Shown here: positions 1-45,746 of the stretch, in pieces | Layout of the letters: each line of letters begins with the position of its first letter | How positions within the stretch are numbered: position 1 is the stretch's first letter | Source: Treponema sp. | Lineage (GTDB): Bacteria > Spirochaetota > Spirochaetia > Treponematales > Breznakiellaceae | Assembly (NCBI GenBank): GCA_031265435.1 | Contig: JAISCR010000027.1 | Coordinates: forward strand, 1 to 45,746 | Reading direction: 5' to 3' | DNA length: 45,746 bases | The notes under the pieces: generated by a model | Seen by the model: the letters and a program-made list of their open reading frames with translations, nothing else | Told to the model about the DNA's origin: nothing | The model's database searches: none | Position numbers and translations under genes: made by a program

Positions 1-690
1 GGTGATTTCCGCTATGGCGGTACTCTTGTAAGCATTGGTGACGTGTTCCTTGACAGACGAATCCGGGAAGACGCCCTTAATTATCTTGGCAATACCCACG
101 GCAGCGTTGAATGTGTAAACGGTAATTGGTATGTGTTTTATCACCGTCAGACAAATTTGAATCAGTTCTCACGGCAGGCTTGCGCCGAACCCATCAGGCT
201 GATGCCGGATGGTTCTATACCCCAGGCGGAATTGACAAGCTGCGGGCTGAACGGCGGCCCTCTTGCAGGACGTGGAATTTATGAAGCCCGAATTGCCTGT
301 AACCTACGTTCAGAAAACGGCGTTTTTGCCTATGCCATGGTAAAGCCTGAAAATAGCGGCCACCCGTATTTTACCCAGGACGGAACCGATCGTGAAGATA
401 ATCCAGGTCAGTATATCGCAAACATGAGGGACGGCAGCATGGCGGGGTTTAAGTATTTCAACATGGACGGCGCGGAAGAAATAAGCGTAACCATCCGTGG
501 CGTCGCAGATGGTTTTCTTGTCCTTTCCGCAGAAACAGATGCTTCTCCGGCAGCGCGGATACCAATAACGTCTTGCGGCAAATGGTATGAACTATCCGTG
601 TCCCTGCCGCCTCTTTACGGAAAGCACGCGTTGTATTTTACCTATCAGGGCAGCGGCAGTCTGGATTTTAAGTCATTCAGATTAATATGA
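1..690 (+). CDS. GH43-type glycoside hydrolase, C-terminal part (partial at window start)
   Basis: Open from base 1 with no start codon in the window; 229 residues remain. The first ~50 residues (GDFRYGGTLVSIGD, then NYLGNTHGS and NWYVFYHRQ) match the last blades of family 43 five-bladed propeller glycosidases (xylosidase/arabinofuranosidase type). The final ~130 residues look like the CBM6-like beta-sandwich that often ends these enzymes (ALYFTYQGSG, LDFKSF near the stop). The likely role is release of pentose or similar sugars from plant polysaccharide; the exact substrate cannot be read because the catalytic part is missing. Its stop codon overlaps an ATG (ATGA at 687-690), so it was probably translationally coupled to a following gene that is now degenerate. 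Family assignment is fairly sure, specificity unknown. Confidence 0.75.
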   Translation, partial: GDFRYGGTLVSIGDVFLDRRIREDALNYLGNTHGSVECVNGNWYVFYHRQTNLNQFSRQACAEPIRLMPDGSIPQAELTSCGLNGGPLAGRGIYEARIACNLRSENGVFAYAMVKPENSGHPYFTQDGTDREDNPGQYIANMRDGSMAGFKYFNMDGAEEISVTIRGVADGFLVLSAETDASPAARIPITSCGKWYELSVSLPPLYGKHALYFTYQGSGSLDFKSFRLI

Positions 691-840
691 GAGGACAGGC
701 AACGAACGAAAAAAAATAACACGTTTTAATTGGCGTAAAAGAAAGCGGGAAGGCCGGTTTGCTCCAGCTAATCATAACCGCCATTGGCGGTTTGATTGCC
801 ATCCTCGTGATTCTGGCGGATAATAAAATCGGCAATCTGT
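691..840 (+). other. Degenerate junction between the GH43 gene and the permease remnant
   Basis: No intact gene fits here. An ATG overlapping the GH43 stop opens MRGQATNEKK and then hits TAA at 717. The same frame continues after that stop with a hydrophobic stretch (about 759-815) ending near residues KIGNL, and the permease reading frame begins in a different frame at about 841. A perfect 7-bp inverted repeat with a 3-nt loop lies at 776-792 (AACCGCC ATT GGCGGTT). I read this as the scar of a decayed gene or deletion, possibly the lost 5' part of the permease gene. No insertion-sequence ends are visible. Confidence 0.4.
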
Positions 841-1248
841 ATGCTCATCCCGGCGCTGATGAATTCATTCGGCATCTTTCTGGTCCGCCAGGTGATGAGC
901 CAGGTGCCCCGGGAACTGTACGAAAGCGCCCTGATTGACGGCTGTGGAGAACTGTACCTCTTTTCCCGCATTGCCGTACCCTTGAGCGTTTCGGGCCTGG
1001 GTATCCTGGGGGTGCTCAACTTCATGGGCTGCTGGAACGACTTTATGACCCCCCTCATCTACCTGAATCAGGAAGCCATGTATACCCTCCCCATCGGTCT
1101 TATGCGGCTTCAGAATTTCTACAAGGTTACCTACGGTGCTCCGCTGGCGGGAGCTTTTCTCTCCTGTGTGCCGGTCATTATAATACTTACCGTGGTGGGA
1201 CAGAAATACTTTATCAGGGGCCTCATGGCAGGGGCCGTCAAAGGATAG
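841..1248 (+). pseudogene. 5'-truncated MalG-type sugar ABC permease remnant
   Basis: Encodes 135 residues matching only the C-terminal half of CUT1 MalG-like permeases (normally about 270-300 aa). It opens at the conserved LIPALMNSFGIFLVRQ segment, continues through the EAA loop that docks on the ATPase (YESALIDG, then FSRIAVPLS), and ends with the last transmembrane segments and the usual C-terminal YFIRGLMAGAVKG. The N-terminal transmembrane helices are absent and upstream frames contain stops, so a working permease is unlikely. It is followed after 4 nt by a UroD-family gene, the same transporter-UroD adjacency seen in the intact operons of this window. A frameshift near 840 could explain part of the loss, because KIGNL just upstream resembles the segment that should precede this one. 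Confidence 0.7.
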
Positions 1249-1252
1249 TACT

Positions 1253-2302
1253 ATGACATTGCCGGACAGGCCCTTGGGCCGGGAAGAACTCAAAAAGGTG
1301 ATCGAAGGAAGGGGCGCGGCCCGGCGTATCCCCATGGCGGTTCACGAATGGATCAATCCGGAGATCTTTGGCAGCAGGGCCCCCCAATACCGGGAAGTGC
1401 TGGCTCAGTATCCTTCGGATATAGTAAAAATCTACCTGAATATTCCCCAGGTCTTTGACGCTCCCGGGGATGATCCTTCATACAGGTGGCTTAACTTTGA
1501 TAATCCCTTCCCCAGGGGTACAGCCCTGGACGCCGTAAGCGCCCTGGACGACTGGGCAAAACTTGACGGTGTTCTTGCGGATTTTCCCAACCCCAACTAT
1601 CCGGGGCTTATCACTAAAAATCCGCCCTCCGGTGACGGCGTTTACCGTGTGGGCCTCTGGTGGTATTGGCTCTTTGAGCGGCTCTGGTCCCTCAGGGGGA
1701 TGGAAAACGCGCTCTGCGATTTCTACGAAAACGGGGAAGAAGTCCACCGCCTCTTCCGGGCTTTGACCGATTTTTACAAGGCCATCGTTGCCAGAGGCCG
1801 CAGGGAACTGGGGCTTGACGCCATCTGGACCAGTGACGATATAGGCATGCAGACCGGCCCCTTCTTTTCCGTGGACATATTCCGGGAATTCTTTAAGCCC
1901 TATTACAGGGAACTCATCGCCCACTGCCACAGTCTGGGCATGCATTTCTGGCTCCACACCTGCGGGAATATCAAAACCTTTATTCCGGATTTAATAGAGA
2001 TTGGCCTGGACGTACTCCATCCCATTCAAAAATATACCATGGATGAAAAAGAAATTGCCGCGGATTTTGGCAAAGATATCTGTATTTGGGCCGGCATGGA
2101 TGTGCAGCGTACCATCCCTTACGGCAGTCCCGAAGATGTCCGCCGGGAAGTCCGCTTCATGTTCGATACCTATTACCGGAAATCCGGCCGCCTCATTCTG
2201 GCGGCGGGTAACAACATGACGGCAGACACCCCGCTGGAAAGCCTCCGCGCCCTTCTGGACGAAGCCCTGCGCTACGGAACCCGGCTCTGTTCGGATGCGT
2301 AA
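1253..2302 (+). CDS. UroD-family (MtaA/CmuA-like) putative methyltransferase
   Basis: 349 aa, ATG start 4 nt after the permease remnant, with AAAGGA about 8 nt upstream. Fold family: uroporphyrinogen decarboxylase TIM barrel. The porphyrin-binding N-terminal signature of HemE (P..MRQAGR) is absent; that position reads IPMAVHEWIN. The C-terminal half has HTCGN (His235-X-Cys237), the first two ligands of the His-X-Cys-Xn-Cys zinc motif of MtaA/MtbA-type methyltransferases, followed by the family segment DVLHPIQ. The expected third Cys about 77 residues later is not there (LAAGNNMT instead), so metal binding may differ. I infer transfer of a methyl group from, or a related activation of, a small substrate in the cytoplasm. 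Heme synthesis is unlikely; the substrate is unknown. Confidence 0.75.
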   Translation: MTLPDRPLGREELKKVIEGRGAARRIPMAVHEWINPEIFGSRAPQYREVLAQYPSDIVKIYLNIPQVFDAPGDDPSYRWLNFDNPFPRGTALDAVSALDDWAKLDGVLADFPNPNYPGLITKNPPSGDGVYRVGLWWYWLFERLWSLRGMENALCDFYENGEEVHRLFRALTDFYKAIVARGRRELGLDAIWTSDDIGMQTGPFFSVDIFREFFKPYYRELIAHCHSLGMHFWLHTCGNIKTFIPDLIEIGLDVLHPIQKYTMDEKEIAADFGKDICIWAGMDVQRTIPYGSPEDVRREVRFMFDTYYRKSGRLILAAGNNMTADTPLESLRALLDEALRYGTRLCSDA

Positions 2303-2381
2303 CCGCGTCCTTCCCTCCCCCTTCATTGCGCCCGATCCGGTGTTCCGAACGGAAAAACCCGAAGCCGATTGACAGGGTGTT
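2303..2381. other. Short convergent intergenic stretch, no clear terminator
   Basis: 79 bp between two convergent UroD-family genes. It contains only a weak TTCC-GAAC-GGAA hairpin near 2341-2352 and no U-rich tract, so no intrinsic terminator can be claimed for either direction. Confidence 0.3.
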
Positions 2382-3548
2382 CTATTTTCGATCCAGTTCG
2401 GCTATTTCTTTCTTTATGCGGTCCAGATCCAGGGGATATTTGCCGTATTCCCGTATCAGTTCCACCATGTACGCGTAGGAATCCGGGGAAACGCCGCTGG
2501 TAACCGAATGATCACTCTGGCAGATCCAGCCGCCGCCCAGGGCGCTTTGCAGCTTGTAAAGGGCCTGCCGTTTGATACGGTTTCTGTCGCCGCTTTCGAG
2601 TTCCCGCACATCGTAGTTCCCCACAAAACAGAGTCTCCCGCCGTAATCCTTCTTCAACTCCACCACATCAAGATGGGCCTTACATTCCACAGGGTTATAA
2701 CCTTCAAGACCAATGTCAATAAAATCGTTGTAAATGAGGCTCGCGTTGCCGCAGCCGTGGTATATGACCATAAGCCCCGCCTTGTGGCAGGCGCCGATTA
2801 TCCGCTCGGTAATGGGTTTAAAATATTCCCGCCAGATTGCGGGGCTGAAGAGCATGCCGTTAACATAGGCCACATCACCCCAGACATACATTCCCGAAAG
2901 CCTTCCTCTGCTTTCTTCAATCTGGTATTCCGTGAGCCCTACCAGGAAATCGCCGAGCCGCTTCACAAACGCGCCGAACATCTCAGGTTCGGTCATCATC
3001 CAGATGAGGGAATTCTCCGTCCCGATGCAGCGCCAGAGATATTCGTAGCCTTCACAGATGGAGCCGAAAACGGGGAAATCTTTACAGTACGCGTCAACCC
3101 GTTCGGTCCATGAGGGGATGTTTCTTCCTATGGCGTCCCCTACGCCGTTTATTTGATCGTCTCCGGTACGATAGAGCCGGCGTTTGTCCCTGGCGCTCTC
3201 GATAACGAATTCTTCCATTTCTTCCGGTTCGCTTACAGAAAATGTGTCGTAGTGGGGCATGGGCGCGGAGCCGGATCTTCTGATTGTAGCGCCAAAGCCG
3301 GTACGCAATTTGATATTCACCCCGTTGTCTTCGAGAATTTCAAAATCCCGGATTACCGGATCCATGTTTGGATTAACAACAATATAATCAAGATCGAACT
3401 TTCGGTATATGTCCAGATCATCTCCCCATTTTTCTTTTGCTTTTAACATAAAGCCGGTCCAGAAAAAATCGGAAACCGGTACCCGGTCACCTTCTTTATT
3501 GGCAAGCGCGGCGCGCATTCTTGCTTCTTTTTGTTCTTTTATATTCAT
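2382..3548 (-). CDS. UroD-family putative cobamide/zinc-dependent methyltransferase
   Basis: 388 aa, ATG start preceded by GGAGGAG. Last gene of the CUT2 transporter operon. It is the only UroD-family member here with a full His-X-Cys...Cys set: H264, C266 (YHGCGN) and C343 (GGWICQSDHS), spaced 77 residues between the cysteines as expected for the zinc site of MtaA/MtbA-like thiol methyltransferases. The substrate-binding N-terminus lacks the HemE arginine signature (VPVSDFFWTG at that position). The family moves methyl groups between corrinoid proteins and thiols or demethylates methoxy/methyl compounds; which applies here cannot be told. Context (sugar importer, mutarotase, two other UroD relatives) suggests action on an imported methylated carbohydrate-like compound. 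No corrinoid-binding protein is encoded nearby. Confidence 0.8.
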   Translation of the reverse strand: MNIKEQKEARMRAALANKEGDRVPVSDFFWTGFMLKAKEKWGDDLDIYRKFDLDYIVVNPNMDPVIRDFEILEDNGVNIKLRTGFGATIRRSGSAPMPHYDTFSVSEPEEMEEFVIESARDKRRLYRTGDDQINGVGDAIGRNIPSWTERVDAYCKDFPVFGSICEGYEYLWRCIGTENSLIWMMTEPEMFGAFVKRLGDFLVGLTEYQIEESRGRLSGMYVWGDVAYVNGMLFSPAIWREYFKPITERIIGACHKAGLMVIYHGCGNASLIYNDFIDIGLEGYNPVECKAHLDVVELKKDYGGRLCFVGNYDVRELESGDRNRIKRQALYKLQSALGGGWICQSDHSVTSGVSPDSYAYMVELIREYGKYPLDLDRIKKEIAELDRK

Positions 3549-3590
3549 TATTTTCTCCTCCGGTCCGGTTTTTTCTGGGTTAAAATTTCT

Positions 3591-3914
3591 TTAATCGCAG
3601 TGAAACACTTCTTCCGCGTCGGCCCACCACTCCCCTTCCCCACAGGAATCAAGGGGTTTCTGGCAGGGCTTACAGACATCCCACCACTTCTGCGTCGCGG
3701 GATCGGCGGCCATTTTTGCCATATCGGCCTCATAATTACTGCCTGAGTATTCGAAGTAACTGAAGAGGAGGCCGTCCCGGTAGTAAATAGAATAATTGCG
3801 GATATTGCATGCCCCAATCATGTTTAAAACATCCGGCCACACCGCGGCGTGGAGTTTCTTGTACTCATCAAGTTTTTCCGGACGGACGCCTATTACCGAA
3901 CCATAACGTTTCAT
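3591..3914 (-). CDS. L-rhamnose mutarotase-like protein (RhaM family)
   Basis: 107 aa, the usual RhaM length (about 104-110). It shows the family start (RYGSVIGVRPEKLDEYKKLH, then AVWPDVL), the central IRNYSIYYRDG and LFSYFEY strands, and the C-terminal WWDVCKPCQKPL and EEVFHCD. This small dimeric ferredoxin-like alpha/beta protein interconverts alpha and beta anomers of L-rhamnose or a related sugar in the cytoplasm. SD AGGAG lies about 8 nt before the ATG. It sits between UroD-family genes in the CUT2 operon and is the best hint that the transported compound contains a reducing sugar, possibly a deoxy or methylated hexose. No rhamnose isomerase, kinase or aldolase is nearby, so the exact sugar is uncertain. 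Confidence 0.85.
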   Translation of the reverse strand: MKRYGSVIGVRPEKLDEYKKLHAAVWPDVLNMIGACNIRNYSIYYRDGLLFSYFEYSGSNYEADMAKMAADPATQKWWDVCKPCQKPLDSCGEGEWWADAEEVFHCD

Positions 3915-3935
3915 ATTTTTCTCCTGTTAAAATAT

Positions 3936-5216
3936 TTACTCGCACACGATTTTCATCGCAATATTCGCTATTTTTGTAAGTCTCGACGGATCGTAGTGTA
4001 CGGTGCTTATGTCCTTGAAGATAATTTCCAGGGGACAGCCGTACTGCCGGGCCAGATCTTTTGTCTGCGCCAGATCCTTTCCAACGGCCTCTTCGTCAAA
4101 ATTATCCCATGCGAGGAAGGCCGGGTTGGGCTTGCTGGAAAGGACATAGTCGCGGCCTAACTGCTCGGCCATGCTCTGACGATTGGCCCAGGGGCTGACC
4201 GAAACCTTGCGGAGGTTCGGGATGCGGCGAACCGCGTCCATCTTGTGTTCCAGGGGATCGCAGCAGCCGTAGTAGACCAGGCCGAAGCGGCTGAAGATGG
4301 GCATGAGGTAGTCGATTTCATATTCCTCATACATGGCCGGCGAAACCGAAACGAGGGGTTGGGCCATGGCATACATCCAGAGATCTCTGGTACGGGGCCG
4401 TTTGGGGTCAAAGCCGGGCGCGGGAAGTTTATCCGTCCAGGCGCCTGTGGTATGAATCGTGGCCTGGGGGTAACGGTAGAGAAGACCCTGTTCCTCAAGC
4501 TGATCCAGCATGGACATATAGGCCGCCGCAAGCCTCCCGATGAGCGCATGCATTAAATCGGAATTATCGACCAGGCCCATAAGGAGATCCGTCATGCTCA
4601 TCCACATGCCGATAGGATCCCAGCAGGAGAGATAGGGGTCGTAGCCCCAGCCTTCTTCGCGCAGGGGCATGATGCCATCGAAGAGCCAGTGGGCTTTTTC
4701 CATGCGCCGTTGGGTTTCCGCCTCATCATGGCCGACCACGGGCATCCTTATTTTTTGCATGACATCATCAATGGAACTGAACTGATTTTCATAATCGTGG
4801 CTCACGACATCGTTGGCCGCGTCGGTGGCCAGGGTGTGCTCCCGGATTTTCATGCCGAACATGGAGCCGGGGAGGTTATTTACCGCCGTAGGTGCGTCGA
4901 TCAGGGCCAGGGGAACGCGAATATAATCTTCCACAACCATGTCTACAGGGAACTTTTCCCACTGGTAGAGGACTTTACGGAACCGGTCTTCATAGAAGCG
5001 GCAGAGTTCGTCGGAACATCTCAGGCTGAGCGCCTCATCGGCATTGAGTTCGTTCCAGCAGACCTGGTCGATCGTGACCATGGGCCTTTCGGGTGAAAGG
5101 CCGTTGAGCGCTCTCCAGAGCCGCTTTTTTTCTTCCTGTACCGGCAGGACCGCGATTTCGGCAACTTTCCCGGCAAGCTCCCGGAGGATGTCTCTGTCTT
5201 GGTTAAGCGATTGCAT
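3936..5216 (-). CDS. Large UroD-family protein, YGCC variant (copy 2 of pair)
   Basis: 426 aa, about 70-80 residues longer than classic UroD/MtaA proteins. It belongs to the same subfamily as the gene just upstream in the operon. Shared landmarks are FPVDMVVEDYI, the segment NDVVSH, AMAQPLVSVSPAM, then YYGCCDP (residues 315-319 plus DP), SVSPWAN, SKPNP and a closing FKDISTV. The usual metal-binding His-X-Cys is replaced by Tyr-Gly-Cys-Cys, so metal binding, if any, would use the two adjacent cysteines or other residues. ATG start, with GGAG about 12 nt upstream. It is likely a cytoplasmic TIM-barrel enzyme acting on the product of the importer; the reaction is unknown. It is certainly not HemE by signature. 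Confidence 0.7.
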   Translation of the reverse strand: MQSLNQDRDILRELAGKVAEIAVLPVQEEKKRLWRALNGLSPERPMVTIDQVCWNELNADEALSLRCSDELCRFYEDRFRKVLYQWEKFPVDMVVEDYIRVPLALIDAPTAVNNLPGSMFGMKIREHTLATDAANDVVSHDYENQFSSIDDVMQKIRMPVVGHDEAETQRRMEKAHWLFDGIMPLREEGWGYDPYLSCWDPIGMWMSMTDLLMGLVDNSDLMHALIGRLAAAYMSMLDQLEEQGLLYRYPQATIHTTGAWTDKLPAPGFDPKRPRTRDLWMYAMAQPLVSVSPAMYEEYEIDYLMPIFSRFGLVYYGCCDPLEHKMDAVRRIPNLRKVSVSPWANRQSMAEQLGRDYVLSSKPNPAFLAWDNFDEEAVGKDLAQTKDLARQYGCPLEIIFKDISTVHYDPSRLTKIANIAMKIVCE

Positions 5217-5242
5217 ATATCTCTAATACTCCAATTCCTAAT

Positions 5243-6565
5243 TCAGCCGTAATATGTATCCAGCACATTCGTAACTATTCGCGCCCAGGAAAAAATATTT
5301 TCCGGGTTTTTACCTACGGTACTGACATCCTTGAGGACAAACTCATACGGACATTTGTTTGCCATGCAGACATCCACGGTTTCGCTTATTTCGCGGCGCA
5401 GTACATCCTCGTCGATCCCCATTGCAACGGCCGCGGGATTCGGCTTTCGGGCTATAACGAAATGCCCGCCGGATTCTTCGGCCATCCGCCGGACGTCCGC
5501 CCAGGGGCTGCAGCCGATTTTTCGCATATTGGGAAATGTTTTGAGAATATCCATGCAATTATCCATAGGCTCGCAACAGCCGTAATACACAAGGCCGAAT
5601 TTCGACATGAAGGGCCGGATATAGTCAAACTCGAATTCTTTCCGCATCGCGGGGGACACCATGGAAAGGCACTGGGCCATCCCCCGATACCACAGATCCT
5701 TGTATCTGACAGTACCGGTGTAATCTTCGGCGGGAAGTTCACTTGTATAAGTCGGGGTGCAGTGCAGAGTTTCAATGTTCCAGTCAAGCAAACCCTGCGC
5801 AAGCATTTGGTCAAAAGCCACAATGCCGAGTTCGGTAAATTTCGCCATGGTTTTGTGAATAAACTCAGGCCGTTCAACAATATCTTCAAGGCAGGGGGTA
5901 ACACCGCGGTACATCGAAAGAGAGTCCCATGTTGAAAGCCTTACAAAGTGTCCGCGGAGCTTGACATTGAGTATACCGTCAAAGAGTTCGCAAAGAGCCG
6001 CCGCATTTTCCGCGTCGATTTCAGGATATGCCTTGATGACAGGAGTTTTGAGCGCCTCCAGTTTATCTTCGGTATCAAGCTGATCCTTATAGCCGTGGGA
6101 GACAACGTCATTATCTTTGTCCATTACAAGAATGTCTTCATCTATGCCGATTCCTATACCGGTATTCGTATAGGCCTTCATCAGGTAGAGGGCGTCCTCC
6201 ACAACCATATCAACCTGAAAATGCTTCCAGCGGAAAAGACTGCGCCTGAAAAAATCTTCCGGGATGCGCCCTTCTTCGGATTCGCAGTGCAGGGTAAGTT
6301 CTCCATTCCAGTTCATTTCGTTCCAGGGAAGCTCGTCTATCAACACCGGCGGGCGGACAGGCTTTAGGGAGTGCATATCTTTGCCTCGCCGGATACGCTC
6401 GGCGTTTACAGGATTGGCCGCGATTTCCCCGTATTGCTTTGCAAGTTCGCGGAGAAGCCGCTTATCACCGGCGGGCAGATTCCACTCCGGTTTCAAGACC
6501 TCTTCCGGCCCGGAAAACCCAATCGCCCCGCCGCTTAATCCGCCTACACTAAACAGTTTCCCCAT
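5243..6565 (-). CDS. Large UroD-family protein, YGCC variant (copy 1 of pair)
   Basis: 440 aa. It is homologous along its length to the next gene of the operon, with 26 nt between them. Shared landmarks: FQVDMVVEDALY, NDVVSHGY, CLSMVSPAM, YYGCCEP (Tyr-Tyr-Gly-Cys-Cys at 327-331), CSPWADVRRMAE, ARKPNPAAVA and LKDVSTV. An N-terminal extension of about 30 residues (MGKLFSVGGLSGG) is not shared. ATG start with GGAGA 7-11 nt upstream, just after a strong hairpin that follows the binding-protein gene. The two YGCC proteins may form a heteromer or act on successive groups of one substrate. No membrane segment or signal peptide is seen. Function is inferred only from family and context. Confidence 0.7.
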   Translation of the reverse strand: MGKLFSVGGLSGGAIGFSGPEEVLKPEWNLPAGDKRLLRELAKQYGEIAANPVNAERIRRGKDMHSLKPVRPPVLIDELPWNEMNWNGELTLHCESEEGRIPEDFFRRSLFRWKHFQVDMVVEDALYLMKAYTNTGIGIGIDEDILVMDKDNDVVSHGYKDQLDTEDKLEALKTPVIKAYPEIDAENAAALCELFDGILNVKLRGHFVRLSTWDSLSMYRGVTPCLEDIVERPEFIHKTMAKFTELGIVAFDQMLAQGLLDWNIETLHCTPTYTSELPAEDYTGTVRYKDLWYRGMAQCLSMVSPAMRKEFEFDYIRPFMSKFGLVYYGCCEPMDNCMDILKTFPNMRKIGCSPWADVRRMAEESGGHFVIARKPNPAAVAMGIDEDVLRREISETVDVCMANKCPYEFVLKDVSTVGKNPENIFSWARIVTNVLDTYYG

Positions 6566-6586
6566 ATCAGTTCTCCATAAAGCGAA

Positions 6587-6615
6587 CGGAGAAAACCGCG
6601 TGGCGATTTTCTCCG
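6587..6615 (-). promoter_or_regulatory. Intercistronic stem-loop after the CUT2 binding-protein gene
   Basis: Perfect 9-bp inverted repeat, CGGAGAAAA at 6587-6595 and TTTTCTCCG at 6607-6615, with an 11-nt loop. It starts about 20 nt after the binding-protein stop and precedes the first YGCC gene. No U-run follows in the direction of transcription, so a complete terminator is unlikely. An mRNA-stabilising or partial-termination element that raises binding-protein output is the likely role. Confidence 0.6.
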
Positions 6616-6634
6616 CTGCATTTCAAAAACGCAT

Positions 6635-7828
6635 TTACCACTGCGGCGGCTGGAATCCCGCAACATTTCCCGTGGTGATAATGTCCTGGGCGAGGTATCC
6701 CAGTTCAGGAAGGGACTTGCCGTTGAAGAAGTCGGCCATGGCCTTGACCACCGCCGCGCCGTCTCCTTCGGCGGTCTGATAGGTGATGCCAAGCACATCG
6801 CCGGCGGCAACAAGATCCATCCCCGCCTTTGAATTGCCCGCCGCCACGACGAGAACATCGGTACGGCCCGCTTCCTTGAGGGCGTCAACCGCGCCAATGG
6901 CCTGGGACGAATCGTCGGCCAGGAAGATGGCGTTGAGGTCTCTGCCGAAACGGGTGATCCAGTCGGCCACTACCTGCTTGGTGGCGGCAGCGTCAAAGCC
7001 GGGGCTCTGGAAATCCAGAGTCCTGATGTCGGGGGCGTAACCCCTCAGTTCCGTGCGAGGGCCCCACATACGGGCAAAGTAGGGAGAACCGCCGGGGTTG
7101 TGGGTAACGTAGACAATACCGCCCTTCTTCCCCATGGTGTCCGCCATGTGGCGGGCCAGTTTCCGCATCTGTCCCCAATCATCCGGCCCGGTCCAGGTTA
7201 CCATGTAGCGCATAGCCTCGGCGGTGGTAAGGGTGTTGGTCCCAAAGGCGGGAATACCTGTCTGGTTGATATTGCGGAACTGCTGTACCGCGGATTCCGC
7301 GTTGATGGGGATAACCCCGATGGCGTCGGGTTTGGCGTTGATCGCCTGGGCTATCATCTGGTTCTGCACGTTGACATCCCAGTTCGGCGACCAGAGATCG
7401 ATGGTCATACCCAGGGCCTCGGCAGCTTTCTTGGCCCCATTTATATAGGCGGTAGTCCAGGGATGATCCCCATGAACAATCACGATAACATGCTTGCCGA
7501 TACTGCCGTTGGCAGGTGATTTGGCCGGGTTGATCTTCGATCCGGCGTTCCACCCCGCGTATTCCTGATCGTACCAGTGCAGGGGATCATCCTCCGGCAG
7601 GGCGTTGGGGTCCGAAGGCCGCGCGGGAACCTGCTTTGCGGAAAGGGGCGGCATCAAGGGCTGTCCGTCGGTACTCCTGACACCTGAATAATTCAGGGCC
7701 AGAGACTTCTCCAGATTATCACTGGCGACTCCACCTCCGCCTCCGGCCTGTCTGCCGCCGCCGGCGAAGAGCAGGGATCCGCCGAGAGCCAGAACCACAA
7801 GAACCGTCAAACACACACGTTTCTTCAT
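6635..7828 (-). CDS. CUT2 sugar ABC transporter, periplasmic binding protein
   Basis: 397 aa from the ATG at 7828. I prefer this start because GGAGG lies 5 nt before it; a TTG 12 nt further upstream would overlap that SD. The N-terminus is a signal peptide (basic MKKRVC, hydrophobic core, SLLFAGG), followed by a glycine-rich linker. The mature part is a type I periplasmic binding protein of the ribose/galactose class: HVIVIVHGDHPW, GAKKAAEALG, IGVIPINAES, FGTNTL, NAIFLADDSSQAIGAVDALK. It captures the sugar-like substrate and delivers it to the two permeases encoded upstream. It lies fourth in the operon and is bracketed by stem-loops that probably increase its level. Substrate unknown; the mutarotase and UroD genes suggest a methylated or deoxy sugar derivative. 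Confidence 0.9.
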   Translation of the reverse strand: MKKRVCLTVLVVLALGGSLLFAGGGRQAGGGGGVASDNLEKSLALNYSGVRSTDGQPLMPPLSAKQVPARPSDPNALPEDDPLHWYDQEYAGWNAGSKINPAKSPANGSIGKHVIVIVHGDHPWTTAYINGAKKAAEALGMTIDLWSPNWDVNVQNQMIAQAINAKPDAIGVIPINAESAVQQFRNINQTGIPAFGTNTLTTAEAMRYMVTWTGPDDWGQMRKLARHMADTMGKKGGIVYVTHNPGGSPYFARMWGPRTELRGYAPDIRTLDFQSPGFDAAATKQVVADWITRFGRDLNAIFLADDSSQAIGAVDALKEAGRTDVLVVAAGNSKAGMDLVAAGDVLGITYQTAEGDGAAVVKAMADFFNGKSLPELGYLAQDIITTGNVAGFQPPQW

Positions 7829-7862
7829 ACTTTCCTCCAAAAAAGATAAATTCTATGCTAAA

Positions 7863-7918
7863 GGAGCGAGCCTCAAAAGAAGATCGCTCCAGGCATACAT
7901 TTTATGCGCCGGTGCGCA
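7863..7918 (-). promoter_or_regulatory. Two intercistronic stem-loops before the CUT2 binding-protein gene
   Basis: In the gap between the second permease and the binding-protein gene are a 7-bp stem (GGAGCGA 7863-7869 with TCGCTCC 7884-7890, 14-nt loop) and a 5-bp stem (TGCGC 7905-7909 with GCGCA 7914-7918, 4-nt loop). Neither has a terminator U-tract. They probably act as RNA processing or stability elements. No promoter is obvious, but an extra one for the binding-protein gene cannot be excluded. Confidence 0.45.
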
Positions 7919-7943
7919 AAATCCGCTTCCCGTTCCGTGACCC

Positions 7944-9020
7944 TCAACCGGACCCAAGGCCGCCGGCGTGAGAAGGCCGTCGAGGTTCGCCTTCTGAAAG
8001 TTCCTCCAGAAGCTGCGCCCGCTCTCCGATCCGCTTTGACCGGAAGTAGTTGGTAATGGTCTCGTAGACAACACAGGCCGCCAAAACCAAGCCGTTGAAG
8101 AGTATCTGTACCTCGTATTTACCGGAAAGGGAAGTGAGCACATTGGACATGACCATGAGGCCGTATACCGAAGCGTAGGTATTCCACACGCTGCCTTTTC
8201 CGCCCGAAGTGGCGGTTCCTCCGATGATCGTTGCCGCCAGGGCAACAAGGAGGGGAGAGATACCCTTTTCCCCGAGGTTTGGCAGGGCGGAACTCTGGCA
8301 GATGGCGAAGACGGCTCCGCCTATGGCACAGGCCAGCCCCGAAAGAGCAAAGACCGAAATGGTCATGGCATCCCGCTTGATTCCCGCAAGCCATGCCGAT
8401 TCTTCGTTACCGCCTATGAGGTAGATGTTGCGCCCCCACCGGGTATTCCGCATCAGGAAGGCTACGACGATGACAAACAGGAGCACGAACACAACTTTGG
8501 GTGACAGGGGCAAAAAGCCAAGCTTCATATTGAGGAAGTCGGCAAAGGCAAAGTCCCCCTTGTCTCCGATTTCCGCGCCCCCGCAGTAAATGTACATGGC
8601 TCCCCGGAGCACAAACTGCATACCCAAAGTGGTGATAAAGGAATGTATCTTCGCCTTACTCACCAGGATACCGTTGAGGAAGCCCACGAACAGACCGGCT
8701 ATGACAGCCACGGTAATCGAAAAGGCCCAGCCCCTGCCGGACAGGGTGTGCATACCCATGGTGAGAACAGCCCCCATATTTGCCATTGCCCCGACGGAAA
8801 GATCCATGTGGCCTGCCACCATGCAGATGGTAAAGCCCAGGCCCAGCATCGCGTAGAGCACCGTACTGTCGAAGATACCTTTCATGTTAAAGGCTGAAAA
8901 GAAATTCCTTACGAAGATGCCCATGATCATCATGATCAGGATAAGCAGATAAAAACGGTAACTGTTGATAGTCTTGCCCAGGCTGCTGTTTTGGCCGGCG
9001 ACCGGTTTTTTTGTGTCCAT
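7944..9020 (-). CDS. CUT2 sugar ABC transporter permease (RbsC-like), subunit 2
   Basis: 358 aa from ATG at 9020, chosen because GGGAGGG stands 6 nt upstream. Polytopic inner-membrane protein of the RbsC/AraH/XylH type: about 8-10 hydrophobic segments, the family GHMDLSVGAMANMGAVLTMG segment, FLNGILVSKAKIHSFITTLGMQFVLRG split across helices, and LVALAATIIGGTATSGGKGS near the C-terminus. It forms the membrane channel with the other permease gene, whose stop lies 1 nt upstream of this start. The C-terminal cytoplasmic tail (about 35 residues, charged) is longer than usual. Two different permease genes imply a heterodimer, as in galactofuranose-type (YtfT/YjfF) importers; that parallel is by organisation, not proof of substrate. 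Confidence 0.9.
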   Translation of the reverse strand: MDTKKPVAGQNSSLGKTINSYRFYLLILIMMIMGIFVRNFFSAFNMKGIFDSTVLYAMLGLGFTICMVAGHMDLSVGAMANMGAVLTMGMHTLSGRGWAFSITVAVIAGLFVGFLNGILVSKAKIHSFITTLGMQFVLRGAMYIYCGGAEIGDKGDFAFADFLNMKLGFLPLSPKVVFVLLFVIVVAFLMRNTRWGRNIYLIGGNEESAWLAGIKRDAMTISVFALSGLACAIGGAVFAICQSSALPNLGEKGISPLLVALAATIIGGTATSGGKGSVWNTYASVYGLMVMSNVLTSLSGKYEVQILFNGLVLAACVVYETITNYFRSKRIGERAQLLEELSEGEPRRPSHAGGLGSG

Positions 9021-9021
9021 T

Positions 9022-10041
9022 TTATTCCCTCCCCAACCTGCGGGAAGAATTGGTGTTGAGCCACACAATGAAGAGGAACACCAGTCCCTGTATAAGCCAT
9101 TGATTAAAGGTAGGTATGCCGATGAGGTTCATGATGTTGCTGAGTATCCCGATGGTTATGACACCGCCGAATACACCCACCATGGTACCTCTGCCGCCCG
9201 CCAGGGTCATGCCTCCAAGGAGCACACTGGTAACCGCTCTGAAGTCGTACCCGTCGCCGGTATAGTAAGCCCCGGTCTTTGCCACCGACGCAAGGAAGAT
9301 ACCCGCAATGGAACAACAGATCGCGTTTATCACATAGACCAGCACGATAGATTGCACCACATTGATCCCCGAAAGCCGGGCCACCTCGTAACCGGAACCC
9401 GCCACCTTGAGCTGGCTCCCGTACTTTGTTCCGGTTAAAATAAAGTGACCGATGATGAACATGATCACCATGACAATAACCATGATGGGAATGCCCAAAA
9501 AGGATGATCGTGAAATGGCGTTGAAGGTTTCCACAGCCTTCAGGTTGTTTTTGGCAATCATGTCCGGGTATATCTGGGTTCCGCTCCAAATCCAGCGCAC
9601 AATACCGCTCATCACGAAGTTGAAGGCCATGGTCCAGATAATGGGATGGGCGCGGAATTTTCCCACCATGAGTCCGTTTATCATCCCCAGGAAGGCTCCG
9701 GCAACGACACCGAAAAAGACCGAAGGCCAGAAGCCCATCCAGAGGGTGGCAACCGCCACCATCCCGGAAAACGCTATGGTCATGGGAGCCGACATATCGG
9801 CATAATTGGCCGAATAGGTAACAAAGGACATACCCACCGAAACCATACCCAAAAGGGCTATGGCCTGGACAGTGGCCCGGATATTGCTCGCGGTAAAATA
9901 CTTGCCCGGCGCGACAAAGCCGCCGAGTATCAGGAGCACCGCGATAACCGCGTAAATACCCACCCGGTTGATGAAGAGGATAAAAGGATTCTGCTTTATC
10001 CTGCGGGAATCCGTTCCGCCCTGCTTTACAGCTGCACTCAT
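9022..10041 (-). CDS. CUT2 sugar ABC transporter permease (RbsC-like), subunit 1
   Basis: 339 aa; the ATG overlaps the ATPase stop (ATGA), indicating translational coupling. Multi-pass membrane protein with the RbsC-family core: FVTYSANYADMSAPMTIAFS, FLGMINGLMVGKFRAHPII, FNFVMSGIVRWIW, and late in the protein AVTSVLLGGMTLAGGRGTM. Its N-terminal 25 residues are cytoplasmic and basic. It pairs with the downstream permease to form the transport pore for the same ATPase. The two permeases are clearly paralogous but well diverged. Function as a carbohydrate importer subunit is secure at family level; substrate is not. Confidence 0.9.
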   Translation of the reverse strand: MSAAVKQGGTDSRRIKQNPFILFINRVGIYAVIAVLLILGGFVAPGKYFTASNIRATVQAIALLGMVSVGMSFVTYSANYADMSAPMTIAFSGMVAVATLWMGFWPSVFFGVVAGAFLGMINGLMVGKFRAHPIIWTMAFNFVMSGIVRWIWSGTQIYPDMIAKNNLKAVETFNAISRSSFLGIPIMVIVMVIMFIIGHFILTGTKYGSQLKVAGSGYEVARLSGINVVQSIVLVYVINAICCSIAGIFLASVAKTGAYYTGDGYDFRAVTSVLLGGMTLAGGRGTMVGVFGGVITIGILSNIMNLIGIPTFNQWLIQGLVFLFIVWLNTNSSRRLGRE

Positions 10042-11612
10042 TTGACAAATTCTCCCTTGCCGTTAGCCGCAAGAAGGAGCGAACTTTCGCTCATGTTTTT
10101 CCGGTCGATTTCACCGATGATGTGTCCCTGGCGCATGATCACCGCCCGGTCGCAGAGGCCCACCATTTCTGGCAGATCAGAAGTAAAGAGAATAACCGCA
10201 TTCCCTTTGGCTGCCAGTTCGGCAACAGCGTCGTGGATTATTTCCTTGGCGCCGATGTCGACGCCCCGGGTAGGCTCATCAAGAATCATCACCCTGGGCG
10301 CCGCGGCTATCCATTTTGCCATGAGCACCTTCTGCTGGTTGCCGCCGCTTAAATTCCGTACCGGCACATCTATGCCGGGTGTGTAGATTTTAAGTTTGTC
10401 GATGAGGCTTGTAACCACGCCGCGGTTTCTTCTCCCCGAATAGAGAACCCCTCTTGAAAGCCGGGGAATGATGCAGGCCAGACAGTTTTCCGCAACGCTG
10501 AGGGCCAGGGCGAGACCGTCGGTCTTGCGGCTTTCCGTGAGGTACGCGATACCTTTATCGATGGCCTCGCTCATGCTGCGGATTTTGAGTTTTTCCCCAA
10601 AGAGGTAGATATCTCCGCCGTCCAGCGGATCTATACCCATGACGGATCGTGCAAGCTCGGTACGTCCCGCCCCCGCAAGACCGCAGATCCCGAGGATTTC
10701 CCCGGCATGGACATCGAAGCTCACATCATGGAAGAAGCCGTAACGGCTCACCTTGTCCAGGCGGAAGGCTTCTTCGCCGATTTTAGACTCCCGTTTCGAA
10801 TAGAATTCGTCGATGGAACGTCCCACCATGAGTTCGACAATCTCTTCGCTTGAGACGTCTCCAATGTCGCAGGTTTTGACATGCCTGCCGTCCCGCATCA
10901 CCGTGATCCTGTCGGCAATCTCGAAGATCTCCTGGAGATGGTGGCTTATGTACGCGATGGCGATCCCCTGGTTTCTAAGCTGCCTGATAATTTCAAAAAG
11001 TCTGGAAACTTCGGCGCTTGAAAGGGCCGAAGTGGGCTCGTCCATAACGAGAACGAAGGGATTGGAACCCAGAACTTTGGCAATTTCCACAAGCTGGGCC
11101 TCGTGCTGGGAGATTTCCGAAATGGGGCGGTGTATATCGAGATCTTCAAGGCCGACCCTGGCGAGGAGGGCCCTGGAATCCCGTTCCACCGCCTTCCAGT
11201 CGACAAAAGGAATTCCCCTTTTTGGGGGAAGCCTCCCCGCAAGGAGATTCTCGGCAATGGAAATAGGACGGGCAAGGCTAAGTTCCTGGTAGATCATGCC
11301 GATACCGTATTCCTTGGCCGCCGAAGGACTGTGCAGACTGATCGGTTTCCCGTTCATCAGCACCTCTCCTGAGTAATCCGTAAAAGAACCGGCCATGATC
11401 TTCATCAATGTGGATTTACCGGCCCCGTTCTCGCCGACCAGGGCATGAACTTCACCGGGCTTTACGCCAAAACTGACATCATCAACCGCCAAAGTCCCGG
11501 GAAAGGATTTTGAAACATTTTTCATTTCGAGGGCAAATTCCAAAGATTCGCCGGGAAACTTCGTTTTCCGTTCGACTGAATTTTTAAGGTCGGCGTTCAC
11601 TTTACCATCCAT
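10038..11612 (-). CDS. CUT2 sugar ABC transporter ATPase (RbsA/MglA-like, double cassette)
   Basis: 524 aa with two nucleotide-binding cassettes. The first has Walker A GENGAGKST (about residue 60) and Walker B VLVMDEPTSAL. The second has the degenerate Walker A typical of RbsA (GLAGAGRTE), signature LSGGNQQK and Walker B MILDEPTRGVD. It powers sugar import through the two downstream permeases. It is the first gene of an eight-gene - strand operon. Start choice is uncertain: the ATG at 11612 has AAGGGG directly adjacent, closer than ideal, and a GTG four codons in is possible. The N-terminal ~25 residues before LEFALEMKNVSKSF are not conserved. It is divergent from the LacI-SBP fusion gene, which probably controls this operon. 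Confidence 0.92.
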   Translation of the reverse strand: MDGKVNADLKNSVERKTKFPGESLEFALEMKNVSKSFPGTLAVDDVSFGVKPGEVHALVGENGAGKSTLMKIMAGSFTDYSGEVLMNGKPISLHSPSAAKEYGIGMIYQELSLARPISIAENLLAGRLPPKRGIPFVDWKAVERDSRALLARVGLEDLDIHRPISEISQHEAQLVEIAKVLGSNPFVLVMDEPTSALSSAEVSRLFEIIRQLRNQGIAIAYISHHLQEIFEIADRITVMRDGRHVKTCDIGDVSSEEIVELMVGRSIDEFYSKRESKIGEEAFRLDKVSRYGFFHDVSFDVHAGEILGICGLAGAGRTELARSVMGIDPLDGGDIYLFGEKLKIRSMSEAIDKGIAYLTESRKTDGLALALSVAENCLACIIPRLSRGVLYSGRRNRGVVTSLIDKLKIYTPGIDVPVRNLSGGNQQKVLMAKWIAAAPRVMILDEPTRGVDIGAKEIIHDAVAELAAKGNAVILFTSDLPEMVGLCDRAVIMRQGHIIGEIDRKNMSESSLLLAANGKGEFVK

Positions 11613-11691
11613 CCCCTTATAAGAAGCCGTTCCAAAAAACCTGAGTCTTGAAACAAGCTCACAACACTATTTTTATTTATGCTCGTTATTG

Positions 11692-11697
11692 TATAAT
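11692..11697 (+). promoter_or_regulatory. Probable -10 box for the LacI-SBP regulator gene
   Basis: Perfect TATAAT in an AT-rich stretch of the divergent intergenic region. The matching -35 at 17 nt (ATTTTT) is poor, so activity may be weak or need a regulator. The predicted start near 11704 places the palindrome at 11746-11761 about 50 nt downstream, in the leader. Confidence 0.45.
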
Positions 11698-11745
11698 CGC
11701 TTCTTGAGAGCCGTCCATAAAAAAGCGGTTTTGGGGAGCAAAAAA

Positions 11746-11761
11746 ATCTAAACGTTTAGAT
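11746..11761. promoter_or_regulatory. Perfect 16-bp palindrome, probable LacI-type operator
   Basis: ATCTAAACGTTTAGAT, centred on a CG step as in LacI/GalR-family operators. It lies directly before the SD (GGAGG at 11764-11768) of the LacI-SBP fusion gene, so binding there would block that gene's transcription or translation start (autoregulation). It is 134 bp from the start of the divergent CUT2 operon. Assignment to this regulator is inference from family and position. Confidence 0.7.
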
Positions 11762-11772
11762 TCGGAGGAACC

Positions 11773-14040
11773 GTGGCGACTATTAAGGATGTAGCGCGGG
11801 AAGCGGGGCTCAGCACCGCCACCGTATCCTGTACCCTGAGCGGTAAAAAAAATGTTTCCCACAAGGCCCGGATAAAGATCCTTGCGGCCATCGAAAAACT
11901 TAACTATGTTCCCAACGAGAGCGCCCGAAAGCTCAGGCTCCAGACCAGCCGGGACATCGGCATCCTCCTTACCAGCATAGACGATCTCTACCACAGCGAA
12001 ATCTTCAAAGGGATCACCCAGGCGATTCAGGAACACAACTATTCAATTAATATCGGTTTTTCCAATAACCAGCCCCGGCTGGAGGAGAAAATTATAGACG
12101 GGTTCCTGTCCCGGAATTTTGCCGGGATCATCCTGATAAGCTGCCTGGCAAACAATTCGGCCTATATACGGAAGCTGCTCTCCCACGGCATCCCGGTAGT
12201 TTTTATAGAACGGCGGCCGAAGAAAAAAGACATTAATTTTGTGGGCATATCAAATAAAAAAACCATTACCTTTCTGGCGGAAAAGCTCTCTTCCGGCGGT
12301 TATAAAAACATCTGGCTCTTCTGCGGGAATCCGGGAATCTCAAGCGAGAGCGATTGTGTTACGGCATTTAAGGAATGGTGCCTGAAAAATCCGGTGCGGG
12401 GCCGGATCAACTACACCAACATGACCAGGGAAGACGCCTTCCGTGTCGCCCTTGCGGAATTTTCCGCCAAGCCCCGGCCGGAGGCGATCATCGCCACCTC
12501 GGGAAACATGGCTCAGGGGATTTTGGAAGCGGCCAAGGTGCTGGGAGTTTCCCTGGAAAAAAGCGCCCTTATCACCTTTTCGGAGGAAACCTGGATGGAC
12601 ACCCGGTATCTCCCCCAGATGATCCATACCTCGCGGCCCGCCTTCAAGCTGGGTTCCGGCGCGGCGTCCCTTTTGCTGCGGAACATCACCGCCGAAGGGA
12701 AAACAGAACGGAAGGAAACCATCCTGCTGGACGATAACATTCTCAATACCGGCATCACCATACCCCGCTATGACCCGGCAAAGAAAGAGAAGTCCCGGAA
12801 AATTCCGGAACTCCGTATCCTGATGCTGGACAGTTCATTTGCATCCGGCGCCATGGAGATACTTGCCCGGAAATTTCACAACGATCATGGCGTTGCCCTG
12901 ACAATCGAAAAGGAAACGCAGAACCGGCTGTTTAACCGAATAATAGAAGATTCCGAATTCGGCAAATCCCGCTACGATATCTACATGTTCGATATTCCCT
13001 GGCTCAATTTCCTTGCGCAGAATACCTGTCTGGAAGATATAAGCGATTTTATCAAAGCCAATAAAAATTATTTTAATTCGGTTTTAAAGGAAGTGCTCGA
13101 TAATTCCCTGTATCAGAACCGCTATTACAGCATCCCTTTTGCGGGAGGGGCGCAGTTAATGTTCTACCGTACAGATCTCTTTGAAGATCCAATCATATCG
13201 AAAGATTATTTCAATATCCATAAAACCAAACTGCGGCCCCCCAGAACCTGGCCGGAATTCAACGCCGTTTCCCGCTTCTTTACCCGGCGCTTCAATCCGT
13301 CCTCGCCGGTGGAATTCGGTACAAGCTGTGCGGGAATAATCGCGGAAGAACTGTGCCCGGAAATTTACGCCCGTATCTGGGGTTTCGGCGACCGCTTCTT
13401 CGGCAGGAACAACCTTCCCCAATTCTATTCGGAGAGCAATGTCCGGGCCTTTGAAAACCTTATGGAACTTCAGAACTATACTCCGGGCCCGATTTTTTCT
13501 ACCAGCTGTATGGACGCTGTCAGGGATTTCTACAGCGGAAAAACCGCCATGTTAATCACCTACACCGAATATGCGTCGAAAATAATGGACGCCATCAACC
13601 GGAACATCTTCGGCAAGCTGGACTTTACCTTTATACCGGGCATGGCGCCGATTTCGGTAGGCTGGAATCTGGGGATCAATATTTTTTCAAAGAAAACCGA
13701 AATAGCCTACCGGTTTTTCAAATGGCTCTACCGGAAGGATGTAAATTATTACCTTACGATTCTGGACGGCCAGTCAACTTCGATTTATCCTTTCCAGAAC
13801 AACGAACTATTGAAACTCTACCCCTGGATGCAGATCACCCTCGACAATCTCAAATATGCCCGGAAACGAAACCCCCGCACCAAAAATTCCATCGTCATTC
13901 CCTGGAACAAAATTGAAGACATCGTCTACCTGAATACCGGACGCATGTTTGAAGGGAAACCGGCAGCGGACTGTTTAAAAGCCATTGACGAAGCGATTAC
14001 CGGCCTTATGGATGTTTACGGTCACTTTTATCGGGACTAA
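11773..14040 (+). CDS. LacI-type repressor fused to a family 1 solute-binding (MalE-like) domain
   Basis: 755 aa, GTG start with GGAGG 4 nt before it; about 420 aa longer than an ordinary LacI protein (~335). Residues 1-55 are a LacI helix-turn-helix and hinge (ATIKDVAREAGLSTATVSC, NYVPNESARKLR). About 60-335 form the type I periplasmic-binding-like sensor (GIILISCL, IIATSGNMAQGILEAA, ALITFSEETW). About 345-750 are a type II extracellular solute-binding domain (LRILMLDSSFASGAMEILA, YDIYMFDIPWLNFLA, YYSIPFAGGAQLMFYRTDLF, PRTWPEFN, GKTAMLITYTEYASKIMDAI). There is no signal peptide or membrane segment, so the MalE-like part must act in the cytoplasm as a second ligand sensor. It probably represses or activates the divergent CUT2/UroD operon and itself. 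The reading frame is continuous, so the fusion looks genuine. Confidence 0.85.
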   Translation: MATIKDVAREAGLSTATVSCTLSGKKNVSHKARIKILAAIEKLNYVPNESARKLRLQTSRDIGILLTSIDDLYHSEIFKGITQAIQEHNYSINIGFSNNQPRLEEKIIDGFLSRNFAGIILISCLANNSAYIRKLLSHGIPVVFIERRPKKKDINFVGISNKKTITFLAEKLSSGGYKNIWLFCGNPGISSESDCVTAFKEWCLKNPVRGRINYTNMTREDAFRVALAEFSAKPRPEAIIATSGNMAQGILEAAKVLGVSLEKSALITFSEETWMDTRYLPQMIHTSRPAFKLGSGAASLLLRNITAEGKTERKETILLDDNILNTGITIPRYDPAKKEKSRKIPELRILMLDSSFASGAMEILARKFHNDHGVALTIEKETQNRLFNRIIEDSEFGKSRYDIYMFDIPWLNFLAQNTCLEDISDFIKANKNYFNSVLKEVLDNSLYQNRYYSIPFAGGAQLMFYRTDLFEDPIISKDYFNIHKTKLRPPRTWPEFNAVSRFFTRRFNPSSPVEFGTSCAGIIAEELCPEIYARIWGFGDRFFGRNNLPQFYSESNVRAFENLMELQNYTPGPIFSTSCMDAVRDFYSGKTAMLITYTEYASKIMDAINRNIFGKLDFTFIPGMAPISVGWNLGINIFSKKTEIAYRFFKWLYRKDVNYYLTILDGQSTSIYPFQNNELLKLYPWMQITLDNLKYARKRNPRTKNSIVIPWNKIEDIVYLNTGRMFEGKPAADCLKAIDEAITGLMDVYGHFYRD

Positions 14041-14089
14041 TTTTGGAACATGCTTATGATTATGGCGGGTATTGCATTATAGTATATGT

Positions 14090-14677
14090 ATGGAATCGAT
14101 CATTTTAGCTTCCGGTTCTCTTCGAAGACAGGAGTATTTCAAGCTTTTGGGCTTGCCCTTCAGCGTCATGCCTCCCCTGATTGACGAGGATCTGAATCGG
14201 CACCTGCCGCCCCGGCAACTGACCGGGGAACTGGCGGTAAAAAAAGTCCAAAAAATCGCCGGACTCATGAAGGGAATCACCCCTCACTGGATCTGCGGCG
14301 CGGACACTATCATCTCGGTAGACGGAGACATTTTCGGCAAGCCGAAAGACAGGGACGATGCCAAGAGGATGCTCACCCGGCTGCAGGGGCGGGAACATGA
14401 GGTTATCACCGGAATAGCCCTCTATAACGGCCGTAAACAGTCGGTGGATTGCCGTTCCGTAGTGAGTACCGTTACCTTTGTCCCGGTACCGGAAGCGGAG
14501 ATTGAGTGGTATCTCGATACCGGAGAATGGCAGGGCGCCGCGGGAGCCTACAGGATACAGGGATTGGCGGCCTGCTTCGTTGCGGGGATAAAAGGCTCCC
14601 CCAGCGCCATTGCGGGCTTGCCAATGCACGAATTTTATGTCATGCTGAAGGAAAATGGATACAACTATGGCGGTTAA
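14090..14677 (+). CDS. maf: Maf-like nucleoside triphosphate pyrophosphatase
   Basis: 195 aa from the ATG at 14090. A TTG six codons upstream is also open, but MESIILASGS matches the normal family start. Motifs: ASGSLRRQEYFKLLG (substrate-binding loop), GADTIISVDGDIFGKP (catalytic Asp), the block DDAKRMLTRLQGREHEVITG, and EWQGAAGAYRIQG. Maf proteins hydrolyse non-canonical or modified nucleoside triphosphates (house-cleaning, linked to division arrest). No strong SD is visible. It is followed by the rpsB operon after 172 bp. No oddities in the coding region. Confidence 0.9.
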   Translation: MESIILASGSLRRQEYFKLLGLPFSVMPPLIDEDLNRHLPPRQLTGELAVKKVQKIAGLMKGITPHWICGADTIISVDGDIFGKPKDRDDAKRMLTRLQGREHEVITGIALYNGRKQSVDCRSVVSTVTFVPVPEAEIEWYLDTGEWQGAAGAYRIQGLAACFVAGIKGSPSAIAGLPMHEFYVMLKENGYNYGG

Positions 14678-14760
14678 TCCGCTTTAGAGGTACTGTTTAT
14701 ACGGTAAGGAGACCTGAGCCTGAGCTCCGGCTTTTGGCTTTTGTTTTTACCGATTTTCCG

Positions 14761-14792
14761 CCGGTTAGGCTGCTTGAGCGGCCGAAAACCGG
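14761..14792 (+). promoter_or_regulatory. Nested hairpin in the rpsB leader
   Basis: In the 172-bp region between maf and rpsB, an outer 6-bp stem (CCGGTT 14761-14766 with AACCGG 14787-14792) encloses a 6-bp inner stem (GGCTGC 14768-14773 with GCGGCC 14778-14783, one G-U pair) capped by TTGA. It ends 57 nt before the TTG start of rpsB. Upstream is a U-rich stretch (about 14730-14748) that could end maf transcription. It may be an S2 autoregulatory leader or attenuator; this is inference. No convincing promoter was identified. Confidence 0.45.
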
Positions 14793-14849
14793 TGAGATAC
14801 AGGGAAGGTGGGGGTTTTTCAGAGTGAAAAACTCCGTGAGGAGGATGCT

Positions 14850-15746
14850 TTGGCAGTAGTTACCATGAAAAGCCTGCTGGAATCGGGGGTTCACTTCGGC
14901 CATCAGGTAAAGCGCTGGGATCCGCGGATGAAGAAATACATCTTTGCGGAACGGAATGGGATCCATATCATTGATCTCCAGAAAACGATTCAGGCAATCA
15001 AGGATGCCTACGATGCGGTACGCAAAACCGTAGCTTCAGGCAAAACGGTGCTTTTTGTAGGCACCAAAAAACAGGCCCAGCAGGCTATCCAGAAGGAAGC
15101 GGAACGCTGCGGCATGTTCCATGTGAACAATCGCTGGCTGGGCGGCATGCTCACCAACTTCGTCACTATCAAAAAATCCCTGCTCCGTCTCAAGAAACTT
15201 GAAAAAATGGAAGTAGACGGCACCTTCGAAAATCTCACAAAGAAGGAAATTGCCGCTTTGGGCAAGGAACGGATCAAGCTCCAGAAGAACCTGGGGGGCA
15301 TCAAGGAGATGAAGGATCCTCCGGGAATCCTCTTCATCATTGATACCAGAAAAGAGGCTATTGCCGTGGCCGAAGCCCAGCGCATGGGGATTCCCATTGT
15401 GGCTGTGGTGGATACCAACTGCAACCCCGAAGGAATAGATTATCCGATCCCCGGAAACGATGATGCGATCCGGGCAATTACCCTCTTTACCCAGATTGTC
15501 GCCAATGCGGTGGTAGAGGCGGATAACGAGGTGGGGCTCAAGATCATTGAGACTCTTGGGGATGAAGACGAGGAAATGGAAAATGTCATAACCGACGTAT
15601 CTATAAAGGAAGAGGATCGGGAAGTTGATATTGAATCCTATGCCACCGAAGAAAGCTCCGCGGCTAAAGCGGAAGTGCCGGGAACCCCAAGCGAAGAGGA
15701 AGATGAACTGCCGGTGAATGTTGACAAGGTTTACGGCGAGGAATGA
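14850..15746 (+). CDS. rpsB: 30S ribosomal protein S2
   Basis: 298 aa from a TTG start at 14850, chosen because GAGGAGG ends 5 nt upstream and the product then starts [19 protein letters not shown], the normal S2 beginning. Conserved landmarks: [79 protein letters not shown]2 binds the 30S head-body junction and is needed for S1 recruitment. The last ~55 residues form an acidic tail rich in Glu and Asp, longer than the core family. First gene of rpsB-tsf-frr-uppS-cdsA-dxr-rseP. Confidence 0.97.
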
Positions 15747-15775
15747 TAAAACCACATATAAGGAGCGAGCATTAA

Positions 15776-16627
15776 ATGGCCGAGATTAGCGCTGCGGATG
15801 TAAAAAAACTCCGGGAAAAAACCGGAGCGGGAATGATGGAATGCAAGAACGCACTGGTTTCCTGTGAGGGAAATTTTGAAAAAGCGGAAAAACTTCTGAA
15901 GGAAAAGGGTCTGGCCGCGATAGGCAAACGGGCCGACAGGGCCACCAATGAGGGCAAGGTCACCATCAAGATCAGGGGAGATACCGCCGTTCTTGTGGAA
16001 CTGGCAAGCGAGACCGACTTTGTGGCCCGGAATCCCGAATTCATTGCTCTGGGCGAGGCGATTGCCACAGCGGCTCTGGATAAGGGCTTAAGCGAACCCA
16101 CCGATGAACTCAAGGCCATGGTTACCGATCTTGCAACCAAGATTCGGGAAAACATGAGCTTCAAACGGATAAAAACCATTAAAGCCGGCCCCAACGAATA
16201 CCTCACGTCCTACAACCACAATGACGGTAACATCGGTGTCGTGGTAAAGGCAGGGGCCGAAAAACCGGGGGTTTTTGACAGCCAGGAGGTAAAGGATTTT
16301 GTATTTACCCTTGCCCTTCACATTGCCGCATTCAATCCTCTTACGCTGGATCAGTCAAAGATCGATCCGGCATACATCAAGGAACAGGAAGAGATCTTTG
16401 CCAAACAGATGGAGAAGGATGAAAAGAACAAAGATAAGCCCGCGCATATTCTGGAGAATATCCTCAAAGGCAAGGTTAAAAAGCACCTTCAGGATATCTG
16501 TCTTCTCGATCAGGACTATGTAAAGGATCCCTCGATAAAGGTTTCCCAGGCTCTTGCCGACTTCAACAAGAGAACCGGGGCCGGTATTTCGGTTAAAGAG
16601 TATGTGTATTTCAGGGTAGGTGAATGA
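15776..16627 (+). CDS. tsf: Translation elongation factor Ts
   Basis: 283 aa, ATG with AAGGAG about 10 nt upstream, 29 nt after rpsB. N-terminal UBA-like domain with VKKLREKTGAGMMECKNAL; the EF-Tu contact motif TDFVARNPEF is at about residues 80-90; C-terminal half carries the coiled-coil and dimerisation region. It catalyses GDP release from EF-Tu. Its stop overlaps the frr start by 4 nt, so the two are translationally coupled. Length and motifs are normal for the family. Confidence 0.97.
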   Translation: MAEISAADVKKLREKTGAGMMECKNALVSCEGNFEKAEKLLKEKGLAAIGKRADRATNEGKVTIKIRGDTAVLVELASETDFVARNPEFIALGEAIATAALDKGLSEPTDELKAMVTDLATKIRENMSFKRIKTIKAGPNEYLTSYNHNDGNIGVVVKAGAEKPGVFDSQEVKDFVFTLALHIAAFNPLTLDQSKIDPAYIKEQEEIFAKQMEKDEKNKDKPAHILENILKGKVKKHLQDICLLDQDYVKDPSIKVSQALADFNKRTGAGISVKEYVYFRVGE

Positions 16628-17178
16628 GTACCGTAATTACCGATGCCGAAGAAAGAATGAAGAAGTCGCTGGCAAGTCTCAAAGACGGCTTTTCCGCCAT
16701 CAGAACCGGCCGGGCTTCGGCAGCCCTCTTCGACAAGATCAGGGTGGACTATTACGGGGAGAAATCCCCTCTCAGCCAGGTGGCCAACATCTCCATTCCC
16801 GAGGCGAGGCTTGTAGTGATCCAGCCCTGGGACAAGGCTTTAATCGGGGAAATCGAAAAGGCTATCCGTTCTTCCGAACTCTCCCTTAATCCTTCCAACG
16901 ACGGCAAGGTTATCCGTATCTCCATCCCTCCTCTTACCGATGAACGGCGGGGGGAACTGGTAAAGCTGGCAAAGAATCAGGCGGAGCAGAGCCGGGTTGC
17001 CCTGCGAAATATCCGCCGGGACGGAAACGAAGAACTCAAGAGTCTCCAGAAAAAAGGAGAATTAACCGAAGACGGCGAGAAACAGACCGAAGCGGAACTG
17101 CAAAAACTGACGGATAACTACATCGCCAGGATTAATCAGACCCTGGCGGAAAAAGAGAAGGAAATCACGGAGAACTAG
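16624..17178 (+). CDS. frr: Ribosome recycling factor
   Basis: 184 aa, the standard RRF length. ATG overlaps the tsf stop (ATGA). Conserved features: MKKSLASLKDGFSAIRTGRA, DYYGEKSPLSQVANISIPEAR, IQPWDKALIGEIEKAI, IPPLTDERRGELVKLAK and the long C-terminal helix VALRNIRRDGNEELK. It splits post-termination ribosomes together with EF-G. Confidence 0.97.
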   Translation: MSTVITDAEERMKKSLASLKDGFSAIRTGRASAALFDKIRVDYYGEKSPLSQVANISIPEARLVVIQPWDKALIGEIEKAIRSSELSLNPSNDGKVIRISIPPLTDERRGELVKLAKNQAEQSRVALRNIRRDGNEELKSLQKKGELTEDGEKQTEAELQKLTDNYIARINQTLAEKEKEITEN

Positions 17179-17226
17179 GAGTGAAACGAGAGAAGATCTG
17201 CACATACTACCCAAAGGCTTGTCGTA

Positions 17227-18003
17227 ATGCCGGATGAAAATTCTTCCCGGTCTTCGCTTCTCTCTGTGCCTCCGCATGTGGGAATCGTCATGGATGGGAA
17301 CGGCCGCTGGGCTCAGGAGCGGGGGCAGATCCGTACCCAGGGCCACCTTGAAGGGCTCAAGGCTGCCAAGGCGATGGTCAAGGCGGCAAGCGATCTGGGG
17401 ATACGCTACCTCACCCTCTTTACCTTTTCTACGGAAAACTGGAAACGTACCGCGGATGAAGTCGGCTTCATCATGGGCCTTGTTATAAAGTATCTCAAAG
17501 CGGAATATGATTTTGCACGGGAAAACCGTATCAGGGTGCGTCATGCCGGAGATATGACGGGTCTGCCTGAGGATGTACGGAAAGAACTTCAGGAAACCTG
17601 CGAAGCCACGGCGAATTTTACCGGCATGCAGGTAATTTTAGCCCTCAACTACGGCGGCAGAGATGAAATAATCCGGGCCTTCCGCCGTTTTGCCCTCCGC
17701 GCTTTCCGGGAACCGGGCATTGACGCGGAAAAATTTCTTGCGTCCCTTACCGAAACAGGGTTCCGGGAATGTCTTGATAATCCCGATATTCCCGATCCGG
17801 ATCTCATCATCCGGACTGCGGGGGAATTCAGAATCAGCAACTTCCTGCTCTGGGAGGCGGCATACACGGAGTACTACATCTCTGAAAAATACTGGCCCGA
17901 CTGGACGAAAGAAGATCTTGAAGAAGCACTGGAAGTCTTCCGGAAACGGGATCGCCGTTTTGGGGGACTAAAGAGCCGGTCCGGGGAGACTGCCCATGAG
18001 TAA
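17227..18003 (+). CDS. uppS: Undecaprenyl (polyprenyl) diphosphate synthase
   Basis: 258 aa. Starts PPHVGIVMDGNGRWAQERG with the catalytic Asp23 and the phosphate-binding loop. Later: LTLFTFSTENWKR, ALNYGGRDEI and the C-terminal signature DPDLIIRTAGEFRISNFLLW. A soluble cis-prenyltransferase that makes the C55 lipid carrier for peptidoglycan and other envelope polymers. The SD is weak. Its 3' end overlaps cdsA by 8 nt, indicating coupled translation of envelope-lipid genes. Confidence 0.97.
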   Translation: MPDENSSRSSLLSVPPHVGIVMDGNGRWAQERGQIRTQGHLEGLKAAKAMVKAASDLGIRYLTLFTFSTENWKRTADEVGFIMGLVIKYLKAEYDFARENRIRVRHAGDMTGLPEDVRKELQETCEATANFTGMQVILALNYGGRDEIIRAFRRFALRAFREPGIDAEKFLASLTETGFRECLDNPDIPDPDLIIRTAGEFRISNFLLWEAAYTEYYISEKYWPDWTKEDLEEALEVFRKRDRRFGGLKSRSGETAHE

Positions 18004-18847
18004 ACTGGTGCAGCGGTTTGTTGTTTTCGCAATCGGACTTCCCCTTATCGTGTTCATCGTGATCTTTCTTCCCCAGCGTTACCATCTTTTTCTCAACATC
18101 CTGGTTATTATAGTCAGCAGTCTGGGAGCCATGGAATTTTCGGATATTCTGCGGAAGAAAGGCTTCCCCGTCAGACTGCCCGAGGCGGCCCTTCTGGGCA
18201 TGGTGTGCCCCGTCGCGGAGACACTGACCGTCAGTTTTGCGGTAACCAACCGTATCATTTCCGCCGCCTTCATACTTTCCGCAAGCTGCGTATTGGTTTC
18301 CCTTATCTTCTCCAGGAAAGACCGTCTCCAGGATGTAGTAAACCGGGCTGTATGCGGTTTTTCATTGATCATATATCCGGGACTCTTCATGTCCTGGATC
18401 GTCCGCATGGCCCACTGGGAAAATGCCTACTATGTCATTCTTTTCTTTCTGCTGATAGTAATGGCAAACGATTCTGCGGCCTGGGCATTCGGAATGCTCT
18501 TCGGCAAGGGGAACCGGGGGCTTATCCCCGCCAGCCCAAACAAGAGCATTGCCGGTTTCATCGGGGGGTTTGCTGCCTCGGTTCTGGTAGGCATGGGGGC
18601 AAGTCTCTTCCTGAAAGAGGCTTTCCAGCCGGAGATCCTCTCCCCGGCGCTTTCAGGTTTTATTCTGGGTTCCCTTACCGGCATTGCGGCCACATTGGGA
18701 GATCTGGGGGAATCGGCCCTGAAACGGAGTGCGGGTGTCAAGGATTCAGGGGGCCTCGTCCCCGGCCGGGGAGGTATTCTGGATTCCATCGATTCCATTG
18801 CCCTGGCGGCCCCGGTATTCTATGCCGTTTACTGGTTCCTCTTCTAA
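17996..18847 (+). CDS. cdsA: Phosphatidate cytidylyltransferase
   Basis: 283 aa multi-pass membrane protein with about 7-8 hydrophobic segments. It makes CDP-diacylglycerol from phosphatidic acid and CTP, the entry to phospholipid synthesis. The C-terminal CDS signature is present in variant form: ESALKRSAGVKDSGGL followed by PGRGGILDSIDS, where the classic pattern has PGHGGxxDRxDS. The His-to-Arg and Arg-to-Ser changes leave the catalytic Asp residues intact, so activity is expected. Overlaps uppS and precedes dxr by 9 nt. Confidence 0.94.
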   Translation: MSKLVQRFVVFAIGLPLIVFIVIFLPQRYHLFLNILVIIVSSLGAMEFSDILRKKGFPVRLPEAALLGMVCPVAETLTVSFAVTNRIISAAFILSASCVLVSLIFSRKDRLQDVVNRAVCGFSLIIYPGLFMSWIVRMAHWENAYYVILFFLLIVMANDSAAWAFGMLFGKGNRGLIPASPNKSIAGFIGGFAASVLVGMGASLFLKEAFQPEILSPALSGFILGSLTGIAATLGDLGESALKRSAGVKDSGGLVPGRGGILDSIDSIALAAPVFYAVYWFLF

Positions 18848-18856
18848 ACCGGCATA

Positions 18857-19987
18857 ATGAAAAAGCGGGTCGCCGTTTTCGGCGCGACAGGTTCCATAGG
18901 AAGGAATACGCTTGACGTTATCCGGAATTCTTGCCTGGAACCGGTGCTTTTTTCTTCCCACTTCAATGAAGAAGAACTGGTAAAACTCGGAGAGGAATTT
19001 CCCGGCGCTCTTCTTGTCCTTACCGGCCGCGGAAATACCGGCGCCGATATACCGTTCGCGGGCGGGGAAGGTCTCCGCAAGGCGATCTCCTCCTGCGGCG
19101 CGGATATTGCGGTAAACGGAATCGCCGGTTCCGCGGGGCTTTACCCTTCCGTATGGGCCCTGGAAGCGGGGATGGATCTGGCTCTGGCAAACAAGGAAAC
19201 GGTGGTCATGGCAGGGCCGCTTGTTCTTGAGCTTGCGAAAAAGAAAGGAACCCGTATTCTGCCGGTTGATTCGGAACACTCGGCTATCTTCCAGCTTATA
19301 CAGGCGCACGGCGTGGAAAGGCTTGAGAAGGTGCTGCTAACCGCCTCGGGCGGCCCTTTCAGAAACGCCTCCCCGGAAGAGATGAAAAAGATAAGTGCCG
19401 CCGAAGCCCTTGCCCATCCTACCTGGAAGATGGGGCCGAAGATCAGCATAGATTCGGCTACTCTCGCAAACAAGGGTCTTGAGGTAATCGAAGCGGTGAG
19501 GCTTTTCGCGGTTCCGCCGGAAACGATAGAGGTTGTGATCCATCCCCAGAGTGTGGTTCATTCGATGATCCGCCTGAAGGACGGGGCCGTGTATGCCCAG
19601 CTTTCCAATCCGGACATGCGGCTGCCCATTGCGGAGGCTCTTTTCCAGCCCGCAATGCCCCCCTCCCCTTTCGGGAAGCTTGATTTTGAGGATCTCCACC
19701 TGGACTTTGGCAGGCCTGACCCCGAGCGTTTTCCCATGCTGCCTTTGGCCTTCAAGACAAGCAGCCTAGGGGGGCTCTACCCCTCTGCCTATAACGCGGC
19801 AAACGAAGCGGCTGCAGCGGCTTTTCTTGAAGGCCGCATAGGCTTTCTTGATATATACCCCGTAGTCCGCTATGTTGTAGAGAGGGAATGGAGCAGAGAG
19901 CTGAAAAGTATGGAACTGGTTTTTGAGGGGGATGCCCGGGCCAGAGAACTTGCCAATGCATATATACGGGAGCGGTTCCAAAACTGA
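18857..19987 (+). CDS. dxr: 1-deoxy-D-xylulose 5-phosphate reductoisomerase
   Basis: 376 aa. N-terminal NADPH-binding Rossmann motif VFGATGSIGRNTLDVI; middle LANKETVVMAGPL, LPVDSEHSAIFQ and the metal-binding SEHSA region; catalytic lid region LTASGGPFR; SIDSATLANKGLEVIEA; HPQSVVHSMI. It commits carbon to the MEP isoprenoid pathway, which supplies the uppS substrate encoded two genes upstream. Length is close to the family average (~390-400). No strong SD; the gene is 9 nt behind cdsA. Confidence 0.97.
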   Translation: MKKRVAVFGATGSIGRNTLDVIRNSCLEPVLFSSHFNEEELVKLGEEFPGALLVLTGRGNTGADIPFAGGEGLRKAISSCGADIAVNGIAGSAGLYPSVWALEAGMDLALANKETVVMAGPLVLELAKKKGTRILPVDSEHSAIFQLIQAHGVERLEKVLLTASGGPFRNASPEEMKKISAAEALAHPTWKMGPKISIDSATLANKGLEVIEAVRLFAVPPETIEVVIHPQSVVHSMIRLKDGAVYAQLSNPDMRLPIAEALFQPAMPPSPFGKLDFEDLHLDFGRPDPERFPMLPLAFKTSSLGGLYPSAYNAANEAAAAAFLEGRIGFLDIYPVVRYVVEREWSRELKSMELVFEGDARARELANAYIRERFQN

Positions 19988-20038
19988 CCTGGTTTTGGAT
20001 ATATCCGAGACTGTTCCGGGACCAGGAGGTTTGGGAAC
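19988..20038 (+). other. Structured dxr-rseP intergenic region
   Basis: Right after the dxr stop, CCTGGT (19988-19993) can pair with ACCAGG (20021-20026), enclosing the palindrome GGATATATCC. An alternative pairing, GTTCC (20013-20017) with GGAAC (20034-20038), would compete with it. No U-run follows. It could tune read-through to rseP; purely a structural observation. Confidence 0.3.
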
Positions 20039-20074
20039 AAGCTCATCTTGCAATGTCAATTTTAGAGGGGTTTA

Positions 20075-21433
20075 ATGCTGTTATTTAAGATAGTTTTGGG
20101 GCTTATAGGCCTGGGGATAGTGGTTTTTGTTCATGAATTGGGGCATTTTCTTGCCGCGCGGCTTGTCGGTATAGATGTCGAAGCATTTTCCATCGGCTGG
20201 GGGAAGCCCCTGCTCAAACGGAAAGCAGGGAATGTGGAATACCGGCTGGGAATGTTTCCCATAGGCGGTTACTGCAAGATGCGGGGAGAAAACGAGTTCC
20301 AGGAGGCCTGGGAGAACAGACAGAAGGAAGTTGAACCTGTTAAGGGAACCTTTTTCGGGGCAAATCCCCTTCAGCGTATACTGGTTTGTTTTGCGGGTCC
20401 TTTTTTCAATCTTCTCTTTGCGGTCCTTATGCTTTCCATCGTCTGGGGCGCCGGCATAGAAGTCCGCACGCTGGGAAACCGGATCATACTCGCCTCGGAT
20501 ATACGGGGAGAGGATCTTTATCCCGCCGATGAAGCCGGTTTAAAAAGCGGAGACCGGATCGTCGCTATTGACGGAAAGGAGACCCCCTACTACCACAATA
20601 TTCAGGAAATGGTAGCCATAAACCCTGAAAAAAATCTCAACCTTACCGTAGAACGGGACGGCGGCATCCTTGAAATTCCGGTACGGCCGAACCTGGAGAA
20701 GAGTACCGGCGCGGGCCGTATAGGTGTCTATTTCTGGAACGAGCCTGTTATCGAAGAGGTAGCGCCGGGAAGCGCCGCGGCTGCCGCGGGTCTTGAAAAG
20801 GGAGACCGTATACTCACCGCCAACGGAGAAACGGTACGGAACAGCATGGATATGTACCGGGCCCTGGAAACAAAACCGGATCTTCTGGAACTGGTGTTTG
20901 AGCGGAACGGGAATGAAAAAAAGACCGGCATGGTACCCATTTACACCGATCAGGGGGAGGCGGATCTCGGTATCGGCTTTGCCTTTATCGAGTACAAGAC
21001 ACCCGCGCTGCCCTTCCACCAGGCTCTGTTCAAGGGCGTAAAGGAAGCCTGGAAAACCCTGACCCTCTACCTGCGCAGCCTGGGCCTCCTCTTCCGAGGC
21101 ATAGATCTGACCAAGGCGGTTTCGGGGCCGGTGCGGATAACCTACATGGTGGGCGATATTGCCGCCGAAGGCTTTGGAGAGAGTATAGGCGCGGGTTTAA
21201 GGTCGATGATCAACTTCCTCTCCCTCATCTCCGTGGCCCTCTGTATCATGAATCTTCTGCCTCTGCCCATTCTGGACGGCGGCATGATCCTGCTTTTTAT
21301 CTTTGAAGCCTTTCTCCATAAACCGCTGCATCCCAGGCTTGTGGGCGTGTTCCAAACTGTCGGGGTGGTACTGATATTCTCCCTCATGGCCTTTGCTCTT
21401 TTCGGCGATATTATGTTTCTGTCCAATCGATAA
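20075..21433 (+). CDS. rseP: Site-2 intramembrane zinc protease (RseP family)
   Basis: 452 aa with the RseP layout: zinc-binding HELGH at residues 20-24 in the first transmembrane helix; the membrane reentrant GYCKMRGE loop; two PDZ-like domains in the middle (DEAGLKSGDRIVAIDG and AAAAGLEKGDRILTANG); and the C-terminal membrane motif NLLPLPILDGG, whose Asp is the third zinc ligand. It cleaves membrane proteins such as anti-sigma factors or signal-peptide remnants. SD GAGGGG about 5 nt before the ATG. Last of the isoprenoid/envelope set; followed after 14 nt by a CpXC protein. Confidence 0.95.
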   Translation: MLLFKIVLGLIGLGIVVFVHELGHFLAARLVGIDVEAFSIGWGKPLLKRKAGNVEYRLGMFPIGGYCKMRGENEFQEAWENRQKEVEPVKGTFFGANPLQRILVCFAGPFFNLLFAVLMLSIVWGAGIEVRTLGNRIILASDIRGEDLYPADEAGLKSGDRIVAIDGKETPYYHNIQEMVAINPEKNLNLTVERDGGILEIPVRPNLEKSTGAGRIGVYFWNEPVIEEVAPGSAAAAAGLEKGDRILTANGETVRNSMDMYRALETKPDLLELVFERNGNEKKTGMVPIYTDQGEADLGIGFAFIEYKTPALPFHQALFKGVKEAWKTLTLYLRSLGLLFRGIDLTKAVSGPVRITYMVGDIAAEGFGESIGAGLRSMINFLSLISVALCIMNLLPLPILDGGMILLFIFEAFLHKPLHPRLVGVFQTVGVVLIFSLMAFALFGDIMFLSNR

Positions 21434-21447
21434 GGAGAAACCGTATC

Positions 21448-22080
21448 ATGAAACAGAAGATCCCCTGCTTTTGTGATAAATCTTTTTTTGTAGAGTTTCC
21501 CGAAGAACCGGATCTTGATGCCGAGCCTTCCTTCATCGATGAAATGATGGATGGTTCTTTCATGAATTTTACCTGTCCTGCCTGCGGTAAACTGCATAAG
21601 CCAGAATTCCCCATCACGGTGCTCTGGCCCTCAAAAAAGCTCCGCCTGGAGGTTCTGCCGGAACTGGATCGTGGTTTATTTTACAGACGGCAGGAAAATC
21701 CTGAAGACACCGAGACGGTTATCGGTTTTCCGGAAATGATTGAACGGATTGCGATAATCAGAGACGGGCTTGAACCTCTGGCGGTGGAGGTTCTCAAATA
21801 CTTCCTTCTCCTTAAGGCCGATGAAAGCTACCCCGGCAGGGAGCCTGTAATACGTTACGACAACTCTTCCGCTGTGGGGCTGGAATTTCATATAAGCGGA
21901 ATCCGGCAGGATGAATACGGAATAAGCCGGATACCGATGGAAGTCTATGAAAAAACCTGCACGGATTACAGAACGCATCCCAGGGCCGAACTGTACAGGG
22001 GCCTGCGGGTAAAAACCTACCTTTCCGTACAAAACACTATTCGGCCGGATCTTCCCGGGCAGTTCAAAACGGAAAACTGA
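21448..22080 (+). CDS. CpXC-domain protein
   Basis: 210 aa, SD AAGGAG 9 nt before the ATG. The first ~75 residues match the CpXC domain: a cysteine pair (IPCFCDKSFFVEFPEE), a 'DGSFMNF' strand, the zinc-ribbon pair FTCPACGKLH, then the hydrophobic LRLEVLPELD. The remaining 130 residues have no family I recognise. Function unknown; the four cysteines suggest metal binding. It lies 1 nt before the beta-propeller gene, so the two are probably one unit with rseP. Confidence 0.7.
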   Translation: MKQKIPCFCDKSFFVEFPEEPDLDAEPSFIDEMMDGSFMNFTCPACGKLHKPEFPITVLWPSKKLRLEVLPELDRGLFYRRQENPEDTETVIGFPEMIERIAIIRDGLEPLAVEVLKYFLLLKADESYPGREPVIRYDNSSAVGLEFHISGIRQDEYGISRIPMEVYEKTCTDYRTHPRAELYRGLRVKTYLSVQNTIRPDLPGQFKTEN

Positions 22081-22081
22081 C

Positions 22082-24058
22082 ATGAAATACAGGGATCTTT
22101 TCTGTACCGGCGTGGTGATCATCACCATGTTCCTTGCTTCGCCTTGTTCCACGGCTCAGACAGGCCTTGTGTGGAACGGGGACGCGCCCCTTCCTTCCGG
22201 ACACAGTGACAGTGTAACGAAACTGATCCTCGACGGAGATGTCCTCTTGAGCGTTGGGGAAGACGGTTATCTGGGGCTCTGGGATCTGAGCGGCCGCAGG
22301 GCCCTGGATCGTTTTCAGATCAGCCCCCACCATATCTCCGGCGCCGAAAAACGGCCCGGAAAAAGCCAGATAGCCATTGCCGAAAGCGACGGGTTTGGGT
22401 TTTACCGAATCTCCGCATGGGATTATCAGCAGAAAAAACAGCTCTTTAGCCGGCATTTCCCCGACCCGGTCAGTTATATCAACTATTCGGCAGGGGGAAA
22501 CTTCCTTATTGCCGTCAGGGCGGGGAACGCGGGACTTATGTTCATTCATCCTGAAACCGGCGAGATCCTCCTCTCCCCCGAAAATTTAAGCGGAAACATA
22601 AGCCTCGCCGCCACCGGCCGTTCGGAGCGGAGCATATTGGTCTATACGACATCAGGTTCCCTGTCCTACTGGGATCTGACGGATGGAACCGAAACAGGCA
22701 GCTTTCAGGCGCCTTCCAATCTTGTAAATACCCTGATCTTCGGGAACAACCGCTATCTGGCGGGTTTTGATACCTCTTCCCTGGTGCTTGTAGATCTGGT
22801 TTCGGGGGCCGTGCTGGCCCGTGAGCGGGGAGAAAGACGCGGCATCCTTATAAGCTCTTCTTCCGCGGCCGGCACGGGCGAATTTTATTCCCTGGACACC
22901 GAACGGGGTATTCTCAGCCGGTTCAATCTGGGTACATCGGGCAGGCTTGAGATCCGGGAGAGACAGAAACTTCCCGCAAACGAAAAATTCTCAAGCGCCC
23001 TTGTTCTCAATAACGGAAACCTTGTTCTGGGCAGCGCGGGAGGAGAAATTTGGCTTGTGAGCTCCAATTCTCCTCCAAATATTCTAAAGACTAATTCCCG
23101 GGTCTCAATTAGCGAGATTGCCGTATCAGGGGACAGTCTTGCCTTCCTCAGCGGAAACGGCATGGGAACCATTCCCCTGGACTACCGGGATCTGGGCGGC
23201 GGCATGGAATTCACTCTGGAAACCGCGGTTCCCTACACCCGGATAAGCGGCATGGACGGGGGCAAGAAGGGCTCCTTCCTCCTCTGGCAGGGGGAAAATA
23301 ACCGGGATCAGCCTGTTATACGGGAGCCGGACGGCAGGGAACGGAAATTTGACACGCTCTCATTGCGGCAGCCCCTGCTTGCCGCCGCTTCCCGCGGCGG
23401 ATATATTCTTTTTCTGGATTTGGGGGGAACGGGAAGGATTTTTTCAGATGACGCGGAACAGGTATTCTCCTTCTCTTCAGCGGGGGCCATGGACGCGGAT
23501 TTTGTTTCGGAAGACAGCATCATCCTGGGGAGAAGCGCCGTCTCGGGCAACAGTCCTTTTCTGCTTATCAATTTCAAAACCGGGGAAACAGTACCTCTGC
23601 GGTATCCGGCTTCCGTAGGCGGACGGGTCTATTCGGGCGCCTCGGGAAACATATACGGAGCGGCCTTTTCGGAAAACGAAGGGCAGAGAGGCAGTTCCAT
23701 TGTCCATCTGAATCTTTCCAATCCCCGGGAATCCGTTCCCCTGGCCGAATATGAGGGTGAAGATCCGTTTTTTTCAATCTGGGAAACAGATGCCATACCC
23801 GCATCCACCCTGGGAGGAGACGGCGCTTCAATCTACACAGAGGACGGAGTGATACCTTTTGAATATTCAGGAGGAATCCCCCGGAGCATAACAGGCGGAA
23901 AAGGCTGTTTTATTGCCCTGGATTCGGACGGCGGCATCTACTGGCATGACAGCCGTACCGGGAAGCTGCTGGCTGTTTTCAGGCTCTACACCGAAGAGTG
24001 GCTGCTGGAAGTAAAGGAACACGGCTTTTTGAAAGGCCCCGTAAAGCCCGCTTCCTAA
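22082..24058 (+). CDS. Exported WD40/quinoprotein-like beta-propeller protein
   Basis: 658 aa. N-terminal signal peptide (hydrophobic VVIITMFLASPCSTAQ; a relaxed lipobox around the Cys is possible, so it may be a lipoprotein). The rest is built of repeated beta strands with WD40-like units, for example GHSDSVTKLILDGDVLLSV then DGYLGLWDLSGR, and later SGSLSYWDLTDG and GGIYWHDSRTGKLL. That suggests one or two propellers facing the periplasm or surface, likely for protein or ligand binding. No enzymatic motif. It overlaps the convergent comFB-like gene by 4 nt at its 3' end. The family is recognised only by fold pattern. Confidence 0.6.
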   Translation: MKYRDLFCTGVVIITMFLASPCSTAQTGLVWNGDAPLPSGHSDSVTKLILDGDVLLSVGEDGYLGLWDLSGRRALDRFQISPHHISGAEKRPGKSQIAIAESDGFGFYRISAWDYQQKKQLFSRHFPDPVSYINYSAGGNFLIAVRAGNAGLMFIHPETGEILLSPENLSGNISLAATGRSERSILVYTTSGSLSYWDLTDGTETGSFQAPSNLVNTLIFGNNRYLAGFDTSSLVLVDLVSGAVLARERGERRGILISSSSAAGTGEFYSLDTERGILSRFNLGTSGRLEIRERQKLPANEKFSSALVLNNGNLVLGSAGGEIWLVSSNSPPNILKTNSRVSISEIAVSGDSLAFLSGNGMGTIPLDYRDLGGGMEFTLETAVPYTRISGMDGGKKGSFLLWQGENNRDQPVIREPDGRERKFDTLSLRQPLLAAASRGGYILFLDLGGTGRIFSDDAEQVFSFSSAGAMDADFVSEDSIILGRSAVSGNSPFLLINFKTGETVPLRYPASVGGRVYSGASGNIYGAAFSENEGQRGSSIVHLNLSNPRESVPLAEYEGEDPFFSIWETDAIPASTLGGDGASIYTEDGVIPFEYSGGIPRSITGGKGCFIALDSDGGIYWHDSRTGKLLAVFRLYTEEWLLEVKEHGFLKGPVKPAS

Positions 24059-24351
24059 TCATGGGCCGGATTCCTGCGGACTTTTTCTATAGCCCTGGAA
24101 ACAGCCTCTTTTATGCCCACGCGGTAATCCTTTTCGTTCATGGCCTGGGCCGCATAGAGGGTACCCAGCAGGGAGAAGCGGTAGAGCGGCCTTACCGAGT
24201 TAAGCGAAATGGCCGCCATATCCACCACACATTCATTGCAGCGGCAGATCTCTCCCGAATATGAGGCAAGCTGTTCTTCCAGTTCGGTAAGAACCATGTT
24301 TTCCGCTTCATTTTTTAGTAGATCGAATTCATATTCATCTCTGAAGGCCAT
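24055..24351 (-). CDS. ComFB-family late competence-like protein
   Basis: 98 aa with SD AGGAGGAG before the ATG. The sequence follows the ComFB pattern: ENMVLTELEEQLASY, the conserved cysteine cluster ICRCNECVVDMAAISLN, PLYRFSLLG and a C-terminal VGIKEAVSRAIEKVR helix. In Bacillus comFB lies in a competence operon but its role is unclear; in spirochaetes similar small proteins occur without natural competence, and a signalling role has been suggested for some relatives. Last gene of the rpsF-dnaB operon, 12 nt after dnaB. Confidence 0.8.
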   Translation of the reverse strand: MAFRDEYEFDLLKNEAENMVLTELEEQLASYSGEICRCNECVVDMAAISLNSVRPLYRFSLLGTLYAAQAMNEKDYRVGIKEAVSRAIEKVRRNPAHD

Positions 24352-24363
24352 ATTCTCCTCCTG

Positions 24364-25719
24364 TCACTGTGAGTAGCTTTCTTCCCGGGCTCTGCTTTCA
24401 AATTTTGTATAATTTCGCATGAAGGTCAAGGCCACATCCCCCGTGGGGCCGTTTCTGTTTTTTCTAAGGAGCAAATTTACCGATACCCCGTCTGTTTTGA
24501 CGGTTTCCTGCTTTTGCTCTTCCTTTTTTTTACCCGCCGCCTCATCGGGCCACTGGAGGAACATGACCAGATCCGCATCCTGTTCGATGGCGCCCGAATC
24601 CCGGATAGCGGAAAGATTGGGCTGTTCCTTTTCCGCTTCCCGGGTGAGCTGCACCAGGGTAACCAGGGGAATATCCAGTTCCCGCGCAAGACTCTTGAGA
24701 GATCGTGAAATTTCCGAAATCTGATCCCACTTGGGTGTAGCGGTATTATCCAGCCTGATAAGCCCCAGATAATCGATAAAGATTATTTCAACCTTCTGCT
24801 GGGCACGGAGCCGCCGGGCCTGGGAGCGGAGATCGAGGAGCCTCATGTTGGGCATATCAACGATATAAAGGGGAGCTTCGCTGATATCTCCCGCCGTATT
24901 CACCAGTTTTGCAAATTCACTTTCCCTGAGGAGCTTTTTTCGTATTTTATCCGCATCGATCCTTGCTTCGCTGGTGATGAGCCGCTGAGCCAGGGCCACA
25001 TCGGGCATTTCCAGGGTAAAAAACGCGGCGGGAATCTTTTTGTGAATGGAAATATGGGCCGCCATATTGAGGGCAATGGCGGTTTTCCCCCTGGAAGGCC
25101 GGGCGCCGATGATGATAAATTCCTGGGGATGGAAACCTGAGGTAAGGGTATCAAGGCCTCTAAAGCCTGAGGGGATACCCGTATACTCCTGTTTGGAATA
25201 GTACTGCTTTTCGATGATATCAATTGCCGCCGGGATAATCTGTCTTGTGCTCCGGTAATGGAGAGTCTGGCGATTGTCGTTCAGTTCCAGGATACGCTGC
25301 TGGGCCTCTTCCAGAATGATCCGGGATTCGGTGGATTCGTCGAAAACCTTGAGCCGCAGATCCCCCGCCACACGGAGCAGGGCGCGTCTGAGAGAATAGC
25401 CTGCCACGGACTCCGCATAAAATTCAATGTTGGCCCCCGAAGAGATCACCGAGGTAAGGTCCGCCACATAGGCGGCCCCTCCGGATTCCTCCAGGCGGCC
25501 TTTCTGTTTGAGGGATTCGGTAACCGACAGAATATCCGCGGTAAGGCCCTTATCGGTGAGATCCTGTACAGCTTCAAATATGAGCTGATGCCTCTTTGAG
25601 GAAAAATCGAGGGGATCGAGGATCTGCAGGGCCGCGGCCACCGCCCCCGAGTCCATGAGCATGGCGCTCAGGGTTGCCCGTTCTACCTCATCGTCATGGG
25701 GCGGTACCTTATCCGGCAT
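24364..25719 (-). CDS. dnaB: Replicative DNA helicase
   Basis: 451 aa. N-terminal helicase-loader domain (PPHDDEVERATLSAMLMDSG), linker, and RecA-like C-terminal domain with GIPSGFRGLDTLTSGF, Walker A GARPSRGKT (205-213), FTLEMPDVALAQRL, Walker B IEIIFIDYLGLI and the late SGAIEQDADLVMFL block. Hexameric 5'-3' helicase at the replication fork. SD AAGGAAG lies before the ATG. Clustering with ribosomal protein and ssb genes (rpsF-ssb-rpsR-rplI-dnaB) is a classic bacterial arrangement. Confidence 0.96.
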   Translation of the reverse strand: MPDKVPPHDDEVERATLSAMLMDSGAVAAALQILDPLDFSSKRHQLIFEAVQDLTDKGLTADILSVTESLKQKGRLEESGGAAYVADLTSVISSGANIEFYAESVAGYSLRRALLRVAGDLRLKVFDESTESRIILEEAQQRILELNDNRQTLHYRSTRQIIPAAIDIIEKQYYSKQEYTGIPSGFRGLDTLTSGFHPQEFIIIGARPSRGKTAIALNMAAHISIHKKIPAAFFTLEMPDVALAQRLITSEARIDADKIRKKLLRESEFAKLVNTAGDISEAPLYIVDMPNMRLLDLRSQARRLRAQQKVEIIFIDYLGLIRLDNTATPKWDQISEISRSLKSLARELDIPLVTLVQLTREAEKEQPNLSAIRDSGAIEQDADLVMFLQWPDEAAGKKKEEQKQETVKTDGVSVNLLLRKNRNGPTGDVALTFMRNYTKFESRAREESYSQ

Positions 25720-25768
25720 ATATAATAAACTTCCTTACGCTCGTGGCCCGAAGGGACACATGGACCGC

Positions 25769-26374
25769 TTATGCCTGGGCTTCTTCGGCAGGGGTGCTTT
25801 CCGCCGGGACTTGAGCGGGCTGGGCTTCGGCGGGAGGAGCATTTTCCGCCGGCTGGGAAGCCGTTTCTTCCCGGGGCTCTTCCCTTCTCCCTCTCCTGGG
25901 GCGGGCCGGAGCACTTTCCGTTTTTATCTCCTGACCCGCTACGGTAATGCCGATTTCCGCGGCGGCGCTTTCATAAAGCTTAATAAGGGCCTTGTATTTT
26001 CCGACACTCTTGAAATTGCTTCCCATAAGCTCGATCCGTTTCCGTTCCACCCGAAAGCCCTGTTTTGCGAGTTCATCCATGATGGTCTGAGTGGTCACCG
26101 CTCCGTAGAGCCGTCCGTTGGGCCCGGCAGGCATGGTAATGGTCAGTTCCACATTTTCAAGCTTCTCTTTGAGACCCGCCGCGTCTTTTCGTTTTTCAGC
26201 CTTCCGCCCTTCAATCTCTTCCTTCCGCCCTTCAAACAGCTTTACCGTCCGATCATTATAGGGAAGGGCTATTCCCCGGGGAAAAAGAAAATTCCGGGCA
26301 TAGCCTTTGGCTACGTCCTTTACATCCCCCTCTTCACCGAGGGTGGAGAGATCCTTGTTCAAAATAACTTTCAT
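25769..26374 (-). CDS. rplI: 50S ribosomal protein L9
   Basis: 201 aa. N-terminal 150 residues are normal L9: MKVILNKDLSTLGEEGDVKD, GYARNFLFPRGIALPYN, then the long connecting helix and the C-terminal RNA-binding domain (GPNGRLYGAVTTQTI, VERKRIELMG). The last ~50 residues are an extra Ala/Pro/Glu/Arg tail not found in typical L9 (about 148 aa). L9 stabilises the L1 stalk region and helps prevent frameshifting. SD GGGAG lies about 9 nt upstream. Confidence 0.95.
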   Translation of the reverse strand: MKVILNKDLSTLGEEGDVKDVAKGYARNFLFPRGIALPYNDRTVKLFEGRKEEIEGRKAEKRKDAAGLKEKLENVELTITMPAGPNGRLYGAVTTQTIMDELAKQGFRVERKRIELMGSNFKSVGKYKALIKLYESAAAEIGITVAGQEIKTESAPARPRRGRREEPREETASQPAENAPPAEAQPAQVPAESTPAEEAQA

Positions 26375-26435
26375 AACCGAACTCCCTGAAAAAGCCTTGA
26401 GACATAAAGCCCTGGCTTTTTTTTACAGTATAAGC

Positions 26436-26449
26436 GTCCTGTACAGGAC
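26436..26449. promoter_or_regulatory. Perfect 14-bp palindrome before rplI with a possible internal -10 box
   Basis: GTCCTGTACAGGAC lies in the 91-bp gap between the DUF2232 gene and rplI. On the - strand a TATACT follows 4 nt later (26428-26433), so the palindrome would overlap the region just upstream of the -10 of an internal promoter for rplI-dnaB-comFB; no good -35 was found. On the + strand an AAAGC-CCTG-GCTTT hairpin followed by eight T (about 26406-26424) resembles a terminator but has no + strand gene to end. Factor unknown. Confidence 0.45.
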
Positions 26450-26465
26450 ACTTTTGGCGAACAAA

Positions 26466-27503
26466 TCAATCCTCAGGAGTAGAGGACGGTTCGCCGGTTT
26501 TCAAAACCCGTAAAGGCAGCCAATTTTCAGCGATTCCCAGGAGCGTAAGCGCCCCCAGAAAAAACGCGTTGATTCCGGGACTTAGAAGCATAAAGATTAT
26601 CACAAAGCGGAAAAAAAAGCGGCTTCCCTTTTTCAACCTGCCGACGAAAAAAGAGAGTATCCCCGTACCCTGGGCGAGAAACAGCGCCGCGGAGGCAAAA
26701 AGGACATTCCAGGCTACAGTTTCCACCGGAGAGACGGCGCTTAAACGGAAAACCAGGACAGCCAGGAGCGAAAAGGAGAGTATCCAGACAGGGAAAAAGT
26801 CCGCATGAAAAGCGGCAAGCCTCCCTGAAAGCGAATCAAAAGGCGCCGGCATGCCCCGGCGTTTGAAGTAATGGCCCGCAAAAAAGAAGGCGATTTCCCG
26901 GCTTAGTACCAGGAGGAAAAGGCAGGAAGCAAAACCGCCGCCCCTCAGGATAAGGTTTCTGATGATCCCGGCCAGTCTGCCGGAATTCAAAAAACGCTCC
27001 ATGCCCTCCGCGGCGGCGTTTCCGGGCTGAGTCGTATAGATTTTCAGCAATACTTCTGTCTGGGATTCTATAAAGAGATTAAAGGTCTCCCCGTTGGAAA
27101 AACCAAAGAGGATCAGGAGAAAGACAAGAAAACTCAGGGTAGATCCGATGATGATCCGGTATGGGATTTTAAGACTAAGAAGTCCTGTCGCGGGGGGAAT
27201 CATGATCCAGAGAAACGATGCGGAGCTAAGGGCTATGACCAGTATGTCGAGACCGATAATTCCAGGAATTCCGGTTCCCGCGGCAGGAGAGCTGAAAAGC
27301 GTAAAAAACGCCGTCAAAAATCCATTAAAAACAGCCATAACCATGGCCGCGGCCCAGGCAGTTTGAGGATTTGAGGTCAAGGCAGTAAACCCCAAAGGAA
27401 CAAGAAACAGAAACGAGAGGAGCCCGCTCCGCAAGAAGAGAGTGCTGAGCCCCAGACTCACCAGAAAGGGTAACGGACGGATACCCCTCAACGCCGTATC
27501 CAT
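26466..27503 (-). CDS. DUF2232 / YybS-like integral membrane protein
   Basis: 345 aa from the ATG at 27503; a TTG at 27533 would add 10 residues and overlap the rpsR stop, and neither has a clear SD. About 8 hydrophobic segments (for example LPFLVSLGLSTLFL, FLFLVPLGFTALT, WAAAMVMAVFNGFLTAFFT, MLLSPGINAFFLGALTLLGI). Membrane proteins of this type often sit between rpsR and rplI. The function is unknown, although a role in cell-envelope or sporulation-independent processes has been proposed for the family. Identification rests on topology and locus. Confidence 0.65.
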   Translation of the reverse strand: MDTALRGIRPLPFLVSLGLSTLFLRSGLLSFLFLVPLGFTALTSNPQTAWAAAMVMAVFNGFLTAFFTLFSSPAAGTGIPGIIGLDILVIALSSASFLWIMIPPATGLLSLKIPYRIIIGSTLSFLVFLLILFGFSNGETFNLFIESQTEVLLKIYTTQPGNAAAEGMERFLNSGRLAGIIRNLILRGGGFASCLFLLVLSREIAFFFAGHYFKRRGMPAPFDSLSGRLAAFHADFFPVWILSFSLLAVLVFRLSAVSPVETVAWNVLFASAALFLAQGTGILSFFVGRLKKGSRFFFRFVIIFMLLSPGINAFFLGALTLLGIAENWLPLRVLKTGEPSSTPED

Positions 27504-27519
27504 GGCTGTCCGGCTGAAT

Positions 27520-27840
27520 TTAATCGGCGACAAAAGGCAGGAGAGCGATGATCCGCGCCCGTTTTATTGCCAGAGCCAGCGCCCGCTGATGCCTGGCACA
27601 GGTTCCGGTAATGCGCCGGGGAAGGATCTTGCCCCGTTCCGTAATAAAACGACGGAGCGTATCCGCATCCTTGTAATCAATTTTGAGCTTCTGGGTGCAG
27701 AATTTGCAGACCTTTTTTTTGAAGAAGACCTTACCCTTGCCCCGGCCCCGGTCTTCACTATCCCGGCCGTCCATCTGTACATCCATACCCCTGTCCCGTT
27801 CCGGCCGGGGGCTCCTTTCTTCATATTTTTCATCAGACAT
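27520..27840 (-). CDS. rpsR: 30S ribosomal protein S18
   Basis: 106 aa. The C-terminal ~70 residues are S18: [50 protein letters not shown] split over two helices, LLPFVAD. The zinc-type cysteines (CKFC, and TCARH) are retained. The N-terminus carries about 35 extra Asp/Arg/Glu-rich residues ([15 protein letters not shown]). S18 pairs with S6 on the 30S platform. SD AAGGAG before the ATG. Confidence 0.95.
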
Positions 27841-27861
27841 ATATGTACTCCTTAGTTGGTT

Positions 27862-28332
27862 TTAGAATGGTATATCGTCGGTAAAATCGTCCCCGGCAGG
27901 GGGAGGAGCGCTTTCCCGGGAACCCTGATCCTCCCTGGAGGAATGATCCTGTCCGGATTGAGACCAGGAACCGCCGCCCGGCTGGGCGGAAGTCTGCTGG
28001 CCGTCATTTCTGCTCAAAAGCTGGATGTTGTTTGCTACAATCTCCACCTTTGAACGGTTCTGGCCGTCCTGCTGCCAGCGATCCTGCCTGAGTTCGCCGT
28101 CGATTCCCACCATTTTTCCCTTGATCAGATGCTGGTTTAGAGCTTCCCCGGTTCTGCCCCACAGGACAATATCGAAAAAGCTGGCTTCTTCCACCCATTG
28201 ATCACCGTTTTTCCGGTTGCGGTTTACCGCTATGGAGAATTTACAAACCGCCTGACCCGACGCGGTATACTTCAGCTCCGCATCCCGGGTAAGCCGCCCG
28301 ATAAGGATAACACGGTTCAGATCAGTAGCCAC
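27862..28332 (-). CDS. ssb: Single-stranded DNA-binding protein
   Basis: 156 aa from a GTG start with AGGAG 7 nt upstream. OB-fold N-terminal half: DLNRVILIGRLTRDAELKYT, CKFSIAVNR, FDIVLWGRTGEAL, KMVGIDGELRQDRW. A Gly/Gln/Ser-rich linker follows and the protein ends in the acidic partner-binding tip DDIPF. Coats ssDNA in replication and repair. Lies between rpsF and rpsR, its usual place. Confidence 0.96.
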   Translation of the reverse strand: MATDLNRVILIGRLTRDAELKYTASGQAVCKFSIAVNRNRKNGDQWVEEASFFDIVLWGRTGEALNQHLIKGKMVGIDGELRQDRWQQDGQNRSKVEIVANNIQLLSRNDGQQTSAQPGGGSWSQSGQDHSSREDQGSRESAPPPAGDDFTDDIPF

Positions 28333-28341
28333 CTGACACTC

Positions 28342-28623
28342 CTATTCCTCTATCCTGACAAAGAGATACTTGAGGAGATTTTGGTTGAGTTTGAAAACCC
28401 GGTCGAGAGCACTTATCCTGGCCGGATCCGCCTTGATGATGAAGAGGACGTACTTTCCCCTTCTCCGTTTCTGGATTTCGTAGGCCAAATCCCGGTCACC
28501 GGTTTCTTCAGTCTTTTCGATCTCCACGCCATTGGCAGTTAAATTGGCAAGAAGCGTTTCCCTGCCGGCTTTGTGCTGGTCTTCCTCCAGAGGAAAGACG
28601 ACCACAAGTTCATAGCGACGCAT
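28342..28623 (-). CDS. rpsF: 30S ribosomal protein S6
   Basis: 93 aa, normal length. RRYELVVVFPLEEDQ start, ETGDRDLAYEIQKRRRGKYVLF and a closing LLKYLFVRIEE. SD AAGGAGG 5 nt before the ATG. First gene of rpsF-ssb-rpsR-DUF2232-rplI-dnaB-comFB, with a strong promoter and a hairpin leader upstream. Confidence 0.95.
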   Translation of the reverse strand: MRRYELVVVFPLEEDQHKAGRETLLANLTANGVEIEKTEETGDRDLAYEIQKRRRGKYVLFIIKADPARISALDRVFKLNQNLLKYLFVRIEE

Positions 28624-28650
28624 AGGTCCTCCTTACGGACTTCTGTTTTT

Positions 28651-28680
28651 CCCGGCAAAACCGGGTTTGGCCTGCCCGGG
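28651..28680 (-). promoter_or_regulatory. rpsF leader hairpin, candidate S6:S18 autoregulatory site
   Basis: The transcript leader contains CCCGG-TTTTG-CCGGG (stem 28651-28655 with 28661-28665) and a second GC-rich palindrome CCCGGG (28675-28680). In many bacteria the S6:S18 complex binds a CCG-bearing stem in this leader to shut down its own operon. The position and CCG content fit; the exact consensus was not tested. Confidence 0.4.
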
Positions 28681-28702
28681 GGACAGACAAAGAGGTTTCT
28701 GT

Positions 28703-28731
28703 AGTTTACTAAAAATGAAAAGTTTTGTCCA
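28703..28731 (-). promoter_or_regulatory. Promoter of the rpsF operon
   Basis: On the - strand TGGACA (28731-28726, one mismatch from TTGACA), a 17-nt spacer, then TAAACT (28708-28703, four of six matches). The expected start near 28696 leaves a ~73-nt leader containing the hairpins before rpsF. Confidence 0.6.
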
Positions 28732-28769
28732 GCACACAAAAACCATGTGAGTTTGCCGATAGTATTGAT

Positions 28770-29213
28770 ATGAACAAAAGGATAAATTTTGAAGATAACA
28801 TCTTTATGCTCAATGCGCGGCTCAGACTGGTACAGGATCAGATGCATCTTGATACGGATCCGGTATTGTTTTTACAAAAAACTCTGGATGATGTGATCTT
28901 TATTGATTATGCTCTGGGAATATTGCTTGAACAACTGCTTCAAAATGAACGGCTTCTCGAAAGGGACGAACAACTGGAAAATCTTTCCGAACTGGAATGG
29001 CAGTTTTCACAGGCACTTTCAGGCCTCCGTAACGAACTCGAAAACAGCGGGAATCCGGATATTTCCGGGTTTGCCGGTAAACTTGACATTCTGGAAGAAC
29101 ACAGGCATCTCCACAATGACAGTATCTCAGGAGCCTCACGGAAGGGTAATTCAGGAAGCGCCGAACCCCTGGTCAGTTCCGATGAATTGAACCGGCTTCT
29201 CAAAGATTTTTAG
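28770..29213 (+). CDS. Conserved-looking hypothetical acidic helical protein
   Basis: 147 aa from ATG 28770; a TTG at 28725 is open but would overlap the divergent promoter, so I prefer the ATG. No SD is clear. Sequence is mostly helical and acidic (MNKRINFEDNIFMLNARLRL, LLEQLLQNERLLERDEQLE), with a polar Ser/Gly-rich linker and a short C-terminal helix SDELNRLLKDF. No recognised domain, signal peptide or membrane segment. It is 16 nt upstream of rsmD, so it may be co-transcribed. Could be a spirochaete-specific structural or regulatory protein. Confidence 0.6.
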   Translation: MNKRINFEDNIFMLNARLRLVQDQMHLDTDPVLFLQKTLDDVIFIDYALGILLEQLLQNERLLERDEQLENLSELEWQFSQALSGLRNELENSGNPDISGFAGKLDILEEHRHLHNDSISGASRKGNSGSAEPLVSSDELNRLLKDF

Positions 29214-29229
29214 TCCAGATAACGATAGT

Positions 29230-29784
29230 ATGCGAATTACCGGCGGTATGTTAAAAGGAAGACAGGTACATATTCCTCCGGGCGTGATACGGCCCAGCAT
29301 GGATCGCATGAGGGAATCGGTATTCGCCGTTTTGGGGGATCTTTCCGGTCTTTCTTTCCTGGATCTCTTTTCCGGTACGGGGATTATTGCTCTGGAAGCC
29401 GCTTCCCGCAACGCCGGGCCTGTCGAGGCGGTGGAAGCGGATCCCGGCAAACGCGGTATCCTAATCAAAAATGTTTCGATTTCGCCGGTGCGGATTCAGT
29501 GCCGTTTTATGTCTGTAGAACTCTATGCTAAACGGGCAAAGAGAAGCTTCAATGTTATCTTTTGCGATCCTCCCTTCCCATACGGTTATAGATGGGAACT
29601 GATCGGTAACATTGCCGCTTCTCCCCTTGTAAACAACGAAACAAGGCTTCTTATCCACCGCCCCCGCGAGGATTATCACGAAGAGGAAATTCCCTTCCTT
29701 TCCATGAAAGACCGGCGGGAATACGGAAGATCCATCGTGGATTTTTATCAGGGCAGAAAAAATGATCCTCCCACTGAGACATAA
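29230..29784 (+). CDS. rsmD: 16S rRNA (guanine966-N2)-methyltransferase
   Basis: 184 aa, the usual RsmD size. Starts MRITGGMLKGRQVHIPPG, then IRPSMDRMRESVFAVL, SAM-binding motif I LDLFSGTGIIALEAASR, and catalytic motif IV FCDPPFPYG. Methylates G966 of 16S rRNA on the assembled 30S. The match is strong across the length; no alteration of key residues is seen. Confidence 0.93.
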   Translation: MRITGGMLKGRQVHIPPGVIRPSMDRMRESVFAVLGDLSGLSFLDLFSGTGIIALEAASRNAGPVEAVEADPGKRGILIKNVSISPVRIQCRFMSVELYAKRAKRSFNVIFCDPPFPYGYRWELIGNIAASPLVNNETRLLIHRPREDYHEEEIPFLSMKDRREYGRSIVDFYQGRKNDPPTET

Positions 29785-29800
29785 AAAAAACAGATTGTCT

Positions 29801-29829
29801 TTGACAAAGCGGAAAAATATGGTTAGGAT
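29801..29829 (+). promoter_or_regulatory. Promoter upstream of the TPR gene pair and rlmN
   Basis: TTGACA (29801-29806, perfect -35), 17-nt spacer, TAGGAT (29824-29829, four of six). An AAAGGAG resembling an SD at about 29836-29842 is followed by no normal start codon, so the leader of about 65 nt to the gene at 29901 may have another role. Confidence 0.6.
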
Positions 29830-29900
29830 TACATTAAAGGAGACCTCAAAATCCGGCAGGTTTTTATTGGAATTCCCTTAATTACATAATCAGGCTGAAA

Positions 29901-30248
29901 ATGGATTATAAAAAGGTATTTGAAAAGTTTGACGGGGAGAGTTTTTTTGTCAAAACTACCGGCCGGACAGTGCTGGATGCTTCCCAAAAAGCAGCCCTCA
30001 ACCGAAAAGGTAATACAATTTTTAATAACGGAGATATTGAAGGAGCCAAAAGGATCTTTATTACTACCGGTTATTCGGACGGTCTTGTCCGGATCGGCGA
30101 CGCATACAAGGCCCAGGGCCGGCTTCTGGATGCCCTCAAAATGTATCGGCAGGCGCCTGACAAAACAAAGGCGGAACCCATTATTATGCAGCTGTCCCGG
30201 TTACTGCAGGATCTTATGCACGAGGACGAGGCAGCGCCACATGAGTGA
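29901..30248 (+). CDS. Hypothetical TPR-like small protein
   Basis: 115 aa, ATG start without a strong SD. The middle and end look like a helical repeat pair (IFNNGDIEGAKRIFITTGY, GDAYKAQGRLLDALKMYRQA), similar to a TPR unit; the N-terminal 30 residues are polar. Cytoplasmic. Its stop overlaps the next gene by 8 nt, so translation is coupled to the large TPR protein, which it may assist. Confidence 0.65.
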   Translation: MDYKKVFEKFDGESFFVKTTGRTVLDASQKAALNRKGNTIFNNGDIEGAKRIFITTGYSDGLVRIGDAYKAQGRLLDALKMYRQAPDKTKAEPIIMQLSRLLQDLMHEDEAAPHE

Positions 30249-31404
30249 AACGGATAACCGGACAGAACCCGCCGCCGGGGAGAGAATGTTCCTCCGCTCA
30301 GGCGTTTTCCCGGGATCCCTCCCGGAGCAGGAAACAGAGCCTGAACTTTCCGGGCTTTCCAAAAAAGGCTACCAGCTCCTGAAAGAAAACAAGAGCGGCG
30401 AAGCGGTTGATTGTTTTTCCAAAATTCTTGCCATAGACGAAAACAATAATTATGCGCTGGTGGGTATGGGAGACGCTGCCCGCAAACGGGGAAACTTCAA
30501 GGATGCGATAACATACTATCAGCATTGCCTCTCGTCCCACCCCGGAAACAACTATGCCCTTTTCGGTCTTGCCGACTGTTACAAGGCGCTGAATCAGTTC
30601 CATAAAGCCATTGAAATATGGGAGCAGTATCTCAATCATGATGACAAAAACATAACGGTTCTGACGCGGATTGCCGACGCATACCGGAAAGTACGGGATT
30701 TCAAACATTCAAAGTCGGTATATCTGCAAGTGCTTGAAATGGAAGACGCCAATCCTTATGCGATTATAGGACTGGGGCATCTCCACTACGACTTCAAGGA
30801 ATACCGGGAAGCTCTTTTCTACTGGGAAAAGATGCTCGGCATAAACCGGGAAAATGTAGATCTACGGGTTCTTACCTCCATCGGGAATTGTTACCGGAAA
30901 CTCAAAACTTTTGACAGCGGCATTGATTTTTTTGAACAGGCCTTAAGGCGGGAACCTTACAATTTTTATGCCCTCTTCGGTCTTGCGGACTGCTACCGCG
31001 GGATGAATATGCAGGATCGCTCTCTGGAATACTGGAACAGGATTCTGGAACAGGATCCCCGGAACAAGGTAATCCTTACCAGGGCGGGAGACGCATACCG
31101 GCATCTCAAAGAATTTGACAAGGCTACGCTCTACTATGAGCGGGCCTTAAACATCGAATTTGACACGTATGCCGTACTCGGTCTGGCCTTGATTGCAAAG
31201 GATCAGGGCCGCTATGATGAGTCTTCAGAATCTCTGCGGCGGCTCATTCAGCAGGATCCCAAAAACTACCGGCTCTACATGGAACTTGCCGATTCAAGGA
31301 TCAAAAAAGGCGCCAAACGGGAGGCGGTAGAAATTCTGGAAGAATGTCAGAGGCAGGGACTGCGGCACGGCAGTATTACCGAAATGCTGGAACGTCTCCG
31401 GTGA
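30241..31404 (+). CDS. Tetratricopeptide-repeat protein
   Basis: 387 aa from the ATG at 30241, inside the end of the upstream gene. About nine TPR units cover residues 40-380, each with the pattern YALFGLADCYKALNQFHKAI, then WEQYLNHDDKN. Some units carry unusually regular FGLADCYR cores at ~34-residue spacing. No signal peptide. TPR scaffolds bind partner proteins; no partner is visible here. It overlaps the rlmN start (GTGA), so the three genes form one tight unit. Confidence 0.85.
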   Translation: MSETDNRTEPAAGERMFLRSGVFPGSLPEQETEPELSGLSKKGYQLLKENKSGEAVDCFSKILAIDENNNYALVGMGDAARKRGNFKDAITYYQHCLSSHPGNNYALFGLADCYKALNQFHKAIEIWEQYLNHDDKNITVLTRIADAYRKVRDFKHSKSVYLQVLEMEDANPYAIIGLGHLHYDFKEYREALFYWEKMLGINRENVDLRVLTSIGNCYRKLKTFDSGIDFFEQALRREPYNFYALFGLADCYRGMNMQDRSLEYWNRILEQDPRNKVILTRAGDAYRHLKEFDKATLYYERALNIEFDTYAVLGLALIAKDQGRYDESSESLRRLIQQDPKNYRLYMELADSRIKKGAKREAVEILEECQRQGLRHGSITEMLERLR

Positions 31405-32414
31405 AAACTGCCCTCTCGGGCCTAAAGCCCGCAGAGCTTGAAAAAATCCTTGATCCCCTTCCCGCCTACAGGGCAAAACAGATCTTCGCCTGGATTCAGG
31501 GAGGAACAAAAAGTTTTGAGGAGATGAGCAATCTTCCCCTGCCCCTCCGCCGGGAACTGGGAGAAAAATTTCTTGTCCGCGGAGGCGTCCTCGCAGACTG
31601 TCTTGAGGACGGCGACGGAACAAAGAAACTGCAGCTTGAACTTACCGACGGGGCAAAGATAGAAACGGTGCTGCTTTCCGACGGGAATGAACGCAGGACT
31701 GCCTGCCTTTCCACCCAGGCGGGATGCCCCGCGGGCTGTGTTTTCTGCAAAACCGGCGCCCTGGGTTTCCGCAGAAACCTTACCACCGCGGAGATAGTTG
31801 AGCAGTTCCTCTTTTTACAGGATTACTGCGGCGTTATTTCCAACCTGGTGATCATGGGAATGGGGGAACCGCTTTACAATCTTGAAGAACTTCGCAGAGC
31901 CTTTGCCCTCTTTAGGGAACGGGGCATTTCCCCGCGCAGAATCACTGTTTCCACAAGCGGCGTTGCGGAAGGAATACGGGATCTGGCCGATAGGGGGCCG
32001 CCTGTAAGACTGGCTCTCTCTCTTACCGCCGCCATTACGGAAAAACGGGAAGCCCTTATGCCCATAACAAAGACCAATCCCCTGCCTCTCCTCAGGGAAG
32101 CCCTGCTCTACTACCGGGAAAAACGCAGACAGCGGATAACCCTTGAAGCGGTTCTGCTGGGGGGAATCAACACCGGGGAGGCCGACGCGGAGGCCCTGGC
32201 ATCTTTTGCACGGGGACTGGATACGGTAGTAAACCTGATACCCTGGAATCCCGTAGAGGACCTGAAATTTCAAGGCCGCCCCCTGAGGGAACCGGGGGCC
32301 GCGGAATGCAAGGCATTTGCGGACATGCTTGAAAAGAAGGGCCTGAGCATCACCCGGCGCTACCGTAAGGGTCTGGGCATCTGCGGCGCCTGCGGGCAGC
32401 TGGGAGTGGTATAG
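31401..32414 (+). CDS. rlmN: 23S rRNA/tRNA adenine-C2 methyltransferase (radical SAM)
   Basis: 337 aa from the GTG at 31401, which overlaps the upstream TPR stop. Radical SAM motif AGCPAGCVFCKTG (C-X3-C-X2-C) at about residue 110; N-terminal ELEKILDPLPAYRAKQIFAW; LVIMGMGEPLYNL; MPITKTNPLPLL; a C-terminal Cys in GICGACGQL consistent with the covalent intermediate. Methylates A2503 of 23S rRNA and A37 of some tRNAs. The convergent UroD gene ends 2 nt downstream. Confidence 0.95.
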   Translation: MKTALSGLKPAELEKILDPLPAYRAKQIFAWIQGGTKSFEEMSNLPLPLRRELGEKFLVRGGVLADCLEDGDGTKKLQLELTDGAKIETVLLSDGNERRTACLSTQAGCPAGCVFCKTGALGFRRNLTTAEIVEQFLFLQDYCGVISNLVIMGMGEPLYNLEELRRAFALFRERGISPRRITVSTSGVAEGIRDLADRGPPVRLALSLTAAITEKREALMPITKTNPLPLLREALLYYREKRRQRITLEAVLLGGINTGEADAEALASFARGLDTVVNLIPWNPVEDLKFQGRPLREPGAAECKAFADMLEKKGLSITRRYRKGLGICGACGQLGVV

Positions 32415-32416
32415 GC

Positions 32417-33481
32417 TTATTTTTTATATTCCCGGCAGGCTTCCACATAGGCAATGATATTTTCCCAGGGTACTTCCGGTTCCAGCACGTGAGTGGGAGC
32501 GGCCATCATTCCTCCTTTGGGCCCCATGGCGTCCAGACACTCCTTTACGGCAATCTTTACCTCCGAAGGACTTCCAAAGGGCATGACTGTTTGGGTGCCG
32601 ATGCATCCGTGGAAAGACAAACGGTCTCCATAGGCTCTCACAATTTCCCGGTAATTCATGGATTCAGGCTGTATCGGATTAAGAACATCTACCCCCGCTT
32701 CAATAAGGTCTTCAATGAAAGGCAGAACATACCCGCAGCTATGGTACATGATTATAATTTCAGGATTGAAATTCTTTACCTCATCTATTACTTTTTTAAG
32801 CCGGGGCTTAAGCCATGTCCTGTACAATTCCTGACTCATCATGATTTCCCTTTGCATCCCGATGTCGTCTCCCAGATAGATAATATCTACCCCTGCTCCG
32901 GCGTATGAAAGCGCCCGGATAACCGCCTGTTCCGTAACGGCGTCCAAAATAAATTCCGCGGCAGGTTCTCCACTCATCATATCCATCATGAGATCTTCCA
33001 TGCTCCGTATGTACCAGGATGTCTCCCATACTGTTACTTGCATATTCCCCACCGCCGCAAGGCCGCGCTTGTGCAGGGCATCTACCAGAGGTTTTTGATG
33101 ACTGTTATCCCCCTTTTCAAAATGAGGAAATGGATACTCCCTGATTTTCTCAAAATCCGTTATTCCCTGCAGGGGATGGAGCATGCGGGTCATGTGCATG
33201 GCCTGTGCGCTTCCCGGTACATGGGCTATTCCCCAATCGTCTATGACGGTACCTGCCTTAAGCGGACAGGAATACCATGATGAAAATTTCCCGGTATTAT
33301 CCGGCACTTTGATATCCGGAACATCACGCCAGGGCATATCAAAAAAATCCTGATAAGAAAGATCCGATCCGGTCTTTTCCCTGTACACGCCAACAAGATG
33401 GGGGGTCAGACTAAACTGCGGCGGGATATACTCAAAGCCCTTCCTCCGTAACAGGGACAAGAGATTTTCACGATGGTTCAT
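32417..33481 (-). CDS. UroD-family putative methyltransferase (paralogue A)
   Basis: 354 aa, SD GGGAGGAT before the ATG. Close paralogue of the gene at 40691-41767; they align without gaps through most of the length. Landmarks: RENLLSLLRRKG, DMPWRDVPDIKVPDN, SAQAMHMTRMLHPLQGI, YLGDDIGMQ, YHSCGYVLPFIEDLIEAG (H247-X-C249), DVLNPIQPESM, SFHGCIGTQ, and a UroD-like PTHVLEPEVPWEN. The third zinc Cys expected about 77 residues after C249 is absent. No HemE porphyrin signature (IPPQFSLTPH at that point). A solitary gene, not in a transporter operon, with a 14-bp inverted repeat upstream. Substrate unknown, probably the same as its GRE-linked paralogue. Confidence 0.75.
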   Translation of the reverse strand: MNHRENLLSLLRRKGFEYIPPQFSLTPHLVGVYREKTGSDLSYQDFFDMPWRDVPDIKVPDNTGKFSSWYSCPLKAGTVIDDWGIAHVPGSAQAMHMTRMLHPLQGITDFEKIREYPFPHFEKGDNSHQKPLVDALHKRGLAAVGNMQVTVWETSWYIRSMEDLMMDMMSGEPAAEFILDAVTEQAVIRALSYAGAGVDIIYLGDDIGMQREIMMSQELYRTWLKPRLKKVIDEVKNFNPEIIIMYHSCGYVLPFIEDLIEAGVDVLNPIQPESMNYREIVRAYGDRLSFHGCIGTQTVMPFGSPSEVKIAVKECLDAMGPKGGMMAAPTHVLEPEVPWENIIAYVEACREYKK

Positions 33482-33513
33482 AGATCCTCCCGGTTCAATG
33501 CGTTTTATAAAGC

Positions 33514-33552
33514 AGCCTGTCTATAATATTGTGCCCGCATTATAGACAGGCT
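33514..33552. promoter_or_regulatory. 14-bp perfect inverted repeat with TATAAT in each arm
   Basis: AGCCTGTCTATAAT (33514-33527) and its exact complement ATTATAGACAGGCT (33539-33552) flank an 11-nt loop. It lies 33 nt upstream of the UroD paralogue start. Each arm holds TATAAT, reading outward on both strands. It may be an operator overlapping a -10 box or a leader hairpin; no strong -35 fits. A second 6-bp hairpin (CGGGAA 33571-33576 with TTCCCG 33585-33590) lies nearer the LRR stop. Confidence 0.6.
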
Positions 33553-33618
33553 TTAATTATTCCATTGATTCGGGAAAATAACAATTCCCGGCGTTGCGCG
33601 CGGCAAGCCCCTTATACA

Positions 33619-34602
33619 TTACCGTATCGTCCAGACAAAGTTGTCAAAAACATAGGTTCCGGCCTTCTTTCCAACTTTTTCATGGTTGTAAAAATCGGCA
33701 AAGCTGTTGGGGAATGATGTTTTGTGCAGCGCAACATCGCTGCCAATGGTGATACCGGTGAGAGGGTTGTCCCCAAAGGCGTCTTTTTTTATTTCCCGGA
33801 CACCGTCCGGAATGACAACGGCGCTTATTTCGTTAAAAGAAAATGCATTCTCTTCGATAACGGTAACGGAAGAGGGGATCGTTACGCCGGTCAGGCGGTT
33901 GTCGCTGAACGCCATGGCGGAAATGGCGGTAATGCCGCCGGGAAGGATGATGCCGTTTAAGCGATTGCCGGAAAAGGCCATCGCGCCGATTTCCGTAACC
34001 GCCGGAGGGATTTCAATCGTACCGGACAACAGATTTTTACTAAACGCGGCAGCGCCGATTGTCCTGAGAGCATGGGGCAGTTGCGGCGTTCCGGTCAATT
34101 CGTTGCCGGAAAACGCGTATTCTCCGATAGCCGTTATCGTATCGGGCAATTCCGCTTCGTACAAACGGTTGTTCTGAAACGTGAATCCCTCAATAACCGT
34201 TACGCCCTCGGGAATGATGACGCGGGCCAGGCGGCTGCCGTAAAACGATCCGGCGCCAAGACGGGTAAGCCCCGCGGGGAGATTGACGGCGGTCAGGAAG
34301 TTCCCGCGAAAGGCGCTGTCTCCGATTTCCGTAACGCTTTCGGCGATAACGATGCCGGTCAGGTTCAGGCCCTTAAAGGCGTTGTCCCCAATAGCGGTAA
34401 CCGGGAGGCCATCCAGCGTTCCCGGTATGGTTACTTCCATTGCTTTGCCTGTAATGCCCGTAACCACCGCCTCAGCGCCGTCTTGCCTCCATTTGAGGCT
34501 TCCGTCCCGCGTTCCGGCCCCAAAAGCCGGAAAACCGATGCAAACAGCCAGTAAAACCATACTGATCTTCCTCCGTTCAGTGTTAAAAGTGAGATTTTCC
34601 AT
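33619..34602 (-). CDS. BspA-like leucine-rich repeat surface/exported protein
   Basis: 327 aa, SD GGAGG before the ATG. N-terminal signal region (KISMVLLAVCIGFPAFGAG). Residues ~35-295 hold about eleven ~23-residue LRR_5 repeats of the type FSGNRLNG, then IPxxVTxIxxxAF (for example IGAMAFSGNRLNGIILPGGI). The C-terminus closes with DFYNHEKVGKKAGTY and VFDNFVWTIR, a tail common in treponemal LRR proteins. Such proteins bind host or polysaccharide ligands or other cells at the surface. Expressed from a near-consensus - strand promoter at 34692-34720 and probably repressed by the divergent TetR protein. Confidence 0.85.
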   Translation of the reverse strand: MENLTFNTERRKISMVLLAVCIGFPAFGAGTRDGSLKWRQDGAEAVVTGITGKAMEVTIPGTLDGLPVTAIGDNAFKGLNLTGIVIAESVTEIGDSAFRGNFLTAVNLPAGLTRLGAGSFYGSRLARVIIPEGVTVIEGFTFQNNRLYEAELPDTITAIGEYAFSGNELTGTPQLPHALRTIGAAAFSKNLLSGTIEIPPAVTEIGAMAFSGNRLNGIILPGGITAISAMAFSDNRLTGVTIPSSVTVIEENAFSFNEISAVVIPDGVREIKKDAFGDNPLTGITIGSDVALHKTSFPNSFADFYNHEKVGKKAGTYVFDNFVWTIR

Positions 34603-34643
34603 AAAATCCTCCAGATTTTCGCTTGCCTTTCCAAGCGTTTTAT

Positions 34644-34720
34644 GTTAGCATTGAATTGTCAATGTAAGTCATTGACTGCTAACACTTATATATTATAAGC
34701 GAACATTGTTAGCAAGTCAA
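34644..34720. promoter_or_regulatory. Divergent promoter region with GTTAGCA operator boxes
   Basis: Three GTTAGCA boxes: 34644-34650 (+), 34677-34683 (inverted) and 34708-34714 (+). The last two form an inverted pair TTGACTGCTAAC (34672-34683) and GTTAGCAAGTCAA (34708-34720) around a CTTATA-TAT-TATAAG core (34685-34699). A - strand promoter reads TTGACT (34720-34715), 17 nt, TATAAT (34697-34692) towards the LRR gene. A weaker + strand promoter reads TTGACT (34672-34677), 16 nt, TATAAG (34694-34699) towards the TetR gene. The boxes overlap both -35 elements, ideal for control by the TetR protein. Confidence 0.65.
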
Positions 34721-34758
34721 GAGGTTTCTACGTTTTTTTTGAAGAATTTGGAGAATGT

Positions 34759-35334
34759 ATGGCCCTTTCCCGGGAAATCATTGTCAAGGCGGCTCTGGAA
34801 CTGCTGAACCGGGACGGCATAGACAACCTGACTATGCGTACCCTGGCCGCCTTCCTCGATACTAAGGCCGCTTCCCTTTACCGGCATATCAAGGACAAAA
34901 AGGATTTATACGACCTGATTGCCGAGGCGGTCATCTGTGAAATAAAGCCTTCCTGCGGTTTAAGCAACGCCGAAAAATACCTCATGGAGGCCGCCGGATT
35001 GTACCGTCAAAAACTGTTGTCCCTCCGGGATTCGGTTAAAATTTTTACCCGGTCAAGAGCCACAACCCCCAGACGTTTTGATTTCATGAAAAATGTAATG
35101 ATTTGTTTGCTGCATGTGGGCGTAAAAGAAAATAAATGTATGGTTGCCACCCATATGTTAAATAATTATATTTTATCTTCCGTGTCCGATGAGATTTTTT
35201 TTCGTTCTTTCTCTTCGGATGATCCCAATCCTTATGAGGCGATATTGGGAAGTAACTTTGAATGGTTATCATTTGATGAACAGTTTAACTGCGGGCTTGA
35301 GGTTTTATTTACCGGTTTTAAGGCGTTAAAATAA
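34759..35334 (+). CDS. TetR/AcrR-family transcriptional regulator
   Basis: 191 aa. N-terminal helix-turn-helix: REIIVKAALELLNRDGIDNL, MRTLAAFLDTKAASLYRHIKDKKDLYDLI, with the TetR-class spacing. The C-terminal ~130 residues are helical and resemble the TetR_C ligand-binding domain loosely (TRSRATTPRRFDFMKN, FNCGLEVLFTGF). It is divergent from the LRR gene and shares its operator region, so it likely represses that gene and itself and responds to an unknown small molecule. The -10/-35 spacing of its own promoter is 16 nt. Confidence 0.85.
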   Translation: MALSREIIVKAALELLNRDGIDNLTMRTLAAFLDTKAASLYRHIKDKKDLYDLIAEAVICEIKPSCGLSNAEKYLMEAAGLYRQKLLSLRDSVKIFTRSRATTPRRFDFMKNVMICLLHVGVKENKCMVATHMLNNYILSSVSDEIFFRSFSSDDPNPYEAILGSNFEWLSFDEQFNCGLEVLFTGFKALK

Positions 35335-35353
35335 TAACGGGAATTTGGTGACT

Positions 35354-35373
35354 GCCCCCGCCAAGGCGGGGGC
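35354..35373. terminator. GC-rich hairpin between convergent TetR and hydrolase genes
   Basis: GCCCCCGC (35354-35361), loop CAAG, GCGGGGGC (35366-35373): an 8-bp all-GC stem. There is no U-tract on either strand, so it is only a possible bidirectional terminator or pause site. Confidence 0.4.
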
Positions 35374-35386
35374 TGCACAGGCTCTT

Positions 35387-37162
35387 CTAGAACAGAAAAT
35401 CGAAGCTGGTATTCCCCACTGTGGAAAAGGTAAGCAAAACGGCGGTGATAACCGCCCCCATATAGATGGCACCGGTCTTTTTGTAAAAATACGTATTGAT
35501 CAGGGCGGCCAAGGGAAGAAACACCAGGAAGCTCAGGGACTGAATAATCCGCAGAGACCAGCCGGTCTGGGCAAAGGGCAGGTACCCAAGAATACGCATG
35601 CCTCCGTAACCGTAGATCACCAGCACAAGCATGCCCCCCACGTTGGCGAGTACACTGAAGAGGGCGGTTTTAAGATAGCAGCCCTTTTCAAAGCGGTAGG
35701 ACGCGTTGAGGGCAAGGGCATTGCAAAGGGCAAATACGGCAAAAAAGAGAAAATATGAACATATAGCCTGGAATTTCGCCAGGGTAAGGGGCATGAACCC
35801 GATAAGAATTGAGCGGAAATCGACTAAGAAGAAAAAATTCACCACGCAGAGCAGGATATATGCGGCGCCGACGGTGACTAAACCCAGGATAATCTGGCGC
35901 CCAATGTTCTTTGCCTGGCCCTTGAAACCCCATTCACCGGGATCAGCCCCTTCTTTTTTTCCAAATACAAAAAAGAGGACAACAAAGACCGCCAGGGTGA
36001 GAATACCATTCAAGAAGGCCCAGAAACCCACGGCGCTGGAAGTCTCCTGGGGGAAGATGCGGCTCAATTTCAGCACCTTGACTCCCAAATCCATGAAACC
36101 GTAAAAAGTCAAAGCAGGCAGGGCCGAACCCAGTACCAGCATAATCCAGAACCGGAGGCTGAAACGGGCCTTTCCCGGAGAACAGGCAACGGTATAGTCC
36201 CTGTTTTTCCCTACCGAGAGTATCCAATCTCCAAAGGCAAAAATAAAAAATAAAATTCCCAACAGGGAAATCGAAGTGCCGATCTCCTTCCAGTACCAGA
36301 TCATATCGTTATCCGTAAGACCCCGGGGATTCCCTCCGGCAAGAGTTTCGTTCATAAAATTCATGGCATAAGCCGCGGAGGTATTGGAAAAATGGTTTTT
36401 TATATGAATTTCGTTGGGCACATAGAGAATACGGAGGGTGTTGGCGCTCTTACTCCCATACCATTTGAGGGGGGTCACGGGTTCGCCGGTCCCCCAAGCT
36501 TTTTTCATGGCATCGCTGTAGGCAGCATAGCCGGGCACATTCTTATGTTCGGAAAAAGTTTCGGACCACATAAGCCAGCCGAAGTCATCGTATTTGCCGT
36601 AGATGGTTCCGTAATTAACCGGCATTGCGGCATCCCAATCCATGCCGGTATAGTTAAGCCAGGTAAGACCGGAACCTATCGCCAAAACCGATTTAATGCT
36701 GCCCTGGGGAAGCTGCAGCGCCGCGATGGAAGCGGCATAGCCGCCTTTGGAATGGCCTTCTACCCCGATATTCCGTGCATCGACAAAATCAAGGGTCGCA
36801 AGGTAACGAACGGCGGATTGGGCGGCGACAACATCGGCGGCCTCCGTTCCCGAACGACCGTGACCAAACATGTCGATATTGAGAACCACATAACCCCTCC
36901 GGGCATATTCAATGGAAAAACTCGTCTGCATCTCCCGTGAATTGAGATACCCGTGAATCGTAACCACCCCCGGAGCCGGTTTTTCCGACGACACCCCCTT
37001 GGGGATAATAAGTTGGGCACTCAACACAGGACCCTCACTCGTGGGTACCCGGACTTCCTTTACCACGAACTGTCCAAACCCTATTTGAACAAAAAAGGCC
37101 AGCAGGGAACCGCAGAGAATCAATCCCAGCGAAACAATCAACGCTACATGAACTTTTTTCAT
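35387..37162 (-). CDS. Alpha/beta hydrolase fused to a C-terminal multi-pass membrane domain
   Basis: 591 aa from the ATG at 37162, with AAGGAGG 5 nt upstream. N-terminal membrane anchor (ALIVSLGLILCGSLLAFFVQ), then an alpha/beta hydrolase domain (about 40-280): GVVTIHGYLNSREMQ (oxyanion HG), GYVVLNIDMFGHGRSG, nucleophile elbow GVEGHSKGGYAAS, and a later His candidate in NEIHIKNHF. The nucleophile is Ser. Residues ~300-590 form about 8 transmembrane segments. The hydrolase domain would face the periplasm; it could act on an ester or amide in lipids, cell-wall material or imported molecules. Strong own promoter (TTGACA-18-TATAAT). Substrate unknown. Confidence 0.75.
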   Translation of the reverse strand: MKKVHVALIVSLGLILCGSLLAFFVQIGFGQFVVKEVRVPTSEGPVLSAQLIIPKGVSSEKPAPGVVTIHGYLNSREMQTSFSIEYARRGYVVLNIDMFGHGRSGTEAADVVAAQSAVRYLATLDFVDARNIGVEGHSKGGYAASIAALQLPQGSIKSVLAIGSGLTWLNYTGMDWDAAMPVNYGTIYGKYDDFGWLMWSETFSEHKNVPGYAAYSDAMKKAWGTGEPVTPLKWYGSKSANTLRILYVPNEIHIKNHFSNTSAAYAMNFMNETLAGGNPRGLTDNDMIWYWKEIGTSISLLGILFFIFAFGDWILSVGKNRDYTVACSPGKARFSLRFWIMLVLGSALPALTFYGFMDLGVKVLKLSRIFPQETSSAVGFWAFLNGILTLAVFVVLFFVFGKKEGADPGEWGFKGQAKNIGRQIILGLVTVGAAYILLCVVNFFFLVDFRSILIGFMPLTLAKFQAICSYFLFFAVFALCNALALNASYRFEKGCYLKTALFSVLANVGGMLVLVIYGYGGMRILGYLPFAQTGWSLRIIQSLSFLVFLPLAALINTYFYKKTGAIYMGAVITAVLLTFSTVGNTSFDFLF

Positions 37163-37191
37163 CAAGTCCTCCTTAATCTTATTGGAGCCTA

Positions 37192-37221
37192 ATTATAGGC
37201 GCCCTTCCGAAATACTGTCAA
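37192..37221 (-). promoter_or_regulatory. Consensus promoter of the hydrolase gene
   Basis: On the - strand TTGACA (37221-37216), an 18-nt spacer, TATAAT (37197-37192): both hexamers perfect. The -10 lies inside a small palindrome GCCTA-ATTA-TAGGC (37187-37200), which could let a repressor control it. Leader of about 25 nt to the SD. Confidence 0.8.
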
Positions 37222-37250
37222 CAAAAATCCGTCTTTGTTCCATAGCGAGG

Positions 37251-37460
37251 TTATGTCTTATTTCTCTCTAAATGATGCCGTATTATTTTTACCAGGGCAA
37301 TAGTATTCTGCAGCAGAGGCCAAGGGGATTTACAAATCCGGAGGGCTCCCAAAGCATTGATGTTATACAGTTGTATACAGAGATCCAAATTGGTCTTTGT
37401 AACGGAGGCCAAATCTTCTTTGCTGTAAAACCCCGCCGCATTGTAAATAGTATCCTGCAA
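37251..37460 (-). pseudogene. Short-chain dehydrogenase/reductase (SDR) fragment
   Basis: An open stretch of about 69 residues (TTG at the 5' end) resembles the middle of classical SDR enzymes: the NAAGFYSKEDL region (NNAG-like motif after strand 4), then LYNINALGALRICKS followed by PLLQ, matching the helix 4 segment. The Rossmann GxxxGxG start and the YxxxK active site are absent, and no flanking frame restores them, so it is a decayed gene. It lies between the hydrolase promoter and the GRE activase. The SDR resemblance is moderate. Confidence 0.45.
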
Positions 37461-37478
37461 TTGGATATACTGTTTTGC

Positions 37479-37499
37479 CGGGGAAAAACCGAGTCCCCG
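37479..37499 (-). other. Hairpin downstream of the GRE activase gene
   Basis: CGGGGA and TCCCCG (37479-37484 with 37494-37499) form a 6-bp stem with a 9-nt loop 24 nt beyond the activase stop. No U-tract follows on the - strand, so this is at most a weak terminator or 3' stability element for the GRE operon. Confidence 0.35.
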
Positions 37500-37522
37500 T
37501 CCCGCACCGCTAGGGTGGCCGC

Positions 37523-38434
37523 TTATACAACAACATTGTTAATACCCTGGTCCCGCATACGGGATGCGATGATCAGCATTTTTTCCGGCGAGGGAGACTT
37601 AAACACATGAACCTTATCGGGTATTCCCAAGGCGGCATACTTTCCAATCCCGTAATTATGATACGGTAAAAGTTCTGTTCTTTGTACATTCTTTGCTTTT
37701 ATTAAAACGCCTGTTCTGCCATCGGTTTCAGTTTCTCCATCATTTATTCCTTCAATAATCGGTGTACGAACCTGTATCGTAACGTTTTTCCTGCACAATT
37801 GATCAAAATTTTCAAGGATCAGATAATTATTTCCTCCGGTCATTTCCCGATGCATATCAGGATCGATTATTTTGATATCAAACAACACCAAGTCTACCCA
37901 GGGTAATACGGTCTCAAAATTGATCCAAGGCACATTGCCTGCGGTGTCCAAGGCGGTATGAATGTGCAGTTCCTTCAGGCGCTGCAATATCGCAGCGCAA
38001 AAGCCACTCTGCAGCAATGGCTCTCCTCCTGAAAGAGTAACTCCCCCTCCGGATTGATCGTAAAAAGCATGATCCCGTATAAGCTGTTCGCAAAGCGCTT
38101 CAACGGTAGTTTCATAACCCATAACGGACAGGGCGCCATAGAAACATACCCCGGCGCAGTCGAAGTTTCCGGCACACCTATCCCATTTTGTAACATGCCG
38201 CCCTTCCTCTGTTTGATGAGCGCCCTTTTTACAGGCCATGATACAGGAGCCGCAGTTTTTACAGGACACTGACAGGTATTGGAGCTGTTTCCTGCCGGAT
38301 ATCGTCTCGGGATTATGACACCAACGGCAGGCAAGACTACACCCTTTTAAAAAAACGGTAGTCCGTATGCCCGGTCCGTCATCAAGGGAAAAACGCTGAA
38401 TGTTTGTGATGAGTCCGATACTGTCTTTATTCAT
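37523..38434 (-). CDS. Glycyl radical enzyme activating protein (radical SAM)
   Basis: 303 aa. Radical SAM cluster motif C32-X3-C36-X2-C39 (GCSLACRWCHN). It is followed by a ferredoxin-like insert with CKNCGSCIMAC (C58, C61, C64, C68) and a second partial set C87, C93, C97, typical of non-PFL GRE activases that carry two extra Fe-S clusters. Then GGVTLSGGEPLLQ and DLVLFDIKIIDPD. It abstracts H from Gly731 of the enzyme encoded just upstream. Start overlaps the GRE stop by 8 nt, so the two are co-translated. No SD of its own. Confidence 0.92.
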   Translation of the reverse strand: MNKDSIGLITNIQRFSLDDGPGIRTTVFLKGCSLACRWCHNPETISGRKQLQYLSVSCKNCGSCIMACKKGAHQTEEGRHVTKWDRCAGNFDCAGVCFYGALSVMGYETTVEALCEQLIRDHAFYDQSGGGVTLSGGEPLLQSGFCAAILQRLKELHIHTALDTAGNVPWINFETVLPWVDLVLFDIKIIDPDMHREMTGGNNYLILENFDQLCRKNVTIQVRTPIIEGINDGETETDGRTGVLIKAKNVQRTELLPYHNYGIGKYAALGIPDKVHVFKSPSPEKMLIIASRMRDQGINNVVV

Positions 38435-40694
38435 GGTATTCGGTTCGTCTAATTATCTCATCCTGGAGCGTCTTGTCCAGCATAACAAAATAGGCGCTGA
38501 AACCAGAAACTCGTACTACCAGATTACGGTATTTCTGCGGGTCCTCCTGGGCTTCAAGCAGAGTTTCCCGGCTTACCACGTTGAACTGGATCTCCATGCC
38601 CCCCTGGGCAAAGTAGGCTTCTATCAGGGTTCGAAGCATCCTTCGGTGGGACTCTTTATTAAAAAATGAGGGGTTAAATTTTAAATCCAAAACCAGGCCG
38701 TTTGCCGCTTGACGATGATCGAAACTCAAGGCGGAATTAATAACCGCCGTGGGACCCTTAATATCCATCCCCTGTACCGGCGCAACGGCATTTGCCAGGG
38801 ATACGCCCTTTTTTCGTCCGTCCGGTAAAGCGCCGGTCAGCTTGCCTATGATCGAATGATCGCTTACCGTATAAAGGCCAACCTGGTAGCAACTACCCCG
38901 GCTGTTTTTCTGGGAATGAACAATTGTGCAGAAGAGGTCCACCAGGTCTTTCATATACCGGTCGGTTTCGGGGATGTCATTGCCGTATTTGGGACAGATG
39001 TTCTGTGCATAGGCCTGTAGTTCTTCGTAGCCTTCAAAATCACAGCCCAGGGCTTGAGCGAATGTACTGAGGTCCACCAGCTTTTTTTCAAACACTATCT
39101 GTTTTATCGCCGCGAGGGAGTCAACCGTGTCGGCCATGCCAAGGGTGTTGGCCGTGGAGAAACGGTATTGCGGCCCCATACCGGAGGCGTCCTCCCCCTT
39201 TTCCACGCATCCCTCGTAGGTGGCGGAGAGTAGCGGGCTGGGGAAAAAAAGGGGATAAGCGGTGTCAAGCATATTGGTGGCCTGAATGCAGGCAAGCAGG
39301 GCTGCGGTAAATTCCACCTTATACCAGGTATAAAAGGTTTCAAAATCCGGAATATCCTTCAGATTTCTATGATAGGCCAGGCCCATATCGATCCCTGTAA
39401 CCGTACAGACCCCGTCATTCAGCATTAATTCCAGTATCTTGGCCCAGTTAAACCGCAGTTCTTCGGTGCTGGAATACTCTTTGCCGCCTATGCTTGGCTC
39501 CACACAGCCTACCAGCCCATAATTCCAGGAATCGCTTTTATCAACCCCCTGCCGTTCCCTGGCCTGGATAACCACATCATCGTTAAAAAGGGCGGGAAAT
39601 CCGCCGCCTTGAATAATGAGGGCCTGGGCCTCTTCCCAGCAGACATCGCTCATACCCTTATGAACCCTCAGGGAAAGCAGCGGCTGATCCTGCCGCAGTT
39701 TTCTGCTTGCCTTCAGGCAGAGAAGGGTGATGTCATTTACCGCCGAGTTTCCCCGGGCGTCAATGCCGCCGACAGTGGCGTTTTGGAATCCTAAAACCAG
39801 GCCGGCCAATTTTAACCACAGGGCATCGATCAATATACCGGCCTGATCAAAATCGATCAGACCCGCAGTTCTGTCCCTTTCGTAATAAGGCCCCAGCAGC
39901 TGATCGACCCTTCCCAGGGACATGGAACCAGAATAGTTTTCCGAGAGGATCATCTCCTGCAACAGGATGAAACCCTGTATAGCCTCAAAGAGGCAGGCAG
40001 GAGGCTCTCTTCCGATACGCCCGCAGGCATCGGCGATGCGCCGTAAGGCCCGCCGTTGTTCAGGGGTTTCCGCGATCTTGAGAGCGTCCCCGGCCGCCTG
40101 TTCATAACGCCCCATATAGAACGATGCGGCCTGTACACAGATTAACATAGCTTCAAAATAATCCCGCCGGGCCCCTTGCGCCCACTTATGTTTTTCACGG
40201 AGCCGCTCTTCCAACGCTCCGCAGCCTTGGTGTAATACAAAATCAAAACCGGGAATAACGTGTCCGTTAGGCCATCGTTTTCCCAAGCCGCATTGGATAC
40301 TCCGGTAAAAATAGGCAAGAACCTCATCTTCCCGGGGGCTTAAATCATCTTCCCGCAGCTCCCGGCAGGCGTTTATTTCCCGGACAATATCGCCGAAGAT
40401 CCCTTCCGGATGTCCCGGATGGAAACGTTCCGGCATGATCAGAGGATTCGAAGCAGAGGTGTTTACGTATTCAATGCACCCTGCGAATATATCATAGGTC
40501 CGGACCGTAACCGGTTTTTCCGAAAGATACTTTGACAGACCCCAAGCGTACTGCAGGCATCGGGGAGCATTGGGATTCTCCCGCAGTACCGTCCGGTAGC
40601 AATCATCACGGAACCGAACCAGGGATTCATCGTAATTGTCTTCAAAATGATCATACAAGATCCGAATCGGTTCGTTTATCATGCTTTGATTCAT
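38427..40694 (-). CDS. Glycyl radical enzyme, dehydratase/lyase-type active site
   Basis: 755 aa, somewhat shorter than most GREs (780-850). Catalytic thiyl Cys397 in GLVGCVEPSIGGK: the GCVEP motif, with Glu399 as base, is typical of dehydratases and C-X lyases such as glycerol dehydratase and CutC rather than PFL. Glycyl radical site RVSGFSAYF with Gly731, 24 residues from the C-terminus. Other conserved blocks are GFPALFNDDV and ALNDG-like ELMLNDG. The ATG overlaps the UroD-family stop (ATGA), so both are translationally coupled. No microcompartment targeting or shell genes are present. It needs the downstream activase. The substrate is unknown; a diol or polyol imported by the CUT1 system is the simplest guess. 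Confidence 0.9.
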   Translation of the reverse strand: MNQSMINEPIRILYDHFEDNYDESLVRFRDDCYRTVLRENPNAPRCLQYAWGLSKYLSEKPVTVRTYDIFAGCIEYVNTSASNPLIMPERFHPGHPEGIFGDIVREINACRELREDDLSPREDEVLAYFYRSIQCGLGKRWPNGHVIPGFDFVLHQGCGALEERLREKHKWAQGARRDYFEAMLICVQAASFYMGRYEQAAGDALKIAETPEQRRALRRIADACGRIGREPPACLFEAIQGFILLQEMILSENYSGSMSLGRVDQLLGPYYERDRTAGLIDFDQAGILIDALWLKLAGLVLGFQNATVGGIDARGNSAVNDITLLCLKASRKLRQDQPLLSLRVHKGMSDVCWEEAQALIIQGGGFPALFNDDVVIQARERQGVDKSDSWNYGLVGCVEPSIGGKEYSSTEELRFNWAKILELMLNDGVCTVTGIDMGLAYHRNLKDIPDFETFYTWYKVEFTAALLACIQATNMLDTAYPLFFPSPLLSATYEGCVEKGEDASGMGPQYRFSTANTLGMADTVDSLAAIKQIVFEKKLVDLSTFAQALGCDFEGYEELQAYAQNICPKYGNDIPETDRYMKDLVDLFCTIVHSQKNSRGSCYQVGLYTVSDHSIIGKLTGALPDGRKKGVSLANAVAPVQGMDIKGPTAVINSALSFDHRQAANGLVLDLKFNPSFFNKESHRRMLRTLIEAYFAQGGMEIQFNVVSRETLLEAQEDPQKYRNLVVRVSGFSAYFVMLDKTLQDEIIRRTEYHE

Positions 40695-41767
40695 ACAATC
40701 CCTCCCGGCCTGTAAGCACGGCAGGCTTCCACATAGGCCAAGATGTTTTCCCAGGGTACTTCCGGTTCCAGTATATGGGTCGGTGCCACCATCATCCCGC
40801 CCCGGGAACCCATGGAGTCAAGACATTCCTTTACCGCCGCCCGTACCTCGGCGGAGGTACCAAAGGGCATGAGCCTTTGGGTGCCTATACAACCATGAAA
40901 GGACAGCCGATCCCCAAAGATGGCTATCACCTCCCGGTAGTCCATAGACTCGGTTTGAATCGGATTAAGGACATCCACACCGGCGTCAATGAGATCATCA
41001 ATGAAAGGGAGGACGTAGCCGCAGCTGTGATATATGATGATAAGATTCGGGTTCAGCACCTTTGCCGCGTCTATTATCCTTTTGAGACGTGGCTTAAGCC
41101 AAGTCCGGTATAGTTCCACACTCATCATGATACGACTCTGCATGCCAATGTCGTCCCCAAGATACAGAATATCCACTCCGGCCTTCGTGTAGGAAAGCGC
41201 CCGGATAATCGCCTGCTCGGTCACCTTGTCCAGAATAAAAGCCGCCGCCGGTTCTTCGCTCATCATATTCATCATGAGGTCTTCCATACTCCGCAGATAC
41301 CAAGCGGTTTCCCATATAGTCATCTGCATATTCCCCACCGCCGCAAGACCCCGCTTGTGCAGTTCTTCCACCGATAATCGCTGACCGGTCCCGTTCCCCT
41401 CTTCGAACTTTGGGAAAGGATACTCCTTGATTTTTCCAAAGTCCTCAATTCCCTGCAGAGGGTGAAGCATACGGGTCATGTGCATGGCCTGTGCGCTCCC
41501 CGGTTCATGAGCAATGCCCCAGTCATCTATTTTGGTTCCTTCCTTCAGGGGGAGGGGATACCAGGACAGGAATTGTCCGCTATTATCCGGTACCTTGATG
41601 TCCGGTATGTCCCTCCAGGGCATGTCAAAATAATCTTCGTAGAACCCACTGTACCCTGTTTTCTCATGGAATACATTGATGAGATGCGGAGTCAGACTAA
41701 ACTGGCAGGGTATGAATTCATATCCTGTCCTTCTCAGGAGAGATAAAAGATTTCCCCGTTGATTCAT
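40691..41767 (-). CDS. UroD-family putative methyltransferase (paralogue B, GRE-linked)
   Basis: 358 aa, SD GGGGGGAG before the ATG. Close paralogue of 32417-33481; same landmarks (RGNLLSLLRRTG, DMPWRDIPDIKVPDN, SAQAMHMTRMLHPLQGI, YLGDDIGMQ, YHSCGYVLPFIDDL with H247-X-C249, SFHGCIGTQ, PTHILEPEVPWEN). The N-terminus has no HemE signature and the third zinc Cys is absent. It is co-transcribed between MalG and the GRE and overlaps the GRE by 4 nt. That places it in the same pathway as the GRE: it may remove or add a methyl group before or after radical cleavage. Confidence 0.8.
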   Translation of the reverse strand: MNQRGNLLSLLRRTGYEFIPCQFSLTPHLINVFHEKTGYSGFYEDYFDMPWRDIPDIKVPDNSGQFLSWYPLPLKEGTKIDDWGIAHEPGSAQAMHMTRMLHPLQGIEDFGKIKEYPFPKFEEGNGTGQRLSVEELHKRGLAAVGNMQMTIWETAWYLRSMEDLMMNMMSEEPAAAFILDKVTEQAIIRALSYTKAGVDILYLGDDIGMQSRIMMSVELYRTWLKPRLKRIIDAAKVLNPNLIIIYHSCGYVLPFIDDLIDAGVDVLNPIQTESMDYREVIAIFGDRLSFHGCIGTQRLMPFGTSAEVRAAVKECLDSMGSRGGMMVAPTHILEPEVPWENILAYVEACRAYRPGGIV

Positions 41768-41785
41768 AAAAGCTCCCCCCGAATT

Positions 41786-42601
41786 CTATTTTACGGAACC
41801 TAAAATACCCGCAACAAAACGTCTCTGCTGGGTAAAGAAGAGTACGATAGTCGGAACGGTACAGATCGAGACCGCAAGCATCAGGATACCGTAATCTACC
41901 GTGTAGCTTTGGGTCAAACCGGCAATCATAAGCGGCATTGTCTGGCTTTCCTGGGTTTGCATAATTACCAGCGGCCAGAGGTAGCTGTTCCACTGACTCA
42001 TAAAGGTAACTATGCCGGCGGCCGCGAAAGTCGGAGCCATGATAGGAAAGTACACTAATGCGTAGATACCTAATTCGCTAAGGCCGTCCACTCTGGCGGC
42101 CTGGACTATCTCCAGAGGGAAGGACACGGTACTCTGGCGGAAAAAGAAGATGAGGAAAGCAGTGGATATTGAGGGGAGTACAAACCCCGCGGTAGTATCC
42201 AGGAGTCTCAACTGGCTGAACATCCTGAAAAGGGGGACCATTACCGTGGCCAGAGGCACCATCATTGAAAGAAGGAGTATGGACATGAGCCGGTCTTTAT
42301 GTTTATCTCTGAATATCTGGAAGGCGTACCCCGCCAGGGAACAGATGAGAAGAGCCGCCAGGGTGCCTACTGCGGAATTCCGCAGGGAATTAAAAAACAC
42401 CCGGCCAAGATGTACATTTGTTATCAAGGCCTTGATGTTTTCCCAGAGGTAGACGCCGAAAAACATATGACCCTTGACAATATCGGAACTCTTATTCGTG
42501 GCGGCCGATACCATCCAGTAAAAGGGAAACACCGAATAAAAGCACGCCGAAACAAGAAAGGCGTACATGATGACGATAGATAACCGCGGTTTTGTTTTCA
42601 T
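41786..42601 (-). CDS. CUT1 sugar ABC transporter permease (MalG-like)
   Basis: 271 aa, 6 transmembrane segments. EAA loop VQAARVDGLSELGIYALVYF and PIMAPTF; the C-terminal FFTQQRRFVAGILGSVK is typical. Partner of the MalF-like protein, whose stop it overlaps by 4 nt. It lies 18 nt upstream of the GRE-linked UroD gene. Function as carbohydrate importer subunit secure at family level. No dedicated ATPase gene is present, so a shared MsmK/UgpC-type ATPase encoded elsewhere must energise it. Confidence 0.93.
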   Translation of the reverse strand: MKTKPRLSIVIMYAFLVSACFYSVFPFYWMVSAATNKSSDIVKGHMFFGVYLWENIKALITNVHLGRVFFNSLRNSAVGTLAALLICSLAGYAFQIFRDKHKDRLMSILLLSMMVPLATVMVPLFRMFSQLRLLDTTAGFVLPSISTAFLIFFFRQSTVSFPLEIVQAARVDGLSELGIYALVYFPIMAPTFAAAGIVTFMSQWNSYLWPLVIMQTQESQTMPLMIAGLTQSYTVDYGILMLAVSICTVPTIVLFFTQQRRFVAGILGSVK

Positions 42602-43476
42602 GCCCGATCCCCCACTTTAAGCTGGATAAACGACAGGAAGGCTACCAGCACCAGTATAATATATGACACTGCCGCGGCATAGCCAAAGTTAGGATTGTAC
42701 CGGAAGGACAGATCGTATATGTACTGGGACAAGGTAATGGTCGCGATTCCCGGTCCGCCGCCGGTCATGGTCCGTACTTCATCAAAAAGCTGGAGACAGC
42801 CGTTAGTGGACATGATGGTGGTAAGGAGGATCACCGGTTTAAGCAGTGGGATGGTGATCCTAAAGAACTGCTGAACCGTTGAAGCTCCGTCTATGCGCGC
42901 AGCCTCGTACACCGATGTTTCGATATTCTGCATACCCGCCAGGTAAAAAATGGTATTATAACCGGTCCAACGCCAAAGCATTACCACGATGATGGAAACC
43001 TTGGCCCAAACAGGATGGGCCAGGTAACTGACAGGCTCTTTTATCAGGCCAAGATTAAGAAAGACAATATTGATGATTCCGTCCATGGAAAAGAAGGATC
43101 TGAATATCATGCCCGATGAAACCAGCGATGTAACGCAGGGAAGGAAGATGATTGTCCTGAAAAGACCCTTGAACTTCAGCTTTTCATAATTGAGTATCGA
43201 AGAGAGGACGAGGGCCATGAAAATCATGATGGGGATCTCGATCACAAAATAAGTAAACACGTTCCGGAGGGAACCCATAAATATCTCATCCTGAAAAAGC
43301 CGGACATAATTCCGCACCCCCGAAAATTGCATGTTCCGGCCTATGCCTGTTCTGAGAGATAGAAAGAACGCCTGAATCATGGGGAAAAAAGAAAGAAAAA
43401 AGATCAGCGATGTCGCAGGGATTACAAAAACCCATCCCCAACGAGCCAGTTTTTTTGACAAACGAACCGGCTGCAT
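42598..43476 (-). CDS. CUT1 sugar ABC transporter permease (MalF-like)
   Basis: 292 aa from the ATG at 43476, preferred because GGGGGG lies about 6 nt before it. An upstream ATG at 43527 would put the coding region through a 12-bp hairpin and has no SD. Six transmembrane segments; EAA loop VYEAARIDGASTVQQFFRIT followed by IPLLKP. Forms the pore with MalG. The hairpin between the binding-protein gene and this gene is typical of malE-malF-type operons. Confidence 0.92.
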   Translation of the reverse strand: MQPVRLSKKLARWGWVFVIPATSLIFFLSFFPMIQAFFLSLRTGIGRNMQFSGVRNYVRLFQDEIFMGSLRNVFTYFVIEIPIMIFMALVLSSILNYEKLKFKGLFRTIIFLPCVTSLVSSGMIFRSFFSMDGIINIVFLNLGLIKEPVSYLAHPVWAKVSIIVVMLWRWTGYNTIFYLAGMQNIETSVYEAARIDGASTVQQFFRITIPLLKPVILLTTIMSTNGCLQLFDEVRTMTGGGPGIATITLSQYIYDLSFRYNPNFGYAAAVSYIILVLVAFLSFIQLKVGDRA

Positions 43477-43498
43477 ATAAACCCCCCAACTAATAATA

Positions 43499-43525
43499 GG
43501 CTCCTCGTTTTGGAAACGGGGAGCC
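43499..43525 (-). promoter_or_regulatory. Intercistronic stem-loop after the CUT1 binding-protein gene
   Basis: GGCTCCTCGTTT (43499-43510) pairs with AAACGGGGAGCC (43514-43525) with one G-U pair and a 3-nt loop, 34 nt past the binding-protein stop. It is followed by UAUUAUUAG rather than a U-run. It probably protects the upstream message from decay or causes partial termination, giving more binding protein than permease. Confidence 0.65.
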
Positions 43526-43559
43526 ATTATAAAAACGTATTAACAAACAGCGGCAGGAA

Positions 43560-44855
43560 TCAATTCCCCATCTGGAAATCGGTATTCTTCTGGGCCGCAG
43601 CAAGCACATCATCGAGTCTGGACCCCTGAAGATATTCAGATAAGGCCCGCGCTGCGGCATCCCTGGCCTCGTAATTGTAGATGCCGTACTGGATGGGCGG
43701 AACCCTTGAACCGTATTCCATCAGTTGTGCAAAGAGCTTCTGTCCCCCGAAGAAAGGTTGAGCTTCGTTCATCAGCGCCGTTTGGCCCGCCGGTTTCCAG
43801 CAGGGTACCAGGCCTGTGGTCAACTGAAAATCCAGAACGGGACCCACATCGGCAAAAAGGGTCTTGAGGAAGTCCATAGCCACTTCGGGATATTTGGCGT
43901 TGGACAGAACCATCCAGCAGGAACCGCCCTGGTTGGAATAGTTCACGGAGCTAAAGGACGAAAATTTTGGTGTGTTTACCATGCCCCACTTTCCGGACTG
44001 TGAGGGTTCAAGTTTAATGGAACCCATGATCCAACAGCCCTGGATGGTGCCCGCCACAGTACCCTTGTTCAGCGTAGCAATATAGGAGTTCCAATCCGGT
44101 ACAAGGAGCAAAATTCCGCTGTCCACCATTTCCTTGATGAGTTCCATCCCCCGCCTAATGATAGGATTGTTCTGAATATATGCTTTACTGTTCCTGTCGA
44201 AGTAATAGGTACCACAGCTCTGGAGCATCATGGAAAGCATATCCGAGGAATTGGTGGTGGCCGAAATCATGGGAAGTCCGGTCTTGGCCTTTACGATTTT
44301 TCCGAGTTCAATGAATCTTTCCCACGTGATGTCATTAAAATCAGAGAGATTAAGCCCCGCCTGTTCGATGATATCCTTGCGATAAAAAGAAGCCGTTACA
44401 CCGTTGTCCAGGGGGATTCCATAATGTTTTCCGTTATACTTCGCCACTTCCAACTTAAACTCAATGAACTGACTCAGATCAATGTAATCGTCAAAAGCTA
44501 CAAAGCCTTCGGAGAAATTTATTATATTTTTCTGCGCCGCATTGTCCTGCATGGACGTAATGTCCGGCAGGCTTCCTGTCTGACCGGATGAAAAAGCGGT
44601 GATGAGCTTTGACTGCACATCGTCCCACGGGGTCTCTACCACGGTTACGGTTACATTCGGATGGGACTTCATATACGTTTTTGCCGCTTCCTGCATGGTG
44701 AGCACCGCCGTAGCAGGGTCCCAGGTCCAAATGTTAAGTGTCTTGGGCGCATTAGGATCCGCTGACTGCGGACTGGCTTTTTGCTGGCCTGCTCCCGCAA
44801 ATGCAAAGGTGCAAGTCAGAACCAGGATCGTGACCGCTAATAAAAATCGTTTCAT
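43560..44855 (-). CDS. CUT1 sugar ABC transporter, solute-binding protein (family 1)
   Basis: 431 aa. Signal peptide MKRFLLAVTILVLTCTFAFAGAG, then a type II binding protein: KTLNIWTWDPATAVLTM, HPNVTVTVVETPWDDVQSKL, YGIPLDNGVTASFYRKDI, TWERFIELGKIVKAKTGLPM, YNYEARDAAARALSEYLQG at the end. It binds the imported compound in the periplasm. SD GGAGG about 9 nt upstream of the ATG. Located upstream of malF-malG-UroD-GRE-activase, so it defines what enters this pathway. Confidence 0.93.
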   Translation of the reverse strand: MKRFLLAVTILVLTCTFAFAGAGQQKASPQSADPNAPKTLNIWTWDPATAVLTMQEAAKTYMKSHPNVTVTVVETPWDDVQSKLITAFSSGQTGSLPDITSMQDNAAQKNIINFSEGFVAFDDYIDLSQFIEFKLEVAKYNGKHYGIPLDNGVTASFYRKDIIEQAGLNLSDFNDITWERFIELGKIVKAKTGLPMISATTNSSDMLSMMLQSCGTYYFDRNSKAYIQNNPIIRRGMELIKEMVDSGILLLVPDWNSYIATLNKGTVAGTIQGCWIMGSIKLEPSQSGKWGMVNTPKFSSFSSVNYSNQGGSCWMVLSNAKYPEVAMDFLKTLFADVGPVLDFQLTTGLVPCWKPAGQTALMNEAQPFFGGQKLFAQLMEYGSRVPPIQYGIYNYEARDAAARALSEYLQGSRLDDVLAAAQKNTDFQMGN

Positions 44856-44954
44856 AACTTTGCCTCCGTAAACAAAAATATTAAATCCATGGTAGATCTC
44901 TTTTCGGGGGGAAACAAGTTACAAAAATACTTTTTAAAAAAAATTTGCCGGTAT

Positions 44955-45746
<792 letters not shown>

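Follow-up and report, generated by a model that had tools for sequence, protein, structure and literature searches.

Both types of periplasmic binding fold have been recruited as sensors by transcription factors, each separately: LacI carries the type I fold and SgrR a solute-binding domain. LacI/GalR regulators such as CcpA, PurR and RbsR consist of a helix-turn-helix (HTH), a hinge and a PBP-I core, have palindromic operators with a central CG and exert local control over a sugar importer. SgrR and Vibrio cholerae DsvR (HTH + SBP_bac_5) are cytoplasmic transcription factors with a C-terminal solute-binding-protein (SBP) fold (PMC13060122), and in engineered chimeras of periplasmic binding proteins and DNA-binding domains the binding protein serves as the sensor of the repressor (PMC6079105). 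The protein described here, encoded in a 45,746-nucleotide stretch of Treponema sp. DNA (GenBank assembly GCA_031265435.1, contig JAISCR010000027.1, positions 1 to 45,746; hereafter the window), has these LacI/GalR features in common but differs in its roughly 400 extra residues, which make up a second binding-protein fold, and in a PBP-I core that lacks the hallmark effector Arg and Asp. It likewise ends in a solute-binding-protein fold, but its HTH and SBP family differ from those of SgrR and DsvR, and only the fusion has a LacI-type core in between; the Pfam models for SgrR and SBP_bac_5 gave no match in it up to E 1. Unlike the synthetic chimeras, the natural fusion retains the LacI core between HTH and binding protein. 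Its C-terminal domain resembles the secreted family-1 SBPs of CUT1 importers (1eu8, 6dtq and free relatives such as L181) in fold, in SBP_bac_1 sequence and in cleft positions, but it has neither a signal peptide nor partner CUT1 permeases, is joined to a LacI-type repressor and, in the window, lies beside a CUT2 importer. No published description of a LacI-SBP fusion was found in an open-access text search, which used few word combinations and leaves most subscription papers outside.

The open frame, the Pfam matches and the full-length relatives agree with the original prediction of one continuous reading frame holding a LacI HTH, a LacI sensor and an SBP domain (Table 1). Pfam matches of all three domains exceed the curated cut-offs. 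The HTH is the best-conserved segment in the family conservation profile; matches to Peripla_BP_4, Peripla_BP_1 and Peripla_BP_3 lie inside the sensor core (E 1.9e-15 to 2.2e-9), and SBP_bac_1 and SBP_bac_8 match residues 373–657 (E 1.2e-19) and 364–663 (E 9.7e-19), respectively. The linker shows the lowest conservation in the family, and identity among orthologues is mostly lowest there as well; the domain boundary had been placed at about residue 335, close to the start of the conserved SBP block. The N-terminus is the HTH itself and, as foreseen, carries no signal peptide, and the regulator presumably sits in the cytoplasm. Among solved structures, the LacI part matches CcpA, the nearest by sequence, PurR and RbsR, and profile searches with the SBP part gave 5iai, 1eu8 (trehalose/maltose-binding protein), 6dtq (MalE3) and 4rya. 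Foldseek searches with AlphaFold models gave the same domain assignments as the sequence-based searches, with TM-scores of 0.2–0.37 by query length and rmsd values of about 8–22 Å. Since both models, the full-length one and the one for the SBP domain, were poor (mean pLDDT 58 and 57, from shallow alignments) and the TM-scores low, geometry and domain contacts entered none of our inferences. A PBP-I effector domain belongs to the definition of the LacI/GalR family (PMC4052901), and the protein has one (PF00532, PF13377, PF13407) in addition to the N-terminal LacI HTH (PF00356). Because the additional family-1 SBP domain takes it beyond the usual two-domain length, we file it as a LacI/GalR variant and not as a plain member; by its domain content it is a new, three-part variant of the family.

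Table 1 Features of the LacI-SBP locus (window coordinates).
Feature	Position	Strand	Basis or remarks
Second URO-D superfamily protein, opposite strand to operon	1253..2302	+	PF01208
URO-D superfamily protein	2382..3548	-	PF01208; MtaA/CmuA-like in NCBIfam, below cut-off
Operon protein, 426 aa, without Pfam or NCBIfam match	3936..5216	-	profile scans
Operon protein, 440 aa, without Pfam or NCBIfam match	5243..6565	-	profile scans
CUT2 periplasmic binding protein, separate type I fold	6635..7840	-	PF13407 (Peripla_BP_4)
CUT2 permease	7944..9068	-	PF02653 (BPD_transp_2)
CUT2 permease	9022..10041	-	PF02653 (BPD_transp_2)
CUT2-type ABC ATPase, first gene of divergent operon	10038..11612	-	PF00005 twice; nearest NCBIfam AraG/RbsA, below cut-off
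Candidate operator palindrome AATCTAAACGTTTAGATT, perfect	11745..11762		10 bp ahead of GTG, in divergent intergenic region
Regulator of the LacI-SBP fusion type, 755 aa from a GTG start	11773..14040	+	open frame, Pfam, conserved full-length relatives
LacI helix-turn-helix, residues 3–48	11779..11916	+	PF00356, E 1.5e-17
LacI-type PBP-I sensor core, residues 61–316; C195 and S270 at the canonical Arg and Asp positions	11953..12720	+	PF13407/PF00532/PF13377
Linker, residues about 317–345, weakly conserved	12721..12807	+	family conservation, orthologue identity
Family-1 (MalE/TMBP-type) solute-binding domain, residues about 346–750; cleft D407, W410, W631	12808..14022	+	PF01547/PF13416

A homology search, as had been suggested, found full-length relatives with the same domain order in two phyla: MAGs of termite-gut Treponema and further Spirochaetota assemblies have them at 97–62% identity, and two Lachnospiraceae at 37%. 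Matches occur in 18 of 150 genomes of the window's family, some relatives being broken at contig ends, in 5 of 247 genomes of a phylum sample (E ≤ 1e-60, the window's own genome included) and in 23 of 250 Lachnospiraceae genomes, with about 40 copies and at most four per genome; the larger scans scored two to four candidates per genome, and these counts are lower bounds. A Bacillota-wide scan added few full fusions, six of the eight matching genomes aligning to one half of the protein only, and a search of viral contigs for more SBP relatives found none. The comparison set comprised 44 fusions with the same domain order. That a sequencing or assembly error had joined two separate genes, a worry raised with the original prediction, is vanishingly improbable: nothing turned up in its favour, the same fusion recurs in many independent assemblies over two phyla, one genome being a single contig, and relatives that carry it in full exclude a frameshift or merged-gene artefact.

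A maximum-likelihood tree groups the 44 fused SBP parts in a single clade (support 100/99), separate from the 27 free SBPs included, and on this tree the LacI-SBP architecture has a single origin. The further two fusions have diverged in the LacI part, the further they tend to have diverged in the SBP part (Spearman 0.82 for 946 pairs, which are not independent of one another). Among Treponema orthologues dN/dS is about 0.1–0.3 for the SBP domain (for example, 0.089/1.07 against L011 and 0.116/0.85 for L013 against L014) and about 0.1–0.25 for the LacI sensor, synonymous sites being close to saturation in distant pairs, while the linker is loose. Purifying selection on the SBP domain is about equal in strength to that on the LacI sensor, and the low dN/dS led us to reject decay of this domain. 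By profile score the closest free SBP is L181, a secreted protein of the CUT1 type with genes for CUT1-type permeases behind it; it is absent from the tree. The tree includes a second subclade, clade B (11 members: L044, L046, L099–L101, L103, L105, L107–L109 and L111), besides clade A (28 members), to which the window's protein belongs. The possibility that the fused SBP of clade B is a recent copy of the adjacent CUT1 binding protein was rejected, as L044_5, L046_1 and L107_3 are placed elsewhere in the tree.

We take the effector contacts of ordinary LacI proteins to be the Arg three residues ahead of a conserved Gly and the Asp of an [FY]D motif, presumably LacI R197/D274 and PurR R190/D275, the columns having been equated by motif position and established knowledge. 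We aligned the fusions with 31 LacI proteins of the ordinary type encoded in the retrieved loci, a few of these controls being near-duplicates. Among the 44 fusions, Arg occupies the first column in none of the fusions (Cys in 26, Phe in 10) versus 28/31 controls, and Asp the second in 1/44 versus 26/31. Five more LacI proteins, inspected by eye, have the Arg in all five cases and the Asp in four. The LacI domain, as judged from these columns, has lost both hallmark effector contacts. This Arg and Asp are common but not obligatory in the LacI/GalR family, and CcpA, too, deviates at the Arg position. Other residues of the pocket region are conserved in a family-specific manner, namely E192 (33/44), C195 (26/44), W274 (31/44) and R147 (39/44), and the altered pocket, with its family-specific E192, C195, W274 and R288, may bind something unusual.

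The SBP cleft presents a different picture. D407 is found in 38 of the 39 fusions that make up clades A and B versus 4 of 27 free SBPs, and W410 in 36 of the same 39. W631 is present in 27/28 members of clade A and replaced by Gly in 10/11 of clade B, a split by subclade as expected for a specificity position. In a profile alignment D407 and W631 fall on chain residues counted 69 and 294 of 1eu8, which we take to be TMBP Asp70 and Trp295, assuming that the published numbering is offset by one. The Asp equivalent to D407 has been tied to lobe closure (PMC7949145), and Trp295 has been put at a sugar-contact position (PMC13311272). R699, in a gappy part of the alignment, occurs in 23/28 members of clade A and 3/11 of clade B and may match the LpqY hinge Arg. 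Many invariant positions (P455, Y465, G589, M593) are structural and also found in free SBPs. The second domain has not undergone the loss of binding-pocket residues that had been named as telling against the original idea, and it looks intact as a sugar-binding fold.

The candidate operator had been given as 11746–11761; the palindrome is there, but it extends one base further at each end. By sequence, the locus has the LacI/GalR hallmark of a palindrome with a central CG near its own and the target promoters. AATCTAAACGTTTAGATT is the sole copy in the window's genome within 3 mismatches, and exact copies of the 16-bp ATCTAAACGTTTAGAT occur in both phyla: several Treponema have them and, among the Lachnospiraceae, L086, L088 and L091. 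The AAACGTTT core lies upstream of 23/28 clade A members (shuffled mean 0.45, maximum 3) and of 0/11 clade B members, two of which have TATAACGTTATA-like palindromes by eye. A second operator copy stands just 3' of the regulator at L013:10294–10307 and L014:3557–3570, ahead of a relative (65%) of the window's 3936–5216 gene, which suggests that this gene is part of the regulon. A weak promoter-like site at 11717–11688 on the minus strand (0.4 expected by chance) could serve the divergent operon.

That operon runs from 11612 to 2382 on the minus strand, so the regulator is indeed divergent from CUT2 and URO-D genes, as had been noted. Treponema orthologues with enough flanking sequence are mostly divergent from CUT2 genes as well, often with a URO-D gene between regulator and CUT2 genes; L019 has a different gene set. 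Many clade A members from Lachnospiraceae also adjoin URO-D and CUT2 genes. In 11/42 loci, among them L012, L013, L015, L047, L087, L089, L094 and L102, a short gene assigned to the L-rhamnose-mutarotase family (PF05336, by scanning one representative) lies near the regulator, mostly beside CUT2 and URO-D genes, and the clade A neighbourhoods hint at a rhamnose-like or methylated sugar. Clade B mostly adjoins CUT1-type permeases and also GDPD-like or metallo-beta-lactamase-fold genes. Because the fused domain is of the CUT1/MalE type and the adjacent importer in the window is CUT2, the fused domain was not copied from the importer's own binding protein. The genome as a whole (G000, a 3.7-Mb assembly) has a large sugar-uptake repertoire, with 58 SBP_bac_1 and 15 LacI HTH matches, and an ORF at the window edge (43–690, plus strand) has weak Glyco_hydro_43 and CBM_6 matches below cut-off.

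We propose that the protein is a local, autoregulated repressor of the LacI type whose SBP domain has taken over ligand sensing, the LacI core serving as dimeriser and transducer, a proposal that we hold to be evenly poised between right and wrong. Behind it stand a conserved domain order, the sequence of the operator, an SBP domain under purifying selection, LacI contacts that are lost and SBP cleft residues that are retained. A dimer of the regulator would bind the AAACGTTT palindrome and repress, rather than activate, both the regulator gene and the divergently oriented CUT2 importer/URO-D operon. Solute arriving in the cytoplasm would then be bound by the SBP domain and close its cleft, and the LacI-type core would relay this closure to hinge and HTH, so that the protein leaves the DNA. 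In this scheme the core would retain its fold and dimerisation role without the usual effector clamp.

The protein might instead be a dual-input sensor, in which the LacI core binds one metabolite in a remodelled pocket, the SBP domain recognises a different one, and the two signals converge on a single HTH. Purifying selection on the LacI sensor and the conserved E192, C195, W274 and R147 speak for such a design, but that conservation could equally reflect the demands of folding, of dimerisation or of an interface with the SBP domain, and we regard a dual input as unlikely. Since essentially all fusions lack the Arg and Asp of the canonical effector site, we give two-signal integration lower odds than a scheme in which only the SBP domain senses; the original idea of two ligand sensors finds partial support, on the SBP side, where the cleft residues are kept, while on the LacI side any pocket would probably be a non-canonical one. 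An SBP domain that binds no small solute and serves in oligomerisation or protein contact, much as LacI tetramerises through its C-terminal segment or CcpA binds a partner, has a still smaller place in our thinking. CcpA, the closest sequence match to the LacI part, responds to a phosphoprotein, and many of the invariant SBP positions are structural ones common to free SBPs. However, the cleft positions are better conserved in the fusions than in free SBPs, and position 631 switches between subclades that adjoin different transporter types, so that we consider a purely structural role quite improbable.

Sensing by the SBP domain would make this family a case of natural sensor replacement, which we put forward tentatively, at a little under an even chance: a LacI repressor would have gained a type II (MalE-type) sensor, its type I pocket, now without the effector clamp, would have been reduced to passive transduction, and the three-part design would have spread over Spirochaetota and Lachnospiraceae with the operator kept in the window's clade. 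Such a protein would offer a natural template to biosensor builders who fuse binding proteins to repressors (PMC6079105). An older sensor seemingly without its clamp and a newer one under selection stand together in one family and, if the reading is true, a family with both folds would allow us to ask how a repressor swaps its sensor yet keeps its switch.
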